This document shows positions 1 through 46,174 of a stretch of DNA of 46,174 nt, piece by piece. The notes below the pieces were generated by a model. The model had not been told where the DNA came from, did not search any database, and was given only the letters and a program-made list of their open reading frames with translations. Position 1 is the stretch's first letter, and each line of letters begins with the position of its first letter. Source of the stretch: a virus; IMG/VR virus record IMGVR_UViG_3300028786_000013, positions 1-46,174 of that record; one strand, written 5' to 3'. The position numbers were made by a program, and so were the translations under genes.

Positions 1-20
1 CCCTACCGAAAGGCCTTACC

Positions 21-935
21 GTGCCTACACCACCCGGGGCCGACGAGCTCCTGATCCGCCGTATCCTGCGCGGCCGTGGCGTGAGCCCGGTCGGCACCCC
101 AGCCGACGAGCCCACCGGCCCCGCCGCGCCGCCTCCTCCTCCGCCCGTACCGCCCCGTCCGCCGGCACCGCCCCGGTCGGCCCGGCCCGCGGCGCCGGAC
201 GCTCCCACCGAGACCGCCCCCGGCCGCCGTGGCCACCGCCTGCCGGACTGGCGGAAGGGAGAAACTGCGGACCTGTCGGCCCCGCAGGAGCCCGAGGACG
301 AGCCCGAGGACGAGCCCGAGGACGAGCCCGAGGAGGAGCCCGAGGAGGAGCCCGAGGAGGAGCCGGGAGAGCCGGGGGAGGGGGAACCCGAGAACGACGA
401 CCAGCCCGCCGAGAGCGGCCCGAAAGGCCGGTTGAAGAAGCTCGGCGAACTCATCACGCGCAAGGGCCCCGACGACGAGGACGACGACGAGGAGAACCAG
501 GAGGAGGACGAGGAGGACGAGGAGGACGAGAAGCAGAAGGGCAAGGCCAGTCCGAAGCGACCCGCCGCCGCACCGGCCCAGAAACGTCCCGCATTCGTTG
601 CCCCGGGCGTCCCCGTCGTCGGCAAATCGCTCATCGAGCGAATCCAGGAAACCAGCACACGCCACCGGTGGGTGATCTACAACGGCACCGCCCTCGCCGC
701 CGGTACGTACGTCCAGATCCCCCAGTTCTTCAGGGACGAGACTGCCTTTCTCGTCGCCCAGTACCACGACTGGGGACACCCGTACTGCCTGCTCTGGTAC
801 GGCATCGCGGCCGTGATCCTGCTCATCGACCGCAAGTCGCGGGGCTGGTGGCTCGCTATCGCCTGGGTCTGCCGTGTCTGGTCGGCATCCCTCGTCATCG
901 GCGTGCTCCTCTACGGCAACCCCATCGCCCACTGA
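21..935 (+). CDS. Acidic/proline-rich membrane protein, plasmid-spread (Spd)-like
   Basis: 304 aa from a GTG start, with an AAAGG ribosome site about 8 nt upstream. Three parts are visible: a Pro/Ala-rich N-terminus (residues 30-65), a very acidic low-complexity middle (about 90-170) with tandem EDEP/EEEP repeats that are also near-perfect DNA repeats at about 289-365, and a C-terminal region with two hydrophobic segments (about 254-270 and 278-298). The layout of a long charged cytoplasmic tail plus a terminal membrane hairpin resembles the spread-type proteins of Streptomyces conjugative plasmids and integrative elements, and the next two genes are also membrane proteins. I infer an inner-membrane protein; a transfer role is a guess from organisation, not from a diagnostic motif. 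Confidence 0.6.
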   Translation: MPTPPGADELLIRRILRGRGVSPVGTPADEPTGPAAPPPPPPVPPRPPAPPRSARPAAPDAPTETAPGRRGHRLPDWRKGETADLSAPQEPEDEPEDEPEDEPEEEPEEEPEEEPGEPGEGEPENDDQPAESGPKGRLKKLGELITRKGPDDEDDDEENQEEDEEDEEDEKQKGKASPKRPAAAPAQKRPAFVAPGVPVVGKSLIERIQETSTRHRWVIYNGTALAAGTYVQIPQFFRDETAFLVAQYHDWGHPYCLLWYGIAAVILLIDRKSRGWWLAIAWVCRVWSASLVIGVLLYGNPIAH

Positions 936-963
936 CCGCCCCCCTGCACCGAACGGAACCCCC

Positions 964-1371
964 GTGAACTCCTTTATCGGCTCCCTCGGCACCGTCGGCC
1001 TGGCGGTCGCCCTGACGGCCCTGCTCATCCTCGGCACTAAGGGCGGCGGCCAGGTCAAGTCGCTCCCGTGGGGTGCCTGCCTCGTCATCAGCATGATCGC
1101 CGGATCCTGCTACGGAGCAGCCGGGCCGCCGTTCTCTTTCGTCCGCGACGGCGTCGGCTACATGGTCGCCCTGAGCCAGTCGGCCATGCCCGGCCTGACG
1201 ATGCCGGCAATCGCCCTGACGATCCTGTTCGTGATCCTCTGGTGGAAGCTGACGCTGCGGGGGATCAGCATCCTCGGGATTGTGTTCTGGTTCATTGCCT
1301 CCGGCGCGGGTGGCGGCTGGACCGTTGCCGCGGCTCGCATCCACGCCATCGCCGAGAGTCTCGCCGCATGA
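964..1371 (+). CDS. Small polytopic membrane protein, Spd-like
   Basis: 135 aa from a GTG start; an in-frame ATG farther upstream would overlap the previous gene, so the GTG 28 nt after its stop was preferred. Three to four hydrophobic segments are visible (about residues 6-22, 32-52, 70-95 and 98-122), so most of the protein lies in the membrane. Its stop overlaps the start of the next gene (ATGA at 1368-1371), showing translational coupling. Small all-helical membrane proteins in this position are common in Streptomyces plasmid transfer/spread operons; no catalytic motif is visible and the function is unknown. Confidence 0.6.
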   Translation: MNSFIGSLGTVGLAVALTALLILGTKGGGQVKSLPWGACLVISMIAGSCYGAAGPPFSFVRDGVGYMVALSQSAMPGLTMPAIALTILFVILWWKLTLRGISILGIVFWFIASGAGGGWTVAAARIHAIAESLAA

Positions 1372-2588
1372 CCCCCCGCGCCCTCTACTCGGTGCCGCCC
1401 CTCGGGCCCGACGACGATCAGACGGTGGGGGAGCAGCTGCTCCACGTAGCGGGGGAGCAGCAGCAGGACCGGGCCGAGGACGTCGACGCGACCGGCCCGC
1501 TGGATGACGAGACAGCGGGGGAGTACCCCGATGACGTCGACGAGGACCACGACCAGGCCGACGAGGAGGAGGCGGACGACGAGAGCCAGCACCGCGCGTT
1601 TGCCTGGCCGGACCTACGCCCCTACGCCGATCCGAAGGCCGCCCTCCACCTGGCCGTGCTCGGCGCCGGCCTCACCCGCCGCCCCGCCCGCGCCCTCGGC
1701 CGCCTGCTGCTGCGACTCCCCCGCCTATCGTGGTGCGTCATCGCCGTAGTCGCCTGCATCGTCTGGACCGGTACGCGCGTCCTCAGTCACCTGCTCCTCG
1801 GCTGGCTGACCGGCACGTACGGAAAGAAGGGCGGCTCATTCATCGCCCGCTCAGGCATCGTCGCCGCCGGCCTGTTCTGTGCCTGGCGGACCGTCGGCGT
1901 CTACCAGCGCAACGGAGCAGCCTGGCTGCTCATGGTCTGGCTGCTCGCTGCCGTCGTGGCCGAACGCTGGAACGCCGAGCAGGAAGACGACGACGAGGAG
2001 CCGAAGAGCACCGCCAAGAAGGGGAAGGCCAAGAAGACGAAGCGGGCGAAGGACCCCGACAAGAGCGGCGCCCAGGACACCCCTGTCACCCTGACGAAGG
2101 GTCCGGCCCCGAGCACGCCGACGCCCGCCGTCGACGAGCCCGACGAGGACGGGGGAGACGTCCCCGACGAGCCCCCGCTGACGGCCCTGATCCGGACCCT
2201 GATCGGGGACCTGAACGGGGTCCATCTGCAGACGCTCCGGCCGGCCATGCGCAAGCACCTCCCCGGCCTCGCTCAGGCCACCGATGTAGAGCTGCGCCAG
2301 CACCTCATTTCGGCCGGGTTTGACCCCTCCCGTAAGTTCCGCGCCGGGGGGGTCGCGGGGCGGGCCGGAGTGCACCGCGGGGACCTGCCTCCACTGCCCT
2401 CCCCCGAGGGGGGGCCTGGACCACTCTCCGATCCGCTCTCCGGTAGCGGAGACGCAGGTCAGGGGCCGGATTCTCCACGAGCGGAGAGCGGTGGAGAGGG
2501 GGGCGGAGAGGCGCAGCCGACGGCGTACGACTGGGAGCCGGACCCCGAATCGGGCCCGGCAGCGTGGCGGATAAGGCACCATAAGTGA
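1368..2588 (+). CDS. Membrane protein with acidic tail and conserved C-terminal domain, Spd-like
   Basis: 406 aa; ATG overlaps the upstream stop by four bases. Residues 1-80 are acidic and Gln-rich. About 118-140, 160-178 and 184-200 are hydrophobic membrane segments. A Lys/Ala-rich, highly charged linker follows. A compact segment at about 265-345 (RTLIGDLNGVHLQTLRP and following) looks like a conserved soluble domain of the kind found in proteins of Streptomyces integrative elements and plasmids. The tail after about 350 is Gly/Ser/Pro-rich. It is the last large member of the three-gene membrane operon. A role in plasmid spread, replication anchoring or partition is possible; nothing in the sequence decides between them. 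Confidence 0.6.
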   Translation: MTPRALYSVPPLGPDDDQTVGEQLLHVAGEQQQDRAEDVDATGPLDDETAGEYPDDVDEDHDQADEEEADDESQHRAFAWPDLRPYADPKAALHLAVLGAGLTRRPARALGRLLLRLPRLSWCVIAVVACIVWTGTRVLSHLLLGWLTGTYGKKGGSFIARSGIVAAGLFCAWRTVGVYQRNGAAWLLMVWLLAAVVAERWNAEQEDDDEEPKSTAKKGKAKKTKRAKDPDKSGAQDTPVTLTKGPAPSTPTPAVDEPDEDGGDVPDEPPLTALIRTLIGDLNGVHLQTLRPAMRKHLPGLAQATDVELRQHLISAGFDPSRKFRAGGVAGRAGVHRGDLPPLPSPEGGPGPLSDPLSGSGDAGQGPDSPRAESGGEGGGEAQPTAYDWEPDPESGPAAWRIRHHK

Positions 2589-2618
2589 TGAACGGTCAAA
2601 TTCTGCGAGGGGGCAGCC

Positions 2619-2786
2619 ATGTGTAAGCACCACTGCGGGCAGTGCGGTGAGGCGTCCTTGGCATGCCAGACCGACGAGGAGCCCGCTGCGCCGGAGCGCA
2701 TGAGCCTGCTCAGCGTGCCGCGCGATCAGCGCCTGCTGACGGTCGTGGTCATCGGGCTCTTCGTGCTCGCCCTCTTCTTCCACTAG
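2619..2786 (+). CDS. 55-aa zinc-knuckle/transmembrane peptide
   Basis: A short gene that is easy to miss: ATG with a GCGAGGGGG ribosome site 5-13 nt upstream. The N-terminus has a CxxxC-x2-C-type Cys/His cluster (C2, H4, H5, C6, C9, C16) and the C-terminal 17 residues (TVVVIGLFVLALFF) form one membrane helix. It starts 30 nt after the preceding membrane-protein gene and is followed by two tandem hairpins, so it is probably the last gene of that operon. Small single-span peptides with a metal-binding head are common in actinophages; function unknown. Confidence 0.6.
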   Translation: MCKHHCGQCGEASLACQTDEEPAAPERMSLLSVPRDQRLLTVVVIGLFVLALFFH

Positions 2787-2788
2787 GG

Positions 2789-2862
2789 GCGCCCCCGGGA
2801 CTCCGCCCGGGGCGCCTCGACACGCCGAAGGGCCGCACACAGCAGGTGTGCGGCCCTTCGGC
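2789..2862. terminator. Tandem hairpins, bidirectional terminator
   Basis: Two adjacent hairpins separate the convergent ends of the plus-strand operon (stop 2786) and the minus-strand operon (stop 2907). The first (2789-2816) is an 11-bp GC stem with one bulged C. The second is a perfect 17-bp inverted repeat (2824-2840 and 2846-2862) with a 5-nt loop. Neither has a strong T-tract, which is usual for Streptomyces terminators. Confidence 0.8.
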
Positions 2863-2906
2863 ATGTCCGGCTGGAGAACGCAGTTAGGGGGTCGCGGGCT
2901 GCTCGG

Positions 2907-3317
2907 TCAAGTCCGGTTCCTTGTTTTGCGGTCGTGGACGTCCATGTACTCCTCGAACTCCTCGCGGCTGACCCGGTCGGGATCGATGCCGAGGCTTTCC
3001 CAAAGGTCATCGCGGGGGCTCGTTTGCTGCGCCTGCTGCCGTGCCAGGTTCTCGCATCTGACGCGCAGGTCGTGAATCGCCTGCGCGAACTCCTCGGTGG
3101 TGTGCGTGGCCAGATGCTCACGCGCCGCCTGGTCGACCAGTTCCGCACACCGCCGCATGGCCTGACGGGCCATCCAGCTGATGAACTCGGGCAGGTAGGC
3201 GCTTGAGGCGGGGACGATTCCGGCCATGTCGGCGAGGCTGGGCGGTGGCTGGTCGTAGTGCCAGCCACATTCCAGGGGGCAGAAGTAGCGGACGGTGCCC
3301 GGCACCGGGTCGGTCAT
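2907..3317 (-). CDS. Hypothetical protein, helical
   Basis: 136 aa; AGAGGAGCTGACCC precedes the ATG, a strong ribosome site. An N-terminal Cys/His segment (YFCPLECGWHYD, residues 11-22) looks like half a zinc-binding site. The rest is helical and charged, with a segment about 55-110 rich in Arg, Glu and Ala. Last gene of the five-gene minus-strand operon that begins at 4746. I do not recognise the family. Similar small proteins with a CxxxCxWH head are common in Streptomyces and its mobile elements. Confidence 0.65.
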   Translation of the reverse strand: MTDPVPGTVRYFCPLECGWHYDQPPPSLADMAGIVPASSAYLPEFISWMARQAMRRCAELVDQAAREHLATHTTEEFAQAIHDLRVRCENLARQQAQQTSPRDDLWESLGIDPDRVSREEFEEYMDVHDRKTRNRT

Positions 3318-3320
3318 GGG

Positions 3321-3485
3321 TCAGCTCCTCTCGATGACTACGCCGCCGTCATCGTCCCGGAGGCGGGCATCAGCAAGGACGTCGGCGATGGCGCGGCCCG
3401 CGAACGGAAAGGGCCGGCGGGTGTTGACGCAGTCCCGGCAGCCCTCTTCGGGCTCGGGATGGAACTCCGCGTGAGAGGCGCTCAC
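3321..3485 (-). CDS. 54-aa hypothetical protein with CxxC
   Basis: Starts at a GTG that overlaps the stop of the upstream gene by four bases (GTGA), and ends three bases before the start of the next. Residues EGCRDC (about 14-19) give a CxxC; the remainder is charged (Arg, Asp). The tight coupling on both sides is the best evidence that it is translated. Function unknown. Confidence 0.55.
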   Translation of the reverse strand: MSASHAEFHPEPEEGCRDCVNTRRPFPFAGRAIADVLADARLRDDDGGVVIERS

Positions 3486-3760
3486 CGCTCCACCTCCACC
3501 CCGGGTGCCAGCTCCAGCCCGGCCGCCCTGAGGAACTCGGCCAGCTCGATATCGCCGCCGCCCGTTCCGTCGTCCCACCGGCACAGCGTTGTGTCCGCCG
3601 TGAATCGCCAGGAGTCCGTGTCCTGCCCCGGCTGCTGATCGACCGTGCCCTGTCCGTGCCGATAACGGAGGTAGAGGTACTGACCGTCTGTGGTCCAGGC
3701 GTCCCACTGGGAGGGCAGGCCGGCGCAGGTCTCGACGACGCGGGCGAGGGCGATGTTCAC
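3482..3760 (-). CDS. 92-aa hypothetical protein
   Basis: GTG start with an AAGGAG ribosome site seven bases upstream. The composition alternates aromatic and polar residues (YLYLRYRHGQG, about 28-38), suggesting a small beta-rich fold. It is followed by a 4-bp overlap with the 54-aa gene. It lies 115 bp downstream of the GIY-YIG-like gene; that gap contains no further gene I can support. Small proteins of this look are frequent on Streptomyces mobile elements, but no function is recognised. Confidence 0.6.
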   Translation of the reverse strand: MNIALARVVETCAGLPSQWDAWTTDGQYLYLRYRHGQGTVDQQPGQDTDSWRFTADTTLCRWDDGTGGGDIELAEFLRAAGLELAPGVEVER

Positions 3761-3875
3761 GTGCTGCTCCTTGCGTTGGGCTGCTCTGGCAGCGTGTCAT
3801 CCTGCGGCGGCCGAGCAGATCGCGCGCGGCGAACGATGGTAGGCCCGGACATACTGCGGGGCCGCCGCCGCGACG

Positions 3876-4463
3876 CTAGTGCTGGTGGTGTGAGTTGAGG
3901 ACCGCGTGCGGCTTGACGTCATCGAGCTGCAGCAGCCCGAACCGCAGGGCGTAGGCGACGATGCCGTGATCGCCCCAGGGCTCCGGCATCCCGGCGTGTT
4001 CCCCGTCGAGGGTCGGGGCCTGGTCCGGGTGAGCGTGCCGCACCCGTGCCGCGATCTTCTGCGCGGCCTCGTCCGGCAGGTCTAGCACCGCATCGCCGAA
4101 CTCCGCGTACGCGAGCCTCGACGGCCATGCCGCCGGACCGGACCTTGCCCGGATCCTCCACCCCAGAGGACGCCGCTCAAGGCCGGCGGGGATGGCGGCG
4201 CGCGCCTCCAGAGCGGTGCCCTGAAAGCACTGTGACCGGTCGCTGTTGAACAGCGGGCCCTCGTCCTGAATGGCGTGATACTCGCCGCGCTCCGCCAGGC
4301 CCCACGTGGGGAACTCTTCAACGGAGAACGTCCGCGCCATCCAACTCCAGGAGTGCTGACGGTGCCTTGTGAGCCGGGCGCCTACGACCCAGGTGACGCC
4401 GACGTACAGCAGCCGGTCGGCCTTGTCGTAGATGCGGTAAACGGTAGGGGCGCGTCGGGGCAT
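3876..4463 (-). CDS. GIY-YIG-like nuclease domain protein
   Basis: 195 aa from the ATG at 4463, chosen because GGAGGAT lies just upstream. The first 75 residues match the GIY-YIG superfamily layout: VYRIYD...LLYVGVT (8-24, the GIY and YIG strands, with Y20 and G22), Arg30 in the following helix, Glu61 in a helix (ERGEYHAI), and Asn73 in PLFN. Those are the usual Arg/Glu/Asn positions of the active site. The C-terminal 110 residues are unrecognised. GIY-YIG proteins in phages act as homing or repair-type endonucleases or as accessory nucleases. It sits second in a minus-strand operon headed by a putative regulator, which argues for an accessory phage function rather than a free-standing homing gene. 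The fold call is fairly firm; the substrate is unknown. Confidence 0.65.
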   Translation of the reverse strand: MPRRAPTVYRIYDKADRLLYVGVTWVVGARLTRHRQHSWSWMARTFSVEEFPTWGLAERGEYHAIQDEGPLFNSDRSQCFQGTALEARAAIPAGLERRPLGWRIRARSGPAAWPSRLAYAEFGDAVLDLPDEAAQKIAARVRHAHPDQAPTLDGEHAGMPEPWGDHGIVAYALRFGLLQLDDVKPHAVLNSHHQH

Positions 4464-4476
4464 GGGGATCCTCCGG

Positions 4477-4746
4477 TCAGCCGGAGGACTTGCCCCCGGT
4501 CTTGGCGATAGAGCGGACCGTCGACTTGCGCTGAGGCTCGACACCGCGCGCCTTGGCGATCTTCCGGACGTGTTCCTCGGTCCAGGGCAAGTGATCAGCC
4601 ATGCGTGCGTTGGTGACGCCGTGCGCCTTCATGTCGGCGGCGACCGCGTCGTAGACCTTGAGCCGGCTCTCCTCGACCAGCCTCAGCGCGTCTTCGTACT
4701 CGGCCAGGGCCGTCCTGAGTTCCTCGCTGGGGGTGTACGTGTCCAT
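4477..4746 (-). CDS. Putative HTH regulator at head of minus-strand operon
   Basis: 89 aa; the ATG at 4746 was preferred over an in-frame upstream ATG because the latter lies within the operator repeats. Residues 1-40 form a charged helical segment. About 43-70 (VTNARMADHLPWTEEHVRKIAK) read as a helix-turn-helix with a recognition helix, and the C-terminus is Lys/Arg-rich. It is transcribed away from a region of inverted repeats (4763-4870) that also holds the divergent rightward promoter, the usual arrangement of a phage or plasmid repressor next to its operators. No clear ribosome site precedes the start, so the mRNA may be leaderless. It is the best candidate in the window for the protein that reads the CCCAAC/GTTGGG operators. 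Confidence 0.55.
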   Translation of the reverse strand: MDTYTPSEELRTALAEYEDALRLVEESRLKVYDAVAADMKAHGVTNARMADHLPWTEEHVRKIAKARGVEPQRKSTVRSIAKTGGKSSG

Positions 4747-4762
4747 GCCCCGCAGTGTGGCA

Positions 4763-4880
4763 CAAGTCGAGTTGCCCAACCAAGTGTGTGTTGCTCCGGA
4801 TCATGCAAACACGCAGGACACGCCGACGCAAGTCCAGTTGGCCAACTTGACTTGCCCAACTCGGGTTGGGTAATGTCTGT
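4763..4880 (+). promoter_or_regulatory. Divergent promoter/operator region, copy 1
   Basis: A near-consensus promoter reads rightward: -35 TTGACT at 4847-4852, an 18-nt spacer, -10 TAATGT at 4871-4876. The spacer contains the inverted repeat CCCAAC-TCGG-GTTGGG (4855-4870). Related words lie upstream: AGTTGCCCAACC near 4769 and CAGTTGGCCAACTTG near 4835-4849, so two or three operator half-sites or sites cover the space between the divergent genes. The arrangement predicts a repressor that blocks RNA polymerase by sitting between -35 and -10. The same 45-bp block recurs at 8075-8120. Confidence 0.75.
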
Positions 4881-4929
4881 CGTGTCGGAACGGGCGAACG
4901 GCCCGGACCGGAACGAAAGGGGCGCCGCC

Positions 4930-5679
4930 ATGAACAGCACCGCAAAGACCGCCGAGCTGCTGAACCTCACCGCCGAGGCCGAGGCCGCCCTCGCCGGCGC
5001 CCAGCGCGAGCAGAACGCCGCCGACCGCAAGGCCGAGCGCGCCGCTCTCCGCGTCACCACGCAGCGCACCCGCCGCGCCGAGGCCGTCAAGAACCTGCGC
5101 ACCGCCGAGCGCGCCGGCAAGGGCATCGGTGCCGCCAACCGCCGCGTCGAGATCCAGACTCGCCAGGTCGCTGACCGCGTCGAGGCCGCCCGCGAGGCCA
5201 AGGTCGAGGCGGGCGCCGCCCGCCGCGCGGTCCGTGCGGCCGAGCGCCGCCTGAACCGCCTGGGCCTGCGCGCCGCGACCGCCGCGAGCCGCACCGTGGG
5301 GAAGATCGCCGAGCGCCTCGGCAAGACCTCGCTCAGCTCGGCCCCGGCCGCCGACCGCACCCTGACCGCCGAGGAGATGCCGGCGGTCGAGGAGATCGAG
5401 GCGCACGGCGACCGCTTCGCCGACCTGGACGCGCAGGCCAAGGACCTGGCCAAGCGCGCGGACGCCGAGAAGAAGTGGCTGCGCACGCTGCCCGTCGGCA
5501 CCTACGGCCGCGTCACCATCAACCGCGTCCCCGGCGGCACGGTCCTCGACGGCGACCAGGTCGCCCTCGACTACACCGCCCGCGGCCTGACCCCGCCCCG
5601 CAAGGGCCGCCGCGACACCTTCAAGGTGCTGCTCGCCGCCGAGCAGGCCCCGGCCGTCGCCGAGCTGCTCGCCGCCTGA
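4930..5679 (+). CDS. Coiled-coil protein, early operon
   Basis: 249 aa; ATG with GAAAGGGG eight bases upstream. Residues about 8-115 are an almost uninterrupted Ala/Glu/Arg helix with heptad character, consistent with a long coiled coil. About 130-195 is acidic and helical. The last 50 residues (VGTYGRVTINRVPGG onwards) look like a small beta domain. It is the first gene after the operator-controlled promoter, so it should be among the earliest expressed. I do not recognise the family; a structural or DNA-associated role is only a guess from the basic coiled coil. Confidence 0.7.
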   Translation: MNSTAKTAELLNLTAEAEAALAGAQREQNAADRKAERAALRVTTQRTRRAEAVKNLRTAERAGKGIGAANRRVEIQTRQVADRVEAAREAKVEAGAARRAVRAAERRLNRLGLRAATAASRTVGKIAERLGKTSLSSAPAADRTLTAEEMPAVEEIEAHGDRFADLDAQAKDLAKRADAEKKWLRTLPVGTYGRVTINRVPGGTVLDGDQVALDYTARGLTPPRKGRRDTFKVLLAAEQAPAVAELLAA

Positions 5680-5692
5680 CCCACCCGAGTCC

Positions 5693-5719
5693 GCCGGGCA
5701 CCGGTCTAGGGTGCCCGGC
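5693..5719 (+). terminator. Intercistronic hairpin
   Basis: 9-bp inverted repeat GCCGGGCAC/GTGCCCGGC with a 9-nt loop, 14 nt after the stop of the coiled-coil gene and 25 nt before the next start. First of five similar hairpins that follow consecutive genes here. It could be an attenuator, an mRNA-end stabiliser or a weak terminator. Confidence 0.5.
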
Positions 5720-5744
5720 CCCGCACAGAGAACGGAACGACCTG

Positions 5745-7943
5745 ATGACGAACAGCACCAACACCCCGGACAGCTCCGCCGACCAGACGCCGGCCGCGCC
5801 CGAGTGGCGCACGCTCAAGGGCATCGCGTGCCCGTTCCAGCTCTACGGCACCGAGCTGGAGGACGGCACCTTCTCCCGGGCGAAGGACCGCAAGCAGGTC
5901 ACCGGGGCGCCGATCACCATCGTCCATCAGTGGGTGAGCGGCAGCGTCCGCTACGGCGCGACCGCCGACGGTCGTGAGGTGTGCCTGTGGGGCGTCGCCA
6001 CGAAGCACTGGATCACGCCCGGCGCCGCCCCGGTCGCCGAGCAGGTGCCGGCCGGCACCTGTGACACGGGCCGCCGCGTCGTCGAGGGCGTCATCGTCAC
6101 CCACAACGGCACCGCGCAGGGCAGTGCGCCGAAGGATGCGACGCACCCGGACGTCGTCGCCGCCCGTCAGGACCTGGACGGTCTCGCCGTCGCCACGCTC
6201 ACCGACCACCACGACGTCGGGGAGCGTGGCGGGGACGAGGGCGACGTACGCGGCTACGTCATCCAGCCGCGCGGCCAGGGTCGTGTCGCCGTCTACTGGC
6301 TGGAGGGCGGCCAGAGCATCCGCCGGGACGAGCTCCCGTACGGGCCCGCCCTCGACTGCCTCGCGGAGCGGCTTGAGTCCCGCGGCTGGACCACGGAAAA
6401 GATGCTCCGGTCCTCTCGGTGCGTCTTCGCGCACCGGCCCGCCGAGACGGTGGAGGCACCGGCCGAGCTCCCCGCAGCCGAGCTCTCGGCGGCTGAGGTC
6501 GAGGCCGCCCGCTTCGTCGTCGACCGGCGCGGCAGCGGCTACGCCGTACGCGACACCGTCACCGGACGCGACGTCGAGGGCATGACCAGCCGTTACGCCG
6601 CCATCAGCGCGGCCAAGCGGCGGAACGAGGAGGCGGCCCGCTCGGCTCCGGGAGGCTGCTCGTGCCCCCGAGGGGAGTCGAGCATCTACAAGGCGCACCA
6701 CCGGACCGTATGTGTCCCGGCCAGCCAGCCTCAGGACATCACGGCCGTACCGCTCTCCGCTGGTCTGAGTGGCTCCGGCTGCGTCACCCACGGCATCCCG
6801 GATCAGCGCGGCCCGCACGCCGACGTGCTGCCCGTCCCGGCCTGCGAGGGCGGCGTGACCTACGGCGTGTGGGACGACTTCGCCGGCGGCTTCACGTACG
6901 TCGAAGACTGCGCCATGGACGTTGGCAACTGGGCCGCCAGGGAAGTGGACCGGATCGTTGGCGGCATGACCGTCATGGCCGTCTGCCGGGACCACGAGGA
7001 GCAGCCCGCCAACGGCTGCGAGGACTGCGTCGCCGACGAGAGCGACGACCAGGAGGACGAGGAGCAGCCGCCGGCCATCGGTGCCCCCGCCGACCAGGCC
7101 GAACCGGCGGCCGTGCCGGACGCCGCCCACGGATCCGGGCGCGACCGCCGGGCCCCCCTCAGCGCCGACGAGGCAACGAGGTGTGTGTCCGGCACCTGGC
7201 CGAACGCGACAGACTTCCAGCCCCACCAGCGCGAAGGCGGCCACTTCGCCGGGTACACCTTCCGCGCCGGGCACCTGCACTCCGCCCGCTACGGCTGGAT
7301 CACCGCCGCCGGCACGTACGCGAAGGGACTGGAGTCGTACCGGTCGACGGCTGCGAACGTCCTCCTCTTCGCCGACCAGGACGACCGCGACGCCCGTGAG
7401 GACGCCCAGCGCTCGGCCATCGCCCGCTCGATGACCGGCCGCAAGCTCGCCGCCAACCGGTGCGTGCACGGCCTGTACGCCCGGGAGGACGTCGCCGGTG
7501 ATCCCGTCATGGCCTGCGCCATGAAGGCCGCCGATGCCACCTTCGGCGTCTTCACGGGCGACGGCGTGACGGACACGATGGGCTGCGCGGTCAAGGCCGC
7601 CAACCTGAGCGCCCACCTGAACACCGAGGACGCCGCCGCGCGCAGCCTCCCCGAGGACGCCGAGCCGTATTACCTCTGGGCGCAGATCTGCCGGGAGCAC
7701 CCTGAGCAGGTCGCCGGCCGCTGTGAGACCTGCGGACAGGACACCCCCGACGAGGACCAGGACGACGACAGCCAGAGCGACGTACTGCCCGCCGCCGACC
7801 GCGCCCGGATCATCACGTACCGCGGCGTCCCGGTGCCCTCCCAGATTGGCGAGCAGTGGGACGCCCCCAGCGCCGGCAACTGGCGCGACGGCGTCGACGC
7901 CGCCTTGACCCTCGCCGCCCTGACTCCCCGGCCCGCTGTCTGA
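5745..7943 (+). CDS. Large multidomain protein with two CxxH-x7-CxxC motifs
   Basis: 732 aa from ATG with GGAACGACCTG upstream. Not recognised. What can be seen: a beta-rich N-terminal region (about 20-110), a second globular region (about 120-245), a Cys cluster GGCSCPRG near 303, and two matching zinc-binding patterns, C414-x2-H417-x7-C425-x2-C428 and C649-x2-H652-x7-C660-x2-C663, each with the signature CR[DE]H...G.CE.C. An acidic linker (about 429-440) follows the first. The duplicated metal motif suggests an internal duplication of a roughly 235-residue module. Proteins built of repeated small domains like this occur on Streptomyces plasmids and phages without assigned function. Confidence 0.65.
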   Translation: MTNSTNTPDSSADQTPAAPEWRTLKGIACPFQLYGTELEDGTFSRAKDRKQVTGAPITIVHQWVSGSVRYGATADGREVCLWGVATKHWITPGAAPVAEQVPAGTCDTGRRVVEGVIVTHNGTAQGSAPKDATHPDVVAARQDLDGLAVATLTDHHDVGERGGDEGDVRGYVIQPRGQGRVAVYWLEGGQSIRRDELPYGPALDCLAERLESRGWTTEKMLRSSRCVFAHRPAETVEAPAELPAAELSAAEVEAARFVVDRRGSGYAVRDTVTGRDVEGMTSRYAAISAAKRRNEEAARSAPGGCSCPRGESSIYKAHHRTVCVPASQPQDITAVPLSAGLSGSGCVTHGIPDQRGPHADVLPVPACEGGVTYGVWDDFAGGFTYVEDCAMDVGNWAAREVDRIVGGMTVMAVCRDHEEQPANGCEDCVADESDDQEDEEQPPAIGAPADQAEPAAVPDAAHGSGRDRRAPLSADEATRCVSGTWPNATDFQPHQREGGHFAGYTFRAGHLHSARYGWITAAGTYAKGLESYRSTAANVLLFADQDDRDAREDAQRSAIARSMTGRKLAANRCVHGLYAREDVAGDPVMACAMKAADATFGVFTGDGVTDTMGCAVKAANLSAHLNTEDAAARSLPEDAEPYYLWAQICREHPEQVAGRCETCGQDTPDEDQDDDSQSDVLPAADRARIITYRGVPVPSQIGEQWDAPSAGNWRDGVDAALTLAALTPRPAV

Positions 7944-7956
7944 GCCTTCCGGCCCC

Positions 7957-7981
7957 GGCCGGGCGCACGCGGCGCCCGGTC
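7957..7981 (+). terminator. Intercistronic hairpin
   Basis: 8-bp core stem CCGGGCGC/GCGCCCGG (7959-7966, 7972-7979) extendable by a G-U and a G-C pair, 5-nt loop, 13 nt after the stop of the 732-aa gene. The following promoter copy at 8078 makes it likely that transcription ends or drops here and restarts. Confidence 0.55.
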
Positions 7982-8074
7982 GGCTGACACGCCCAGTGGT
8001 GGGGTGCCAGACGGTGCCCCACCACCGACTCAAGGCTCGTGACCAGCGCGAACGATACAAGACACGGATAACAC

Positions 8075-8120
8075 AACTTGACTTGCCCAACTCCAGTTGG
8101 GTAATGTCTGTGGTGTCGGA
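8075..8120 (+). promoter_or_regulatory. Promoter/operator, copy 2
   Basis: Nearly identical to the block at 4844-4889: -35 TTGACT at 8078-8083, an 18-nt spacer holding the inverted repeat CCCAACT-CC-AGTTGGG, -10 TAATGT at 8102-8107, then TCTGTGGTGTCGGA. The two copies differ mostly in the loop of the inverted repeat. It drives the genes from 8155 rightward and should respond to the same repressor. Confidence 0.75.
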
Positions 8121-8154
8121 GGGTGCAGGGCCCACCGGGATTCAGGAGAACGTC

Positions 8155-8619
8155 ATGCGCAAGGTCGTCACCACCGCCACCGTCGCCGACACCACCGTTC
8201 TGCTGGTCCGCATGGGCCTGGCGGAGCTGCGGTCCTGGAACTGGATCGGCGATGACCTCAAGCACCCGATGGAGGGCTACGAGGTCCGCGACGTCACCGG
8301 CGCCCTGCTCGGTGTCTTCCTGACCGTCGGTCACCTCACCGGCTGGATTCACGCGGAGTACTACGACCCGGCCGCCGATGACTTCTTCTCCGCCGGCGAC
8401 TGCCAGCAGATCCGCACCCAAGGCATCGCCCGCGTCCTGGAGTTCCACCGCCGCCATGTCGGCCCCGTCCCCAGCGGTGAGGGCTTCCGCCTCGACGAGC
8501 CGCGTTACCTCCCCTACCGCCTCGCCTGCCTGACCGGCCAGTGCCCGGAGCACTGCGAGGACTGCGAAGCGGACTACCAGCGCAACGAGGCCGACCGCCT
8601 CGCCTGGGCCGCCGCCTGA
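8155..8619 (+). CDS. 154-aa hypothetical protein with CxxxC-x2-C tail
   Basis: ATG with CAGGAG five bases upstream, about 45 nt after the -10 box of promoter copy 2. Residues 1-110 look like a mixed alpha/beta domain. Near the C-terminus CLTGQCPEHCEDCEADY (about 127-143) gives four cysteines suited to one zinc ion. I do not recognise the family. It leads the second operator-controlled unit, so its timing should match the coiled-coil gene at 4930. Confidence 0.65.
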   Translation: MRKVVTTATVADTTVLLVRMGLAELRSWNWIGDDLKHPMEGYEVRDVTGALLGVFLTVGHLTGWIHAEYYDPAADDFFSAGDCQQIRTQGIARVLEFHRRHVGPVPSGEGFRLDEPRYLPYRLACLTGQCPEHCEDCEADYQRNEADRLAWAAA

Positions 8620-8636
8620 CCCTCCCTCCCAGCCCC

Positions 8637-8660
8637 GCCGGGCACCACACGGTGCCCGGC
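8637..8660 (+). terminator. Intercistronic hairpin
   Basis: Perfect 10-bp stem GCCGGGCACC/GGTGCCCGGC with a 4-nt loop (ACAC), 18 nt after the stop of the upstream gene. Its stem is almost the same sequence as the hairpin at 5693. Confidence 0.6.
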
Positions 8661-8694
8661 CCCCACCCCCACCCCGAGGAAGAGAGCCACCGCC

Positions 8695-9078
8695 ATGGAC
8701 ACCAAGCTGATGCCCGCCGTCGCCGCCCAGGTCATCGCCGAGCAGGTCAACGAGCCCGGCACCCGCCCCCTGCGTGAGGCCCGGATCTACCGCCTGCTCA
8801 CCGACGCCGGATACCCGGCCGCCGAGATCGCCGAGATGGCCAGCAAGACGCCAATGAAGATCACCATCCGCATGGAGCTCCTCGCGCTGGGCGAGGCCGG
8901 ACAAGCCGCCCTTGACAGCGGCACCATCCCGGTCGGTCTCGCCTGGTACATCGCCCGGCTGAGCGCGCCGAACCAGCAACTCGTCCTCACCCGCTGGACG
9001 CGCGGCGACTACGCCGACGCGCACGAGGCATCCGACGCCGCAGTTGCGATCTACAACGACGAAACGTCCACCGCCTGA
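8695..9078 (+). CDS. ParB/KorB-type HTH domain protein
   Basis: 127 aa; ATG with GAGGAAGAGAG upstream. Residues about 26-85 match the central helix-turn-helix bundle of ParB/KorB-family proteins: a helix followed by AGYPAAEIAEMASKTP (HTH), a recognition helix with MELLALGEAGQAALDSG, and then a helix like the IPVGLAWYIARLS segment that in ParB follows the HTH (usually ..GHAR.L..L). There is no N-terminal ParB CTPase domain and no dimerisation tail, so it is an HTH-only relative, possibly a regulator or a centromere-binding adaptor. It is a plausible reader of the GGACA-rich array at 11161-11278 or of the operators, but this is untested. Confidence 0.6.
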   Translation: MDTKLMPAVAAQVIAEQVNEPGTRPLREARIYRLLTDAGYPAAEIAEMASKTPMKITIRMELLALGEAGQAALDSGTIPVGLAWYIARLSAPNQQLVLTRWTRGDYADAHEASDAAVAIYNDETSTA

Positions 9079-9092
9079 CCCTCCCTCACCCA

Positions 9093-9112
9093 GGCGCCAG
9101 ACCTCTGGCGCC
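9093..9112 (+). terminator. Intercistronic hairpin
   Basis: 8-bp stem GGCGCCAG/CTGGCGCC with a 4-nt loop, 15 nt after the upstream stop. Member of the hairpin series in this operon. Confidence 0.5.
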
Positions 9113-9154
9113 CGGCCGGATCCCCCCCCATACCTGCCAGGAGCGGAGCCCGTC

Positions 9155-9883
9155 ATGCGCCTTTACGCCACTGCCCAGAACATCGGCGGACGCGCCGCCC
9201 AGTGCGACGCCACCGCCGTGCACACCGCACCCGACGGCGCCCGCGCGTACGTCCTCCTGGACGGGATCGGCAGCACCGAGGATGTCCGCGAGTGGACCCG
9301 CGCCGCCGCCCGCCAGCTCGCCCGTGCGGCCTCCCGCCGTGGCGACGCCGAGGCCGGCCTTCGCCACCTGTACGGCCGATACGCCGCCGACCCGGACCGT
9401 CAGGGTCCGTGGGGCTACGGGCCCAAGGCGTGCACGCTGGTGGCCGTCACCGCCCCCGGCAAGCCGATGACGATCGCCTGGTGCGGCGACGTACGGGCGT
9501 ACCTCCTCCTCGGCGGCACGCTGCGCCGCCTCACCGAGGACCACAACCTGCGCCGGGTCTACCCGCCGAACGACATCTACCCCGAGGGCGGTAACCGCAA
9601 CAGGGTCACGTCATGCCTCGGCGCCACGGCCAGCGACAAGGACGTCATGAACGAGGTGGGGCACCCGGCGATCGAGACGGCCACCGTCCACCCGGAGACC
9701 TGCCGCCTGCTGATCGTCTCCGATGGCGCGTACGAGCCGATCGAGGACAACGGCGCGACCCTCGCCGACTACCTGATCGGCACCCCGGCCGAGGCCGCCC
9801 GCGACCTCGTCGAGACGGCCGTCTCCTGGGGTGGCGACCGCCCGGACAACGCCACCGCCCTCGTCGCCGACCTGCGGCCCTGA
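9155..9883 (+). CDS. PP2C-family protein phosphatase
   Basis: 242 aa; ATG with CCAGGAGCGGAG upstream. All main PPM/PP2C metal-site motifs are visible in order: QCDA (D18), LLDGIG (D36, G37), AWCGDVRAYLL (G111, D112), LRRLTEDHNLRR (typical of the family), LLIVSDGAYE (D190) and DRPDNATAL (D231, N232). The family removes phosphate from Ser/Thr residues using two metal ions. Its length matches a stand-alone catalytic domain with no membrane or sensor part, so it should be cytosolic. PP2C genes occur on Streptomyces plasmids and integrative elements. In a phage it may counter a host Ser/Thr kinase, for example an abortive-infection kinase; that is inference. The family call is strong. Confidence 0.85.
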   Translation: MRLYATAQNIGGRAAQCDATAVHTAPDGARAYVLLDGIGSTEDVREWTRAAARQLARAASRRGDAEAGLRHLYGRYAADPDRQGPWGYGPKACTLVAVTAPGKPMTIAWCGDVRAYLLLGGTLRRLTEDHNLRRVYPPNDIYPEGGNRNRVTSCLGATASDKDVMNEVGHPAIETATVHPETCRLLIVSDGAYEPIEDNGATLADYLIGTPAEAARDLVETAVSWGGDRPDNATALVADLRP

Positions 9884-9894
9884 CCTACCGTCCG

Positions 9895-9936
9895 GACGCG
9901 TCCGGGACCGGCCACACAGCCGGGCCCGGACGCGTC
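9895..9936 (+). terminator. Strong intercistronic hairpin
   Basis: 18-bp stem with one mismatch (9895-9912 and 9919-9936) and a CACACA loop, 12 nt after the phosphatase stop. The left arm also overlaps a perfect 14-bp palindrome CCGGACGCGTCCGG (9892-9905). The strongest of the hairpin series; a terminator or processing site. Confidence 0.65.
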
Positions 9937-9978
9937 GTTGAACCACCGAGCACGCCGCCCCTTCGGAAGGACCACACC

Positions 9979-11154
9979 GTGAGCACTCGCTGGACCCCGC
10001 CCGAGCCCCGTCAACTGTCCGACTGGCGCGCGTCGATGATCGACCACCTCGGCACCATGGCCGCCAAGCGCACCATGCGCGAGGCCATCCACGCCGGACA
10101 CTGCACGATCCTGCCCACGGTGCCCGGCATGAGCGCAACACCCGGTTCGATCGGCGCTGAACTCCTGCTGCGCAGCGAGGCTCAGCGGCTGCTGAACGCT
10201 GACCTGTATTTCGCGACCCCGGACATGACCGCCCTTACCCTCGCCGCTGCGCGCACGACGCCCACCGAGCGGGTCAGCGTCGACCGGCCGCCGAGCCCCA
10301 CCGGGCTGATCTTGTTCAGCGAGCCGATCGGCGGATACGAGCAGGACGCCGCCCAGTCTCTCGCCGGCACCCTGGCCTACCGGCCCGGCGCCTCCGCCCG
10401 GGTCACCACCCCGATCGTCGCCGCCTCCTGGTCGCCGTGGTCGCCCCAGTCCGTGACCCTCGACCGGGGCAACGTGCAGTGGCTGTACCGCAGCGGCGGG
10501 AAGATGGGCCGTATCCCCGAGGACTTCCGCGGCCTGTGGGTCACCTTCTACAGCCCCCGCGGGCTGTTCTCCGGCCTCGCACCCGACACCCCGGTCGGCA
10601 ACATGGCGGACGGCTCGGTGATGACGGCCGCGCACATCGACGCCCGGCGCTCCAGTGATGGCCCGGTCCTGGCCTGGGACAACGAAATGATCATGCGTGA
10701 GGGCGGCACGTTCGAGGATCCGCAGCCCGACACGAACGCGGCATGGGCCATCGCCGTGTACACCGCGTGGCAGCTGATGGCCCAGCGAACGACGGGACAG
10801 TGGACCGACGTCGAGGAGATCCCCCGGGCCCGCTCCTGCGTGAAGCGCGACGCGCGGCAGGGCATCACCGGTTCCTCGGCCGTTCGCGTCGTCCACGTCC
10901 ACAGTGCCCGCCGCCCCAGTCCACAGGCCGCTCAGGAGGACGCACGGGCCAGCACCGGCCGCCGCGAACCGCAGTGGTCCTGCCGCTGGCCGGTCCGCCC
11001 CTACCGCCGGAACACCTGCCTGAACCCCTCCGCCCACGCCGACGACTCATGCACCCACGAAGACCGCATCGTGCCCGGCCACATCAAGGGCCCGGAAGGC
11101 GCGCCCCTGCGCGCCAGCAAGACCGTTCATCTGTGGGACCGGCAGCCCAGCTGA
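9979..11154 (+). CDS. Hypothetical protein, mobile-element type
   Basis: 391 aa from GTG with GGAAGGA ten bases upstream. The first 270 residues read as a soluble alpha/beta protein with no motif I recognise. The segment after about 295 is basic and Arg/Ser-rich and ends with a Trp/Cys/His-containing region (QWSCRWPVRPYRR, NPSAHADDSC, and the terminal VHLWDRQPS). Proteins with this ending are typical of Streptomyces integrative elements and related phages, where they remain unannotated. The basic, Cys/His-containing C-terminus would suit nucleic-acid binding. Last gene of the run that starts at promoter copy 2. Confidence 0.65.
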   Translation: MSTRWTPPEPRQLSDWRASMIDHLGTMAAKRTMREAIHAGHCTILPTVPGMSATPGSIGAELLLRSEAQRLLNADLYFATPDMTALTLAAARTTPTERVSVDRPPSPTGLILFSEPIGGYEQDAAQSLAGTLAYRPGASARVTTPIVAASWSPWSPQSVTLDRGNVQWLYRSGGKMGRIPEDFRGLWVTFYSPRGLFSGLAPDTPVGNMADGSVMTAAHIDARRSSDGPVLAWDNEMIMREGGTFEDPQPDTNAAWAIAVYTAWQLMAQRTTGQWTDVEEIPRARSCVKRDARQGITGSSAVRVVHVHSARRPSPQAAQEDARASTGRREPQWSCRWPVRPYRRNTCLNPSAHADDSCTHEDRIVPGHIKGPEGAPLRASKTVHLWDRQPS

Positions 11155-11160
11155 CGACCC

Positions 11161-11278
11161 TGTCCGGACACGTCCGCCGACACCGTGCGGACATGTCCGG
11201 ACACATGTCTACCTGCGCGGACACCGTCCGTCGGACAGCCGCCGGATCAGCGTCGGGCGCTCTGTCAGGACAGTGTCC
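11161..11278. repeat. GGACA/TGTCC word cluster, candidate protein-binding array
   Basis: In 118 bp of non-coding DNA the pentamer GGACA or its complement TGTCC occurs nine times (11161, 11166, 11189, 11194, 11199, 11219, 11233, 11268, 11274). They form the decamer palindrome TGTCCGGACA twice (11161-11170, 11194-11203) and CGGACATGTCCG once (11188-11199). A second such cluster lies inside the coding sequence at 27319-27461. The arrangement resembles iterons or a centromere-like array. Confidence 0.6.
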
Positions 11279-11344
11279 GCCGCGTGAGCCCGTCGCGCAT
11301 ACGGGCACAAGATCAGATGCGTATGACACTGGAGGCAAGAACGT

Positions 11345-11617
11345 ATGACGCAACAAGTTGAGCCGTGCGAGCCGGAGTTTGTCGACGGTTCCCCCGTAGG
11401 GTGCGGCATCTGTCCGGACTGCTTGCAGCAGGAAACCCAGGAGATCGAACACCGGGTCGAGATGGGCGACCTGACCGACGATGAGGCCGAGGAGATCCAC
11501 CGCAACAACTACACCCGGTGGACGCTGGGCGGACTGTACGACGACGAGGAGCCGCCGGGGGAGGCTCCGGGCCCCGTATCGTCCTCTGACCACGGCGGCC
11601 CCGGCCCGTCGCGCTGA
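11345..11617 (+). CDS. 90-aa acidic protein with CxxC motif
   Basis: ATG with GGAGGCAAG upstream. Cys residues C8, then GCGICPDC (about 19-26), could bind one zinc ion; the rest is acidic and helical (DLTDDEAEEIHRNN). It lies between the GGACA array and a terminator-like hairpin, so it may be a small single-gene unit. Function unknown. Confidence 0.6.
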   Translation: MTQQVEPCEPEFVDGSPVGCGICPDCLQQETQEIEHRVEMGDLTDDEAEEIHRNNYTRWTLGGLYDDEEPPGEAPGPVSSSDHGGPGPSR

Positions 11618-11620
11618 CAC

Positions 11621-11643
11621 CCCGCACGTCTCGCCCGTGCGGG
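11621..11643 (+). terminator. Hairpin terminator
   Basis: 8-bp perfect stem CCCGCACG/CGTGCGGG with a 7-nt loop, 3 nt after the stop of the 90-aa gene. The remaining 140 bp up to the lipoprotein gene show no other gene. Confidence 0.5.
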
Positions 11644-11783
11644 TGAATCGTGCGGTACCGGGCCGGGCGGTATCCGCGCAGCCCACGCCCGGCCCCGCCG
11701 GCCGTCCGCCCCGCCCGCCGCGATCCGCGAGGGCGTGGCTGGCTGGTCAACTGGCGGCTCCCACAACGCGTCTTGGAGTCCTG

Positions 11784-12239
11784 ATGCGCCTTAACTTCAA
11801 CCTCGCCGTCGCTGCTTGTGCTGCGGCTCTCACGCTCACCGCCTGCGGCGGTGCTGCCGACACGAGCAGTCTGGCGAAGAACGCCGGCACCACGGCCACG
11901 GTCACCGCCAGCCCGGACCCGGCCGCGCCGGCCTCCGCCGCTGTCCGCGACGTGCAGATCACCCGGTCCGGCTTCGAGGACCACCCCACCTGGGGCCCGC
12001 ATGCCTACGTCGTCCACTTCCGCATCGTCAACCACACCGCCCACGCAGCCGACTACTACGCCGAGCTGGAGTTCCTCGACAAGGACGGCGACGTACTCGG
12101 CACCACCGGCATCACCGCCGACAAGCTCGGCGCCGGCAAGACCAACACCGGCGACACGGCCCCGTTGGACACAGAGATCCGCAACGGCAAGATCACCGAC
12201 ATCGTGAAGGCGCGGGTCTCGAAGGTCGACCGGACCTAA
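11784..12239 (+). CDS. Secreted lipoprotein, candidate superinfection-exclusion factor
   Basis: 151 aa from ATG with TTGGAG upstream. The N-terminus is a textbook lipoprotein signal: a short basic start, a hydrophobic stretch, and a lipobox LTAC with C21 as the lipidated residue. The mature part starts with a Ser/Thr/Ala linker, followed by a beta-sandwich-like domain (about 50-150; VQITRSGFEDHPTWGPHAYVV, then HFRIVNHTAHAADYYAEL) that resembles FxLYD/DUF-type extracellular domains. It would be anchored to the outer face of the cell membrane. Phage-borne lipoproteins often block DNA entry of related phages; here that is inference from location and type, with no direct motif. It has its own terminator (12248-12284). 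Confidence 0.75.
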   Translation: MRLNFNLAVAACAAALTLTACGGAADTSSLAKNAGTTATVTASPDPAAPASAAVRDVQITRSGFEDHPTWGPHAYVVHFRIVNHTAHAADYYAELEFLDKDGDVLGTTGITADKLGAGKTNTGDTAPLDTEIRNGKITDIVKARVSKVDRT

Positions 12240-12247
12240 GCGGACGA

Positions 12248-12284
12248 GTCGGCCCCGCCCCAGGTGAATTGCGGCGGGGCCGAC
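12248..12284 (+). terminator. Rho-independent-type hairpin
   Basis: Perfect 12-bp GC stem (12248-12259 and 12273-12284) with a 13-nt loop, 8 nt after the lipoprotein stop. It separates the accessory region from the modification locus. The next 185 bp contain no gene I can support, only the leader repeat at 12425. Confidence 0.75.
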
Positions 12285-12424
12285 CGCTGTCCGGGCGAGC
12301 GTACCGGGAGGCGGCGGTGCGGCCCGCGCACGAGCGGGCTCCACGCAGGCGGACCGGATGCTGTATCTACTCCAGCAGATCGCCGCCGACCACCAGCCCG
12401 CCACCGATCCGCCACCTGACCACC

Positions 12425-12467
12425 GGGCTTATCCTTCTGCGCCGCCGCCCGCGATCAAGGGATATGT
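12425..12467 (+). repeat. Leader repeat upstream of first ParB-like gene
   Basis: GGGCTTATCCTTCTGCGCCG (12425-12444) followed by AAGGGATATGT ending at 12467, 2 nt before the start codon. The same two words occur in the same order at 13494-13539 before the second ParB-like gene. TATCCT inside the first word could be a -10 box, but no good -35 is present. The repeat may be a shared promoter or 5' UTR, or may have been carried along when the gene was duplicated. Confidence 0.65.
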
Positions 12468-12469
12468 CC

Positions 12470-13330
12470 ATGCCTCAGGTCACCGCCTACGCCCGTACCG
12501 TCACCATTCCGCTCGCCGACCTCGCCCCCTTCCCCGGCAATCCCAAACGGGGCGACGTCGCGACGATCCTGGAAAGCCTGTGCCGTAACGGCCAGTACCG
12601 CGGCCTGGTCGTGCGTGAGACCGAGCCGGGCACGCTGATCGTCCTCGCCGGCAACCACACCTTGCAGGCGCTCGCCGAGCACGGCCCCGGCCCGTGCGGG
12701 GTGACCATCACCGTCGCCGACGAGGAACTGCCGTGCGCGGTCTGCCAGGGCCAGGACTGGGAGCCCGTCGCCCGCTGCGAGGTGATCACCTGCGATGACG
12801 CCGCCGCCCGCCGGATCAACCTCGTCGACAACAAGGCAGCGGACAACGGCACGTATGACGATGACGAGCTTGCCGCGGCCCTCGCCGACGTCGGTGACGA
12901 CCTGGGCGGCACCGGGTACACCGACACCGACCTGAGCGACCTCCTCGCCGCCATCGAGGAGGCGGCCGAGGAAGACGAGGACACGTACGAGGACGACGCC
13001 CAGCAGGGCGGCCAGGAGCAGGCCGCCGCCTCGTCCTCGGGCAGCGTGCTGGAAGGTGTCGCCCCGGTCGCAACCGTGCCCCCCGCGACCGACCAGCCGC
13101 CGGTACCGGCCGGGCACGTACAGATGGTGCTGAACTATGTGCCCGAGGACCGCGACGAGGCCGCCCGGCTGGTGTCCGCCGCCCGCGAGGTGATCCCCGC
13201 CGCCGGCGCCCCGGAGATCGTCCTCCGCGCGCTGCGCGCCCTCGCCGCCGTCCTGGACTGCCGACACACCCACGACCAGGTCGTGACCGTCGCCGCGCTC
13301 CTCAAGGCCGCCGGCGTCGACGACGCATGA
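12470..13330 (+). CDS. ParB/sulfiredoxin-fold protein, paralogue 1
   Basis: 286 aa. Two in-frame ATGs exist (12464 and 12470); the second aligns with the paralogue's start and leaves normal spacing from AAGGGA. Residues about 12-75 are a ParB-N/sulfiredoxin-like domain: PLADLAPFPGNPKRGD, a helix with SLCRNGQYRGLVVR, and the nucleotide-box equivalent GNHT (61-64) followed by a helix. A Cys pair CAVC (89-92) lies in the linker and a second conserved block CDDAAARRINLVDN (108-121) follows. The C-terminal part (from about 190) is an extra domain. ParB-fold ATP/CTPases of this short type accompany DNA-modification enzymes. It stands just upstream of a paralogue and two DpdA-like genes, so a role in DNA modification rather than partition is likely. 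No ParB HTH is present. Confidence 0.7.
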   Translation: MPQVTAYARTVTIPLADLAPFPGNPKRGDVATILESLCRNGQYRGLVVRETEPGTLIVLAGNHTLQALAEHGPGPCGVTITVADEELPCAVCQGQDWEPVARCEVITCDDAAARRINLVDNKAADNGTYDDDELAAALADVGDDLGGTGYTDTDLSDLLAAIEEAAEEDEDTYEDDAQQGGQEQAAASSSGSVLEGVAPVATVPPATDQPPVPAGHVQMVLNYVPEDRDEAARLVSAAREVIPAAGAPEIVLRALRALAAVLDCRHTHDQVVTVAALLKAAGVDDA

Positions 13331-13398
13331 GCACCGTCGTGACGCTCGCCCCGCCACCCGTACACCGCGCCGTCCGGAACGTCCCCGGAGCCACGTAA
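13327..13398 (+). CDS. Possible 23-aa peptide coupled to ParB-like gene
   Basis: An ATG overlaps the upstream stop by four bases (ATGA), as in all other operon junctions nearby, and opens 23 codons to a TAA just before the terminator. There is no similarity or composition test to support translation; it may be a coupled leader or chance. Confidence 0.2.
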   Translation: MSTVVTLAPPPVHRAVRNVPGAT

Positions 13399-13416
13399 CC
13401 GCCCCTCCCCGCCCCC

Positions 13417-13454
13417 GGGGAAGCCCGGCAGCCACCACCCCGCCGGGCTTCCCC
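13417..13454 (+). terminator. Terminator between the two ParB-like genes
   Basis: Perfect 13-bp inverted repeat (13417-13429 and 13442-13454) with a 12-nt loop, about 87 nt after the first ParB-like stop. It implies that the second ParB-like gene and the modification operon have their own transcript, starting near the leader repeat at 13494. Confidence 0.75.
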
Positions 13455-13493
13455 ACACGGCCGCAGACGGCCGCAAGGGGCCGAAATGCCCCG

Positions 13494-13539
13494 GGGCTTA
13501 TCCTTCTGCGCCGTTATCCGTTGCGACCAGGGGATATGT
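13494..13539 (+). repeat. Leader repeat upstream of second ParB-like gene
   Basis: Second copy of the 20-mer at 12425 (identical over 13494-13513), then AGGGGATATGT (13529-13539), which serves as the ribosome site for the ATG at 13544. Position relative to the start differs from copy 1 by only about five bases. Confidence 0.65.
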
Positions 13540-13543
13540 ACCG

Positions 13544-14254
13544 ATGGCTCAGGCAACCTACGTGCGCACCGTTCACGCCGCCCTCGACGAACTCACCCCC
13601 TTCCCCGGCAACGCCAAGCGCGGCGACGTCCCGACGATCATGGAAAGCCTGTGCCGCAACGGCCAATACCGCTCCCTGGTCGTACGGGAGATCACGAACG
13701 GCCCGCTGATCATCCTGGCCGGCAACCACACCGCACAGGCCCTCGCGCTCCACGGCCCCGGCCCGTGCGGGATCACCTTCCGTTCCGGCGGCGAGGAACG
13801 CCCCTGCGGGATCTGTCAGGGCCAGCCGTGGGACCCGAGCGCCCGTATCGAGGTCGTCACCTGCGACGACGACACCGCCCGCAGGATCAACCTCGTCGAC
13901 AACCGGTCGGCCGAGCTCGGCGACACCGACCGTGACGCCCTCGCCGAGCTGCTGTCGTACATGGATGAGGACTACGGCGGCACCGGCTACACCGAAGCTG
14001 ACGTGCAGCTCCTCATCGCCCCGCCCCCATCGCTGGACGAACTCGCCGATGCCTACGGCGACCCCGACGCATCCGACCTCTGGCCCGTCCTGAGGTTCCG
14101 CGTCTCCCCTGAAACCCGCAGCGAGTTCCTCGGTCTGACGCTGGGCTGCTCCAACCCGGGCGACGACGGCGAGCGCTTCCGGTACCTCCTCGACCTCGCC
14201 GCCACCGCCGCCGCCGCGAGCAGTGCGGGACCAGCCGGGGGAGCGCCGGCGTGA
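13544..14254 (+). CDS. ParB/sulfiredoxin-fold protein, paralogue 2
   Basis: 236 aa. The first 150 residues align closely with the protein at 12470: FPGNAKRGD, SLCRNGQYRSLVVRE, AGNHTAQAL (GNHT at 60-63), a CGIC pair, the block CDDDTARRINLVDN, and an acidic DYGGTGYTEAD strand-turn. Beyond that the two differ: this one ends in a short domain and an Ala-rich tail. The stop overlaps the GTG of the first DpdA-like gene by four bases, which couples it directly to the transglycosylases. In bacterial 7-deazaguanine DNA systems DpdA needs a partner ATPase (DpdB); this pair could fill that need, although the DGQHR motif of DpdB/DndB is not visible. Confidence 0.7.
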   Translation: MAQATYVRTVHAALDELTPFPGNAKRGDVPTIMESLCRNGQYRSLVVREITNGPLIILAGNHTAQALALHGPGPCGITFRSGGEERPCGICQGQPWDPSARIEVVTCDDDTARRINLVDNRSAELGDTDRDALAELLSYMDEDYGGTGYTEADVQLLIAPPPSLDELADAYGDPDASDLWPVLRFRVSPETRSEFLGLTLGCSNPGDDGERFRYLLDLAATAAAASSAGPAGGAPA

Positions 14255-15150
14255 CCGTGCGTGTCCTGGTCTCGTACCACTACCACCGAGACACCGACCT
14301 CGCCGCCCTCGTCGCCGAGCTGGGTGGCGACGTCGACCTGTTCGCCGACTCCGGCGCCTACTCCGCAGCCACCACCGGCGCAGCGATCAGCCTCCCCGAC
14401 TACGCGGCATGGCTCCGCCAGTGGGCACCCCTGCTGACCGTTCAAGCCGCCCTCGACGTCATCGGCGACCACGAGGCGACCGCCCGCAACGTCGACCGGC
14501 TCCGCGACGCAGGATGCGACCCCCTCCCGGTCTTCCACGTCGGCGAGCCCTGGCCCGTCCTCGAAGCGCTCTGCGCGACCAACCGGTACATCGCCCTGGG
14601 CGGCATGGCCCTGCTCGCCGTCGGCCAGGCCAAGCAACGCCCCCTCATGGCCTGGCTCGTCCGCTGCTTCCGCACCGCCGTCCCGTACGGCACGGTCTTC
14701 CACGGCTTCGGCATGACCTCCCCGGCCCTGATCCGCAGCCTGCCGTTCTACTCCGTCGACTCCAGCTCCTACCTGATGGGCCGCCGCTTCGGCCTCGCCT
14801 ACCTCTGGGACGACCCGGCCGGGAAGATCCGCAGCGTCTTCTTCCGCAACCCCGCCGAGGTCCGCCCCTACGCCGACCTGCTCCGCCGCCACGGCCTCGA
14901 CCCCGCCCGCACCATCGCCCCCGACTACCTCCGCGCCGGCACCCCCGGCTTCACCCGCGAGCGCGCCGAGCTGGGCGCGGCCTCGGCCCGCGCGTACCAG
15001 TTCATGGAACGTCACCTCACCGCCAGGCACCGCGTACCTGCCCCGCCGCTGCCCCGCGCCGACACCGAGGGAACAAAGGTCTACCTCGCCGCCTCGGCCC
15101 GCGAGGACTTCGTACCGCTGACCCTCCTCACCCCGGCCGGCCGCCCATGA
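14251..15150 (+). CDS. dpdA: DpdA-like DNA guanine transglycosylase, paralogue 1
   Basis: 299 aa, GTG start overlapping the upstream stop (GTGA). The TGT-superfamily features are visible in order: FADSGAYS (31-38), where D33 matches the base-binding/general-base Asp of the DSGG motif in tRNA-guanine transglycosylases; DVIGDHEAT; YIALGGM (113-119), equivalent to the GG loop that binds the base; HGFG (151-154); and FYSVDSSSY (167-174), where D170 matches the nucleophilic Asp. It is shorter than tRNA transglycosylases and lacks their Zn-binding C-terminus, as do the phage DpdA families. The product would exchange guanine for preQ0 (or a derivative) in phage DNA. Context is decisive: the full preQ0 pathway follows in the same operon. 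Target sequence unknown. Confidence 0.8.
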   Translation: MTVRVLVSYHYHRDTDLAALVAELGGDVDLFADSGAYSAATTGAAISLPDYAAWLRQWAPLLTVQAALDVIGDHEATARNVDRLRDAGCDPLPVFHVGEPWPVLEALCATNRYIALGGMALLAVGQAKQRPLMAWLVRCFRTAVPYGTVFHGFGMTSPALIRSLPFYSVDSSSYLMGRRFGLAYLWDDPAGKIRSVFFRNPAEVRPYADLLRRHGLDPARTIAPDYLRAGTPGFTRERAELGAASARAYQFMERHLTARHRVPAPPLPRADTEGTKVYLAASAREDFVPLTLLTPAGRP

Positions 15151-16055
15151 CGTTCCGTGTCCTGACCTCGTTCCACTACTTCCGCGACAAGCAGCTCACC
15201 GACATCACCGCCCTGTACCCCGGACCGGTCGAACTGTTCGCCGACTCCGGCGCGTTCTCCGTCGCCACCACCGGCGCCACGATCGCGCTGCCCGACTACA
15301 CGGCATGGCTCAAGGACTGGCGGGACGTCATCACCACCGCGGCGACCCTCGACGTCATCGGCGACCCCGAAGCGACCGCCCGCAACACCGACGCGCTCGA
15401 AGCGGCCGGGCTGAGCGTGCTGCCCACCTTCCACACGGGCACCCCGTGGCCCGTCCTCGAAGCGCTCTGCGCCCGGTACCGGTACGTCGCGCTGGGCGGG
15501 ATGGTGCCGTACTGGCGCCGCCCGAAAGAGCTGATGCGGTGGCTCGTCCGCTGCTTCCGGATCGCGCAGCCTCACGGGACCGTCTTCCACGGCTTCGGGC
15601 AGACCAACCGGACGTTGATCTCCGCCCTGCCGTTCTACTCGGTCGACTCCTCGACCTGGTCGGGCGGAGCGCAGTACGGCAAGGTCCGGCTGTGGGACGA
15701 CGGCCGCGGCCGCATGACCGAGTTCCAGGCCGGGGACCGCTCTGCAGTCCAACGGCACGCCACGCTGCTGCGCTCCCACGGCGCCGACCCTGTCACCGTC
15801 GCCCGCAAGGGCTTCGCGCTCAAGCCCGGCAAACCTGCCGAGGACTTCATCCGCGAGGACGCCATGATGCGCGGCACCTCCGCCGTCGCCTATCACCGCT
15901 TCGGCCAGTGGCTCGCCCAACGCCACCGTGTGCCGCCCCCGCCCGGCTGGACCAGCACCGGCACGTGCCTGTACCTGGCCGACACCCACCTCAACAACTT
16001 CGCGCCGGCCGCCCTGGCCGTCGCGGCCAACCCACGAAAGGCGCCTCGCCCATGA
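15147..16055 (+). CDS. dpdA: DpdA-like DNA guanine transglycosylase, paralogue 2
   Basis: 302 aa, ATG overlapping the upstream stop (ATGA). About half the residues match paralogue 1: FADSGAFS (D33), LPDYTAWL, LDVIGDPEATARN, WPVLEALC, YVALGGM, WLVRCF, TVFHGFG and FYSVDSSTW (D167). Both putative catalytic Asp residues are kept, so this is not an obviously dead copy. The C-terminal third diverges, with KGFALKPGK in place of the paralogue's sequence, which may change DNA specificity. Two intact tandem copies suggest either two target contexts or a hetero-oligomer, as in the two-subunit eukaryotic TGT, where however only one subunit is active. The stop overlaps queC by four bases. Confidence 0.8.
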   Translation: MTFRVLTSFHYFRDKQLTDITALYPGPVELFADSGAFSVATTGATIALPDYTAWLKDWRDVITTAATLDVIGDPEATARNTDALEAAGLSVLPTFHTGTPWPVLEALCARYRYVALGGMVPYWRRPKELMRWLVRCFRIAQPHGTVFHGFGQTNRTLISALPFYSVDSSTWSGGAQYGKVRLWDDGRGRMTEFQAGDRSAVQRHATLLRSHGADPVTVARKGFALKPGKPAEDFIREDAMMRGTSAVAYHRFGQWLAQRHRVPPPPGWTSTGTCLYLADTHLNNFAPAALAVAANPRKAPRP

Positions 16056-16732
16056 TCGCCCGGCCCCTTGCAGCCCTCGCGTTCTCCGGAGGCATGGACT
16101 CCACGACCCTTGCCGCCCACTACGCGCACCAGGGATACGACCTGCTCCTGCTGTCGTTCGACTACGGTCAGCGCCACGTACGCGAGATCGGCGCCGCCCG
16201 CCGCGTCGCCGCCCACTACCGCGCCGAACACCACGTCGTCGACCTCACCGCCGTCGGCGCCCTGATGCCCGGCTCCGCCCTCACAGACCGCGCCGTCGAC
16301 GTCCCCGAAGGCCACTACGCCGAGGCGTCGATGCGCAGCACGGTCGTCCCCAACCGCAACGCGATCATGGCGAACGTCGCCGTCGGCATCGCCTCCGCCC
16401 GAGGCGCCGCCCTCGTCGCCCTCGGTATCCACGCCGGGGACCACGCCGTCTACCCCGACTGCCGGCCCGCTTTCCTCGACGCACTCCAGGCATCGGTGAA
16501 CGCAGCCCTCGACGGCTTCCACATCCCCAGCGTGGAAGCCCCGTTCATCCACATCACGAAGACCGACATCGCCCGCCGCGCCGGCGAGCTCGATGCCCCG
16601 ATCGCCCTGAGCTGGTCGTGCTACCAGGGCGGCGCACTGCACTGCGGCCGGTGCGGCACATGCGTCGAGCGGCACGAGGCATTCACGCAGGCTGGGTTCC
16701 TCGACCCCACCGAGTACGAGGAGGTCGCGTAA
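16052..16732 (+). CDS. queC: 7-cyano-7-deazaguanine (preQ0) synthase
   Basis: 226 aa, ATGA overlap with the gene before. QueC converts 7-carboxy-7-deazaguanine to preQ0 using ATP and ammonia. The PP-loop SGGMDST is at 12-18, DYGQRH at 37-42, VVPNRNA at 98-104, and the zinc site near the C-terminus has C190, C198, C201 and C204 (SC...HCGRCGTC). Length is normal for the family. No amidotransferase domain is fused, and no QueF or archaeosine-type enzyme is seen, so the expected end product of this locus is preQ0 itself. Confidence 0.95.
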   Translation: MIARPLAALAFSGGMDSTTLAAHYAHQGYDLLLLSFDYGQRHVREIGAARRVAAHYRAEHHVVDLTAVGALMPGSALTDRAVDVPEGHYAEASMRSTVVPNRNAIMANVAVGIASARGAALVALGIHAGDHAVYPDCRPAFLDALQASVNAALDGFHIPSVEAPFIHITKTDIARRAGELDAPIALSWSCYQGGALHCGRCGTCVERHEAFTQAGFLDPTEYEEVA

Positions 16733-17178
16733 TGTCGCACGCCGTCACCGTCAGGCACAATTTCGAGACCGCGCACCGGCTCCCGCACCTGCCCGGCAAG
16801 TGCGTCAGCCTCCACGGTCACAGCTGGTGGGCCGAGATCACCGTCACCGCCCCCGCCCTGGAATCCGGGCTGGTCGTGGAGTTCGGGCCGTTCAAGCGCG
16901 CCGTACGCGTGTGGATCGACGAGCACCTGGACCACGGGGTCATGCTCGGCCCCGACGATCCCCTGCTGCCGATCCTGCGCACCCACGGCAAGGTGTACGA
17001 GGTGCCCGGCTGGCCGACGGTGGAGAACGTCGCCGCGCTCCTGGCCGACGTCGGCGCCGACGCACTCCACAAGCTGCGCCGCGCACCCGGGGCCGGGGTA
17101 ACCCGCGTCCACGTCCAGGAGACCCACGTCAACGCCGCCACCTGGAACGCCCCACGCCTCGACGGGAGCACCGGGTGA
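16732..17178 (+). CDS. queD: 6-carboxytetrahydropterin synthase
   Basis: 148 aa; TAATG junction with queC (one-base overlap). QueD turns dihydroneopterin triphosphate into 6-carboxy-5,6,7,8-tetrahydropterin. The zinc ligands H15, H28 and H30 (HGHSW) are visible, with catalytic C24 four residues before HGH, the DH pair at 67-68, PTVENVA (96-102) and the substrate-binding E130. The length is slightly above that of bacterial QueD. It supplies QueE encoded by the next gene. Confidence 0.95.
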   Translation: MSHAVTVRHNFETAHRLPHLPGKCVSLHGHSWWAEITVTAPALESGLVVEFGPFKRAVRVWIDEHLDHGVMLGPDDPLLPILRTHGKVYEVPGWPTVENVAALLADVGADALHKLRRAPGAGVTRVHVQETHVNAATWNAPRLDGSTG

Positions 17179-17909
17179 GCCCCCTCCTCGTCGACACCGT
17201 CGACACCACACAGACCCTCGTCATCGCAGAGACGTTCGGACCAACCATTCAGGGTGAGGGACCGAGCGCCGGCCGCCGCGCCTCGTTCATCCGCACCGGC
17301 GGCTGCAACCTGGCGTGCTCCTGGTGCGACAGCTCGTTCACCTGGGACGGGCGCCGCTACGACCTGCGCGCCGAACTCACCCGCACCCCCGTGACCGCCA
17401 TCACCGCCCGTGCGCTGCAGGGCGCGCCCGGCCTGGTCGTCATCACCGGCGGGGAACCCCTGCTGCAGCAGGAGCAACCGGGGTGGGCGCTGCTCCTGGA
17501 CACCCTCGTCACGGCCGGGGTCGACGTCGAGATCGAGACGAACGGCACGATCGCCCCCAGCTCCTACACCGCGGCGTCCGTGACCCGCTTCAACGTCTCC
17601 CCGAAGCTCGGGCACGCCGGTGACCCGGTGGCCCGGCGCATCCGGCCCGAGGCCCTGGCCGCGCTCCACGCCACCGGGCACGCCGTCTTCAAGATCGTGT
17701 GCGCCACCGCCGCCGACGTCGACGAGGCGGCCACCCTCACCGCCGCCCACGGCATCCCGCCGTCCACGGTGTGGATCATGCCCGAGGGCACCACAACACC
17801 CGAGCTGTGCGACCACCTCGCCGCCATCGCCGACCCCGCTATCCGCGCGGGATTCAACCTCTCCACACGGCTGCACGTGCACGTGTGGGGCGACGAAAGG
17901 GCCCGATAA
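17175..17909 (+). CDS. queE: 7-carboxy-7-deazaguanine synthase (radical SAM)
   Basis: 244 aa, GTG start overlapping the queD stop (GTGA). QueE contracts 6-carboxytetrahydropterin to 7-carboxy-7-deazaguanine. The cluster motif GGCNLACSWC supplies C44, C48 and C51 in the CxxxCxxC order of the radical-SAM superfamily. TGGEP (91-95) binds SAM. FGPTIQGEG (21-29) is the usual QueE N-terminal signature, and IETNG and VSPK are also present. All essential parts are intact. Confidence 0.95.
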   Translation: MSPLLVDTVDTTQTLVIAETFGPTIQGEGPSAGRRASFIRTGGCNLACSWCDSSFTWDGRRYDLRAELTRTPVTAITARALQGAPGLVVITGGEPLLQQEQPGWALLLDTLVTAGVDVEIETNGTIAPSSYTAASVTRFNVSPKLGHAGDPVARRIRPEALAALHATGHAVFKIVCATAADVDEAATLTAAHGIPPSTVWIMPEGTTTPELCDHLAAIADPAIRAGFNLSTRLHVHVWGDERAR

Positions 17910-17911
17910 CC

Positions 17912-18520
17912 ATGGCCACCACCACCCCGGCAACCATCGGCCCGCGCACCGCTGCAGCCGCCGCCGGCGCCTTCAAGGCCGGGATCCACGCGTGGATGAC
18001 CGTCCGCGGCCTCGACCCCTCCAGCCCGGCCCTGGCCGATACTCCCGCCCGCGTACTGCGCGCCCTCGCCGAGATGACCGCCGGATACGACGAGGACCCC
18101 GCCCTGATCCTCACCCGCACCTTCCCCGTCGACCACCCCGGCACCCCGATCGCCGTCACCGGCGTCCCCTTCACCAGCCTCTGCGAACACCACATGCTGC
18201 CGTTCACCGGCACCGCAGACATCGCCTACCAACCCGCCCTAGGCGCCCCCGTGGCCGGCCTGTCCAAACTCCCCCGCCTCCTCGACGCCTACGCCCGCCG
18301 CCTCCAGACACAGGAGGCACTCACCCGCCAGGTCACCACAGCACTGGACACCCACCTGGACACCCTCGGCACCGCCTGCGTTATCCGCTCCGAACACGGC
18401 TGCCTGGCCCACCGGGGAGCACGTAAGCCCGGCTCCGTCATGGTCACCGCCTCCTATACCGGCCGGTTCCTGGCCGACCCCCAAGCCCGCGAGGAGCTCC
18501 ACCGCCTCATGACCCGGTGA
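17912..18520 (+). CDS. folE: GTP cyclohydrolase I
   Basis: 202 aa; the ATG lies two bases after the queE stop, with CGAAAGG upstream. FolE makes dihydroneopterin triphosphate from GTP, the first step towards preQ0. The zinc ligands are C91 and H94 (LCEHHMLP) and C164 (HGCLAHRGARKP), the last in the family's HxCxxxRG block. It ends the modification operon; 91 bp follow before the terminase genes. A phage copy frees the pathway from the host folate enzyme and raises flux during infection. Confidence 0.95.
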   Translation: MATTTPATIGPRTAAAAAGAFKAGIHAWMTVRGLDPSSPALADTPARVLRALAEMTAGYDEDPALILTRTFPVDHPGTPIAVTGVPFTSLCEHHMLPFTGTADIAYQPALGAPVAGLSKLPRLLDAYARRLQTQEALTRQVTTALDTHLDTLGTACVIRSEHGCLAHRGARKPGSVMVTASYTGRFLADPQAREELHRLMTR

Positions 18521-18611
18521 CCCCCGGCCGGTGAAAGCCCAGCTCACCCACACCGGCACCGGTAGTTGAAACCGAAACCTGGACACATGCTCACGAGAGG
18601 GGGACCGCCGT

Positions 18612-19052
18612 ATGCCCGCCTCCCCTGGCCAGCGACGCACCGCTGCCCAACGCCGGAAGCAGGCGCTACAGCTCCAGCTGGCAGGCGTCGACCTCCGCAC
18701 GATCGCCGAACGGGTCGGGTACGCCGACGCCAGCGCAGCGAAGAAGGCCATCGACCGCGCGATCGAGGACAGCATCGGCCGCGACAACGCCCACGTCGAC
18801 GAGCTACGCAAGCGCGAGGTGATGCGGTACGACCGCCTACAGGCCGCCTACTGGGGCAAGGCGCTGGACGACGACCGCAAGGCTGCCGAGATCGTCCTCA
18901 AGTGCATGGCCGGCCGCGCACGGATCCAGGGCACCGAGGCACCGACCCGCGTGAACCTGGACGCCCAGCGCCTCGCAGACGAGATCCTCGCGCTCTTGGA
19001 CGAGGACCCCGAGGAGCCGCCAGGGGTGGAGCCCGGTGGCGACGACACCTGA
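18612..19052 (+). CDS. terS: Terminase small subunit
   Basis: 146 aa; a strong GAGAGGGGGA site lies eight bases before the ATG. Residues about 10-55 form a helix-turn-helix (ALQLQLAGVDLRTIAERVGYADASAAKKAIDRA, read in pieces), the DNA-recognition domain of small terminases. A central helical oligomerisation region follows (60-110), then an acidic tail that should contact the large subunit. It overlaps the large terminase gene by 17 bases, the usual arrangement. First gene of the virion module. Confidence 0.75.
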   Translation: MPASPGQRRTAAQRRKQALQLQLAGVDLRTIAERVGYADASAAKKAIDRAIEDSIGRDNAHVDELRKREVMRYDRLQAAYWGKALDDDRKAAEIVLKCMAGRARIQGTEAPTRVNLDAQRLADEILALLDEDPEEPPGVEPGGDDT

Positions 19053-20661
19053 GATCGAGCGGCAGATCCAGGAGCTCGTGCGCGCGGGGGACGTCCAGGC
19101 CCTGCGCTTGGTGCGGGACAAGGTCCAGCGCAAGCGCACCCGCAAGACCTCGCGGCGCAGCATCCGGTACATGCGCGATCCGGCCGGGTGGGCGAGGGAC
19201 GTCATCGACTGGGGCGACGGCAACGGCCTGACGCCCTACCAGAACGACATCTTCGACGCGCTCCCGGTCCGGCACCGCGTGGCCGTACGCGGGCCGCACG
19301 GCCTCGGGAAGACCGGCATGGCGGCGATCGCTGTCCTGTGGTTCGCCACCACCCGCGAGGCCGCCGGGATCGACTGGAAGATCATCACGACCGCCTCGGC
19401 GTGGCGGCATCTCTCGGTCTACCTGTGGCCCGAGATCAAGAAGTGGTCCAGGCGCATCAAGTGGGACGTCCTCGGCCGGCCGCCGTTCTCCGAGCTGACC
19501 GAACTGCTGATGCTGAACCTCAAGCTCGACAACGGGGCGGCCTCGGCGGTCGCCTCGCACAAGCCCGAGCTGATCGAGGGTGCGCACGCCGACTCCCTGT
19601 TCTACCTGATCGACGAGGGCAAGGTCGTTCCCGATGGGACGTGGGACGCCATCGAGGGCGCGTTCTCCGGCGGCCGTACCGATGGCCTGCCCGAGGCCTT
19701 CGCGTTGGCCATCAGCACCCCGGGGCCGCCCGCCGGCCGGTTCTACGACATCCACAAGCGCGCCCCTGGCCTTGAGGACTGGTGGACCCGTCACGTCACC
19801 CTCGCCGAGGCCATCGCCGCCGGCCGGATCTCCCCGGAATGGGCGGAGCAGCGCGCCCGCCAGTGGGGCGTCGACTCGGCGATGTATGCGAATCGCGTCC
19901 TCGGCGAATTCCAGGCCAGCGACGAGGACAGCGTCATCCCCCTGGCGTGGGTAGAGGCGGCCATCGACCGGTGGCACCAGTGGGACACCGACGGACGGCC
20001 GCCGCTGGACGGGCGGCGGTACACCGGCGTCGACGTCGCCCGCTTCGGTGGGGACTCCACCGTCTTCGCGCACCGCCACGGCGTCGCCATCACGGAGCTG
20101 GAGTTGCACGACCGCGAGGACACGATGCAGACCACCGCGCGGGTACAGGCAGCCACCGGTACCGGGGACGCCGCGCGGGTCCCGGTGGTGGACTCCATGG
20201 GCGTGGGCGGCGGCGTCGTCGACCGGCTCCGCGAGCTGGGCGTTCCGGTGCTGGCTTACACCGGCGCGGCCAAGACCAAGGGCAGGACGCGTGACGGCGA
20301 ATGGGGGTTCAACAACTGCCGGTCGGCGGCCTACTGGCGGCTGCGTGAGCTCCTCGATCCGGCCTTCGACGCGCGGCTCATGCTGCCCCCGGACGAACTC
20401 CTGATCTCCGACCTCACGACCCCCACATGGGACGTGACCACCGGCGTGCCACCGAAGATCAAGGTCGAGGCGAAAGACAGCGTGGTCGCCCGGCTGGGCC
20501 GCAGCCCCGACCGGGGCGACGCCGTGGCTATGGCGATGTTCGCCGAGTCGCTCGCCGCGTCCTCGCTCCAGTCCCCGGCCAAGCAACGCGAGCCCGGCAA
20601 GACATCCGTCGCGGCGCAGCGGTACGGCCGCCCGATCACCGGCGGCGGCGGGGGCAGGTGA
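19036..20661 (+). CDS. terL: Terminase large subunit
   Basis: 541 aa, GTG start within the end of the small subunit gene. ATPase motor: Walker A RGPHGLGKT (85-93), Walker B LFYLIDEG (188-195) with D193/E194, and the coupling motif around AISTPG (225-230). RNase H-like nuclease: D333 in GVDVARFGGD, D386 in VVDSMGVGGG, and D492/D495 in SPDRGDAVAM. All key residues are present. It cuts and translocates phage DNA into proheads. If the phage DNA carries 7-deazaguanine, this enzyme must accept modified DNA. Confidence 0.95.
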   Translation: MATTPEIERQIQELVRAGDVQALRLVRDKVQRKRTRKTSRRSIRYMRDPAGWARDVIDWGDGNGLTPYQNDIFDALPVRHRVAVRGPHGLGKTGMAAIAVLWFATTREAAGIDWKIITTASAWRHLSVYLWPEIKKWSRRIKWDVLGRPPFSELTELLMLNLKLDNGAASAVASHKPELIEGAHADSLFYLIDEGKVVPDGTWDAIEGAFSGGRTDGLPEAFALAISTPGPPAGRFYDIHKRAPGLEDWWTRHVTLAEAIAAGRISPEWAEQRARQWGVDSAMYANRVLGEFQASDEDSVIPLAWVEAAIDRWHQWDTDGRPPLDGRRYTGVDVARFGGDSTVFAHRHGVAITELELHDREDTMQTTARVQAATGTGDAARVPVVDSMGVGGGVVDRLRELGVPVLAYTGAAKTKGRTRDGEWGFNNCRSAAYWRLRELLDPAFDARLMLPPDELLISDLTTPTWDVTTGVPPKIKVEAKDSVVARLGRSPDRGDAVAMAMFAESLAASSLQSPAKQREPGKTSVAAQRYGRPITGGGGGR

Positions 20662-20668
20662 GGGGGGA

Positions 20669-20872
20669 TCAGTCCGCGCGGTCGAAGGCCCCGGCCGAGA
20701 TGAACAGCGTCCCGCCGCCGGCGTACTCCGGGCCCTCAGCATGGAACCGGACCTCGATACCGGCCGCAGTCTCCAGCTCGATACAGCGGACGGGGGGACC
20801 GGGTTCGGCGAGAGCGTCGATCAGCGCGAGCAGCGCGGAGACGTCATCAGCGGGGACCTCGGCATCAGCCAT
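20669..20872 (-). CDS. 67-aa minus-strand protein between terminase and portal
   Basis: Starts at the ATG at 20872 and ends eight bases after the large terminase stop, convergent with it. It has an acidic helix at 1-25, then a beta-rich part (RCIELETAAGIEVRFHAEG). No ribosome site is present, but TACGCT lies 7 nt upstream of the ATG, as expected for a leaderless transcript. A single reverse-strand gene in the virion operon is usually a moron-type insertion expressed on its own, perhaps from the prophage. The downstream 254 bp (20873-21126) hold a promoter-like region but no further gene I can support. Confidence 0.5.
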   Translation of the reverse strand: MADAEVPADDVSALLALIDALAEPGPPVRCIELETAAGIEVRFHAEGPEYAGGGTLFISAGAFDRAD

Positions 20873-21078
20873 ACAAACCAGCGTAGGGCGGGGCACCGAC
20901 AGCCACAGAGTGCGATCGACCTCTGCACCGCCCGGGCACTGGCGTCGGCATGACCCCCGGCGCCCCGCGCCCGGGAAGCTTACGCCCGCCGGCCCGCACA
21001 CACCGCCCACCGCCGTGATCTAAATCCCCGCTGGTCAGGGCCGGTTTCACGCCAGAGCAGCGATTCCGGCCGTAGTCC

Positions 21079-21105
21079 TATACTGCCCGCCGACTTCGCC
21101 GGCGG
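21079..21105 (+). promoter_or_regulatory. Candidate -10 box and leader hairpin
   Basis: TATACT (21079-21084) is a good -10 hexamer, 43 nt upstream of the next start; no convincing -35 is seen at the expected distance. A CCGCCG/CGGCGG hairpin (21087-21105) follows at once and would lie at the 5' end of the transcript. AAGGGGCGGC then serves as the ribosome site of the gene at 21127. Confidence 0.4.
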
Positions 21106-21126
21106 ATCTTCACCACAAGGGGCGGC

Positions 21127-21474
21127 ATGATCAACCTCCTACAGTTCGCCCTACTCGCCTTCGCGGGGTACCGGGCGACTCAGCTCGTAGTCCACGACAC
21201 GATCCTGGACCCCGTCCGAGACCGCATCTTCGCCTGGCACGACCGGCGCAACACCCCCGACCACACGGCCAGCGCGTTCGTGGTGACGCTCATCTCCTGC
21301 GTCTACTGCGTCGGCTGGTGGTTGTCCGGCGCCATCCTTGCCGTGTTCCTCCTCGCCACCGGCCGGTTCCATGAGGCCCCGCTCCTGGTCCACGGCGTGC
21401 AGTGGCTCGGTGTCGCCGGCGCCTCGGTGCTCCTGAACCGCATCGACGACACCATGGGGCGGGTGGGATCGTGA
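21127..21474 (+). CDS. DUF1360-like membrane protein
   Basis: 115 aa; ATG after AAGGGGCGGC. An N-terminal AGYRATQLVVHDTILDPVRD segment (about 14-33), a hydrophobic helix with the paired cysteines CVYCVGWW (about 58-65) and a second hydrophobic segment near 68-80 match the pattern of small phage and host membrane proteins of the DUF1360 type (R.T.L...D.I..P.R, then C..C.G.W). Its stop overlaps the portal start (GTGA), so it is co-translated with the portal in the virion operon. Function unknown; it may act at the membrane during lysogeny or assembly. Confidence 0.65.
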   Translation: MINLLQFALLAFAGYRATQLVVHDTILDPVRDRIFAWHDRRNTPDHTASAFVVTLISCVYCVGWWLSGAILAVFLLATGRFHEAPLLVHGVQWLGVAGASVLLNRIDDTMGRVGS

Positions 21475-23186
21475 CCCAGCGAACGCTCACCGCAGCGGCC
21501 TCCCGGTACACCGCCCGCAAGATCCGCGGCCGGGGTGTCGGTGACCAGTCCTGGCAGGGCCGCACCTGGGACATGTTCCACGCCGTGCCCGAGGTCCGGT
21601 TCGCCGCCACGTGGGCCGGTAACGCCATGTCAGGCGCCACGCTCTACGCTGGCCGCCGCGCCGATGACGGAACGATCGAGCGGGCCCCCGACGACCACCG
21701 CGCCACACAGATCGTCAGCCAGATCGCCGGCGGCCCCGACGGACAAGCCGCCCTACTCGGAGCATTCGGCAAACACCTCACGGTGCCCGGTGAGGGGTGG
21801 GTGGTCATCCGGCCCGACGCCGACGCCGGCGCCCTGAACGCCAACCTCGACGCCGACGGCCACGACTGGCGCGTACTGTCCGTGCGCGAGGTCCGCCCCC
21901 AAGGCTCCAAGCTGGTTGCGGAGATCGACGGCGAGGAAGTCGAGATCCCCGCCAGCGACGAGGTGCTCGACCCGAAAGCCCCGGTCGCCATCCGCGTATG
22001 GGAGCCCGACCCGGAACGCGCCATCGAGGCGGATTCCCCGGTCCGCTCCTCGCTGGACATCCTCGAAGAACTCCAGCTCCTCAACGCGGCCGTCAAGGCC
22101 ATCGCCCGATCGAGGCTGACCGGCCGCGGGATCCTCCTCATCCCCAAGGGCACCCGGTTCCCCGGAAACCCCGTGCAGGGCGACGCCGAGGACGACCTGA
22201 TCGAAGTCCTGATGCAGGTCGCCGAGACGGCCATCAGGGAGCCCGAGAGCGCCGCGGCCACCGTCCCGATCGTCCTCGAAGTCCCCGCGGACTCCATCGG
22301 CGACTTCAAGCGCCTGACCTTCGAATCGGACTTCGACGAGCTCGCCATCAAGCTCCGCGACGAGGCAATCCGCCGCTTCGCCACCGGCCTGGAAATGCCG
22401 GCCGAGATCCTCCTCGGCATGGGCGACGTCAACCACTGGGGACAGTGGGCCCTTACCGCCGAGGCGATCCGCCTCGCGATCGAACCGAAGCTCGCCACGG
22501 TCTCGCACGCCTTCACCACCCAGTGGCTGCGCCCCATCCTGGAATCCGAGGGCGTAGCCGACTGGCACCGCTGGCTGGTCTGGTACGACACCAGCCCCCT
22601 GCGGGTCCGTACCAACCGGTCCGAGACCGCACTCAAGGTCTACGAACTCGGGGCGATCAGCGCGCCGGCGCTGCGCCGAGAGACCGGGTTCAGCGAGGAC
22701 GACGCGCCCACCGCCGCCGAGCAGCAGCAACGCCAGGCTCAAGCCCCCGTGACGCCCGCCAGTGGACCCCTGCCGGTCGATGAGACCACCGCCCCACCGG
22801 ACACCCTGCCCGCCTCCGCGCGGCCCGCACACGATGCCCTGCTCGCCGCGGCCGACGGGCTGATCTGGACAGCCCTGACCGCCGCCGGCGACCGACTCAC
22901 CCGCACCCCCGCCTGCCCGCGCTCCGAACGCGCCCGAGCCCGCCAGATCTTCCCCGCAGCCCTGCACACCGAGCTGCGGGTTGACCCCGGGCAGGTCGAC
23001 CAATACCACCTCCTCGATGGCGCATGGGTCCGAGTGCCCGAGATCGCCACCCGGTACGGCCTCGACCCCGAGTGCCTGACGGCCTCCCTGGACGCCTACG
23101 CCCGCGAACTGATCGCTGCCGGCATCCCGCACGATTTCGATGTGGTGCCCGGTGTCGTCACGTCGTGCCTGGCGGTCGCCGCATGA
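21471..23186 (+). CDS. Portal protein
   Basis: 571 aa, GTG overlapping the preceding stop. Position directly after the terminase and before the MuF/protease gene is that of the portal. Features agree: an N-terminal stem region (YTARKIRGRG... MFHAVPEVRFAATWAG), a long middle with helices including LDILEELQLLNAAVKAIARSR and the segment RFATGLEMPAEILLGMGDVNHWGQWAL (about 305-331 when counted from the start), which resembles the clip/wing region of SPP1-type portals. An extra C-terminal domain of about 120 residues (PSARPAHDALLAAADGL onwards) carries a helical segment. It forms the dodecameric DNA channel of the prohead. Confidence 0.85.
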   Translation: MTQRTLTAAASRYTARKIRGRGVGDQSWQGRTWDMFHAVPEVRFAATWAGNAMSGATLYAGRRADDGTIERAPDDHRATQIVSQIAGGPDGQAALLGAFGKHLTVPGEGWVVIRPDADAGALNANLDADGHDWRVLSVREVRPQGSKLVAEIDGEEVEIPASDEVLDPKAPVAIRVWEPDPERAIEADSPVRSSLDILEELQLLNAAVKAIARSRLTGRGILLIPKGTRFPGNPVQGDAEDDLIEVLMQVAETAIREPESAAATVPIVLEVPADSIGDFKRLTFESDFDELAIKLRDEAIRRFATGLEMPAEILLGMGDVNHWGQWALTAEAIRLAIEPKLATVSHAFTTQWLRPILESEGVADWHRWLVWYDTSPLRVRTNRSETALKVYELGAISAPALRRETGFSEDDAPTAAEQQQRQAQAPVTPASGPLPVDETTAPPDTLPASARPAHDALLAAADGLIWTALTAAGDRLTRTPACPRSERARARQIFPAALHTELRVDPGQVDQYHLLDGAWVRVPEIATRYGLDPECLTASLDAYARELIAAGIPHDFDVVPGVVTSCLAVAA

Positions 23187-23401
23187 CCGCCCGCACCGAG
23201 AAACCCGGACCGGGCCCCGGCGCCGTGAGCACTCTGCACGTCGGAAACCCGCGCGCCGACTGGTGCGCGATCTGCCGCGCCTACACCCGGCTCATCGGCG
23301 ACATGCTCCTGCTCACCCCCGACGGCGTATCCACCCTCGGCACGTGGGCCGGGTGCGAGATCTGCGACGACCCCACCGACCAGGAGGCCCCCCGTGGCTG
23401 A
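23183..23401 (+). CDS. 72-aa zinc-knuckle protein
   Basis: ATG overlaps the portal stop (ATGA). Two CxxC pairs, WCAIC and CEIC (about 28-31 and 58-61), flank a short beta segment, suggesting a treble-clef or rubredoxin-type zinc ribbon. Its last codons overlap the start of the next gene by eight bases (GTGGCTGA). Such small zinc peptides between portal and capsid genes are frequent in Streptomyces phages; role unknown. Confidence 0.65.
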   Translation: MTARTEKPGPGPGAVSTLHVGNPRADWCAICRAYTRLIGDMLLLTPDGVSTLGTWAGCEICDDPTDQEAPRG

Positions 23402-23597
23402 CTGCATCCACCAGCTCGACCTGTGCCCGGACTGCGAAGGGCTGCGCGTCGTCAAGCTCGACCGGATCGAGGGCCTCACCGACATCAAGATCGTGGGCGG
23501 GTCGACTGGCTCCTTTACGCTGCGCGGCCCTGCCCAGGTCTACATGGGCCCGGTGGAGCCATGCCCCAACGATCGGCAGGTGAGCCCCCGTGGCTGA
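23394..23597 (+). CDS. 67-aa zinc-knuckle protein
   Basis: Starts at GTG within the preceding gene's last three codons. C4, C11 and C14 (CIHQLDLCPDC) plus H6 form a likely metal site in the first 15 residues; the rest is a small beta domain with KIVGGSTGSFTLRGPAQVY. It ends in the same RG-stop/GTG junction as its neighbours. Confidence 0.6.
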   Translation: MADCIHQLDLCPDCEGLRVVKLDRIEGLTDIKIVGGSTGSFTLRGPAQVYMGPVEPCPNDRQVSPRG

Positions 23598-23808
23598 ACA
23601 CAACGGCCCGCCAGACGAGCCGGGGGAGCGTACGGCACCCCCGGGCCACAGCCGCGCCGCGCACGCCGCACACGGCTTCTGCTCGAAGTGCTCCGGCCGG
23701 GAACTGTGGGAGGAGCTTGCGGCCTGGCGCGCCGACTACAACACCCGCCACGGGCACGGCGCCCCGGACGTCCAGCTGCACCCAAGCCCGGAGGCGCGCC
23801 GTGGCTGA
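23590..23808 (+). CDS. 72-aa zinc-knuckle protein
   Basis: GTG start in an eight-base overlap with the gene before; AGGTGAGC lies upstream. The N-terminus is Pro/Gly/His-rich, then HGFCSKCSGRELWEEL (about 28-43) provides one CxxC followed by a helix. It ends with the third GTGGCTGA junction, into the MuF-like gene. Confidence 0.55.
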   Translation: MAEHNGPPDEPGERTAPPGHSRAAHAAHGFCSKCSGRELWEELAAWRADYNTRHGHGAPDVQLHPSPEARRG

Positions 23809-26800
23809 CGAGATCCATCAGGCACTGGCCGCCGCCGAGGACACCGTCAGCCAGCTGGTGGCCGACGTCCTCGACGACACCGCCGCCGACTTCGCTCGCG
23901 CGCTCGCCGGCGCTACCGAGATCGTCGCGGCCCGCTTCTCCGTCGGAGGCATCGCCCGCATGTGGCGTGCCGGTATCCCGCGCATCGTGCGCGGCCTCCT
24001 CGGCGTCACCGACCAGGCAGCCCACCGCGCGGCCGAATCCGTCGACGCCACCCTTCCCGACTCCTGGACCGACCTGCCCGGCCGCCACGACGCCGGCGCC
24101 CCGCTCCCTCCGGCGATCAGCGAGTACGTCACGGTCACTGAGCACCTGCTCCGCGCGGTCGGGGACCACCTCGCCGAGGCCGCGCGCCGGGAGCTGGCCG
24201 CCGGCGTCGACGCGGGGGAGGACGTCGACCAGCTCCGCGCCCGGCTGCGCGCCGCGTTCACGCGGGAAGGGGCGCAGCTCGGCCCGGCCCGCGAGGCGCT
24301 GATCGCCGCAACCGAGGCCACCCGCGCATGGAACACGGCAACCCTGGCCGCCGGGCTGGAAGTCACCGGCCCGGACCGGCCGCTGGTGAAGCAGTGGATC
24401 ACCCGCAGGGACACGAAGGTACGGGACTCGCACCACAAGGCGAACGGTCAACTCCGTCTCCTCGACGAGCCGTTCACCGTCGGGGGCGTAGCGATGAGCG
24501 CGCCTGGTGACCCGACCGCGCCACCGGAAGAGGTCTGCAACTGCCGGTGTATCGCCGTACTCCAGGCCGCACCCACAGGCCGCAACCGAACCGCCGCCGG
24601 CCCATTCGATCCGAAGGACGCCCCGCGCCTCCACGCCTTGGAATCCCAGGAGAACGAAGTGACTGACCATCATGAGCAGCGAGTGACGGCCGCCGACACG
24701 GTCTATACGGGCGCGATGATCGCTCTCGTACCGACCGAGGAGGACGCCCAGCGCCTGGCCCTGGACGGGGGCGAGACGGCCGGTCAGCTTCACCTGACGC
24801 TGTACTACCTCGGCGAGGGCGCCGACTGGACCGACACCCAGCGCGCCGAGCTGATCGCCGACCTCAGCGCCATGACGGCGTCCGAACTGACCGGGCCCAT
24901 CGCAGCGACCGCGTTCGGCGCGAACCACTGGAACCCCGGCAGCGACTCCCCGGCATGGGTGTGGGCCGTGGGCGACGACCCCGCACGCGACCCCGAAGCC
25001 TCCGGTCTCATCGACGCCCGCACCGTGGCCACCATGGCGCTGGAGAACACCCACGAACGGCCCGAGCTGCCCACCCAGCATTCGCCTTGGCAGCCCCACG
25101 TGTGCGCTGCGTACAGCGACGATCCGGCGCTGCTCGCCGCCCTTGAGTCGCGCCTCGGGCCGATCACCTTCGACCGCATGCGCGTGGCTTTCGCGGGCGA
25201 CTACACAGACATCCCCCTCGGCCCCACGGAGGCCACCATGCCCGATCAGACTGCCGCCGCAACCGGACCGGCACCCCGCACCTGGTCCACCCCCGGAGAC
25301 ACCGGACTCGCCTTCGAGGACCAGGAGACCGGCGACGGCCGGATCTTCGCCGCCGACTCCCTGTACTGGGAAGCCGGACCGTGGCCGCTCCAGCACGCCG
25401 ACGAGATGCTCATGGGCCACGACGGCGCCGAGCTCGCCGGCGCGATCCAGAACATGAACCGCGATGGTGGCCGGATCGCCGCCGACGGAGTGCTCTACCC
25501 CAACCGTGCCGCCGGCGCCGACGCAATCCAGCTGCTCGACGAAGAGGCACCCCTCGGAGTCAGCGTCGACCTCGACGACGTCGACATGCAGTTCATCGAC
25601 CGCACCCCCGCCGACGGCGACCAGGAGTCCTACACCCTGGCCGCATCCCTCACGTCAGCGAGCCTGCTGCGCCTGGACGATGGCGCCTGGCTGATCTCGG
25701 CCAGCAGCGGCGCCGGATGGACCGCCTCCGGTTCCGCGCTGTCCCGACAGCGGCACGACGTGCAGCTCATCACCGGCCCCGACGGACGGATCGGCGCCGA
25801 CGTGCTCCGGTCCACATTCGCCGCCGCCGGTATCACCCTCACCGCGGCGGCCGGCGACACCGACAACCCCGACATGGGCACCGTCGTGCACTCCGAGAGC
25901 AGCGGCGACCTCCTGCTGCGCATCACCCGCGCCCGCGTCCGGGGCGCCACGCTGGTAGCGATGCCCGCCTACAACCTCGCCCGCATCGTCCTGGACCCCG
26001 CCACCGGCGACGCCCCTGCAGCAGCCCCGGCCGCCGAGGGCGACCAGACGGCCGCCGCAGCCGGAGAGGTCCATCAGCAGGTCGTGACGTACGTCATCGG
26101 CTCGCCCATGGCCGTCAACGCCCGCGAGGTCGCCGCAGCCCTCGGCATCACGATGAGCACCGCACGCAGCCACCTCGTCCGCGCGGCCAAGGCGGGCCGC
26201 CTGGTACGCCTCGCCCCCGGCCTGTACGTGGGCGGGTCCACGATCCCGCAGGGCGAGGAGGTCACCGCGGCGGCCTCGGGCGACCTGGAACTACCGGTGC
26301 ACGACGACCGCGAGGCGACGTGGGACGGCGATCAGGCAGGCTCCCGCGTCCTGGCCTGGGCGACCGCCGAGGACGGCACCGTAGATCCCGGCAAGCTGGG
26401 GAGCGCGTTTCTCTGGCGGGACGACACCGCCGATCCCACGACCCTCGGCGCGTACAAGTTGGGGTTCGCCGACCTCTACGGCGAGGGCGACGCGCAGCGG
26501 CTGGAGGTCGTCGCGGCCGCGGTGTATGCCGTCGCGGGTGTGCTGCAGGGCGCCATGGGCGGCGTCGACATTCCCGAGGCCGACCAGGACGCCATCCGTA
26601 AGCGCGTCACCACCCTGTACGGCCGTCTCGCCCAGGCGTACAAGGATGATTCGATCGTCGCGCCGTGGGATGACCAGAGCGCGGCAGCGGTGTCCCTGGC
26701 CGAACTGGAGGCGTCCGCGTGGTCGGCGATGCGCAACGCTCCTCCGATGCCTGCCGCATGGTTCCAGGAGCCGACCGAGGAGGAGCTTCCCCCCGGCTCG

Positions 26801-27679
26801 GGCGGAGTGCACTACGCCGCCGGGCGCGTCTACGGGTGGGTGGCCCAGGCCGGGGAGCCGCACGCCGGTCTGCCGGGCCAGAACCTGACGATCGAGTCGC
26901 TCGGTGACATCGACCTCAGCCACTTCCTGCGCGCACGGTTCCCCCTCGACGACGGGGGAGTTGTCCGCGCCGGCGCGATGACGATGAACGTCGGCCACCA
27001 CCGCGACGGCGCCGAGTGCGAAACCGCGGCCTGCCAATTCGACGACACCCGCACCGTCGCCGGCGTCGTCACCGTCGGGATGAATGAGCGGGGCCTGTGG
27101 TTCTCCGGCGCGGCTGCGCCCTGGCTCAGCGAGTGGGACGCGCTCGCCTTCAAGGCGTGCCAGCCGAGCTATCACATGAAGCAGCAGCGGGCCGGCGGCC
27201 GGTGGGAGCTACGCGCGGTTCTGTCGGTGCCGGTCCCCGGCCACTCCTCGCCGCTCCTGGCCGCTGCGGTCGTCGAACGGGCGAACCTGGCGCTGACCGC
27301 CGCCGCCTGCTCACTGCTGGACACCGTGCCCGGACAGCGTCAGGACACGACAGACAGGCCGTCAGGACACGACACGGACACGACCTCGGACACGGCCGCT
27401 GACCTGCTTGGACAGCGTCCGGACACAGCGTCCGGACAGGGCGCGGGCACTGTCCGGACAGGCGACCTGACCGCAGCGCTGACCGCAGCACTCACCGAGG
27501 CCCTGACGACCCCGACGTTCCTGGACCACCTCGCCGCAGCCATGGACCGGCGCACCGTCGAGCAGGGCGCCGGCGTATGGCTTGACGAGGAAGTCGAGCG
27601 GCTCACGGCGCTGGTCGACCTGACTCCCGCAGACCTCGCCGCAAGCGCGGCGTCCACCACCACGAAGGGATCCATCTGA
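23801..27679 (+). CDS. MuF head protein / 2H phosphoesterase / prohead protease fusion
   Basis: 1292 aa, far longer than a MuF protein or a protease alone. Visible modules: residues 1-260 MuF-like, with the TRAWNTATLAAG helix, KQWITRRDTKVRDSH and a CNCRC (246-250) end. About 300-475 is a 2H phosphoesterase, with the paired motifs HLT (331-333) and HVC (433-435). About 500-735 is prohead protease-like: GRIFAA, LMGHD (H540), GVSVD (S588) and LVAMPAYNLARI (718-729). About 755-815 is a winged helix-turn-helix (VNAREVAAALGITMSTARSH). About 835-955 is the domain that follows such proteases, with WRDDTADPTTLGAYKLGFAD. The C-terminal 330 residues contain a further domain with GHHRDGAEC. The gene combines portal-associated ejection, maturation protease and possibly RNA-end chemistry in one chain; cleavage into separate proteins during prohead maturation would be expected. 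Confidence 0.8.
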   Translation: MADEIHQALAAAEDTVSQLVADVLDDTAADFARALAGATEIVAARFSVGGIARMWRAGIPRIVRGLLGVTDQAAHRAAESVDATLPDSWTDLPGRHDAGAPLPPAISEYVTVTEHLLRAVGDHLAEAARRELAAGVDAGEDVDQLRARLRAAFTREGAQLGPAREALIAATEATRAWNTATLAAGLEVTGPDRPLVKQWITRRDTKVRDSHHKANGQLRLLDEPFTVGGVAMSAPGDPTAPPEEVCNCRCIAVLQAAPTGRNRTAAGPFDPKDAPRLHALESQENEVTDHHEQRVTAADTVYTGAMIALVPTEEDAQRLALDGGETAGQLHLTLYYLGEGADWTDTQRAELIADLSAMTASELTGPIAATAFGANHWNPGSDSPAWVWAVGDDPARDPEASGLIDARTVATMALENTHERPELPTQHSPWQPHVCAAYSDDPALLAALESRLGPITFDRMRVAFAGDYTDIPLGPTEATMPDQTAAATGPAPRTWSTPGDTGLAFEDQETGDGRIFAADSLYWEAGPWPLQHADEMLMGHDGAELAGAIQNMNRDGGRIAADGVLYPNRAAGADAIQLLDEEAPLGVSVDLDDVDMQFIDRTPADGDQESYTLAASLTSASLLRLDDGAWLISASSGAGWTASGSALSRQRHDVQLITGPDGRIGADVLRSTFAAAGITLTAAAGDTDNPDMGTVVHSESSGDLLLRITRARVRGATLVAMPAYNLARIVLDPATGDAPAAAPAAEGDQTAAAAGEVHQQVVTYVIGSPMAVNAREVAAALGITMSTARSHLVRAAKAGRLVRLAPGLYVGGSTIPQGEEVTAAASGDLELPVHDDREATWDGDQAGSRVLAWATAEDGTVDPGKLGSAFLWRDDTADPTTLGAYKLGFADLYGEGDAQRLEVVAAAVYAVAGVLQGAMGGVDIPEADQDAIRKRVTTLYGRLAQAYKDDSIVAPWDDQSAAAVSLAELEASAWSAMRNAPPMPAAWFQEPTEEELPPGSGGVHYAAGRVYGWVAQAGEPHAGLPGQNLTIESLGDIDLSHFLRARFPLDDGGVVRAGAMTMNVGHHRDGAECETAACQFDDTRTVAGVVTVGMNERGLWFSGAAAPWLSEWDALAFKACQPSYHMKQQRAGGRWELRAVLSVPVPGHSSPLLAAAVVERANLALTAAACSLLDTVPGQRQDTTDRPSGHDTDTTSDTAADLLGQRPDTASGQGAGTVRTGDLTAALTAALTEALTTPTFLDHLAAAMDRRTVEQGAGVWLDEEVERLTALVDLTPADLAASAASTTTKGSI
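27319..27461. repeat. Second GGACA-rich cluster inside the fusion gene
   Basis: Within the linker that codes for residues about 1172-1222 of the fusion protein, GGACA occurs ten times and TGTCC once in 143 bp, including the decamer TGTCCGGACA at 27451-27460, identical to the two in the non-coding array at 11161-11203. The encoded linker is low-complexity (Asp, Thr, Ser, Gly), so the DNA word rather than the protein may be under selection. Confidence 0.5.
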
Positions 27680-27897
27680 TGGCATGCGCATGTGGCGGCG
27701 GTGGTCAGAACCGCCCGCAGTTCGAAGTCGTCGCGGCCAACGGCCGGACCGTCTTCACTTCGCATTCGAAGATGACGGCCGACACCGTCTCCCAGCGCTA
27801 CCCGGGCAGCGAGGTCCGCCAGCAGGGCAAGACCGCCCCGGCGCCCGCCGCCCCCACGACCCCGGTCAGTGCACCAGCCAAGACGCCGGGCGACTGA
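27679..27897 (+). CDS. 72-aa small protein upstream of capsid
   Basis: ATG overlaps the fusion gene's stop by one base (TGATG), with AAGGGATCCATC before it. MACACGGGG at the N-terminus could bind metal. Residues 12-50 form a small beta-rich unit (FEVVAANGRTVFTS, then SQRYPGSEVRQQ), and the tail is Pro/Ala-rich. A head-decoration or connector peptide is possible from position; not recognised. Confidence 0.6.
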   Translation: MACACGGGGQNRPQFEVVAANGRTVFTSHSKMTADTVSQRYPGSEVRQQGKTAPAPAAPTTPVSAPAKTPGD

Positions 27898-27933
27898 ACT
27901 GGAGCAGCATCCTCGATCGGCGGCGGTGTCGTC

Positions 27934-27974
27934 TGGCTATGCTGGACGTCATCGCCGCTGGTTCTGGGCCGGGC
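27934..27974 (+). promoter_or_regulatory. Start-associated late element, copy A (capsid)
   Basis: TGGCTATGCTGG (27934-27945, TATGCT as a -10-like hexamer) followed nine bases later by the 22-bp element at 27953-27974 whose core is CGCTGGTTCTGGGCCGGG. It ends 28 nt before the capsid ATG. Copies B, C and D are at 40608, 44703 and 45535. Copy B also carries the identical TGGCTATGCTGG word. Confidence 0.75.
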
Positions 27975-28002
27975 TTCTGGGATTGATCTCCGGAGAGCCC
28001 TC

Positions 28003-29637
28003 ATGGAATTTGAACTGCCCGAGGACATCACGTCTCTCGATGACGGCCAGCTGGCCCAGCTCCACACCGACGCCGCCGCCGCCTTCACCGCGCTCCGTAA
28101 CAGTGCCACGTTCAGCACCGACGACCTGCCCCGGCTGCGCGCCCTGGCCGCCGGCGTGGAGAGCATCCGCGTTGAGCAGGCTGGCCGCACCGAGGCCGCC
28201 ACGCAGGCGCTCGCCGAGGTCGAGGCCCTCGCCGTCCAGGTCCTCGGCGACGAAGCCACCGAGACCGACGCCACCGCCGAGGCCGTCGAGGAGGCCGCCG
28301 CCGAGGGCGACGAGACCGCGGCCGAGGGCGAAGAGGCCACCGCCGCCGTGACCCCGCCCGCCGTGCGGCGCCCGCCGGTCAGCCTGTCCGGCATCCGCAG
28401 CCGTCAGCCGCGTGTCCTGCCCGACGCCAACGCCGCCCGCCGCACCCACATCACCGCGTCCGTCGACATCCCCGGCTACACCCCCGGGTCTCCGATCGAC
28501 ATGGACGACGTCACCGCCGGGATCATCGCCCGCGCCAACGCCCTCAAGACCACTGGCGGCGGTACCAGCCAGGTCGCCAGCTACGACCACCCGTTCCCCG
28601 CCGAGCTGATCGTCACCGACCCCGGATCGGCGCCGGAAGGCACCACCGTTTCCCTGGCCGCCTCCAGCCAGCGCCGTCTCCCGCAGGGCAACCTCATCGC
28701 CTCGGGCGGCTGGTGTGCCCCGTCCGAGACCCTGTACGACATCACCGACGTGGCATGCCCTGACATGCTGTGGGACCTCCCCGAGATCCAGCTGAGCCGC
28801 GGCGGCCTGCGGTACTTCAAGACGCCGACGCTCGACGTGGCGGCGCTGACGTGGGTGCACACCGAGGCCGACGACATCGCCGGCAACACCAAGCCCTGCT
28901 TCAAGATCCCGTGCCCGACCCCGATCGAAGTGCGCTGCGAGGCCATCGGCGTCTGCCTCGAAGCAGGTATTCTGACGCAGCGTCACTTCCCTGAGCTGAT
29001 CTCGTGGTACCTGCGCAACACCATGACCGCGCACGAGATCCGGATCCGCTCCGAGCTGTTCAACCAGGCCGTTGCCCTGGCCACGCCGGTCGTCCTCGGC
29101 GCGACGTTCGGCGCCCTCGCCCCCGTCTTCGCCGCGGTCGCGCTCCAGGCAGCGGACATGATCGAGCGTCACAGCCTGTGCGACGGCACCGCCCTGGAAG
29201 TCGTCTTCCCCTGGTGGAGCAGGAATCTCTTCCTGTCCGACCTCGCGCGCCGCAACAGCGTCGACGTCTCCGAGGTCACCACCGCCATGGTGCAAGACCT
29301 CTTCACCCCGCTGGGCGTCCGTATCCAGTGGGCCCGCAACCTCGGCCCCGCCGTCCCGGCAGACATCGGCGGACCCGCCCCAGCGCTCGTGTGGCCGTCC
29401 GAGGTGAGCTTCCTGATGTACCCGGCCGGCACCCTGCAGCTGGGCCGCGGCGCCGAGATCAACCTCGGCGTGATCCACGACTCGACCAAGTTTGCGACCA
29501 ACGACTACACCGCCCTCTTCGCCGAGGAGTGCGTCGCACTGGTCGACAGGTCCGTCGACACCCGGTACATCACGGTCCCGGTCTGCCCGTCCGGCGAGAC
29601 CGGCGCGCAGACCCTCATGACCTGCCCGGCGGCCTGA
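28003..29637 (+). CDS. Major capsid protein (HK97-fold type)
   Basis: 544 aa from ATG with CCGGAGAG upstream. The first 125 residues are helical and acidic with Ala/Glu repeats (about 85-115), as in the scaffolding (delta) domain that many HK97-type capsid proteins carry and lose on maturation. From about 150 on the chain looks like the HK97 fold: the N-arm, an E-loop-like strand segment, a spine helix (ISWYLRNTMTAHEIRIRSELFNQAV, read in parts) and P/A-domain strands near the end. Many cysteines (CAPSE, VACPD, CFKIPC, VRCEAIGVCLE) are unusual for a capsid and might form disulfides. The preceding protease domain would cleave the delta domain. Confidence 0.85.
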   Translation: MEFELPEDITSLDDGQLAQLHTDAAAAFTALRNSATFSTDDLPRLRALAAGVESIRVEQAGRTEAATQALAEVEALAVQVLGDEATETDATAEAVEEAAAEGDETAAEGEEATAAVTPPAVRRPPVSLSGIRSRQPRVLPDANAARRTHITASVDIPGYTPGSPIDMDDVTAGIIARANALKTTGGGTSQVASYDHPFPAELIVTDPGSAPEGTTVSLAASSQRRLPQGNLIASGGWCAPSETLYDITDVACPDMLWDLPEIQLSRGGLRYFKTPTLDVAALTWVHTEADDIAGNTKPCFKIPCPTPIEVRCEAIGVCLEAGILTQRHFPELISWYLRNTMTAHEIRIRSELFNQAVALATPVVLGATFGALAPVFAAVALQAADMIERHSLCDGTALEVVFPWWSRNLFLSDLARRNSVDVSEVTTAMVQDLFTPLGVRIQWARNLGPAVPADIGGPAPALVWPSEVSFLMYPAGTLQLGRGAEINLGVIHDSTKFATNDYTALFAEECVALVDRSVDTRYITVPVCPSGETGAQTLMTCPAA

Positions 29638-29649
29638 TCCACCTGCGCC

Positions 29650-29688
29650 CGTACCGGGCCCGGATGGAGAGGGGCCGGGCCCGGTACG
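29650..29688 (+). terminator. Terminator after capsid gene
   Basis: Perfect 14-bp GC stem (29650-29663 and 29675-29688) with an 11-nt loop, 13 nt after the capsid stop. It would make the capsid mRNA much more abundant than the downstream fibre genes, as expected for a major virion protein. Confidence 0.8.
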
Positions 29689-29712
29689 CCCACATGAGAA
29701 CGGAGACGCAGG

Positions 29713-30549
29713 ATGCCAGCAGCAGGACTGCGTAGTTTCGTCCCGGCTATCCCGGGGACGCCCCTGCCGCACGGGATCCTCAGCGGCTGCACCACCATCA
29801 TCGACGTCCCCGAGAGCCAAGCGCATGAGCTCCTGGGCACCGACTGGCTCGACGGCTCATGCGCTGACGCGCACCCGTGGGAGTGGTGCCAAACACCCAC
29901 TCCGCCCCCGACCGCGAAGGACTTCGACCGGCCCCGTACGTGCACCGCTGCGCCGGTCACGATCTACGGCGGTAGCGAGTGCTCCACGATCGGCCGAACC
30001 TACGACGAGACGGTGGCCGCCGCCCGCGAGGCGCTGCGCATGGGGGAGCAGCGCGCGCTCGAAGAGTGGGTGATGACGCAGCTCCTGTGTCCGCTCGCCG
30101 CGGCGAACGACCTCACCCCCGGCGCCGGCGCGGTGAGCGTCGCGCAGGGCGTGGGGGCGCTTGAGGGCTGGCTCGCCGAGAACTACGGCGGCACCGGCGT
30201 CCTGCACGTCCCCGCCGGGATCGCCGCCCTGCTGGGCTGCTGCAACATCGTGCAGCTCGACCAGGGCAACGCGCGGACCCTCATGGGCAACTGCGTGGTC
30301 ATGGGCGCCGGCTACTCGGCGAACGTCGGGCCACCGGCCTGCACCGCGGCCCCGGCCGGCGAAGCGTGGCTCTACATCACCGGCCCGCTCCGTATCCGGC
30401 GCGAGGGCGTGTTCCTCGTGCCCGAGGAGGACGGCCAGGGCGTGCGCATCACGACCAACGACAGGTTCCTGCTGGCCGAGCGGACGTTCGTCGTAGAGAT
30501 CGCCTGCTGCATGGCCGCAGCGATCCGCGTAACGGTGTGTGCGACATGA
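29713..30549 (+). CDS. Head-associated structural protein
   Basis: 278 aa, ATG with AACGGAGACGCAGG upstream. It is rich in Cys and Gly. A helical middle (about 85-130) precedes a beta-rich C-terminal half with GGTGVLHVPAGIAALLGCC and GEAWLYITGPLRIRREG, a pattern reminiscent of capsid-like or encapsulin-like strand segments in actinophage proteins encoded just after the capsid. It may be a minor capsid or head-tail joining protein. Stop overlaps the next start (ATGA). Not recognised with certainty. Confidence 0.6.
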   Translation: MPAAGLRSFVPAIPGTPLPHGILSGCTTIIDVPESQAHELLGTDWLDGSCADAHPWEWCQTPTPPPTAKDFDRPRTCTAAPVTIYGGSECSTIGRTYDETVAAAREALRMGEQRALEEWVMTQLLCPLAAANDLTPGAGAVSVAQGVGALEGWLAENYGGTGVLHVPAGIAALLGCCNIVQLDQGNARTLMGNCVVMGAGYSANVGPPACTAAPAGEAWLYITGPLRIRREGVFLVPEEDGQGVRITTNDRFLLAERTFVVEIACCMAAAIRVTVCAT

Positions 30550-31181
30550 TCGAAGTACAGCCGTCAGCGCAGCACCGCCAGGGGTTCGCCCGCTGGGCGG
30601 TCGCCCAGGTCCCGAAGATCGCTACGGTGTCGCCGCACGCGTTCGGTGTCCCCGCCGGCCTGTTCATCGACATCCCCGAAGAGCTGATGACCGGCGCCCT
30701 GGTCGACGGCCACCCGTACGTGTCCCCCGACGACGAACCGCCGACCGGGGACGGGATCGCGCAGGAGGGCCCTGGAGCCATCGGGACGGCCACCATTGAG
30801 GGTTTCCCCCCGCCGGTCCTGCCAGAGCGCTGGGGCATCCCCGGGGAGCCCCTGCCGCCGCTCCCCGACTCCGCGTACGAGCCCGGCGCGGTAGCGCTTC
30901 CCATCGTCTTCGCCGCCGTCGAGGGCGAGCAGCAGGGCGACGGCGCCGAGATCGAATGGCCCGAGGGCATCACGCCGCCCGACCCGGCCACAGTCGAAGC
31001 CGCCATGTCCGCCGTGCTCCTGGCCGTCGACGTCCGTAACGGCAGCGACTCAAGCGACCCAGCGGCCGAAGAGGCGCCGCCGTACGCGTGCGGCCACTGC
31101 GGGCGCGACTTCACCACTGCCCGCGGGCGCGATATGCACAGCCGCCAAGCACACCCCGACACCAGCAGCGAAGGGGCCTGA
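30546..31181 (+). CDS. Virion-operon protein with C-terminal C2H2 zinc finger
   Basis: 211 aa. The first 60 residues look like a small globular domain (FARWAVAQVPKIATVSPHAFGVPAG), then a long Pro/Glu/Asp-rich linker. The last 35 residues hold a textbook C2H2 finger: C182, C185, H198 and H203 (C-x2-C-x12-H-x4-H) with the usual F189 and a hydrophobic M197. C2H2 fingers are uncommon in bacterial and phage proteins outside Ros/MucR-type factors. The gene sits between a head protein and the large lectin-like protein, so the finger may work as a protein-binding hinge rather than as a DNA-binding regulator. Confidence 0.65.
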   Translation: MIEVQPSAQHRQGFARWAVAQVPKIATVSPHAFGVPAGLFIDIPEELMTGALVDGHPYVSPDDEPPTGDGIAQEGPGAIGTATIEGFPPPVLPERWGIPGEPLPPLPDSAYEPGAVALPIVFAAVEGEQQGDGAEIEWPEGITPPDPATVEAAMSAVLLAVDVRNGSDSSDPAAEEAPPYACGHCGRDFTTARGRDMHSRQAHPDTSSEGA

Positions 31182-31182
31182 C

Positions 31183-34100
31183 GTGCCTGTAGAACCGCTA
31201 CCAGACTGCGGCGCCGGCGGTGGCACCACCGGCCCAGAGTTCGACGTTGAGGGCACCCTCGTCTGCGACGTCGACGCCTCCGGCAACGTCATCGGCGTCG
31301 CCCTCGTCGAGGCCGTGTACGACGAGGCGACCGGCGCGCGCACCGGCACGCGCCTCGTCAGCGTCGTCGACGGCACCCCGTACGTACCGGTCGGGACGAT
31401 CCAGCCGTGCCCGGAAGGCTGTTGCCCGGAGCCGGTCGTGCTGTGCGACGTCCAGCCCGACGGCAGCAGCGTGCAGTTCGTCCGCGCCTACGCCGGGCAG
31501 ACCGACGGCGGCCTCACCACCACGGACCAACTCCTCGACGGCACCCCCTACACGCCCACCGGCACCGTCGGCGACTGTGACCCGTACACCCTCTGCACGC
31601 CGGATTCGAACCAGGATTTGAACGGCGACTGTGGCCCCGGTGAACCCGCCAGCCAGGCGGTCATCCTCGCCGACGGGCAGGCGCCGAACTCCGTCGTTAC
31701 CGACGACCCAACCGCCGATGCGCTCTGCGGCGGTACCTGGGGACCAGGACCTGACCCGCAGTCTCCGCCGTTCCCGGTGGACGAGTCGTTCCGGAACGGC
31801 ACCTTCGACCAGCCCGGCCCGGTCACCCAGGGAACGGCCCCGTACGCCGGGCTGACGGCATCCCCGGGGTTCACCGGCTCCAACGTCGACCCGGCCGGCG
31901 ATGGCTGGCTGCAGACCTCCGACATCAACTCCGGCACTAACGGCATCTGGCAGGTACCGGCCCCGTTCCCGACCGCAGCCGGGGCGACTGCTTCGATCAC
32001 GTTCACTAGCCATGACGGCACCGCACAAGGTGGCGACGGCATGGCGTTCGTGTTCACTGACGGCAGTGTCGGCGCCCAGGCCACGCCGATCGGCGGATTC
32101 GGCAACCTCGGTCTACAGAACTGGCAGGGCGGCTATGTCGCCGTTGTCCTGGACGAGTACGGCCAGACCTGCACCTGTGACCACACAGCCCCGCCTGGCG
32201 GCCCCTTCGCCGGCCCCTGCGGGTTCTGCACCAACACGATCAGCATCCAGCTGGCAGGCACGGCCCGTCAGGGCGCGTCCTGCGCCTGCTGCACCATCGC
32301 AACCGCTTCGGTCGCCCCACATCAGATCAACGGCACAACCCGCTCCACGCCCGGCCGACTGATCGTTTCGATCATCGAAGAGGCAGGCCAGACCTACGTC
32401 AGCGCCTCCGTCATCTGGCCCGGGGATACCGAACCGGTCCAGTACTTCAACCGCGTCAACGTCACCGCATGCGCAGGGCCCTCCCCGGCATCGCTGCGCA
32501 TGGCCGTTTATGGCGGGTCCGGTGGATCGTTCCGTAGCGAGCACGAGTTCCGGGACGCGCAGGCCATCGCCGCCGGCATTCAGGACTGGCGCGCGTTCCC
32601 GATCGTCACCGACCCGATCCCGGCCTGTGTCACCCAGGTCGACATCCACGCCGAAGTCGACGTCACGTTCGTCTCCGACACCCAGACCAGCGGCAACGCC
32701 GACAATGAGGCGTTCTTCTGGCTGGTGAACACCGCCACGAACACGATCGTCGACCGTGGCGAACTGTCGTCCCTGCCCTCCCAGGTCGGCAATGTCCACC
32801 ACCTCACGATCGACTCCGGCCTCATCCCGGTCGCCGACCTGCCCAACTACCGGATCTACGTCGGCGCGGAGACCCGCGACCAGTCCGGCTCATACGGCCA
32901 CCTGTGGGAGAACCTCGACATCAGCGTGTCCGGCGCTGGCTGCCCGGTCGTGCCGCGCCGCACGCTGGAGATCAGCGCCACCTGTCCGATCCCGGTGACC
33001 ATCGTGGGCGGTGGAACGGGCGACGGCGGCGGCTCCGCCCCGTCGGTGTTCAACGCGCCCGCCACGTTCGAGGACGCCGAGATCTGCATCACCATCGCAG
33101 GCGTCCGGCAGCAGGGATTCCGCCGCGAGGTCCGCACCCCCGACGGCGCCATTGCGTTCTCGTTCCTCGGCACCGACGGCATCCCCATCACGCCCGACAC
33201 CTGGACCCCCGGCGCGTGTGAGTGCGGCGATACCGAACTGCTGGAGATCTGCGACCTTGGCACCGACCCGCCCACACCCTTCGTGCGGCGCGTCACGTAC
33301 AACTGCGCTGGAGAGGTCGCCAGCGCGGAGGACGTCGACTACGTAGGTGTCCCGTACGTGCCCGTCGGCGTGGCCGGCCGGTGCGACGCATGCGCCCCGA
33401 TCGTCCTGGACCAGGTCTGCGTCATCAGCACCGACTTCCCCGGCGTGACGCTCCCCGCCACGGCGGTGCAGGCTTGCGACGGCTCGGTGACGTACATCAA
33501 CGCCGACACCGGCGACCCTTGGTCGAACGTCACCAGCGTCGTCATCTGCCCGCCGCCGAATACGCCATGGGAGCAGATCCTCTGCGACCAGGGCAACGAT
33601 GGGCATCAGTTCCGCCGCGTCTACAACCTGACGCCGCTCGGCTCCGTCATCACGTACGACGAGGAGTTCGACACCACCCCGTACGTCCCAGTCGGCCCGG
33701 TCGGCGTCTGCTGCAGCAACTCCGCCACCGTCCTCGTTTGTGACCTGCCCACCGGTGACCCCGACGGCATCCCCACCGTCACCGACAGCGGTCAGCAGTT
33801 CATCGCCGACACCGCCAACGCCGACTTCATCCAGCGCCCCGGCGGAGGCGGCGCACTATGGACCGGCGGCGTGATCAACTTCGGCCCCGACGTATCGCCC
33901 GGACCAGGCCCGATCACGCAGATCCACCGGTACGCCTCCGCCACCCTGCAAGCCGTACCACCCTCCTGCACCGACGGCACCGTCCACCTGTCCCTGTCCG
34001 TGGAAGTCCTCAACCAAGGACCGGGCGCCGGCTGCTCCGGCGCCGGACGGTTCCGCCTCTACCGCGTCTCCGACGGCGCGGTACTCGCCTCCGGCAGTCC

Positions 34101-36033
34101 GCTGTTCAACACCCCGGTCGGCGCGACGGTCGTCCTCACCATCGAAGCCGACATCGCCGACGTCGAGCTGAACACCGGCAACGTCGCCGTATGGCTGGAC
34201 GTCGAGACGTGGCAGACCGGCACCTGCACCCCGCCCGACTCCAAGACGTGGCAGGCGAGCCAATTCACCGCGGCCTACACCTACGGGCAGGAAGGCTGCG
34301 CAACGCAGTTCTTCCGCACGATCGTCACCGACTGCCAGACCGGCTCCGTCGTCGCCATCTCGGATAGTGACCTGGACGGAAATCCCTACGTCCTCACCGG
34401 CGACGCCGGCGAATGCACCACCGGCAGCGGCGACACCACCACCGCCCAGACGCCCGAGTCCCTGGCGCTCTGCGACATCACCGTGGTTCCCAGCCTCGAC
34501 GGTGCCCGGTCCGCGCTGAACCTGACGACCCTGCCCAACGGCCCGACAGCGGGAGCCTTCGCCAACGGCATCGGCTTCACCGTCGATCAGGGAGTCCCGG
34601 GCGGCTCAGGCACCTACCTCATCACCACCGGCACCACGCAGAACTGGACATTCAGCGAGCCTGCCATGCTGCGGTTTGGCGTGAACAACCTGAACGTCGG
34701 CGCCGAGTGCGTGACGCTGCCCGTCGGCACCGTGGTTGAGTCCATCCACGCGAACCACGTCTACAACTCGCTGACCCGGGTGCTCTGCAACGGCGGCGCG
34801 GCGGCCGGCATCGACGAATCAATCTTCACCCTCGACGCGGCCACGACCCTGGCCATCACCTCCAACCCGGGCGGCGGCGGACAGCGTGGCCTGGTTCGCC
34901 TGGAGGCCGGTCTCACGACCTTCACCGAGGTGCGGACCCCGTTCCTGCGGACCATCTGCCGGACCTGCGGCGCGGTGCCCGTCGTCACCGACACCGCTAT
35001 GGACGCGGTAACGCCGTACGTTCTGGTCGGCACTGTGGGCGTCTGTGACGTTCCCTTCACCCCGGCCGAAGCGACCACCCTGGTCACCCGTGACGTCGAG
35101 CAGCAGATTCTGTGCGACACGACGCCCACCAGGTTCCTCCGCCGGTACGTCTACGACGGCCAGACCGGGGCCATCGCCTCGTTCACCGACACCACACTCG
35201 ACGGATCCACCGCGTTCGCACCCGTCGGCGCGGTCGGCGTCTGCCCGACCGGCGCCGGCCGCGACGAGGAACTGCTCGTTCTGTGTGACGCCACGCCGAC
35301 AAGGTTCCTGCGCCGGTACAACTACGACTCCTCGACCGGCGCCCTCCTCTCGATCGTGAACACCACACTCGACGGTTCGACGGCGTTCGTGCCCGTCGGC
35401 GCCGTCGGCGTGTGCACGACCGCCATCGCCAGTGACTTCGACTTCCTGTCCACGGTGCTCTGCGACGCCAACGGCACGCAGTTCATCCAGCGCCTGACCT
35501 TCAACTCGGCGACCGGCGCGGTCACGGCCACCACCAACACGACGCTCACGGGCGCAGCGTTCGCCCCCGTCGCCCCCGTCGCGCTGTGCTCGTCCTGCTG
35601 CCCGGTGGTCATGGGCGAGGGCTGCACCAACGTCGGAAGCCTCCGGTACACCGCGCTGCGCCTCGCCAACGGCACCATCAGCCTCATCGACAGCGTCACC
35701 GGTGCGGCCGTCCTGCCCGCCAATATCGTGGCCTGCGCGCCTGCGAATGGCGTACTGCCGAACGTGGCCGCAGACCACTTCGAAGCGATCCCGGGCACGC
35801 CGTGGACCCCCGCGGCTATCCCCGCCGGGCGACGCCTCGTCAGCCTCACCTACACGGTGCTGACCGGCACCGCGACGGTTGTCGACGCCACGGGAGGAAC
35901 GTCGATCGCCACCATCCCCGCCGGTTACTCCGCGACCTGGACCGCCCAGGACGACCGGGAGACGTTGACGCCGCCGGCGAGCGTCACGTCCGTCGGTGGC
36001 CGCGTCATCGTCCTAATGCTCACGGCCGCGTAA
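31183..36033 (+). CDS. Large structural protein: LCD/PVG repeats and L-type lectin domain
   Basis: 1616 aa from GTG, AAGGGG seven bases upstream. Two building blocks are visible. One is a repeat of about 47 residues with the consensus LCD..-T.FLRRY.YD..TG.-..DT.LDG..-.PVG.VGVC, seen about ten times: twice at the start, and in increasingly regular copies at the end (nt about 35095-35600). The other is an L-type lectin or concanavalin-like domain at about 200-470, recognisable by TSHDGTAQGGDGMAFVFTD, GGFGNLGLQNWQ and GGYVAVVLDEYG. Further beta-sandwich domains interrupt the repeats. Cys is frequent and evenly placed. It must be a virion or tail-associated adhesin that binds carbohydrate; position after head genes suggests a head fibre or baseplate-independent spike. 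Confidence 0.75.
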   Translation: MPVEPLPDCGAGGGTTGPEFDVEGTLVCDVDASGNVIGVALVEAVYDEATGARTGTRLVSVVDGTPYVPVGTIQPCPEGCCPEPVVLCDVQPDGSSVQFVRAYAGQTDGGLTTTDQLLDGTPYTPTGTVGDCDPYTLCTPDSNQDLNGDCGPGEPASQAVILADGQAPNSVVTDDPTADALCGGTWGPGPDPQSPPFPVDESFRNGTFDQPGPVTQGTAPYAGLTASPGFTGSNVDPAGDGWLQTSDINSGTNGIWQVPAPFPTAAGATASITFTSHDGTAQGGDGMAFVFTDGSVGAQATPIGGFGNLGLQNWQGGYVAVVLDEYGQTCTCDHTAPPGGPFAGPCGFCTNTISIQLAGTARQGASCACCTIATASVAPHQINGTTRSTPGRLIVSIIEEAGQTYVSASVIWPGDTEPVQYFNRVNVTACAGPSPASLRMAVYGGSGGSFRSEHEFRDAQAIAAGIQDWRAFPIVTDPIPACVTQVDIHAEVDVTFVSDTQTSGNADNEAFFWLVNTATNTIVDRGELSSLPSQVGNVHHLTIDSGLIPVADLPNYRIYVGAETRDQSGSYGHLWENLDISVSGAGCPVVPRRTLEISATCPIPVTIVGGGTGDGGGSAPSVFNAPATFEDAEICITIAGVRQQGFRREVRTPDGAIAFSFLGTDGIPITPDTWTPGACECGDTELLEICDLGTDPPTPFVRRVTYNCAGEVASAEDVDYVGVPYVPVGVAGRCDACAPIVLDQVCVISTDFPGVTLPATAVQACDGSVTYINADTGDPWSNVTSVVICPPPNTPWEQILCDQGNDGHQFRRVYNLTPLGSVITYDEEFDTTPYVPVGPVGVCCSNSATVLVCDLPTGDPDGIPTVTDSGQQFIADTANADFIQRPGGGGALWTGGVINFGPDVSPGPGPITQIHRYASATLQAVPPSCTDGTVHLSLSVEVLNQGPGAGCSGAGRFRLYRVSDGAVLASGSPLFNTPVGATVVLTIEADIADVELNTGNVAVWLDVETWQTGTCTPPDSKTWQASQFTAAYTYGQEGCATQFFRTIVTDCQTGSVVAISDSDLDGNPYVLTGDAGECTTGSGDTTTAQTPESLALCDITVVPSLDGARSALNLTTLPNGPTAGAFANGIGFTVDQGVPGGSGTYLITTGTTQNWTFSEPAMLRFGVNNLNVGAECVTLPVGTVVESIHANHVYNSLTRVLCNGGAAAGIDESIFTLDAATTLAITSNPGGGGQRGLVRLEAGLTTFTEVRTPFLRTICRTCGAVPVVTDTAMDAVTPYVLVGTVGVCDVPFTPAEATTLVTRDVEQQILCDTTPTRFLRRYVYDGQTGAIASFTDTTLDGSTAFAPVGAVGVCPTGAGRDEELLVLCDATPTRFLRRYNYDSSTGALLSIVNTTLDGSTAFVPVGAVGVCTTAIASDFDFLSTVLCDANGTQFIQRLTFNSATGAVTATTNTTLTGAAFAPVAPVALCSSCCPVVMGEGCTNVGSLRYTALRLANGTISLIDSVTGAAVLPANIVACAPANGVLPNVAADHFEAIPGTPWTPAAIPAGRRLVSLTYTVLTGTATVVDATGGTSIATIPAGYSATWTAQDDRETLTPPASVTSVGGRVIVLMLTAA

Positions 36034-36042
36034 GGAGATCCC

Positions 36043-38115
36043 GTGTCCACCTCAGGCAGCTTCATCCCACCGTCGACACCCGAGTGCCCGTACGCCCCGC
36101 GCATGACCCGAGCGGCGGCGCAGGCCCTGGCGGCTGGCGGCGGCCTGCTGGAGAACTGCGTAGTAGTGCTAACGGACGGGCCGACGATCGGCACGGCCGG
36201 GAACACCTCGCCGACGGAGATCGAGCTGAACCCGGTCAGTGCGACCGAGTTCGGCCAGACGGCCCGGGTGCATACGACGTTCGCGGCGGAGGCGTGGCCG
36301 GGCGTCTATGACCTTGCCGCGAACAGCATCACCGAACTCCGCGACGACTTCGGCAACACGGCCAAGGACGTCGACGCGGGCGCCGCTACGGTGCATACCC
36401 AGTTCCCATGGCACCTCGGCTCGGCGACGCTGAGGGACAATTTCGTCGAGGACTCGACGCTGATCGGCTGGGACACCCAGGTCGGCGCGGTGACGAACAA
36501 CCGGGTGATCGGCTCGACGATCAACCTGACTGGCAAGCCGTCCGGCACGGTGGGCGACTCGCAGTTCACCAACACCACGGTGGTCAGCGGCGCCGCGTTC
36601 TTCGGCGTGAACCAGACGACCGTCAAGGGCGGGAACCTCCAGCTTGGTTCTGGTGCCGCGCTGGGCACGGTCGCGCTGACCCGCTGCGAGCTGAACAGTG
36701 TGACCGCGACCCGCGACGCGACGGCCACGGGCACCTTCTCGATCACCGGCTCCGAGGTCACTGACGCCACGATCACGCAAGGTGCAGGCTCCACCGGCGG
36801 CGTTACCGTGCTCGATTCCAAGGTGACGGCGGTATCCGCGCTGAACGTGGACGCGGGGTCCGGCAAGAGCATCAGCGTGAACAGTTCGGATCTGCAGAAC
36901 TACACGATCCGGACTCAGGACTCCGGCGGTAACGGGCCGTCCCTGGCCCGCTGCACGGCCATGGGCAAGCCGATCGTGGGGGACTCCATCCTGGTCCTGG
37001 GCGTGGGCGGGGCCGGGGTCACCGTTATCAACTCCCTGGTGGACGGCGCATCTACCGCAGGTGCCGGGCAGGGCAGCATCGAGCTGAACGGGGCGGCGGT
37101 CTCCGCCCTGATCCAGGACGCCGACATCCACAACTCCCGGATCACGGTGAGCCCCGGCGGGGGCGCGTTCCAGACCACAGGCGCGGAGTATTCGAGCGCC
37201 ATCATCAATGCGGCGTCCTCCTCCGGCGGCCGTCTCACGATCAACCAGACAACCGTGCGCAGCGGCACGATCAACCACGCGGCGGCTTCGACGGACAGCT
37301 TCCAGGTGACCGGCGGCCGGGTCGAGGGCGGCGGCCTGATCGAGCTACTGTCCGGCGACCGTCAGCTACTGGTCACGAACACCGACGTCATCAACGGCAT
37401 CATCCGGCAGACCACCGTGAACGCGGCGTCCGGATCCAACACCAACCAGGTAGCGGACTGCCAGGTACTTGGACTGGGCCGGATCATCTTCTCCGAGACG
37501 ACCCCGGCCGGACAGGTCGCAAGCTCGGTGAACCGTTCGACGGTCCGGGGCTCCTCGCTGGGCGGCGGCGTGGACGGCGTGCTGACCATCACCGGCGTCA
37601 GCGCCTTCGTCATCGTGGACTCGCTGCACGTCCAGGGCATCGTCACCCTGACCGACGTGCCCAGTGGCGCGCTGTCAGCCGGCACCAGCTTCCATGACCT
37701 GCGCGTCGGCCCTGCCAGCACACTGACGTACACCGCAGGCGACGCCACGGCCAAGCAGATCCGCAATATCGTGGTGGAGGGCCTGTCGACGCTGACCCTG
37801 ACCGGCTTGACCGGAGGCGCGGGCGGCGGCCTGGCCGACGTCTTCGGCGTGAACCTCCGAGGCCAGTCCACGATGACCGTCACCGGCGCGCGGGTAGCCG
37901 GCCAACCGGTCCGCGACACGACCGTCGAACAGGGCTCAACGCTCAACGTGGCCGCGAGCGGCTCCGTGCAGCGCTGCCGCGTCGCGGGAGGCGCCACCCT
38001 CAACACCGGCCCGTTCGTCCACTTCGACAGCGAGATGAGCCTCGCCGCCACCAAGACCCTGACGGCGGCCAACGTGAACCGGCTCGCCAACAAGGGCTTC
38101 GACGACTTCCTCTGA
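36043..38115 (+). CDS. Beta-helix fibre protein
   Basis: 690 aa, GTG with AAGGAG five bases upstream. The N-terminus up to about 90 is a small attachment domain. From about 110 to 650 the sequence is a long run of short Ser/Thr/Gly/Val/Asn-rich strands separated by turns, with no long helix, which is the pattern of a right-handed parallel beta-helix (pectate-lyase or tailspike type). Stacked NTT/TTV/GST motifs recur about every 20-25 residues. The protein likely forms a trimeric spike or fibre that recognises or degrades a surface polysaccharide; no catalytic triad could be identified by eye. It ends 15 bases before the H-type lectin gene. Confidence 0.7.
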   Translation: MSTSGSFIPPSTPECPYAPRMTRAAAQALAAGGGLLENCVVVLTDGPTIGTAGNTSPTEIELNPVSATEFGQTARVHTTFAAEAWPGVYDLAANSITELRDDFGNTAKDVDAGAATVHTQFPWHLGSATLRDNFVEDSTLIGWDTQVGAVTNNRVIGSTINLTGKPSGTVGDSQFTNTTVVSGAAFFGVNQTTVKGGNLQLGSGAALGTVALTRCELNSVTATRDATATGTFSITGSEVTDATITQGAGSTGGVTVLDSKVTAVSALNVDAGSGKSISVNSSDLQNYTIRTQDSGGNGPSLARCTAMGKPIVGDSILVLGVGGAGVTVINSLVDGASTAGAGQGSIELNGAAVSALIQDADIHNSRITVSPGGGAFQTTGAEYSSAIINAASSSGGRLTINQTTVRSGTINHAAASTDSFQVTGGRVEGGGLIELLSGDRQLLVTNTDVINGIIRQTTVNAASGSNTNQVADCQVLGLGRIIFSETTPAGQVASSVNRSTVRGSSLGGGVDGVLTITGVSAFVIVDSLHVQGIVTLTDVPSGALSAGTSFHDLRVGPASTLTYTAGDATAKQIRNIVVEGLSTLTLTGLTGGAGGGLADVFGVNLRGQSTMTVTGARVAGQPVRDTTVEQGSTLNVAASGSVQRCRVAGGATLNTGPFVHFDSEMSLAATKTLTAANVNRLANKGFDDFL

Positions 38116-38130
38116 GGCAGGGACGCCCTG

Positions 38131-38682
38131 ATGACGCTGCACGACACTGACGCCTATGTGGCTGAGGCCGCCTCGGCGACCGAGAGCCTCCCCGATCCGA
38201 CGACCGTCAACGGCCGGACGCATCTCCTCGTCAACACCGGCACCGTCACCGCAGTCTGGTCGTCGGTCGGTGCCACTCCGTTCCAGCAGGGGGGCGTGAA
38301 CGTCGCGACGGTCAGCCTCGCGCGCGGCCAAGCTCTGCAGGTCCAGTCCGACGGCGTTCACTGGGTCGCCAAGTCGTCCGGCATGCGGCAGATGGCATCA
38401 GGTAGCGGTGTGACGGTGGCCGGCGGTCAGCTGGTCATCGTCTTCCCGGTGCCGTTCGCGGTCGCGCCCAACCTGGTGGCGCAAGTGCAGGCCGCCGGGG
38501 GATCCAACGCACCGTTCGATATCCGTATCACCGCGATCAGCACGACGGGCGCGACCCTTGAGGTTCGCACTGCCGCCGCAGTGAACGTGGCTCTGATCGG
38601 GCTCACCGTCCTGCTTGGCACGACCGTATCGGTCGGTACCACGGTCCACTGGATCGCCACTGTCCCCGGATCGACGCCGTGA
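38131..38682 (+). CDS. H-type lectin domain protein
   Basis: 183 aa, ATG with AGGCAGGGACG upstream. The N-terminal half (1-85) is a small beta domain. The C-terminal half (about 88-180) fits the H-type lectin (Helix pomatia agglutinin-like) pattern: strands GQLVIVFPVPFAVAPNLVAQV and FDIRITAISTTGATLEV and ends in a VHWIATVPG strand. H-type lectins are hexameric N-acetylgalactosamine or GalNAc-like sugar binders and occur at phage fibre tips. Its stop overlaps the next start (GTGA). Confidence 0.65.
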   Translation: MTLHDTDAYVAEAASATESLPDPTTVNGRTHLLVNTGTVTAVWSSVGATPFQQGGVNVATVSLARGQALQVQSDGVHWVAKSSGMRQMASGSGVTVAGGQLVIVFPVPFAVAPNLVAQVQAAGGSNAPFDIRITAISTTGATLEVRTAAAVNVALIGLTVLLGTTVSVGTTVHWIATVPGSTP

Positions 38683-39881
38683 CGGTCCCCTGCGGGTGCT
38701 GCGTCATCGGCCAGGGGTGCCGGTTGGTCCCCTCGCCGACGCCTTCGTTCTCCGGCCGCCTGACGAACGTGTCCGGGAACCGGGCGGCCGGTCCGGGACC
38801 GAACGCCTTCACCTTCACGAACTTCGCCGGGTCCGGGGTCGCGGTCACCGTGAGCACGGTCGGCGACTCGCTGACCGTCCAGGCGGGCGCGCAGGAACTG
38901 GACACCCTGGCGGTCGGCGTCAGCCCGCCGGCGGACGTCACGGTCAACGTCTCGTTCTCCCAGCCGGTCTACCTGCGGTCGTTCGGCATCACCGACCTCG
39001 ACGACCCCACCGAGGACGCGTACAACTTTCAGCCGCAGATCGGCGGCGCCTACGGACAGAAGCAGTTCCTGGCCGGCCCCGGCTGCCACGTTGTGACGGA
39101 CTTCGCTGCCCAGAACCCTCAGGGCCGGGTCCACGACACCGTCAACAATGGGACCGGCGGGATGACTTGGCCGGGCACCCTGACGTCGAGCCTGACGTTC
39201 AACTACGGCCGGTGCTCCACGGCCGGGCTGGGCGCGTTCCTGACGGAGCTGGCGTTCGACTTGGTCGCCCCGACCTACGAGGCCGTGTTCTCCTGCCGGA
39301 TGCCGGACGGGGACGTGCGCTGGTACAACGCGGCGGGCGTGCTGATCCCGGACAGCGAGATTGCGCCCTGCCCGGTGAGCGGTCCGATCCCGGGCGCGCC
39401 GCTGATCGTCAACGATCTGGTGTTGGCCGGTGCCGCATTCAACGACGCACCGAACGAATTCCTGTGCAATGTTGTCCCCGCTCCCAGTTCCACGCCTGGT
39501 TTCGCGCCCACGGGTGTGTGCTTTGACCCCACCACGGGCAGCCCGTCAATGAACTGGGCGGGCGTCCCGTCGGCGAGTTTCGAGCTGGAATATGGCAGCG
39601 CGGCCGGTGTGTCCGGCGGCGTCCTGGTCGCCTTCTCCAGTGCGGCCTTCGGAGGGCTCATCACGTGGCCGACCAACCTCGCCCAGATGGCACCCGGTGA
39701 GGTACGGGTCAGCAACCCCAGCGGCATCGGTCATTACGCCACGCTCACCTACGTATCCGGCCCGCCGTCGGTCAGCCCCTCCGGCACCATCCGGATGGAA
39801 GGTGCGCAGACCCTCGGATTGCATCGGACGGCCACCAGCGTTGTGGCTCCGATCCGTTTCCGATTGGACCTGTATTCATGA
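38679..39881 (+). CDS. Cys-rich structural protein, tandem paralogue 1
   Basis: 400 aa, GTG overlapping the H-type lectin stop. It starts MTVPCGCC and contains at about 205-215 the block FSCRMPDGDVRWYNAAG that also ends its neighbour. The middle part is beta-rich with Gly/Asn. From about 230 an extra domain is appended (NDLVLAGAAFNDAP onwards) that paralogue 2 lacks. No family recognised; a virion surface or fibre-cap protein is likely from the context of lectin and beta-helix genes. Confidence 0.6.
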   Translation: MTVPCGCCVIGQGCRLVPSPTPSFSGRLTNVSGNRAAGPGPNAFTFTNFAGSGVAVTVSTVGDSLTVQAGAQELDTLAVGVSPPADVTVNVSFSQPVYLRSFGITDLDDPTEDAYNFQPQIGGAYGQKQFLAGPGCHVVTDFAAQNPQGRVHDTVNNGTGGMTWPGTLTSSLTFNYGRCSTAGLGAFLTELAFDLVAPTYEAVFSCRMPDGDVRWYNAAGVLIPDSEIAPCPVSGPIPGAPLIVNDLVLAGAAFNDAPNEFLCNVVPAPSSTPGFAPTGVCFDPTTGSPSMNWAGVPSASFELEYGSAAGVSGGVLVAFSSAAFGGLITWPTNLAQMAPGEVRVSNPSGIGHYATLTYVSGPPSVSPSGTIRMEGAQTLGLHRTATSVVAPIRFRLDLYS

Positions 39882-40570
39882 CCGTCCCGTGCGGTTGCTG
39901 CCCCGTCCCGGCGGAGGGCTGTTACCTCGCCAACCCGGATCTACAGCTGGGCCTGGGGACCAACCAGGGCGGCGTGCAGACCGCGCCTGGTGCGTCCGGC
40001 GGTGTCGTCCCGCGTGAGTTCGACTTCGCGAACTGGGCGGGCACGGGGATCAGCCTGCACGTGGACGTGTTCTTCACGGGGCCGCCGATGGGGATCATGG
40101 CCAACCAGATCGGCTCGACCGGCCTGGGCGGTACTCACCGGTTCGTGCTTACCTTCGGGCAGCCGGTCGGCCTGCGCGCTCTCCAGCTCTCGGACCTGGA
40201 CAACAACGCCGAGCAGTTGTTCGGCTTCAGCCCGTTCCTGTCCGGGGTGACCGGCGCCGGCATCATCCTGAGCACGGCATGCATCGGCACGGGCGCGCCC
40301 CCGCCGCAGGCGCCCGGCCAGGGCTGCATCCACGCATCGGGTGCGAATCGCAACGGCTTCGCGCTCTGGCCTAACGTCCTGTCCACCACGGCCGGGTGGA
40401 CGATCGCCTTGCCGGGCGCGTTCGGATTCGGCTTCCCGAGCATCACGATCGCGGATGGACTGTCGCTGCCGGCGTACTCCTGCCGGATGCCGGACGGGAC
40501 GCTTCGCTGGTACGACTCCAACGGAACCCTCGTCCCGTCCGTGAACGTGCTGCCCTGCCCCGGTAGCTGA
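39878..40570 (+). CDS. Cys-rich structural protein, tandem paralogue 2
   Basis: 230 aa, ATG overlapping the previous stop. Begins MTVPCGCC like paralogue 1 and ends with YSCRMPDGTLRWYDSNGTLVP. The shared start and finish show that the two arose by duplication, with the last 170 residues of paralogue 1 added or lost since. The last gene before the late element of the tail module. No terminator-like hairpin is visible between this gene and the tail gene. Confidence 0.6.
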   Translation: MTVPCGCCPVPAEGCYLANPDLQLGLGTNQGGVQTAPGASGGVVPREFDFANWAGTGISLHVDVFFTGPPMGIMANQIGSTGLGGTHRFVLTFGQPVGLRALQLSDLDNNAEQLFGFSPFLSGVTGAGIILSTACIGTGAPPPQAPGQGCIHASGANRNGFALWPNVLSTTAGWTIALPGAFGFGFPSITIADGLSLPAYSCRMPDGTLRWYDSNGTLVPSVNVLPCPGS

Positions 40571-40587
40571 GCTGGGGCGCGGTCACC

Positions 40588-40629
40588 TGGCTATGCTGGT
40601 GTGGTAGCGCCGCTGGTTTTGGGCCGGGC
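40588..40629 (+). promoter_or_regulatory. Start-associated late element, copy B (major tail protein)
   Basis: TGGCTATGCTGG (40588-40599) then the 22-bp element (40608-40629; CGCTGGTTTTGGGCCGGG core) ending 26 nt before the ATG at 40656. TATGCT occupies the -10 position relative to a start near the element. Confidence 0.75.
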
Positions 40630-40655
40630 CTCCTGACTTACGGGAGGTTGACGGC

Positions 40656-41357
40656 ATGTCCTGTCCCCTGATCGCGAATGCGGACACGGTCCGCATCACC
40701 AGGCTCGACGCCTGTGGTCGTCCCATCTGTGCAGCCGACAGTGCATACGTGTTCGACTGCTTCGCCACGCTGGCCATGAACCCGAACGTCGACGATGGCA
40801 CCGACGTCGAGTACAAGGCGGCCAACGGGAAGCTCTGCGGGTTCAAGAAGGGCTGCCCGACCTTCAAGGGCTACGACCTGGAACTTCACTTCTTCTCGAT
40901 CAGCCCGGAGTTCGTCGACATCGCCACCGGCAACCCCGTGTATCACGGCTTCGACGGCGCGGCGATCGGCTACGACGACTGCGACGTGCAGTGCAAGAGC
41001 GGTTTCGCGCTGGAGCTGTGGGCGGAAGTCCTCGACGCCACCGCGTGCGAGCTGGACGCGACCGGGAAGTGGGTGTACTTCCTCCTCCCGTGGGTCACCA
41101 ACGGCGTCATCGGTGACCTGGAGGTCGGATCGGAAGCCGTGGACCTGTCGCTGACCGGCTCGACCCGCAACGGCGGCGGCTGGGGCGTCGGCCCGTACAA
41201 CGTCCAGCCCGCCGACCTGGCCGGCACTCCGGGGCCGCTGCTCACCCCGCTCGGCGCGACCTGCCACCGCCGGACGTTCATCACGTCCACGCCGCCGCCC
41301 ACCGTCACCTGCGACTACCAGCCAGTGGTCGGCACCCCGGCCGTGTGTGCGCCCTGA
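40656..41357 (+). CDS. Major tail protein (tail tube)
   Basis: 233 aa, ATG with GGGAGGTTGACGGC upstream. It resembles the major tail proteins of Streptomyces siphophages: MSCPLIANADTVRITRLDACG at the start, GCPTFKGYDLELHF and LLPWVTNGVIGDLEVGSEAV in the middle, ending with a short Cys-containing region. It forms the tube of the long non-contractile tail. That it precedes the head-tail connector genes is unusual; in most siphophages connectors come first. Cys residues at regular intervals may form disulfides in the tube. Confidence 0.8.
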   Translation: MSCPLIANADTVRITRLDACGRPICAADSAYVFDCFATLAMNPNVDDGTDVEYKAANGKLCGFKKGCPTFKGYDLELHFFSISPEFVDIATGNPVYHGFDGAAIGYDDCDVQCKSGFALELWAEVLDATACELDATGKWVYFLLPWVTNGVIGDLEVGSEAVDLSLTGSTRNGGGWGVGPYNVQPADLAGTPGPLLTPLGATCHRRTFITSTPPPTVTCDYQPVVGTPAVCAP

Positions 41358-41359
41358 TC

Positions 41360-42169
41360 ATGGCGCGAACTCGGCGTGAAGCCGAAGCATCGGACCGCGC
41401 GGTGACCGACTCCCCTACGGGAGAGGAGGCCGCCGCGCGGTCCGGCGCACCCAAGGCCAAGGCGCCGGCGCTGCCCGACCTGGTCGTGCCAGTCCGTCAA
41501 CTCCCGGCGAACGAACGGCTGCGCTACGCCCTGCGGTCGTGGGCCGCGCACCTTCCCCACCGCCGGGTGTGGCTGGTCGGCTACCGGCCCGTATGGACCG
41601 CTGGAGTCGGCCACATCCCCACCGTCCAGGACACCGCCGGCTACAGCATCACCGCGGCTGTGCGGGCGGCGTGCGAGCACCCGCGGGTGAGCGACCGCTT
41701 CCTGCTCCTGGACCCCGACGTGTTCCTCATGGCGCCGGCCGAGGAGGTCCCGGTGCTTCACGCCGGGCCGGTGCGCGACCTCGACCTCGGCCGCTACTGC
41801 GGATGCAGCTCGGGCCCGACGGCGCAGGGCGTGACCGAAACCCGCGACCTCCTCGCCTCCCTCGATCACCCGAACCCGCTCTCGTACGAGCTGGCCGTAC
41901 CGCTGCCCGTCGACAAGGCCGGGATCCTCGACGCCGTCAACCGCGCCGAGGGGCTGCCCACGGTGCACGTGCGGACCCTGTACGGGAACCTCGCCGGTAT
42001 CGGGGGCGAGCAGGCCGAGGACGTGAGGATCAACCACCGCGCGCCCCGCGACTACCAGGGGCAGCAGTTCGTGTCAGCCCGGCCGGACGCGTTCAACCAT
42101 GGCGCGGTGGGCCGGTACGTCCGCGATGCGTTCTGGGTGCCGTGCCGGTATGAGGAGGGCGGTGTCTGA
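41360..42169 (+). CDS. Glycosyltransferase-like protein in the virion operon
   Basis: 269 aa from the ATG at 41360; a GTG at 41345 is also in frame. Neither start has a clear ribosome site; the ATG is the more usual reading. The protein begins with a basic, Ala-rich linker, followed by a GT-A-like core: VVPVRQL, LRYALRSW, RVWLVGYRPVW, a DxD-type site LLLDPDVFL (D118, D120), and later FVSARPDAFNHGAVG. Glycosyltransferases encoded amid tail genes can glycosylate virion proteins in actinophages. The target here could be the adjacent major tail protein or the lectin-like fibres; this is inference. Confidence 0.6.
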   Translation: MARTRREAEASDRAVTDSPTGEEAAARSGAPKAKAPALPDLVVPVRQLPANERLRYALRSWAAHLPHRRVWLVGYRPVWTAGVGHIPTVQDTAGYSITAAVRAACEHPRVSDRFLLLDPDVFLMAPAEEVPVLHAGPVRDLDLGRYCGCSSGPTAQGVTETRDLLASLDHPNPLSYELAVPLPVDKAGILDAVNRAEGLPTVHVRTLYGNLAGIGGEQAEDVRINHRAPRDYQGQQFVSARPDAFNHGAVGRYVRDAFWVPCRYEEGGV

Positions 42170-42972
42170 TGTCGCTGCAGATCGGGCCGTGCGAGCCGTG
42201 GGGGCCACTGCAGCTGTGCTGCGACGTGACCGCCGTGGACCAGGAGGTCATCGACCGGTGGCAGCTGATCGCGTCACAGGTCTTGTGGGCCCTGTCCGGC
42301 AGGAGGCTCGGGCCGTGTCCGGTGACGGTCCGGCCGTGCCGGAAGTCGTGCCTCGACAACGGCCCGGTCAGCTGGCAGGCCGGGGTTGGTGCCGGCGGCT
42401 GGATCCCGTACATCGGCACTGACGGGCTGTGGCGGAACGCCTCGGTATGCGGCTGCAAGAGCGACTGCTCATGCACCGAGCTCTGCGAGATCTACCTACC
42501 CGGCCCGGTCTTCGACGTGGTCGAGGTCAACGATGGGGGCGAGATCCTCGTACCGGAGGCGTACCGGGTCGACGCCCCCGGCCGCCTGGTGCGCACCGAT
42601 GGGAAGTGCTGGCCAGACTGTCAGGACATGGTCGCCCCGCCAGGGACCGCCGGCACGCTGACCGTGACCTACCGGTGGGGCCTCCCGCTCGATGACGCCG
42701 CTATCGCCGCGGTGTCGGCGCTGGTGTGTCACCTGATCAGGGAGTGCACGCCCGGCTCCTGCGGTTGCAAGATCAACAAGAACGCGACCAGGGTCACCCG
42801 GCAAGGGTTCGAGGTCTCGATGGCGGACCCGACGCTGATCTACAGCGAGGGGCGTACCGGCATTCCCGAGGTCGACCTCTGGCTCATGACGGTCAACCCG
42901 TACCGGCTCACCTCGCCCTCGCGCGTGTACAGCCCTGACCTCAAGAGGCCGAGGGTGACGACGTGGCCGTGA
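42169..42972 (+). CDS. Head-tail adaptor, gp6-like
   Basis: 267 aa, TGATG junction with the previous gene and AGGAGGGCGG upstream. Helical N-terminus (DQEVIDRWQLIASQVLWALSG) and a C-terminal beta/alpha part with TYRWGLPLDDAAIAAVSALVCHLIREC fit the head-tail connector (gp6-type adaptor) fold seen in actinophages. It is unusually Cys-rich (CEPWGP, CPVTVRPCRKSCL, CGCKSDCSC, GSCGCK), with possible metal or disulfide sites absent from model phages. Assigned by position and fold rather than by motif. Confidence 0.65.
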   Translation: MSLQIGPCEPWGPLQLCCDVTAVDQEVIDRWQLIASQVLWALSGRRLGPCPVTVRPCRKSCLDNGPVSWQAGVGAGGWIPYIGTDGLWRNASVCGCKSDCSCTELCEIYLPGPVFDVVEVNDGGEILVPEAYRVDAPGRLVRTDGKCWPDCQDMVAPPGTAGTLTVTYRWGLPLDDAAIAAVSALVCHLIRECTPGSCGCKINKNATRVTRQGFEVSMADPTLIYSEGRTGIPEVDLWLMTVNPYRLTSPSRVYSPDLKRPRVTTWP

Positions 42973-43181
42973 TGAGCAATCTCGGCGGGAGGCTGCGCGA
43001 GGTGGCGCACCGCCGCGGCTGGATCGCGTCGCCGTCGCTCGCGTGGATGGGCGTGCCGTTTGGTCCGCTGAAGCGGGACCTGGCGGGCGAGGTCATGCGG
43101 GATATCGCCCGTAGCCACGATCCGCGTACGTGCCCGATCTGCTCCCTGCCGGACGAGGAAGAGGCAGCGGCATGGCTCTGA
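42963..43181 (+). CDS. 72-aa protein with CxxC, head-tail module
   Basis: GTG at 42963 has GAGGG eight bases before it; an ATG at 42972 would also overlap (TGATG) but has no ribosome site. It is Arg-rich and ends in CPICSLPDEEEAAAWL, a zinc-type CxxC. It overlaps its neighbours at both ends. Position suggests a connector-associated factor; unknown. Confidence 0.6.
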   Translation: MAVMSNLGGRLREVAHRRGWIASPSLAWMGVPFGPLKRDLAGEVMRDIARSHDPRTCPICSLPDEEEAAAWL

Positions 43182-43756
43182 AACCGACGGCCCTGGACGA
43201 CCTCGCGCAATTGGTGCTGGCCTGCGTGTGCGCCGCCCTCGACGAGACCGCGGCGAAGGTCGACGGGCAGCCCGGCTGCCCCGACTGCCGCACCTGCGTG
43301 GTCGCGGGCGCCCCGGCGTGGGACGACTGCGACTCGCCGTGTGACGGCGGCTCCGGCGGTCAGCTCACCGTGAACATCTCGCGCATGTATCCGACGACGA
43401 ACTTCCCGACCGAGGACCGCGAGGTACGGGGGCTGCGTACGTGCACGCCTCCGCCGCTGACCGCCGTCGACGTGGTCGTTACGCTCCTGCGGTGCGTGCC
43501 GACCACCGACGAGGGCGGTTGCGCGCCGACGTGCGGGGAGCTCGCCGAGGCCGCGCGGGTCATCCACATCGACGCGGTGACGGTGTACAACGCGATGCTC
43601 TGCTGCTTCCCCACCACCGGCACGAGGAGGAGGGGCCAGCGGTACGTCCTCGGGCAGTCGAGGATCCTGGACCCGCAGGGCGGCTGCGGGGGGATCGAGC
43701 AGCGCATCACCGTCGCCCTCGACGGGTGTGGTTGCCCCACTGAGCCGCCGCCGTGA
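43172..43756 (+). CDS. Head-tail connector/stopper-type protein
   Basis: 194 aa, starting at MALKPTAL with GAGGAAGAGG upstream. Helical start (LDDLAQLVLACVCAALDET) and several Cys pairs (CPDC, CDSPC, CVPT, CAPTC, CC), then a beta-rich end (RRGQRYVLGQSRI and GGIEQRITVALDGCGC). The position between the adaptor and the gp10-like protein is that of the stopper or tail terminator. The Cys content is again high. Confidence 0.6.
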   Translation: MALKPTALDDLAQLVLACVCAALDETAAKVDGQPGCPDCRTCVVAGAPAWDDCDSPCDGGSGGQLTVNISRMYPTTNFPTEDREVRGLRTCTPPPLTAVDVVVTLLRCVPTTDEGGCAPTCGELAEAARVIHIDAVTVYNAMLCCFPTTGTRRRGQRYVLGQSRILDPQGGCGGIEQRITVALDGCGCPTEPPP

Positions 43757-44130
43757 CCGTAGAGGTACGGATTGACCCCGGGCTCCTGCGGCGGCTCCTG
43801 CGCCGCCGTGGGGGCGCCGTAGAGCGCAGCCTGGCCAAGCGCACCCAACGGGTCGCGGAGATCGCCCAGCGCGAGGCGCCGGGGCATATGGGCGACTTCG
43901 TCACGTGGAAGATCACCGAGGGCCCGAAGGGATTGCAGGGCGTTGTCGTCTGTAACCACCCCGCCGTGCTCCTGGTCCTCAAGGGCACCGTGCCGCACCT
44001 GATCCGGCCGAGGAGGAAGCAGTTCCTTCGGTTCGAGGTCGACGGCCGGGTGGTGTACACCAAGCTCGTCCGGCACCCCGGTACGAAGCCGAACGACTTC
44101 ATGGCGAGGGCGCTGCACGAAGGCCGGTAG
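43753..44130 (+). CDS. HK97 gp10-like neck/tail protein
   Basis: 125 aa, GTG overlapping the previous stop (GTGA). The pattern (LRRLLRRRGGAVERSLAKRTQRVAEIAQREAP, then beta strands with LVLKGTVPHLIRP and a PNDFMARAL helix) matches the HK97 gp10-like family, which forms the neck or tail-terminator ring. The conserved PNDFMxxAL ending is typical. Last plus-strand gene before the minus-strand islet. Confidence 0.75.
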   Translation: MTVEVRIDPGLLRRLLRRRGGAVERSLAKRTQRVAEIAQREAPGHMGDFVTWKITEGPKGLQGVVVCNHPAVLLVLKGTVPHLIRPRRKQFLRFEVDGRVVYTKLVRHPGTKPNDFMARALHEGR

Positions 44131-44156
44131 ACCCGCGTGCAGCGCCCGGCGCGCGG

Positions 44157-44348
44157 TCAGCTGCCGTCGCCGCCCGACTGGCAGCACGATGTGGCATCGC
44201 ACGTCGACGAGGAAGACGTATCGGAGGATCCGACGTCGCTGCCGGTGTCGGGGTAGGTGGTGAGGAGCGACTCACTGCCCGATGGAGGAAACGTCGGTGT
44301 GGCGGCCGTCGGGGCGGGGCGCTTGCGGGGCTTGTCGCTGGTGGTCAT
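44157..44348 (-). CDS. 63-aa Ser/Thr-rich protein, minus-strand islet
   Basis: ATG at 44348; the longer in-frame reading lacks support. Lys/Arg-rich start, then low-complexity Ser/Thr/Pro with a Cys-rich end (TCDATSCCQSGG). No ribosome site is visible. It lies downstream of the zinc-peptide gene on the same strand, in a 620-bp stretch without plus-strand genes, which is why the minus-strand reading was accepted. Modest confidence. Confidence 0.4.
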   Translation of the reverse strand: MTTSDKPRKRPAPTAATPTFPPSGSESLLTTYPDTGSDVGSSDTSSSSTCDATSCCQSGGDGS

Positions 44349-44377
44349 GGGCACAGTGTGCCGTGTCCGAAACCCGG

Positions 44378-44626
44378 TCAAAAGAGCATGGGCTCCGGGG
44401 CGCCGGTCACCTCGTCGCCGTCCTCGCCGATCTCCAGCTGATGGCCCATGTTGGGCAGGTCGACGTCGGCCCCGGACGAGCGGCAGGACACCAGCGCACC
44501 CTGGTACTTCACCCGCTCACCGGGCCTGTCGTGGCGCCACAGCCGCCCCTTGCCGGGGCGCTCGGCGATAGGCCGCGTGGCCGTGGGCCGGCGGCACTCG
44601 GGACAGTGAACGCGTGGGAACTGCAC
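44378..44626 (-). CDS. 82-aa zinc-knuckle protein, minus-strand islet
   Basis: GTG start at 44626. The opening VHCPECRRPTATRP (C8, C11) is a typical zinc-ribbon head, continued by RPGKGRLWRHDRPG and SCRSS. It resembles small Streptomyces and actinophage peptides of the same type. It forms a two-gene islet oriented against the virion operon, just before late element C. Expressed perhaps early or in lysogeny, unlike its neighbours. Confidence 0.55.
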   Translation of the reverse strand: MQFPRVHCPECRRPTATRPIAERPGKGRLWRHDRPGERVKYQGALVSCRSSGADVDLPNMGHQLEIGEDGDEVTGAPEPMLF

Positions 44627-44702
44627 CCGTCCAGTGTCCCGGAGACCCTGTGCCGGTGTGTACGGAATTGCTCACCGGGCCTGCGGGTACCCTTCCGTGC
44701 TG

Positions 44703-44724
44703 CGCCGCTGGTTTTGGGCCGGGC
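44703..44724 (+). promoter_or_regulatory. Start-associated late element, copy C (tail chaperone)
   Basis: 22-bp element identical to copy B, 26 nt before the GTG at 44751. TACCCT at 44688-44693 takes the place of TATGCT. It sits downstream of the minus-strand islet, which fits a new start of late transcription here. Confidence 0.75.
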
Positions 44725-44750
44725 GACCGGGCACGAGAAGAGGGCACACC

Positions 44751-45278
44751 GTGGCACGCAAGCAGTTCACGATCAGGACAGAACCCCACGTCGCAGAAGT
44801 CGCCGGCGTCGAGCTGACCTTCGTCCCCGAGGTCTACGGGGATGAGTTCCTGGACGCCTACACCGCGCTCCAGGAGGCGCAGAAAGCGGCCGGCGTCGAC
44901 CTGACCGACCTGGCGAACGTCGACGCCGACAAGATCCGCGACGTCACGCGATCGCTGCGTACGTTCCTGAACCAATTCAAGACCCCGGACTCGCCGCCCC
45001 TGCTGGTCCGCTACGACGTCGTCAAGGGCGCCAAGACGCTGGAGTCCTACGAGAGCCGGGACGAGGCCGACAAGCACGCCGCGAAGACGGCCGGGGCCAC
45101 CGTCGTTGACGCCTCGCTGCGGCTGCCTGACCGCGTGCTCGTCGAGCTCCTCGAATGGGTCGTTGGCCTGTACGGAGGTGACGAGGAGGAGCGCCCCCCT
45201 ACGTCGTCCACCGACTCATCGAGTGCATCACCGCCTCGTGGTCCTCGTGGGAAGGTCAGCTCGCGCTCGCGGGGGTAG
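44751..45278 (+). CDS. Tail assembly chaperone G
   Basis: 175 aa, GTG after AGAGGGCACACC. It starts ARKQFTIRTEPHVAEVAGVEL, a beta segment, then a helical middle (FLDAYTALQEAQKAAGVDL) and DRVLVELLEWVVGLYGGDEEE, typical of gpG-type chaperones that lie before the tape measure gene. Reading beyond the slippery site in frame gives a short Ser/Pro/Arg-rich end (TSSTDSSSASPPRG) that looks like an unselected tail. The biological partner is the frameshifted G-T form. Confidence 0.8.
   Translation: MARKQFTIRTEPHVAEVAGVELTFVPEVYGDEFLDAYTALQEAQKAAGVDLTDLANVDADKIRDVTRSLRTFLNQFKTPDSPPLLVRYDVVKGAKTLESYESRDEADKHAAKTAGATVVDASLRLPDRVLVELLEWVVGLYGGDEEERPPTSSTDSSSASPPRGPRGKVSSRSRG
45194..45200 (+). other. Programmed -1 frameshift site
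   Basis: C CCC CCT in the zero frame (codons CCC at 45195-45197 and CCT at 45198-45200). Both P- and A-site tRNAs can re-pair with CCC after slipping back by one, and reading continues with TAC at 45200. The -1 frame is open from here to 45526 and codes for a helical protein with a sensible composition. This fits the conserved tail-chaperone frameshift of siphophages. Confidence 0.85.
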
Positions 45279-45526
45279 ACGTGCACGGGTGGACCCTGCG
45301 CACGATGATCAACGCTGCCGAGGAGGCCATCGAGCAGTCCGCGGCCGACGAGAGCGAGCGGGCGCGGAACCGCGCGAAGCTGTACGCGCCACCCCGGCCG
45401 GCACGCCGCGCCGGTGGACGCCGTCCGAGGCCGCCCCGGGTCCCGGTGAAGGCGATCGATGCCGAGGCGATGATGGCGCAGCTGGCGGCCGAGGACGCCA
45501 GGGTGTCCGGGATGCGCACCAGCTAA
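45200..45526 (+). CDS. Tail assembly chaperone T, reached by -1 frameshift (G-T fusion 44751-45526)
   Basis: The -1 frame after the slippery site gives 108 codons: YVVHRLIECITASWSSWEG, then LALAGVDVHGWTLRTMINAAE, a charged helix with ESERARNRAKLYAPP, and the end EAMMAQLAAEDARVSG. Joined to the 150 residues before the slip the product is 258 aa. In siphophages G and G-T coat the tape measure protein and bring tail tube subunits. No own start or ribosome site is needed; an internal ATG at 45281-45283-type GTG start exists but is not expected to be used. Confidence 0.8.
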   Translation, partial: YVVHRLIECITASWSSWEGQLALAGVDVHGWTLRTMINAAEEAIEQSAADESERARNRAKLYAPPRPARRAGGRRPRPPRVPVKAIDAEAMMAQLAAEDARVSGMRTS

Positions 45527-45534
45527 CCTGAGAT

Positions 45535-45556
45535 CGCCGCTGGTTCTGGGCCGGGC
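45535..45556 (+). promoter_or_regulatory. Start-associated late element, copy D (tape measure)
   Basis: 22-bp element identical to copy A, 27 nt before the GTG at 45584; TAACCT (45524-45529) overlaps the chaperone stop codon. In this copy the last bases of the element pair with a downstream segment (CCGGGCAAC with GTTGCCCGG, 45551-45559 and 45575-45583), forming a hairpin that covers the ribosome site. Confidence 0.75.
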
Positions 45557-45583
45557 AACTATCACGACACGTGAGGTTGCCCG

Positions 45584-46174
45584 GTGGCCACGGAAGAGGA
45601 CTTCGGTTCTGCCCGGATTACGGTGGAACTCGATGACGCCGGCGCGGTCGCTGATGCGCGTGGCCTGGCCGTACGGATCCAACAGGCACTAGACCGCGGT
45701 ACCCGTAACGTCGGTGCTCAGATCCGGCGCAACGTCCAGCGAGGCCTTAACGGGACGTCGGTCGCCGTGCGAGTCGAGCCGGACCTTCGCGGGTTCCGTA
45801 CGGCCCTGCAACAGCAGCTCCGGGGCCTGGACGCCGTGGCGGTGCGCGTCACGCCGGACACGACCAGGTTCCGCACGGCACTGACCGCCCAACTGAGCAC
45901 CCTGCCTGACGCCCTTGTGCGCGTCGCACCGGACACCGACCGGTTCCGTGCGGTGCTCACTGCCCAGCTCCGTGGCCTGCCTGACGCCCTTGTGCGCGTC
46001 GCACCGGACACCGGCCGGTTCCGTACGCTCCTCGCCGCCCAGCTCCGCGGCCTGGACCCGGTGGCCGTGCGCGTCGCCCCGGACACGACCAGGTTCCGCA
46101 CGCTCCTCGCCGCCCAACTGCGCGGCCTGGACGCGGTGGCCGTGCGGGTGACGGCCAACACCGACCGGTTCCGC
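45584..46174 (+). CDS. Tape measure protein, partial (runs off the window)
   Basis: GTG with CACGTGAGG upstream; open to the last base, at least 197 codons, so the 3' end is missing. The first 60 residues form an acidic then basic helical region (ALDRGTRNVGAQIRRNVQRGL). From residue 62 a 25-residue repeat VRV.PDT.RFR..L.AQLRGLDAVA runs in five full copies and into a sixth. Position after the G/G-T chaperones identifies it as the tape measure, which sets tail length and is ejected with the DNA. The repeat array may give the chain its regular helical pitch or bind chaperones. Confidence 0.85.
   Translation, partial: MATEEDFGSARITVELDDAGAVADARGLAVRIQQALDRGTRNVGAQIRRNVQRGLNGTSVAVRVEPDLRGFRTALQQQLRGLDAVAVRVTPDTTRFRTALTAQLSTLPDALVRVAPDTDRFRAVLTAQLRGLPDALVRVAPDTGRFRTLLAAQLRGLDPVAVRVAPDTTRFRTLLAAQLRGLDAVAVRVTANTDRFR
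45767..46174 (+). repeat. 75-bp tandem repeats in tape measure gene
   Basis: Five complete and one partial copy of a 75-bp unit, coding for the 25-aa repeat. Units 2 and 3 share the LPDAL form at the junction and units 4-6 share LDPVA or LDAVA, so the array has grown by unequal exchange in pairs. Neighbouring units are nearly identical in DNA as well as protein. Confidence 0.85.

Follow-up and report, generated by a model that had tools for sequence, protein, structure and literature searches.

Judged from its sequence, the locus described here belongs to the Rosebush type of dPreQ0 DNA-modification operon and has dpdA in two copies. It is carried by a Streptomyces-type virus, and its assignment to DNA 7-deazaguanine operons is close to certain. 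Eight genes on the plus strand, at positions 12470-18520 of the window (the whole analysed stretch of 46,174 nucleotides), encode ParB1, ParB2, TGT1, TGT2, QueC, QueD, QueE and FolE, and the gene for the terminase large subunit lies downstream of FolE, at 19036-20661. The overall reading that we favour, namely, a preQ0 operon in which ParB2 would act as a DpdA adaptor and both DpdAs would be active, with TGT1 diverged in specificity, is on balance a probable one. The features on which it is built are:

12426-12443, plus strand: 18-bp leader GGCTTATCCTTCTGCGCC, ~27 bp ahead of the parB1 Shine-Dalgarno sequence
12470-13330, plus strand: ParB1, ParB/Srx-fold protein with a tail of the non-DpdA type (phrog_723, 4e-48)
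13495-13512, plus strand: the 18-bp leader again, an exact repeat, ahead of parB2
13544-14254, plus strand: ParB2, ParB/Srx-fold protein with a DpdA-type C-terminal tail (phrog_723, 6e-44)
14024-14197, plus strand: D-tail of ParB2, SLDELADAYGDP..DLWPVLRFRV...LL (D-tail, 35 bits, E 1e-10)
14251-15150, plus strand: TGT1, DpdA-like DNA-guanine transglycosylase with an altered pocket loop (phrog_887, 2e-46)
14599-14637, plus strand: TGT1 pocket loop GGMALLAVGQAKQ, specific to the 6-member TGT1 clade and absent from all other copies
15147-16055, plus strand: TGT2, DpdA-like transglycosylase with the canonical GGMVP loop (phrog_887, 9e-47)
16052-16732, plus strand: QueC, 7-cyano-7-deazaguanine synthase, no Gat domain (PF06508, 2e-59; TIGR00364 above cut-off)
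16732-17178, plus strand: QueD (PF01242 (PTPS), 2e-23; phrog_2389, 6e-37)
17175-17909, plus strand: QueE, radical SAM CxxxCxxC (phrog_2076, 3e-65; Radical_SAM, 1e-8)
17912-18520, plus strand: FolE, GTP cyclohydrolase I (PF01227, 1e-52)

The genes are tightly packed, with 4-bp overlaps at ParB2/TGT1, TGT1/TGT2, TGT2/QueC and QueD/QueE; parB1 is taken to start at the ATG at 12470, which has better Shine-Dalgarno spacing than 12464. Among all fetched loci, variants of the 18-bp leader (up to 3 mismatches) occur upstream of parB genes only, and a search of the parB leaders against Rfam for a riboswitch gave chance matches only. The start point of the locus in the initial annotation, 12425, matches the position of the first leader copy (12426). 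That annotation had deduced a complete FolE-QueD-QueE-QueC pathway accompanied by DpdA, the lack of QueF and, as the expected base, preQ0, all of which our analysis upholds. Protein families, matched at levels far above chance, and active-site motifs agree (SGGMDS and C..HC..C..C in QueC, CNLACSWC in QueE, CEHH...C in FolE), and preQ0 is the base to be expected because the 226-aa QueC carries no Gat domain and no QueF was found in the 46-kb window, a fragment, or in 10 related records. This is the gene content of dPreQ0-type phages, which combine FolE, QueD, QueE, QueC and DpdA, with neither Gat-QueC nor QueF detected in the 46-kb fragment. By the established pathway, the four enzymes would make preQ0 from GTP, which the DpdA-type TGTs are predicted to swap for guanine in double-stranded DNA, replacing some of the phage guanines. 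In phage CAjan, deletion of dpdA abolishes dPreQ0, and in Rosebush DNA, 28% of G is dPreQ0 (PMC6884629).

Several lines of evidence place the two transglycosylases among the DpdA proteins. Over 189 aa, TGT1 and CAjan DpdA share 34% identity (E 5e-27), phrog_887 being common to both, and TGT2 shows 34% identity to the DpdA of Hedgerow (species Rosebushvirus rosebush, used here to represent Rosebush). The Asp pair is retained in both copies, as had been annotated (D33/D170 in TGT1, D33/D167 in TGT2, the 3-residue offset being due to the pocket-loop indel), and is invariant in 55/55 aligned relatives. In a profile comparison with E. coli Tgt, D33 falls on the DSGGF motif of that enzyme, and nothing beyond the DSG motif was aligned. 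The profile of the 55-member family has as its top PDB match the DNA-guanine transglycosylase 7ui4, with the GGMVP, H..G and S.DS motifs aligned. The structural model of TGT1 (pLDDT 95.5) is a confident alternating beta/alpha fold whose best match in BFVD is the DpdA-like protein of Sonali (TM 0.84), R9TGF0 of phage nt-1 being matched as well; Foldseek against the PDB returned generic TIM barrels only, with no TGT named, and no relative turned up in viral contigs when the TGT2 protein was the sole query. Both genes are under purifying selection (dN/dS 0.12-0.34), and both enzymes are very likely to be active. Annotators often label such genes queuine tRNA-ribosyltransferase, which would mean that their products contribute to queuosine in host tRNA instead of modifying DNA. 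However, the tRNA-guanine transglycosylase family PF01702 has no match above cut-off in the window, with all 14 control genomes positive, and is absent from two host genomes carrying relatives (Streptomyces and Kutzneria), whereas the nearest characterised relatives modify DNA; we rejected this explanation as extremely improbable.

Both ParBs carry the GNHT box reported initially, which in the alignment takes the place of GERR, the nucleotide box of chromosomal ParB, and they are 61% identical to each other. The model of ParB2 (pLDDT 93) matches CDP/CTP-bound ParB 6sdk (1.2e-5), PadC and sulfiredoxin, and displays the ParB-N fold by which the ParB/sulfiredoxin superfamily is recognised. The distinctive part of ParB2 is its tail: with an HMM built from 8 isolate phages, ParB1 scores -1 bit and is without the D-tail, which is present in 31/50 ParBs at TGT (dpdA) loci vs 0/89 elsewhere (Fisher 3e-18; after dereplication, 16/28 vs 0/36, Fisher 6e-8). 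ParBs adjoining C5-methyltransferases mostly have a zinc-ribbon tail, other ParBs are fused to N-methyltransferases, and ParBs of the ParB1 type are also found in phages that lack DpdA, where GP88 or a carboxymethylcytosine (CmoX) cassette is the neighbour. In 39 of the 65 loci with both flanks, a ParB lies within 800 bp of the TGT, on either side. The coupling of ParB2 to TGT1 by a 4-bp overlap (13544-14254 / 14251-15150), already seen in the initial annotation, is confirmed, and the same overlap recurs in most D-tail loci. ParB2 is a likely partner of DpdA, presumably an adaptor in which the handling of DNA most likely falls to the ParB-fold N-domain and the C-terminal D-tail, to judge from gene fusion and the tail-partner association, most likely docks DpdA; ParB1 would be a second adaptor-type protein that is not DpdA-specific. 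The tail of ParB2 looks like an interchangeable connector, by which ParBs would be fitted to different DNA-modifying enzymes. CAjan-like phages have no ParB near DpdA and the DpdA of phage 9g modifies plasmid DNA by itself (PMC6884629), so that ParB is not universally needed. The terminase genes adjoin the locus, here and in cluster B mycobacteriophages, and a common leader precedes the parB genes, as though the ParBs belonged to the terminase region and served partition, packaging or regulation, with no role in modification. Yet, in Finch and Sonali, no terminase genes follow the ParB-DpdA pair, ParB domains occur fused to DNA methyltransferases and to DUF6610, and the type of tail tracks the partner enzyme, which makes such a role improbable.

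The fusion with DUF6610 is found at loci L199-L202, directly ahead of QueC-D-E-FolE, that is, in the dpdA position of preQ0 operons, and no other TGT was found at these loci. DUF6610 is a candidate TGT; comparison with the TGT profile gave a probability <1%, with the H..G and S.D motifs falling in register. In halovirus HCTV-5, DUF6610 adjoins FolE in the preQ0 cluster. HVTV-1, in which no DpdA was recognised in 2019, also encodes DUF6610, and its DNA has dPreQ1 at ~30% of guanines.

The initial annotation considered the combination of two ParBs with two DpdAs to be novel. All the genes are present, but the claim of novelty is only partly supported, since 12 of the 34 loci that can be compared have tandem dpdA and a deposited example exists in phage Megan; the search for the paired genes elsewhere that had been suggested recovers the tandem dpdA, most often with a single DpdA-type ParB. 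The idea that ParB replaces DpdB is not new either, given that ORF1 of CRB2 has already been proposed as a DpdB homologue (PMC6392294), the only remark on tandem dpdA or ParB-DpdA function that we found in the literature; a literature search for DpdA4 found nothing. Two matched ParB-DpdA pairs with their own targets, or a TGT1/TGT2 hetero-oligomer, obligate and served by dedicated ParBs, would fit the presence of two ParBs and two TGTs within one block, as well as two other loci (L022 and L137) with two D-tail ParBs and two TGTs each. However, the number of ParBs does not track that of DpdAs: one D-tail ParB accompanies one TGT in 19 loci and two TGTs in 10, whereas two D-tail ParBs accompany one TGT in 3 loci and two TGTs in only 2. 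Because its type occurs without DpdA, ParB1, which has no D-tail, is not a dedicated DpdA partner, and we rejected it as the partner of the second DpdA. Furthermore, locus L011, whose two flanks are ~97% identical to those of L012, has TGT1 alone, so that an obligate pair is unlikely, and the obligate heterodimer was likewise rejected. Taken together, these dedicated arrangements appear highly doubtful.

How the two copies differ is best seen in the pocket loop. TGT2 keeps the GGMVP loop of the solved bacterial DpdA, whereas TGT1 and its five orthologues have a GG[ML]AL loop, 3 residues longer, together with Tyr174 (GGMALxAVGxAKQ/Y174 vs GGMVP/W174). The counterpart of this loop in bacterial Tgt, Leu231-Ala232-Val233, controls base recognition (PMC3660597), the equivalence being drawn from motif register rather than structural superposition. 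A QueC-lacking clade has GKLLGNP at the same position, a loop seen in Mycobacterium phage Typha, which has no QueC; this correlation of QueC with the loop represents one clade and one event. We propose that dpdA was duplicated and both copies were kept active, with the ancestral loop retained in TGT2, and that TGT1 altered the loop reading the 7-substituent as well as the residue four after the nucleophile. Because one copy has the ancestral loop and the other a changed loop and residue, the two could differ in specificity, for sequence context or for the base, a reading to which the sequences lend slightly less than even weight; they may serve two target contexts, as suggested initially. The second DpdA might instead be a redundant duplicate that does no more than raise the dosage of modification, with specificity unchanged: TGT2 is present in L012 and absent from the near-identical L011, and tandem copies arose several times. 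This explanation is rather unlikely, given that the distinctive loop is kept by 6/6 members of the TGT1 clade, that selection is purifying on both genes and that they share only ~51% identity.

The role of ParB beside DNA-modifying enzymes was stated to be unknown in a 2025 paper on carboxymethylcytosine (PMC12783734). New here are the restriction of the D-tail to dpdA loci, the correspondence between tail type and partner enzyme, and the ParB-DUF6610 fusion; the last two yield the concrete hypothesis that the tail docks the enzyme. Combining all of this, one might speculate, with still less assurance, that actinophages use a ParB chassis with a C-terminal partner code, serving DpdA, DUF6610, and C5-carboxymethyl- and N-methyltransferases, and that duplicated dpdA genes with different loops would place two marks, in two contexts or with two bases, via one adaptor. 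7-Deazaguanine and other modified bases give phages resistance to host restriction, and two DpdAs of one phage whose pocket loops have diverged are a natural system in which to trace the determinants of DpdA specificity.

Among known systems, Escherichia phage CAjan has a homologous DpdA (34%, 189 aa) with the same motifs, essential for dPreQ0 (PMC6884629), but its DpdA is single and no ParB is nearby, also by HMM. The bacterial Dpd system likewise combines a TGT-fold transglycosylase, DpdA, with a ParB-superfamily protein, DpdB (PMC12839542); the bacterial DpdB has been called a ParB-like ATPase, whereas in ParB2 GERR is replaced by GNHT, and no DpdC-type gene was recognised at the phage locus. 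Streptomyces phage TurkishDelight (gp121-gp125) shares an orthologous ParB pair (~53%, for ParB1 vs gp121, and ~67%) and a related terminase, but the tail of its gp122 is a zinc ribbon and, in place of the DpdA/preQ0 cassette, it has a C5-MTase (SPPC), an AsnB-like ligase and a CmoA-like MTase, a cassette resembling the carboxymethylcytosine pathway (PMC12783734). Microbacterium phage Megan (NC_073368) has tandem DpdA-like gp2 and gp3 with ParB-like gp1 upstream, preQ0 genes and a terminase; unlike our locus, it has one ParB, its dpdA duplication is independent, and its 455-aa QueC is extended at the N-terminus by a stretch resembling a glutamine amidotransferase domain, which makes dG+ its probable base. 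Rosebush/Hedgerow has a single DpdA, ~34% identical, and a single ParB, but shares with our locus the order ParB-DpdA-QueC-QueD-QueE-FolE-TerL, the 4-bp ParB/DpdA overlap and a ParB with the D-tail.

All eight genes of the 7-deazaguanine locus (12470-18520, plus strand: ParB1, ParB2, TGT1, TGT2, QueC, QueD, QueE, FolE) lie where the initial annotation placed them, with family matches far beyond chance; from this gene content, the operon would be expected to modify DNA. ParB2, TGT1, TGT2 and QueC overlap successively by 4 bp, the start of QueD lies within the QueC stop, QueE and QueD overlap by 4 bp, and FolE follows after 2 bp, with the terminase genes next. A short leader is conserved ~27 bp ahead of the Shine-Dalgarno sequence, at parB genes only:

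12426-12443 and 13495-13512: 16-18 bp leader CTTATCCTTCTGCGCC

The same leader, for which Rfam gave no match, is found in L094, L095, L011, L012, L022, L036, L038, L124 and L125 of the loci compared. At 46,174 bases, the record is a linear viral contig, a type that is often a fragment; in the terminase region it shares 77.6% identity with Streptomyces phage TurkishDelight. Because Streptomyces sp. Ag109_O5-1 (L191) and Kutzneria viridogrisea (L192) carry relatives of the locus on chromosomal contigs, probably as prophages, the host is likely Streptomyces-like. A weak PP2C phosphatase match (5e-6) lies at 9044-9883.

TGT1 and TGT2, the two DpdA-like transglycosylases (~51% identity), match PHROG 887, to which CAjan DpdA (34% identical to TGT1) also belongs. 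Two motifs, GA and GGC, were reportedly assigned to the single CAjan DpdA (Kot et al., 2020). Searching with a profile of 55 TGT relatives brought up a single solved protein of relevance, 7ui4 ("DNA-guanine transglycosylase", E 0.004); its GGMVP, H..G and S.DS motifs align in register. Residues D33, D69, H96, G117, H151 and D170 are invariant (55/55 relatives); both catalytic Asp residues are kept, as initially noticed. The TGT1 model is confident (pLDDT 95.5). Among predicted viral structures it comes closest to the DpdA-like proteins of Sonali and Megan, and R9TGF0 of phage nt-1 ranks lower. Foldseek against the PDB ranked only generic TIM barrels, and the tRNA TGT family PF01702 has no match in the window. 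For Sonali gp81 (L007 2990-3607), labelled a second DpdA-like protein, there was no Pfam match, and its sole PHROG match is an unnamed one. The reading that QueF and an amidotransferase are absent also held: the window QueC has no amidotransferase domain, and neither the window nor any of ten related records (45-115 kb) yielded a QueF.

QueC itself is missing from some loci (L005 2043-2468, L022, L032, L036, L038, L094, L137), a small conserved ORF replacing it in those inspected. Their DpdAs carry GKLLGN-type pocket loops, not GGMVP (GKLLGNP-type in all six with a readable loop, which belong to one clade; QueC loci read G), and this, together with the absence of QueC, suggests a base other than preQ0.

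Within the window, too, the pocket loops differ. The TGT1 clade has GG[ML]AL[HL]AVG.AKQ and Tyr174 (6/6 proteins); in TGT2 and its relatives the loop reads GGMVP and residue 174 is mostly Trp. GGMVP also occurs in bacterial 7ui4, and TGT1 is therefore the derived copy. The Leu231/Ala232 peptide of Z. mobilis Tgt takes flipped orientations with guanine and preQ1, and pocket size is determined by Val233 (PMC3660597). From the GG motif, we infer that the TGT1/TGT2 loop would correspond to this Leu231-Val233 loop. Purifying selection acts on both genes (dN/dS 0.12-0.34 between closely related pairs), and the loops of the single QueC-lacking clade provide an independent hint. That the second DpdA only adds dosage is a fair rival. 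Nevertheless, given the selection, the clade-specific loops, the Z. mobilis parallel and the QueC hint, TGT1 and TGT2 probably read different things, either base or context.

Of 65 loci with both flanks, 39 have a ParB gene within 800 bp of a TGT: upstream in 22, downstream in 16 and between in 1. No ParB gene is near the TGT in CAjan or CAjan-like EC151. ParB searches yielded 77 loci, in many of which the same N-domain is part of a fusion with an N-methyltransferase or neighbours a C5-methyltransferase. An HMM of the DpdA-type C-terminal tail of ParB2, built from eight isolate phages only, scores ParB2 at 35 bits and matches 31/50 ParBs at TGT loci versus 0/89 others (p 3e-18; 16/28 versus 0/36, p 6e-8, after dereplication at 60% identity). 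Nearly all TGT-locus ParBs lacking a match belong to a distant group in which ParB lies downstream. A zinc-ribbon tail is present, by the pattern used, in 7/10 C5-MTase-linked ParBs. We infer that the tail docks the partner enzyme. TurkishDelight displays the tail swap directly: over the N-domain, gp122 shares 67% identity with ParB2, yet it ends in a zinc ribbon and sits beside a C5-MTase with SPPC, a ligase resembling asparagine synthetase, and a CmoA-like MTase. The same three enzymes make up the carboxymethylcytosine set in PMC12783734, which notes ParBc proteins as frequent and gives their function as unknown.

L003 7009-12019 (TurkishDelight gp121-125), L123, L127 and L188: ParBs, then C5-MTase, AsnB-like ligase and CmoA-like MTase; likely a carboxymethylcytosine/amide cassette at a comparable position

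As one option, the initial annotation suggested dedicated ParB-fold partners for the DpdAs. This does not hold for ParB1, since proteins of its type also adjoin GP88 (PF17338; L022, L038, L095, L124, L126 and others) or occur in CmoX phages. ParB-type genes adjoin GP88, which may be another ParB-linked DNA-modifying enzyme, in L125, L137, L141 and L160 as well; in L038 (1465-3096) a ParB1-type frame continues into the GP88 domain, maybe by frameshift or true fusion. Nor is the 2+2 arrangement special, as tandem TGTs also occur in Megan and many contigs, with several separate origins by tree (for example, the Megan and L013 pairs are sisters; L013 reads TGT-ParB-TGT). ParB x TGT counts in 34 loci with a ParB of the DpdA tail type are 1x1 in 19, 1x2 in 10, 2x1 in 3 and 2x2 in 2; the window counts as 1x2, because ParB1 lacks that type of tail. 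To either side of the gene, L011 and L012 share ~97% identity; L011 nevertheless carries TGT1 alone, with no second TGT elsewhere in its 78-kb record.

DUF6610 stands at the dpdA position of some preQ0 operons as a ParB fusion, and free in a halovirus preQ0 cluster:

L199 (=L152) 5025-5648, L200, L201 and L202: DUF6610 (PF20314) fused to a ParB N-domain, directly before QueC-QueD-QueE-FolE
L203 1-1302 (gp1 of Mycobacterium phage Rinkes, which also has a DpdA): ParB-DUF6610 fusion
L204 6737-7852 (gp68 of halovirus HCTV-5): free DUF6610 adjacent to FolE within the preQ0 cluster

No other TGT was detected in the fetched loci of the first group. The invariant Asp residues of DUF6610, in F.D and VS.D.N, and its HLLGG motif resemble F.DS, YSVDS and HGFG of DpdA, although a profile comparison was not significant; DUF6610 is thus a candidate transglycosylase. 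HVTV-1 also encodes it, perhaps as a DpdA that went unrecognised there in 2019. Cui et al. reportedly named a DpdA4 of archaeal viruses in 2023, which we presume may be the DUF6610 family.

The anchor is Hedgerow (ParB-DpdA-QueC-QueD-QueE-FolE-terminase), of the same species as Rosebush, whose DNA carries dPreQ0 at 28% of G; in CAjan lacking dpdA, dPreQ0 is absent (PMC6884629, Table 2). The window has the same locus as Hedgerow, with one extra TGT and one extra ParB.
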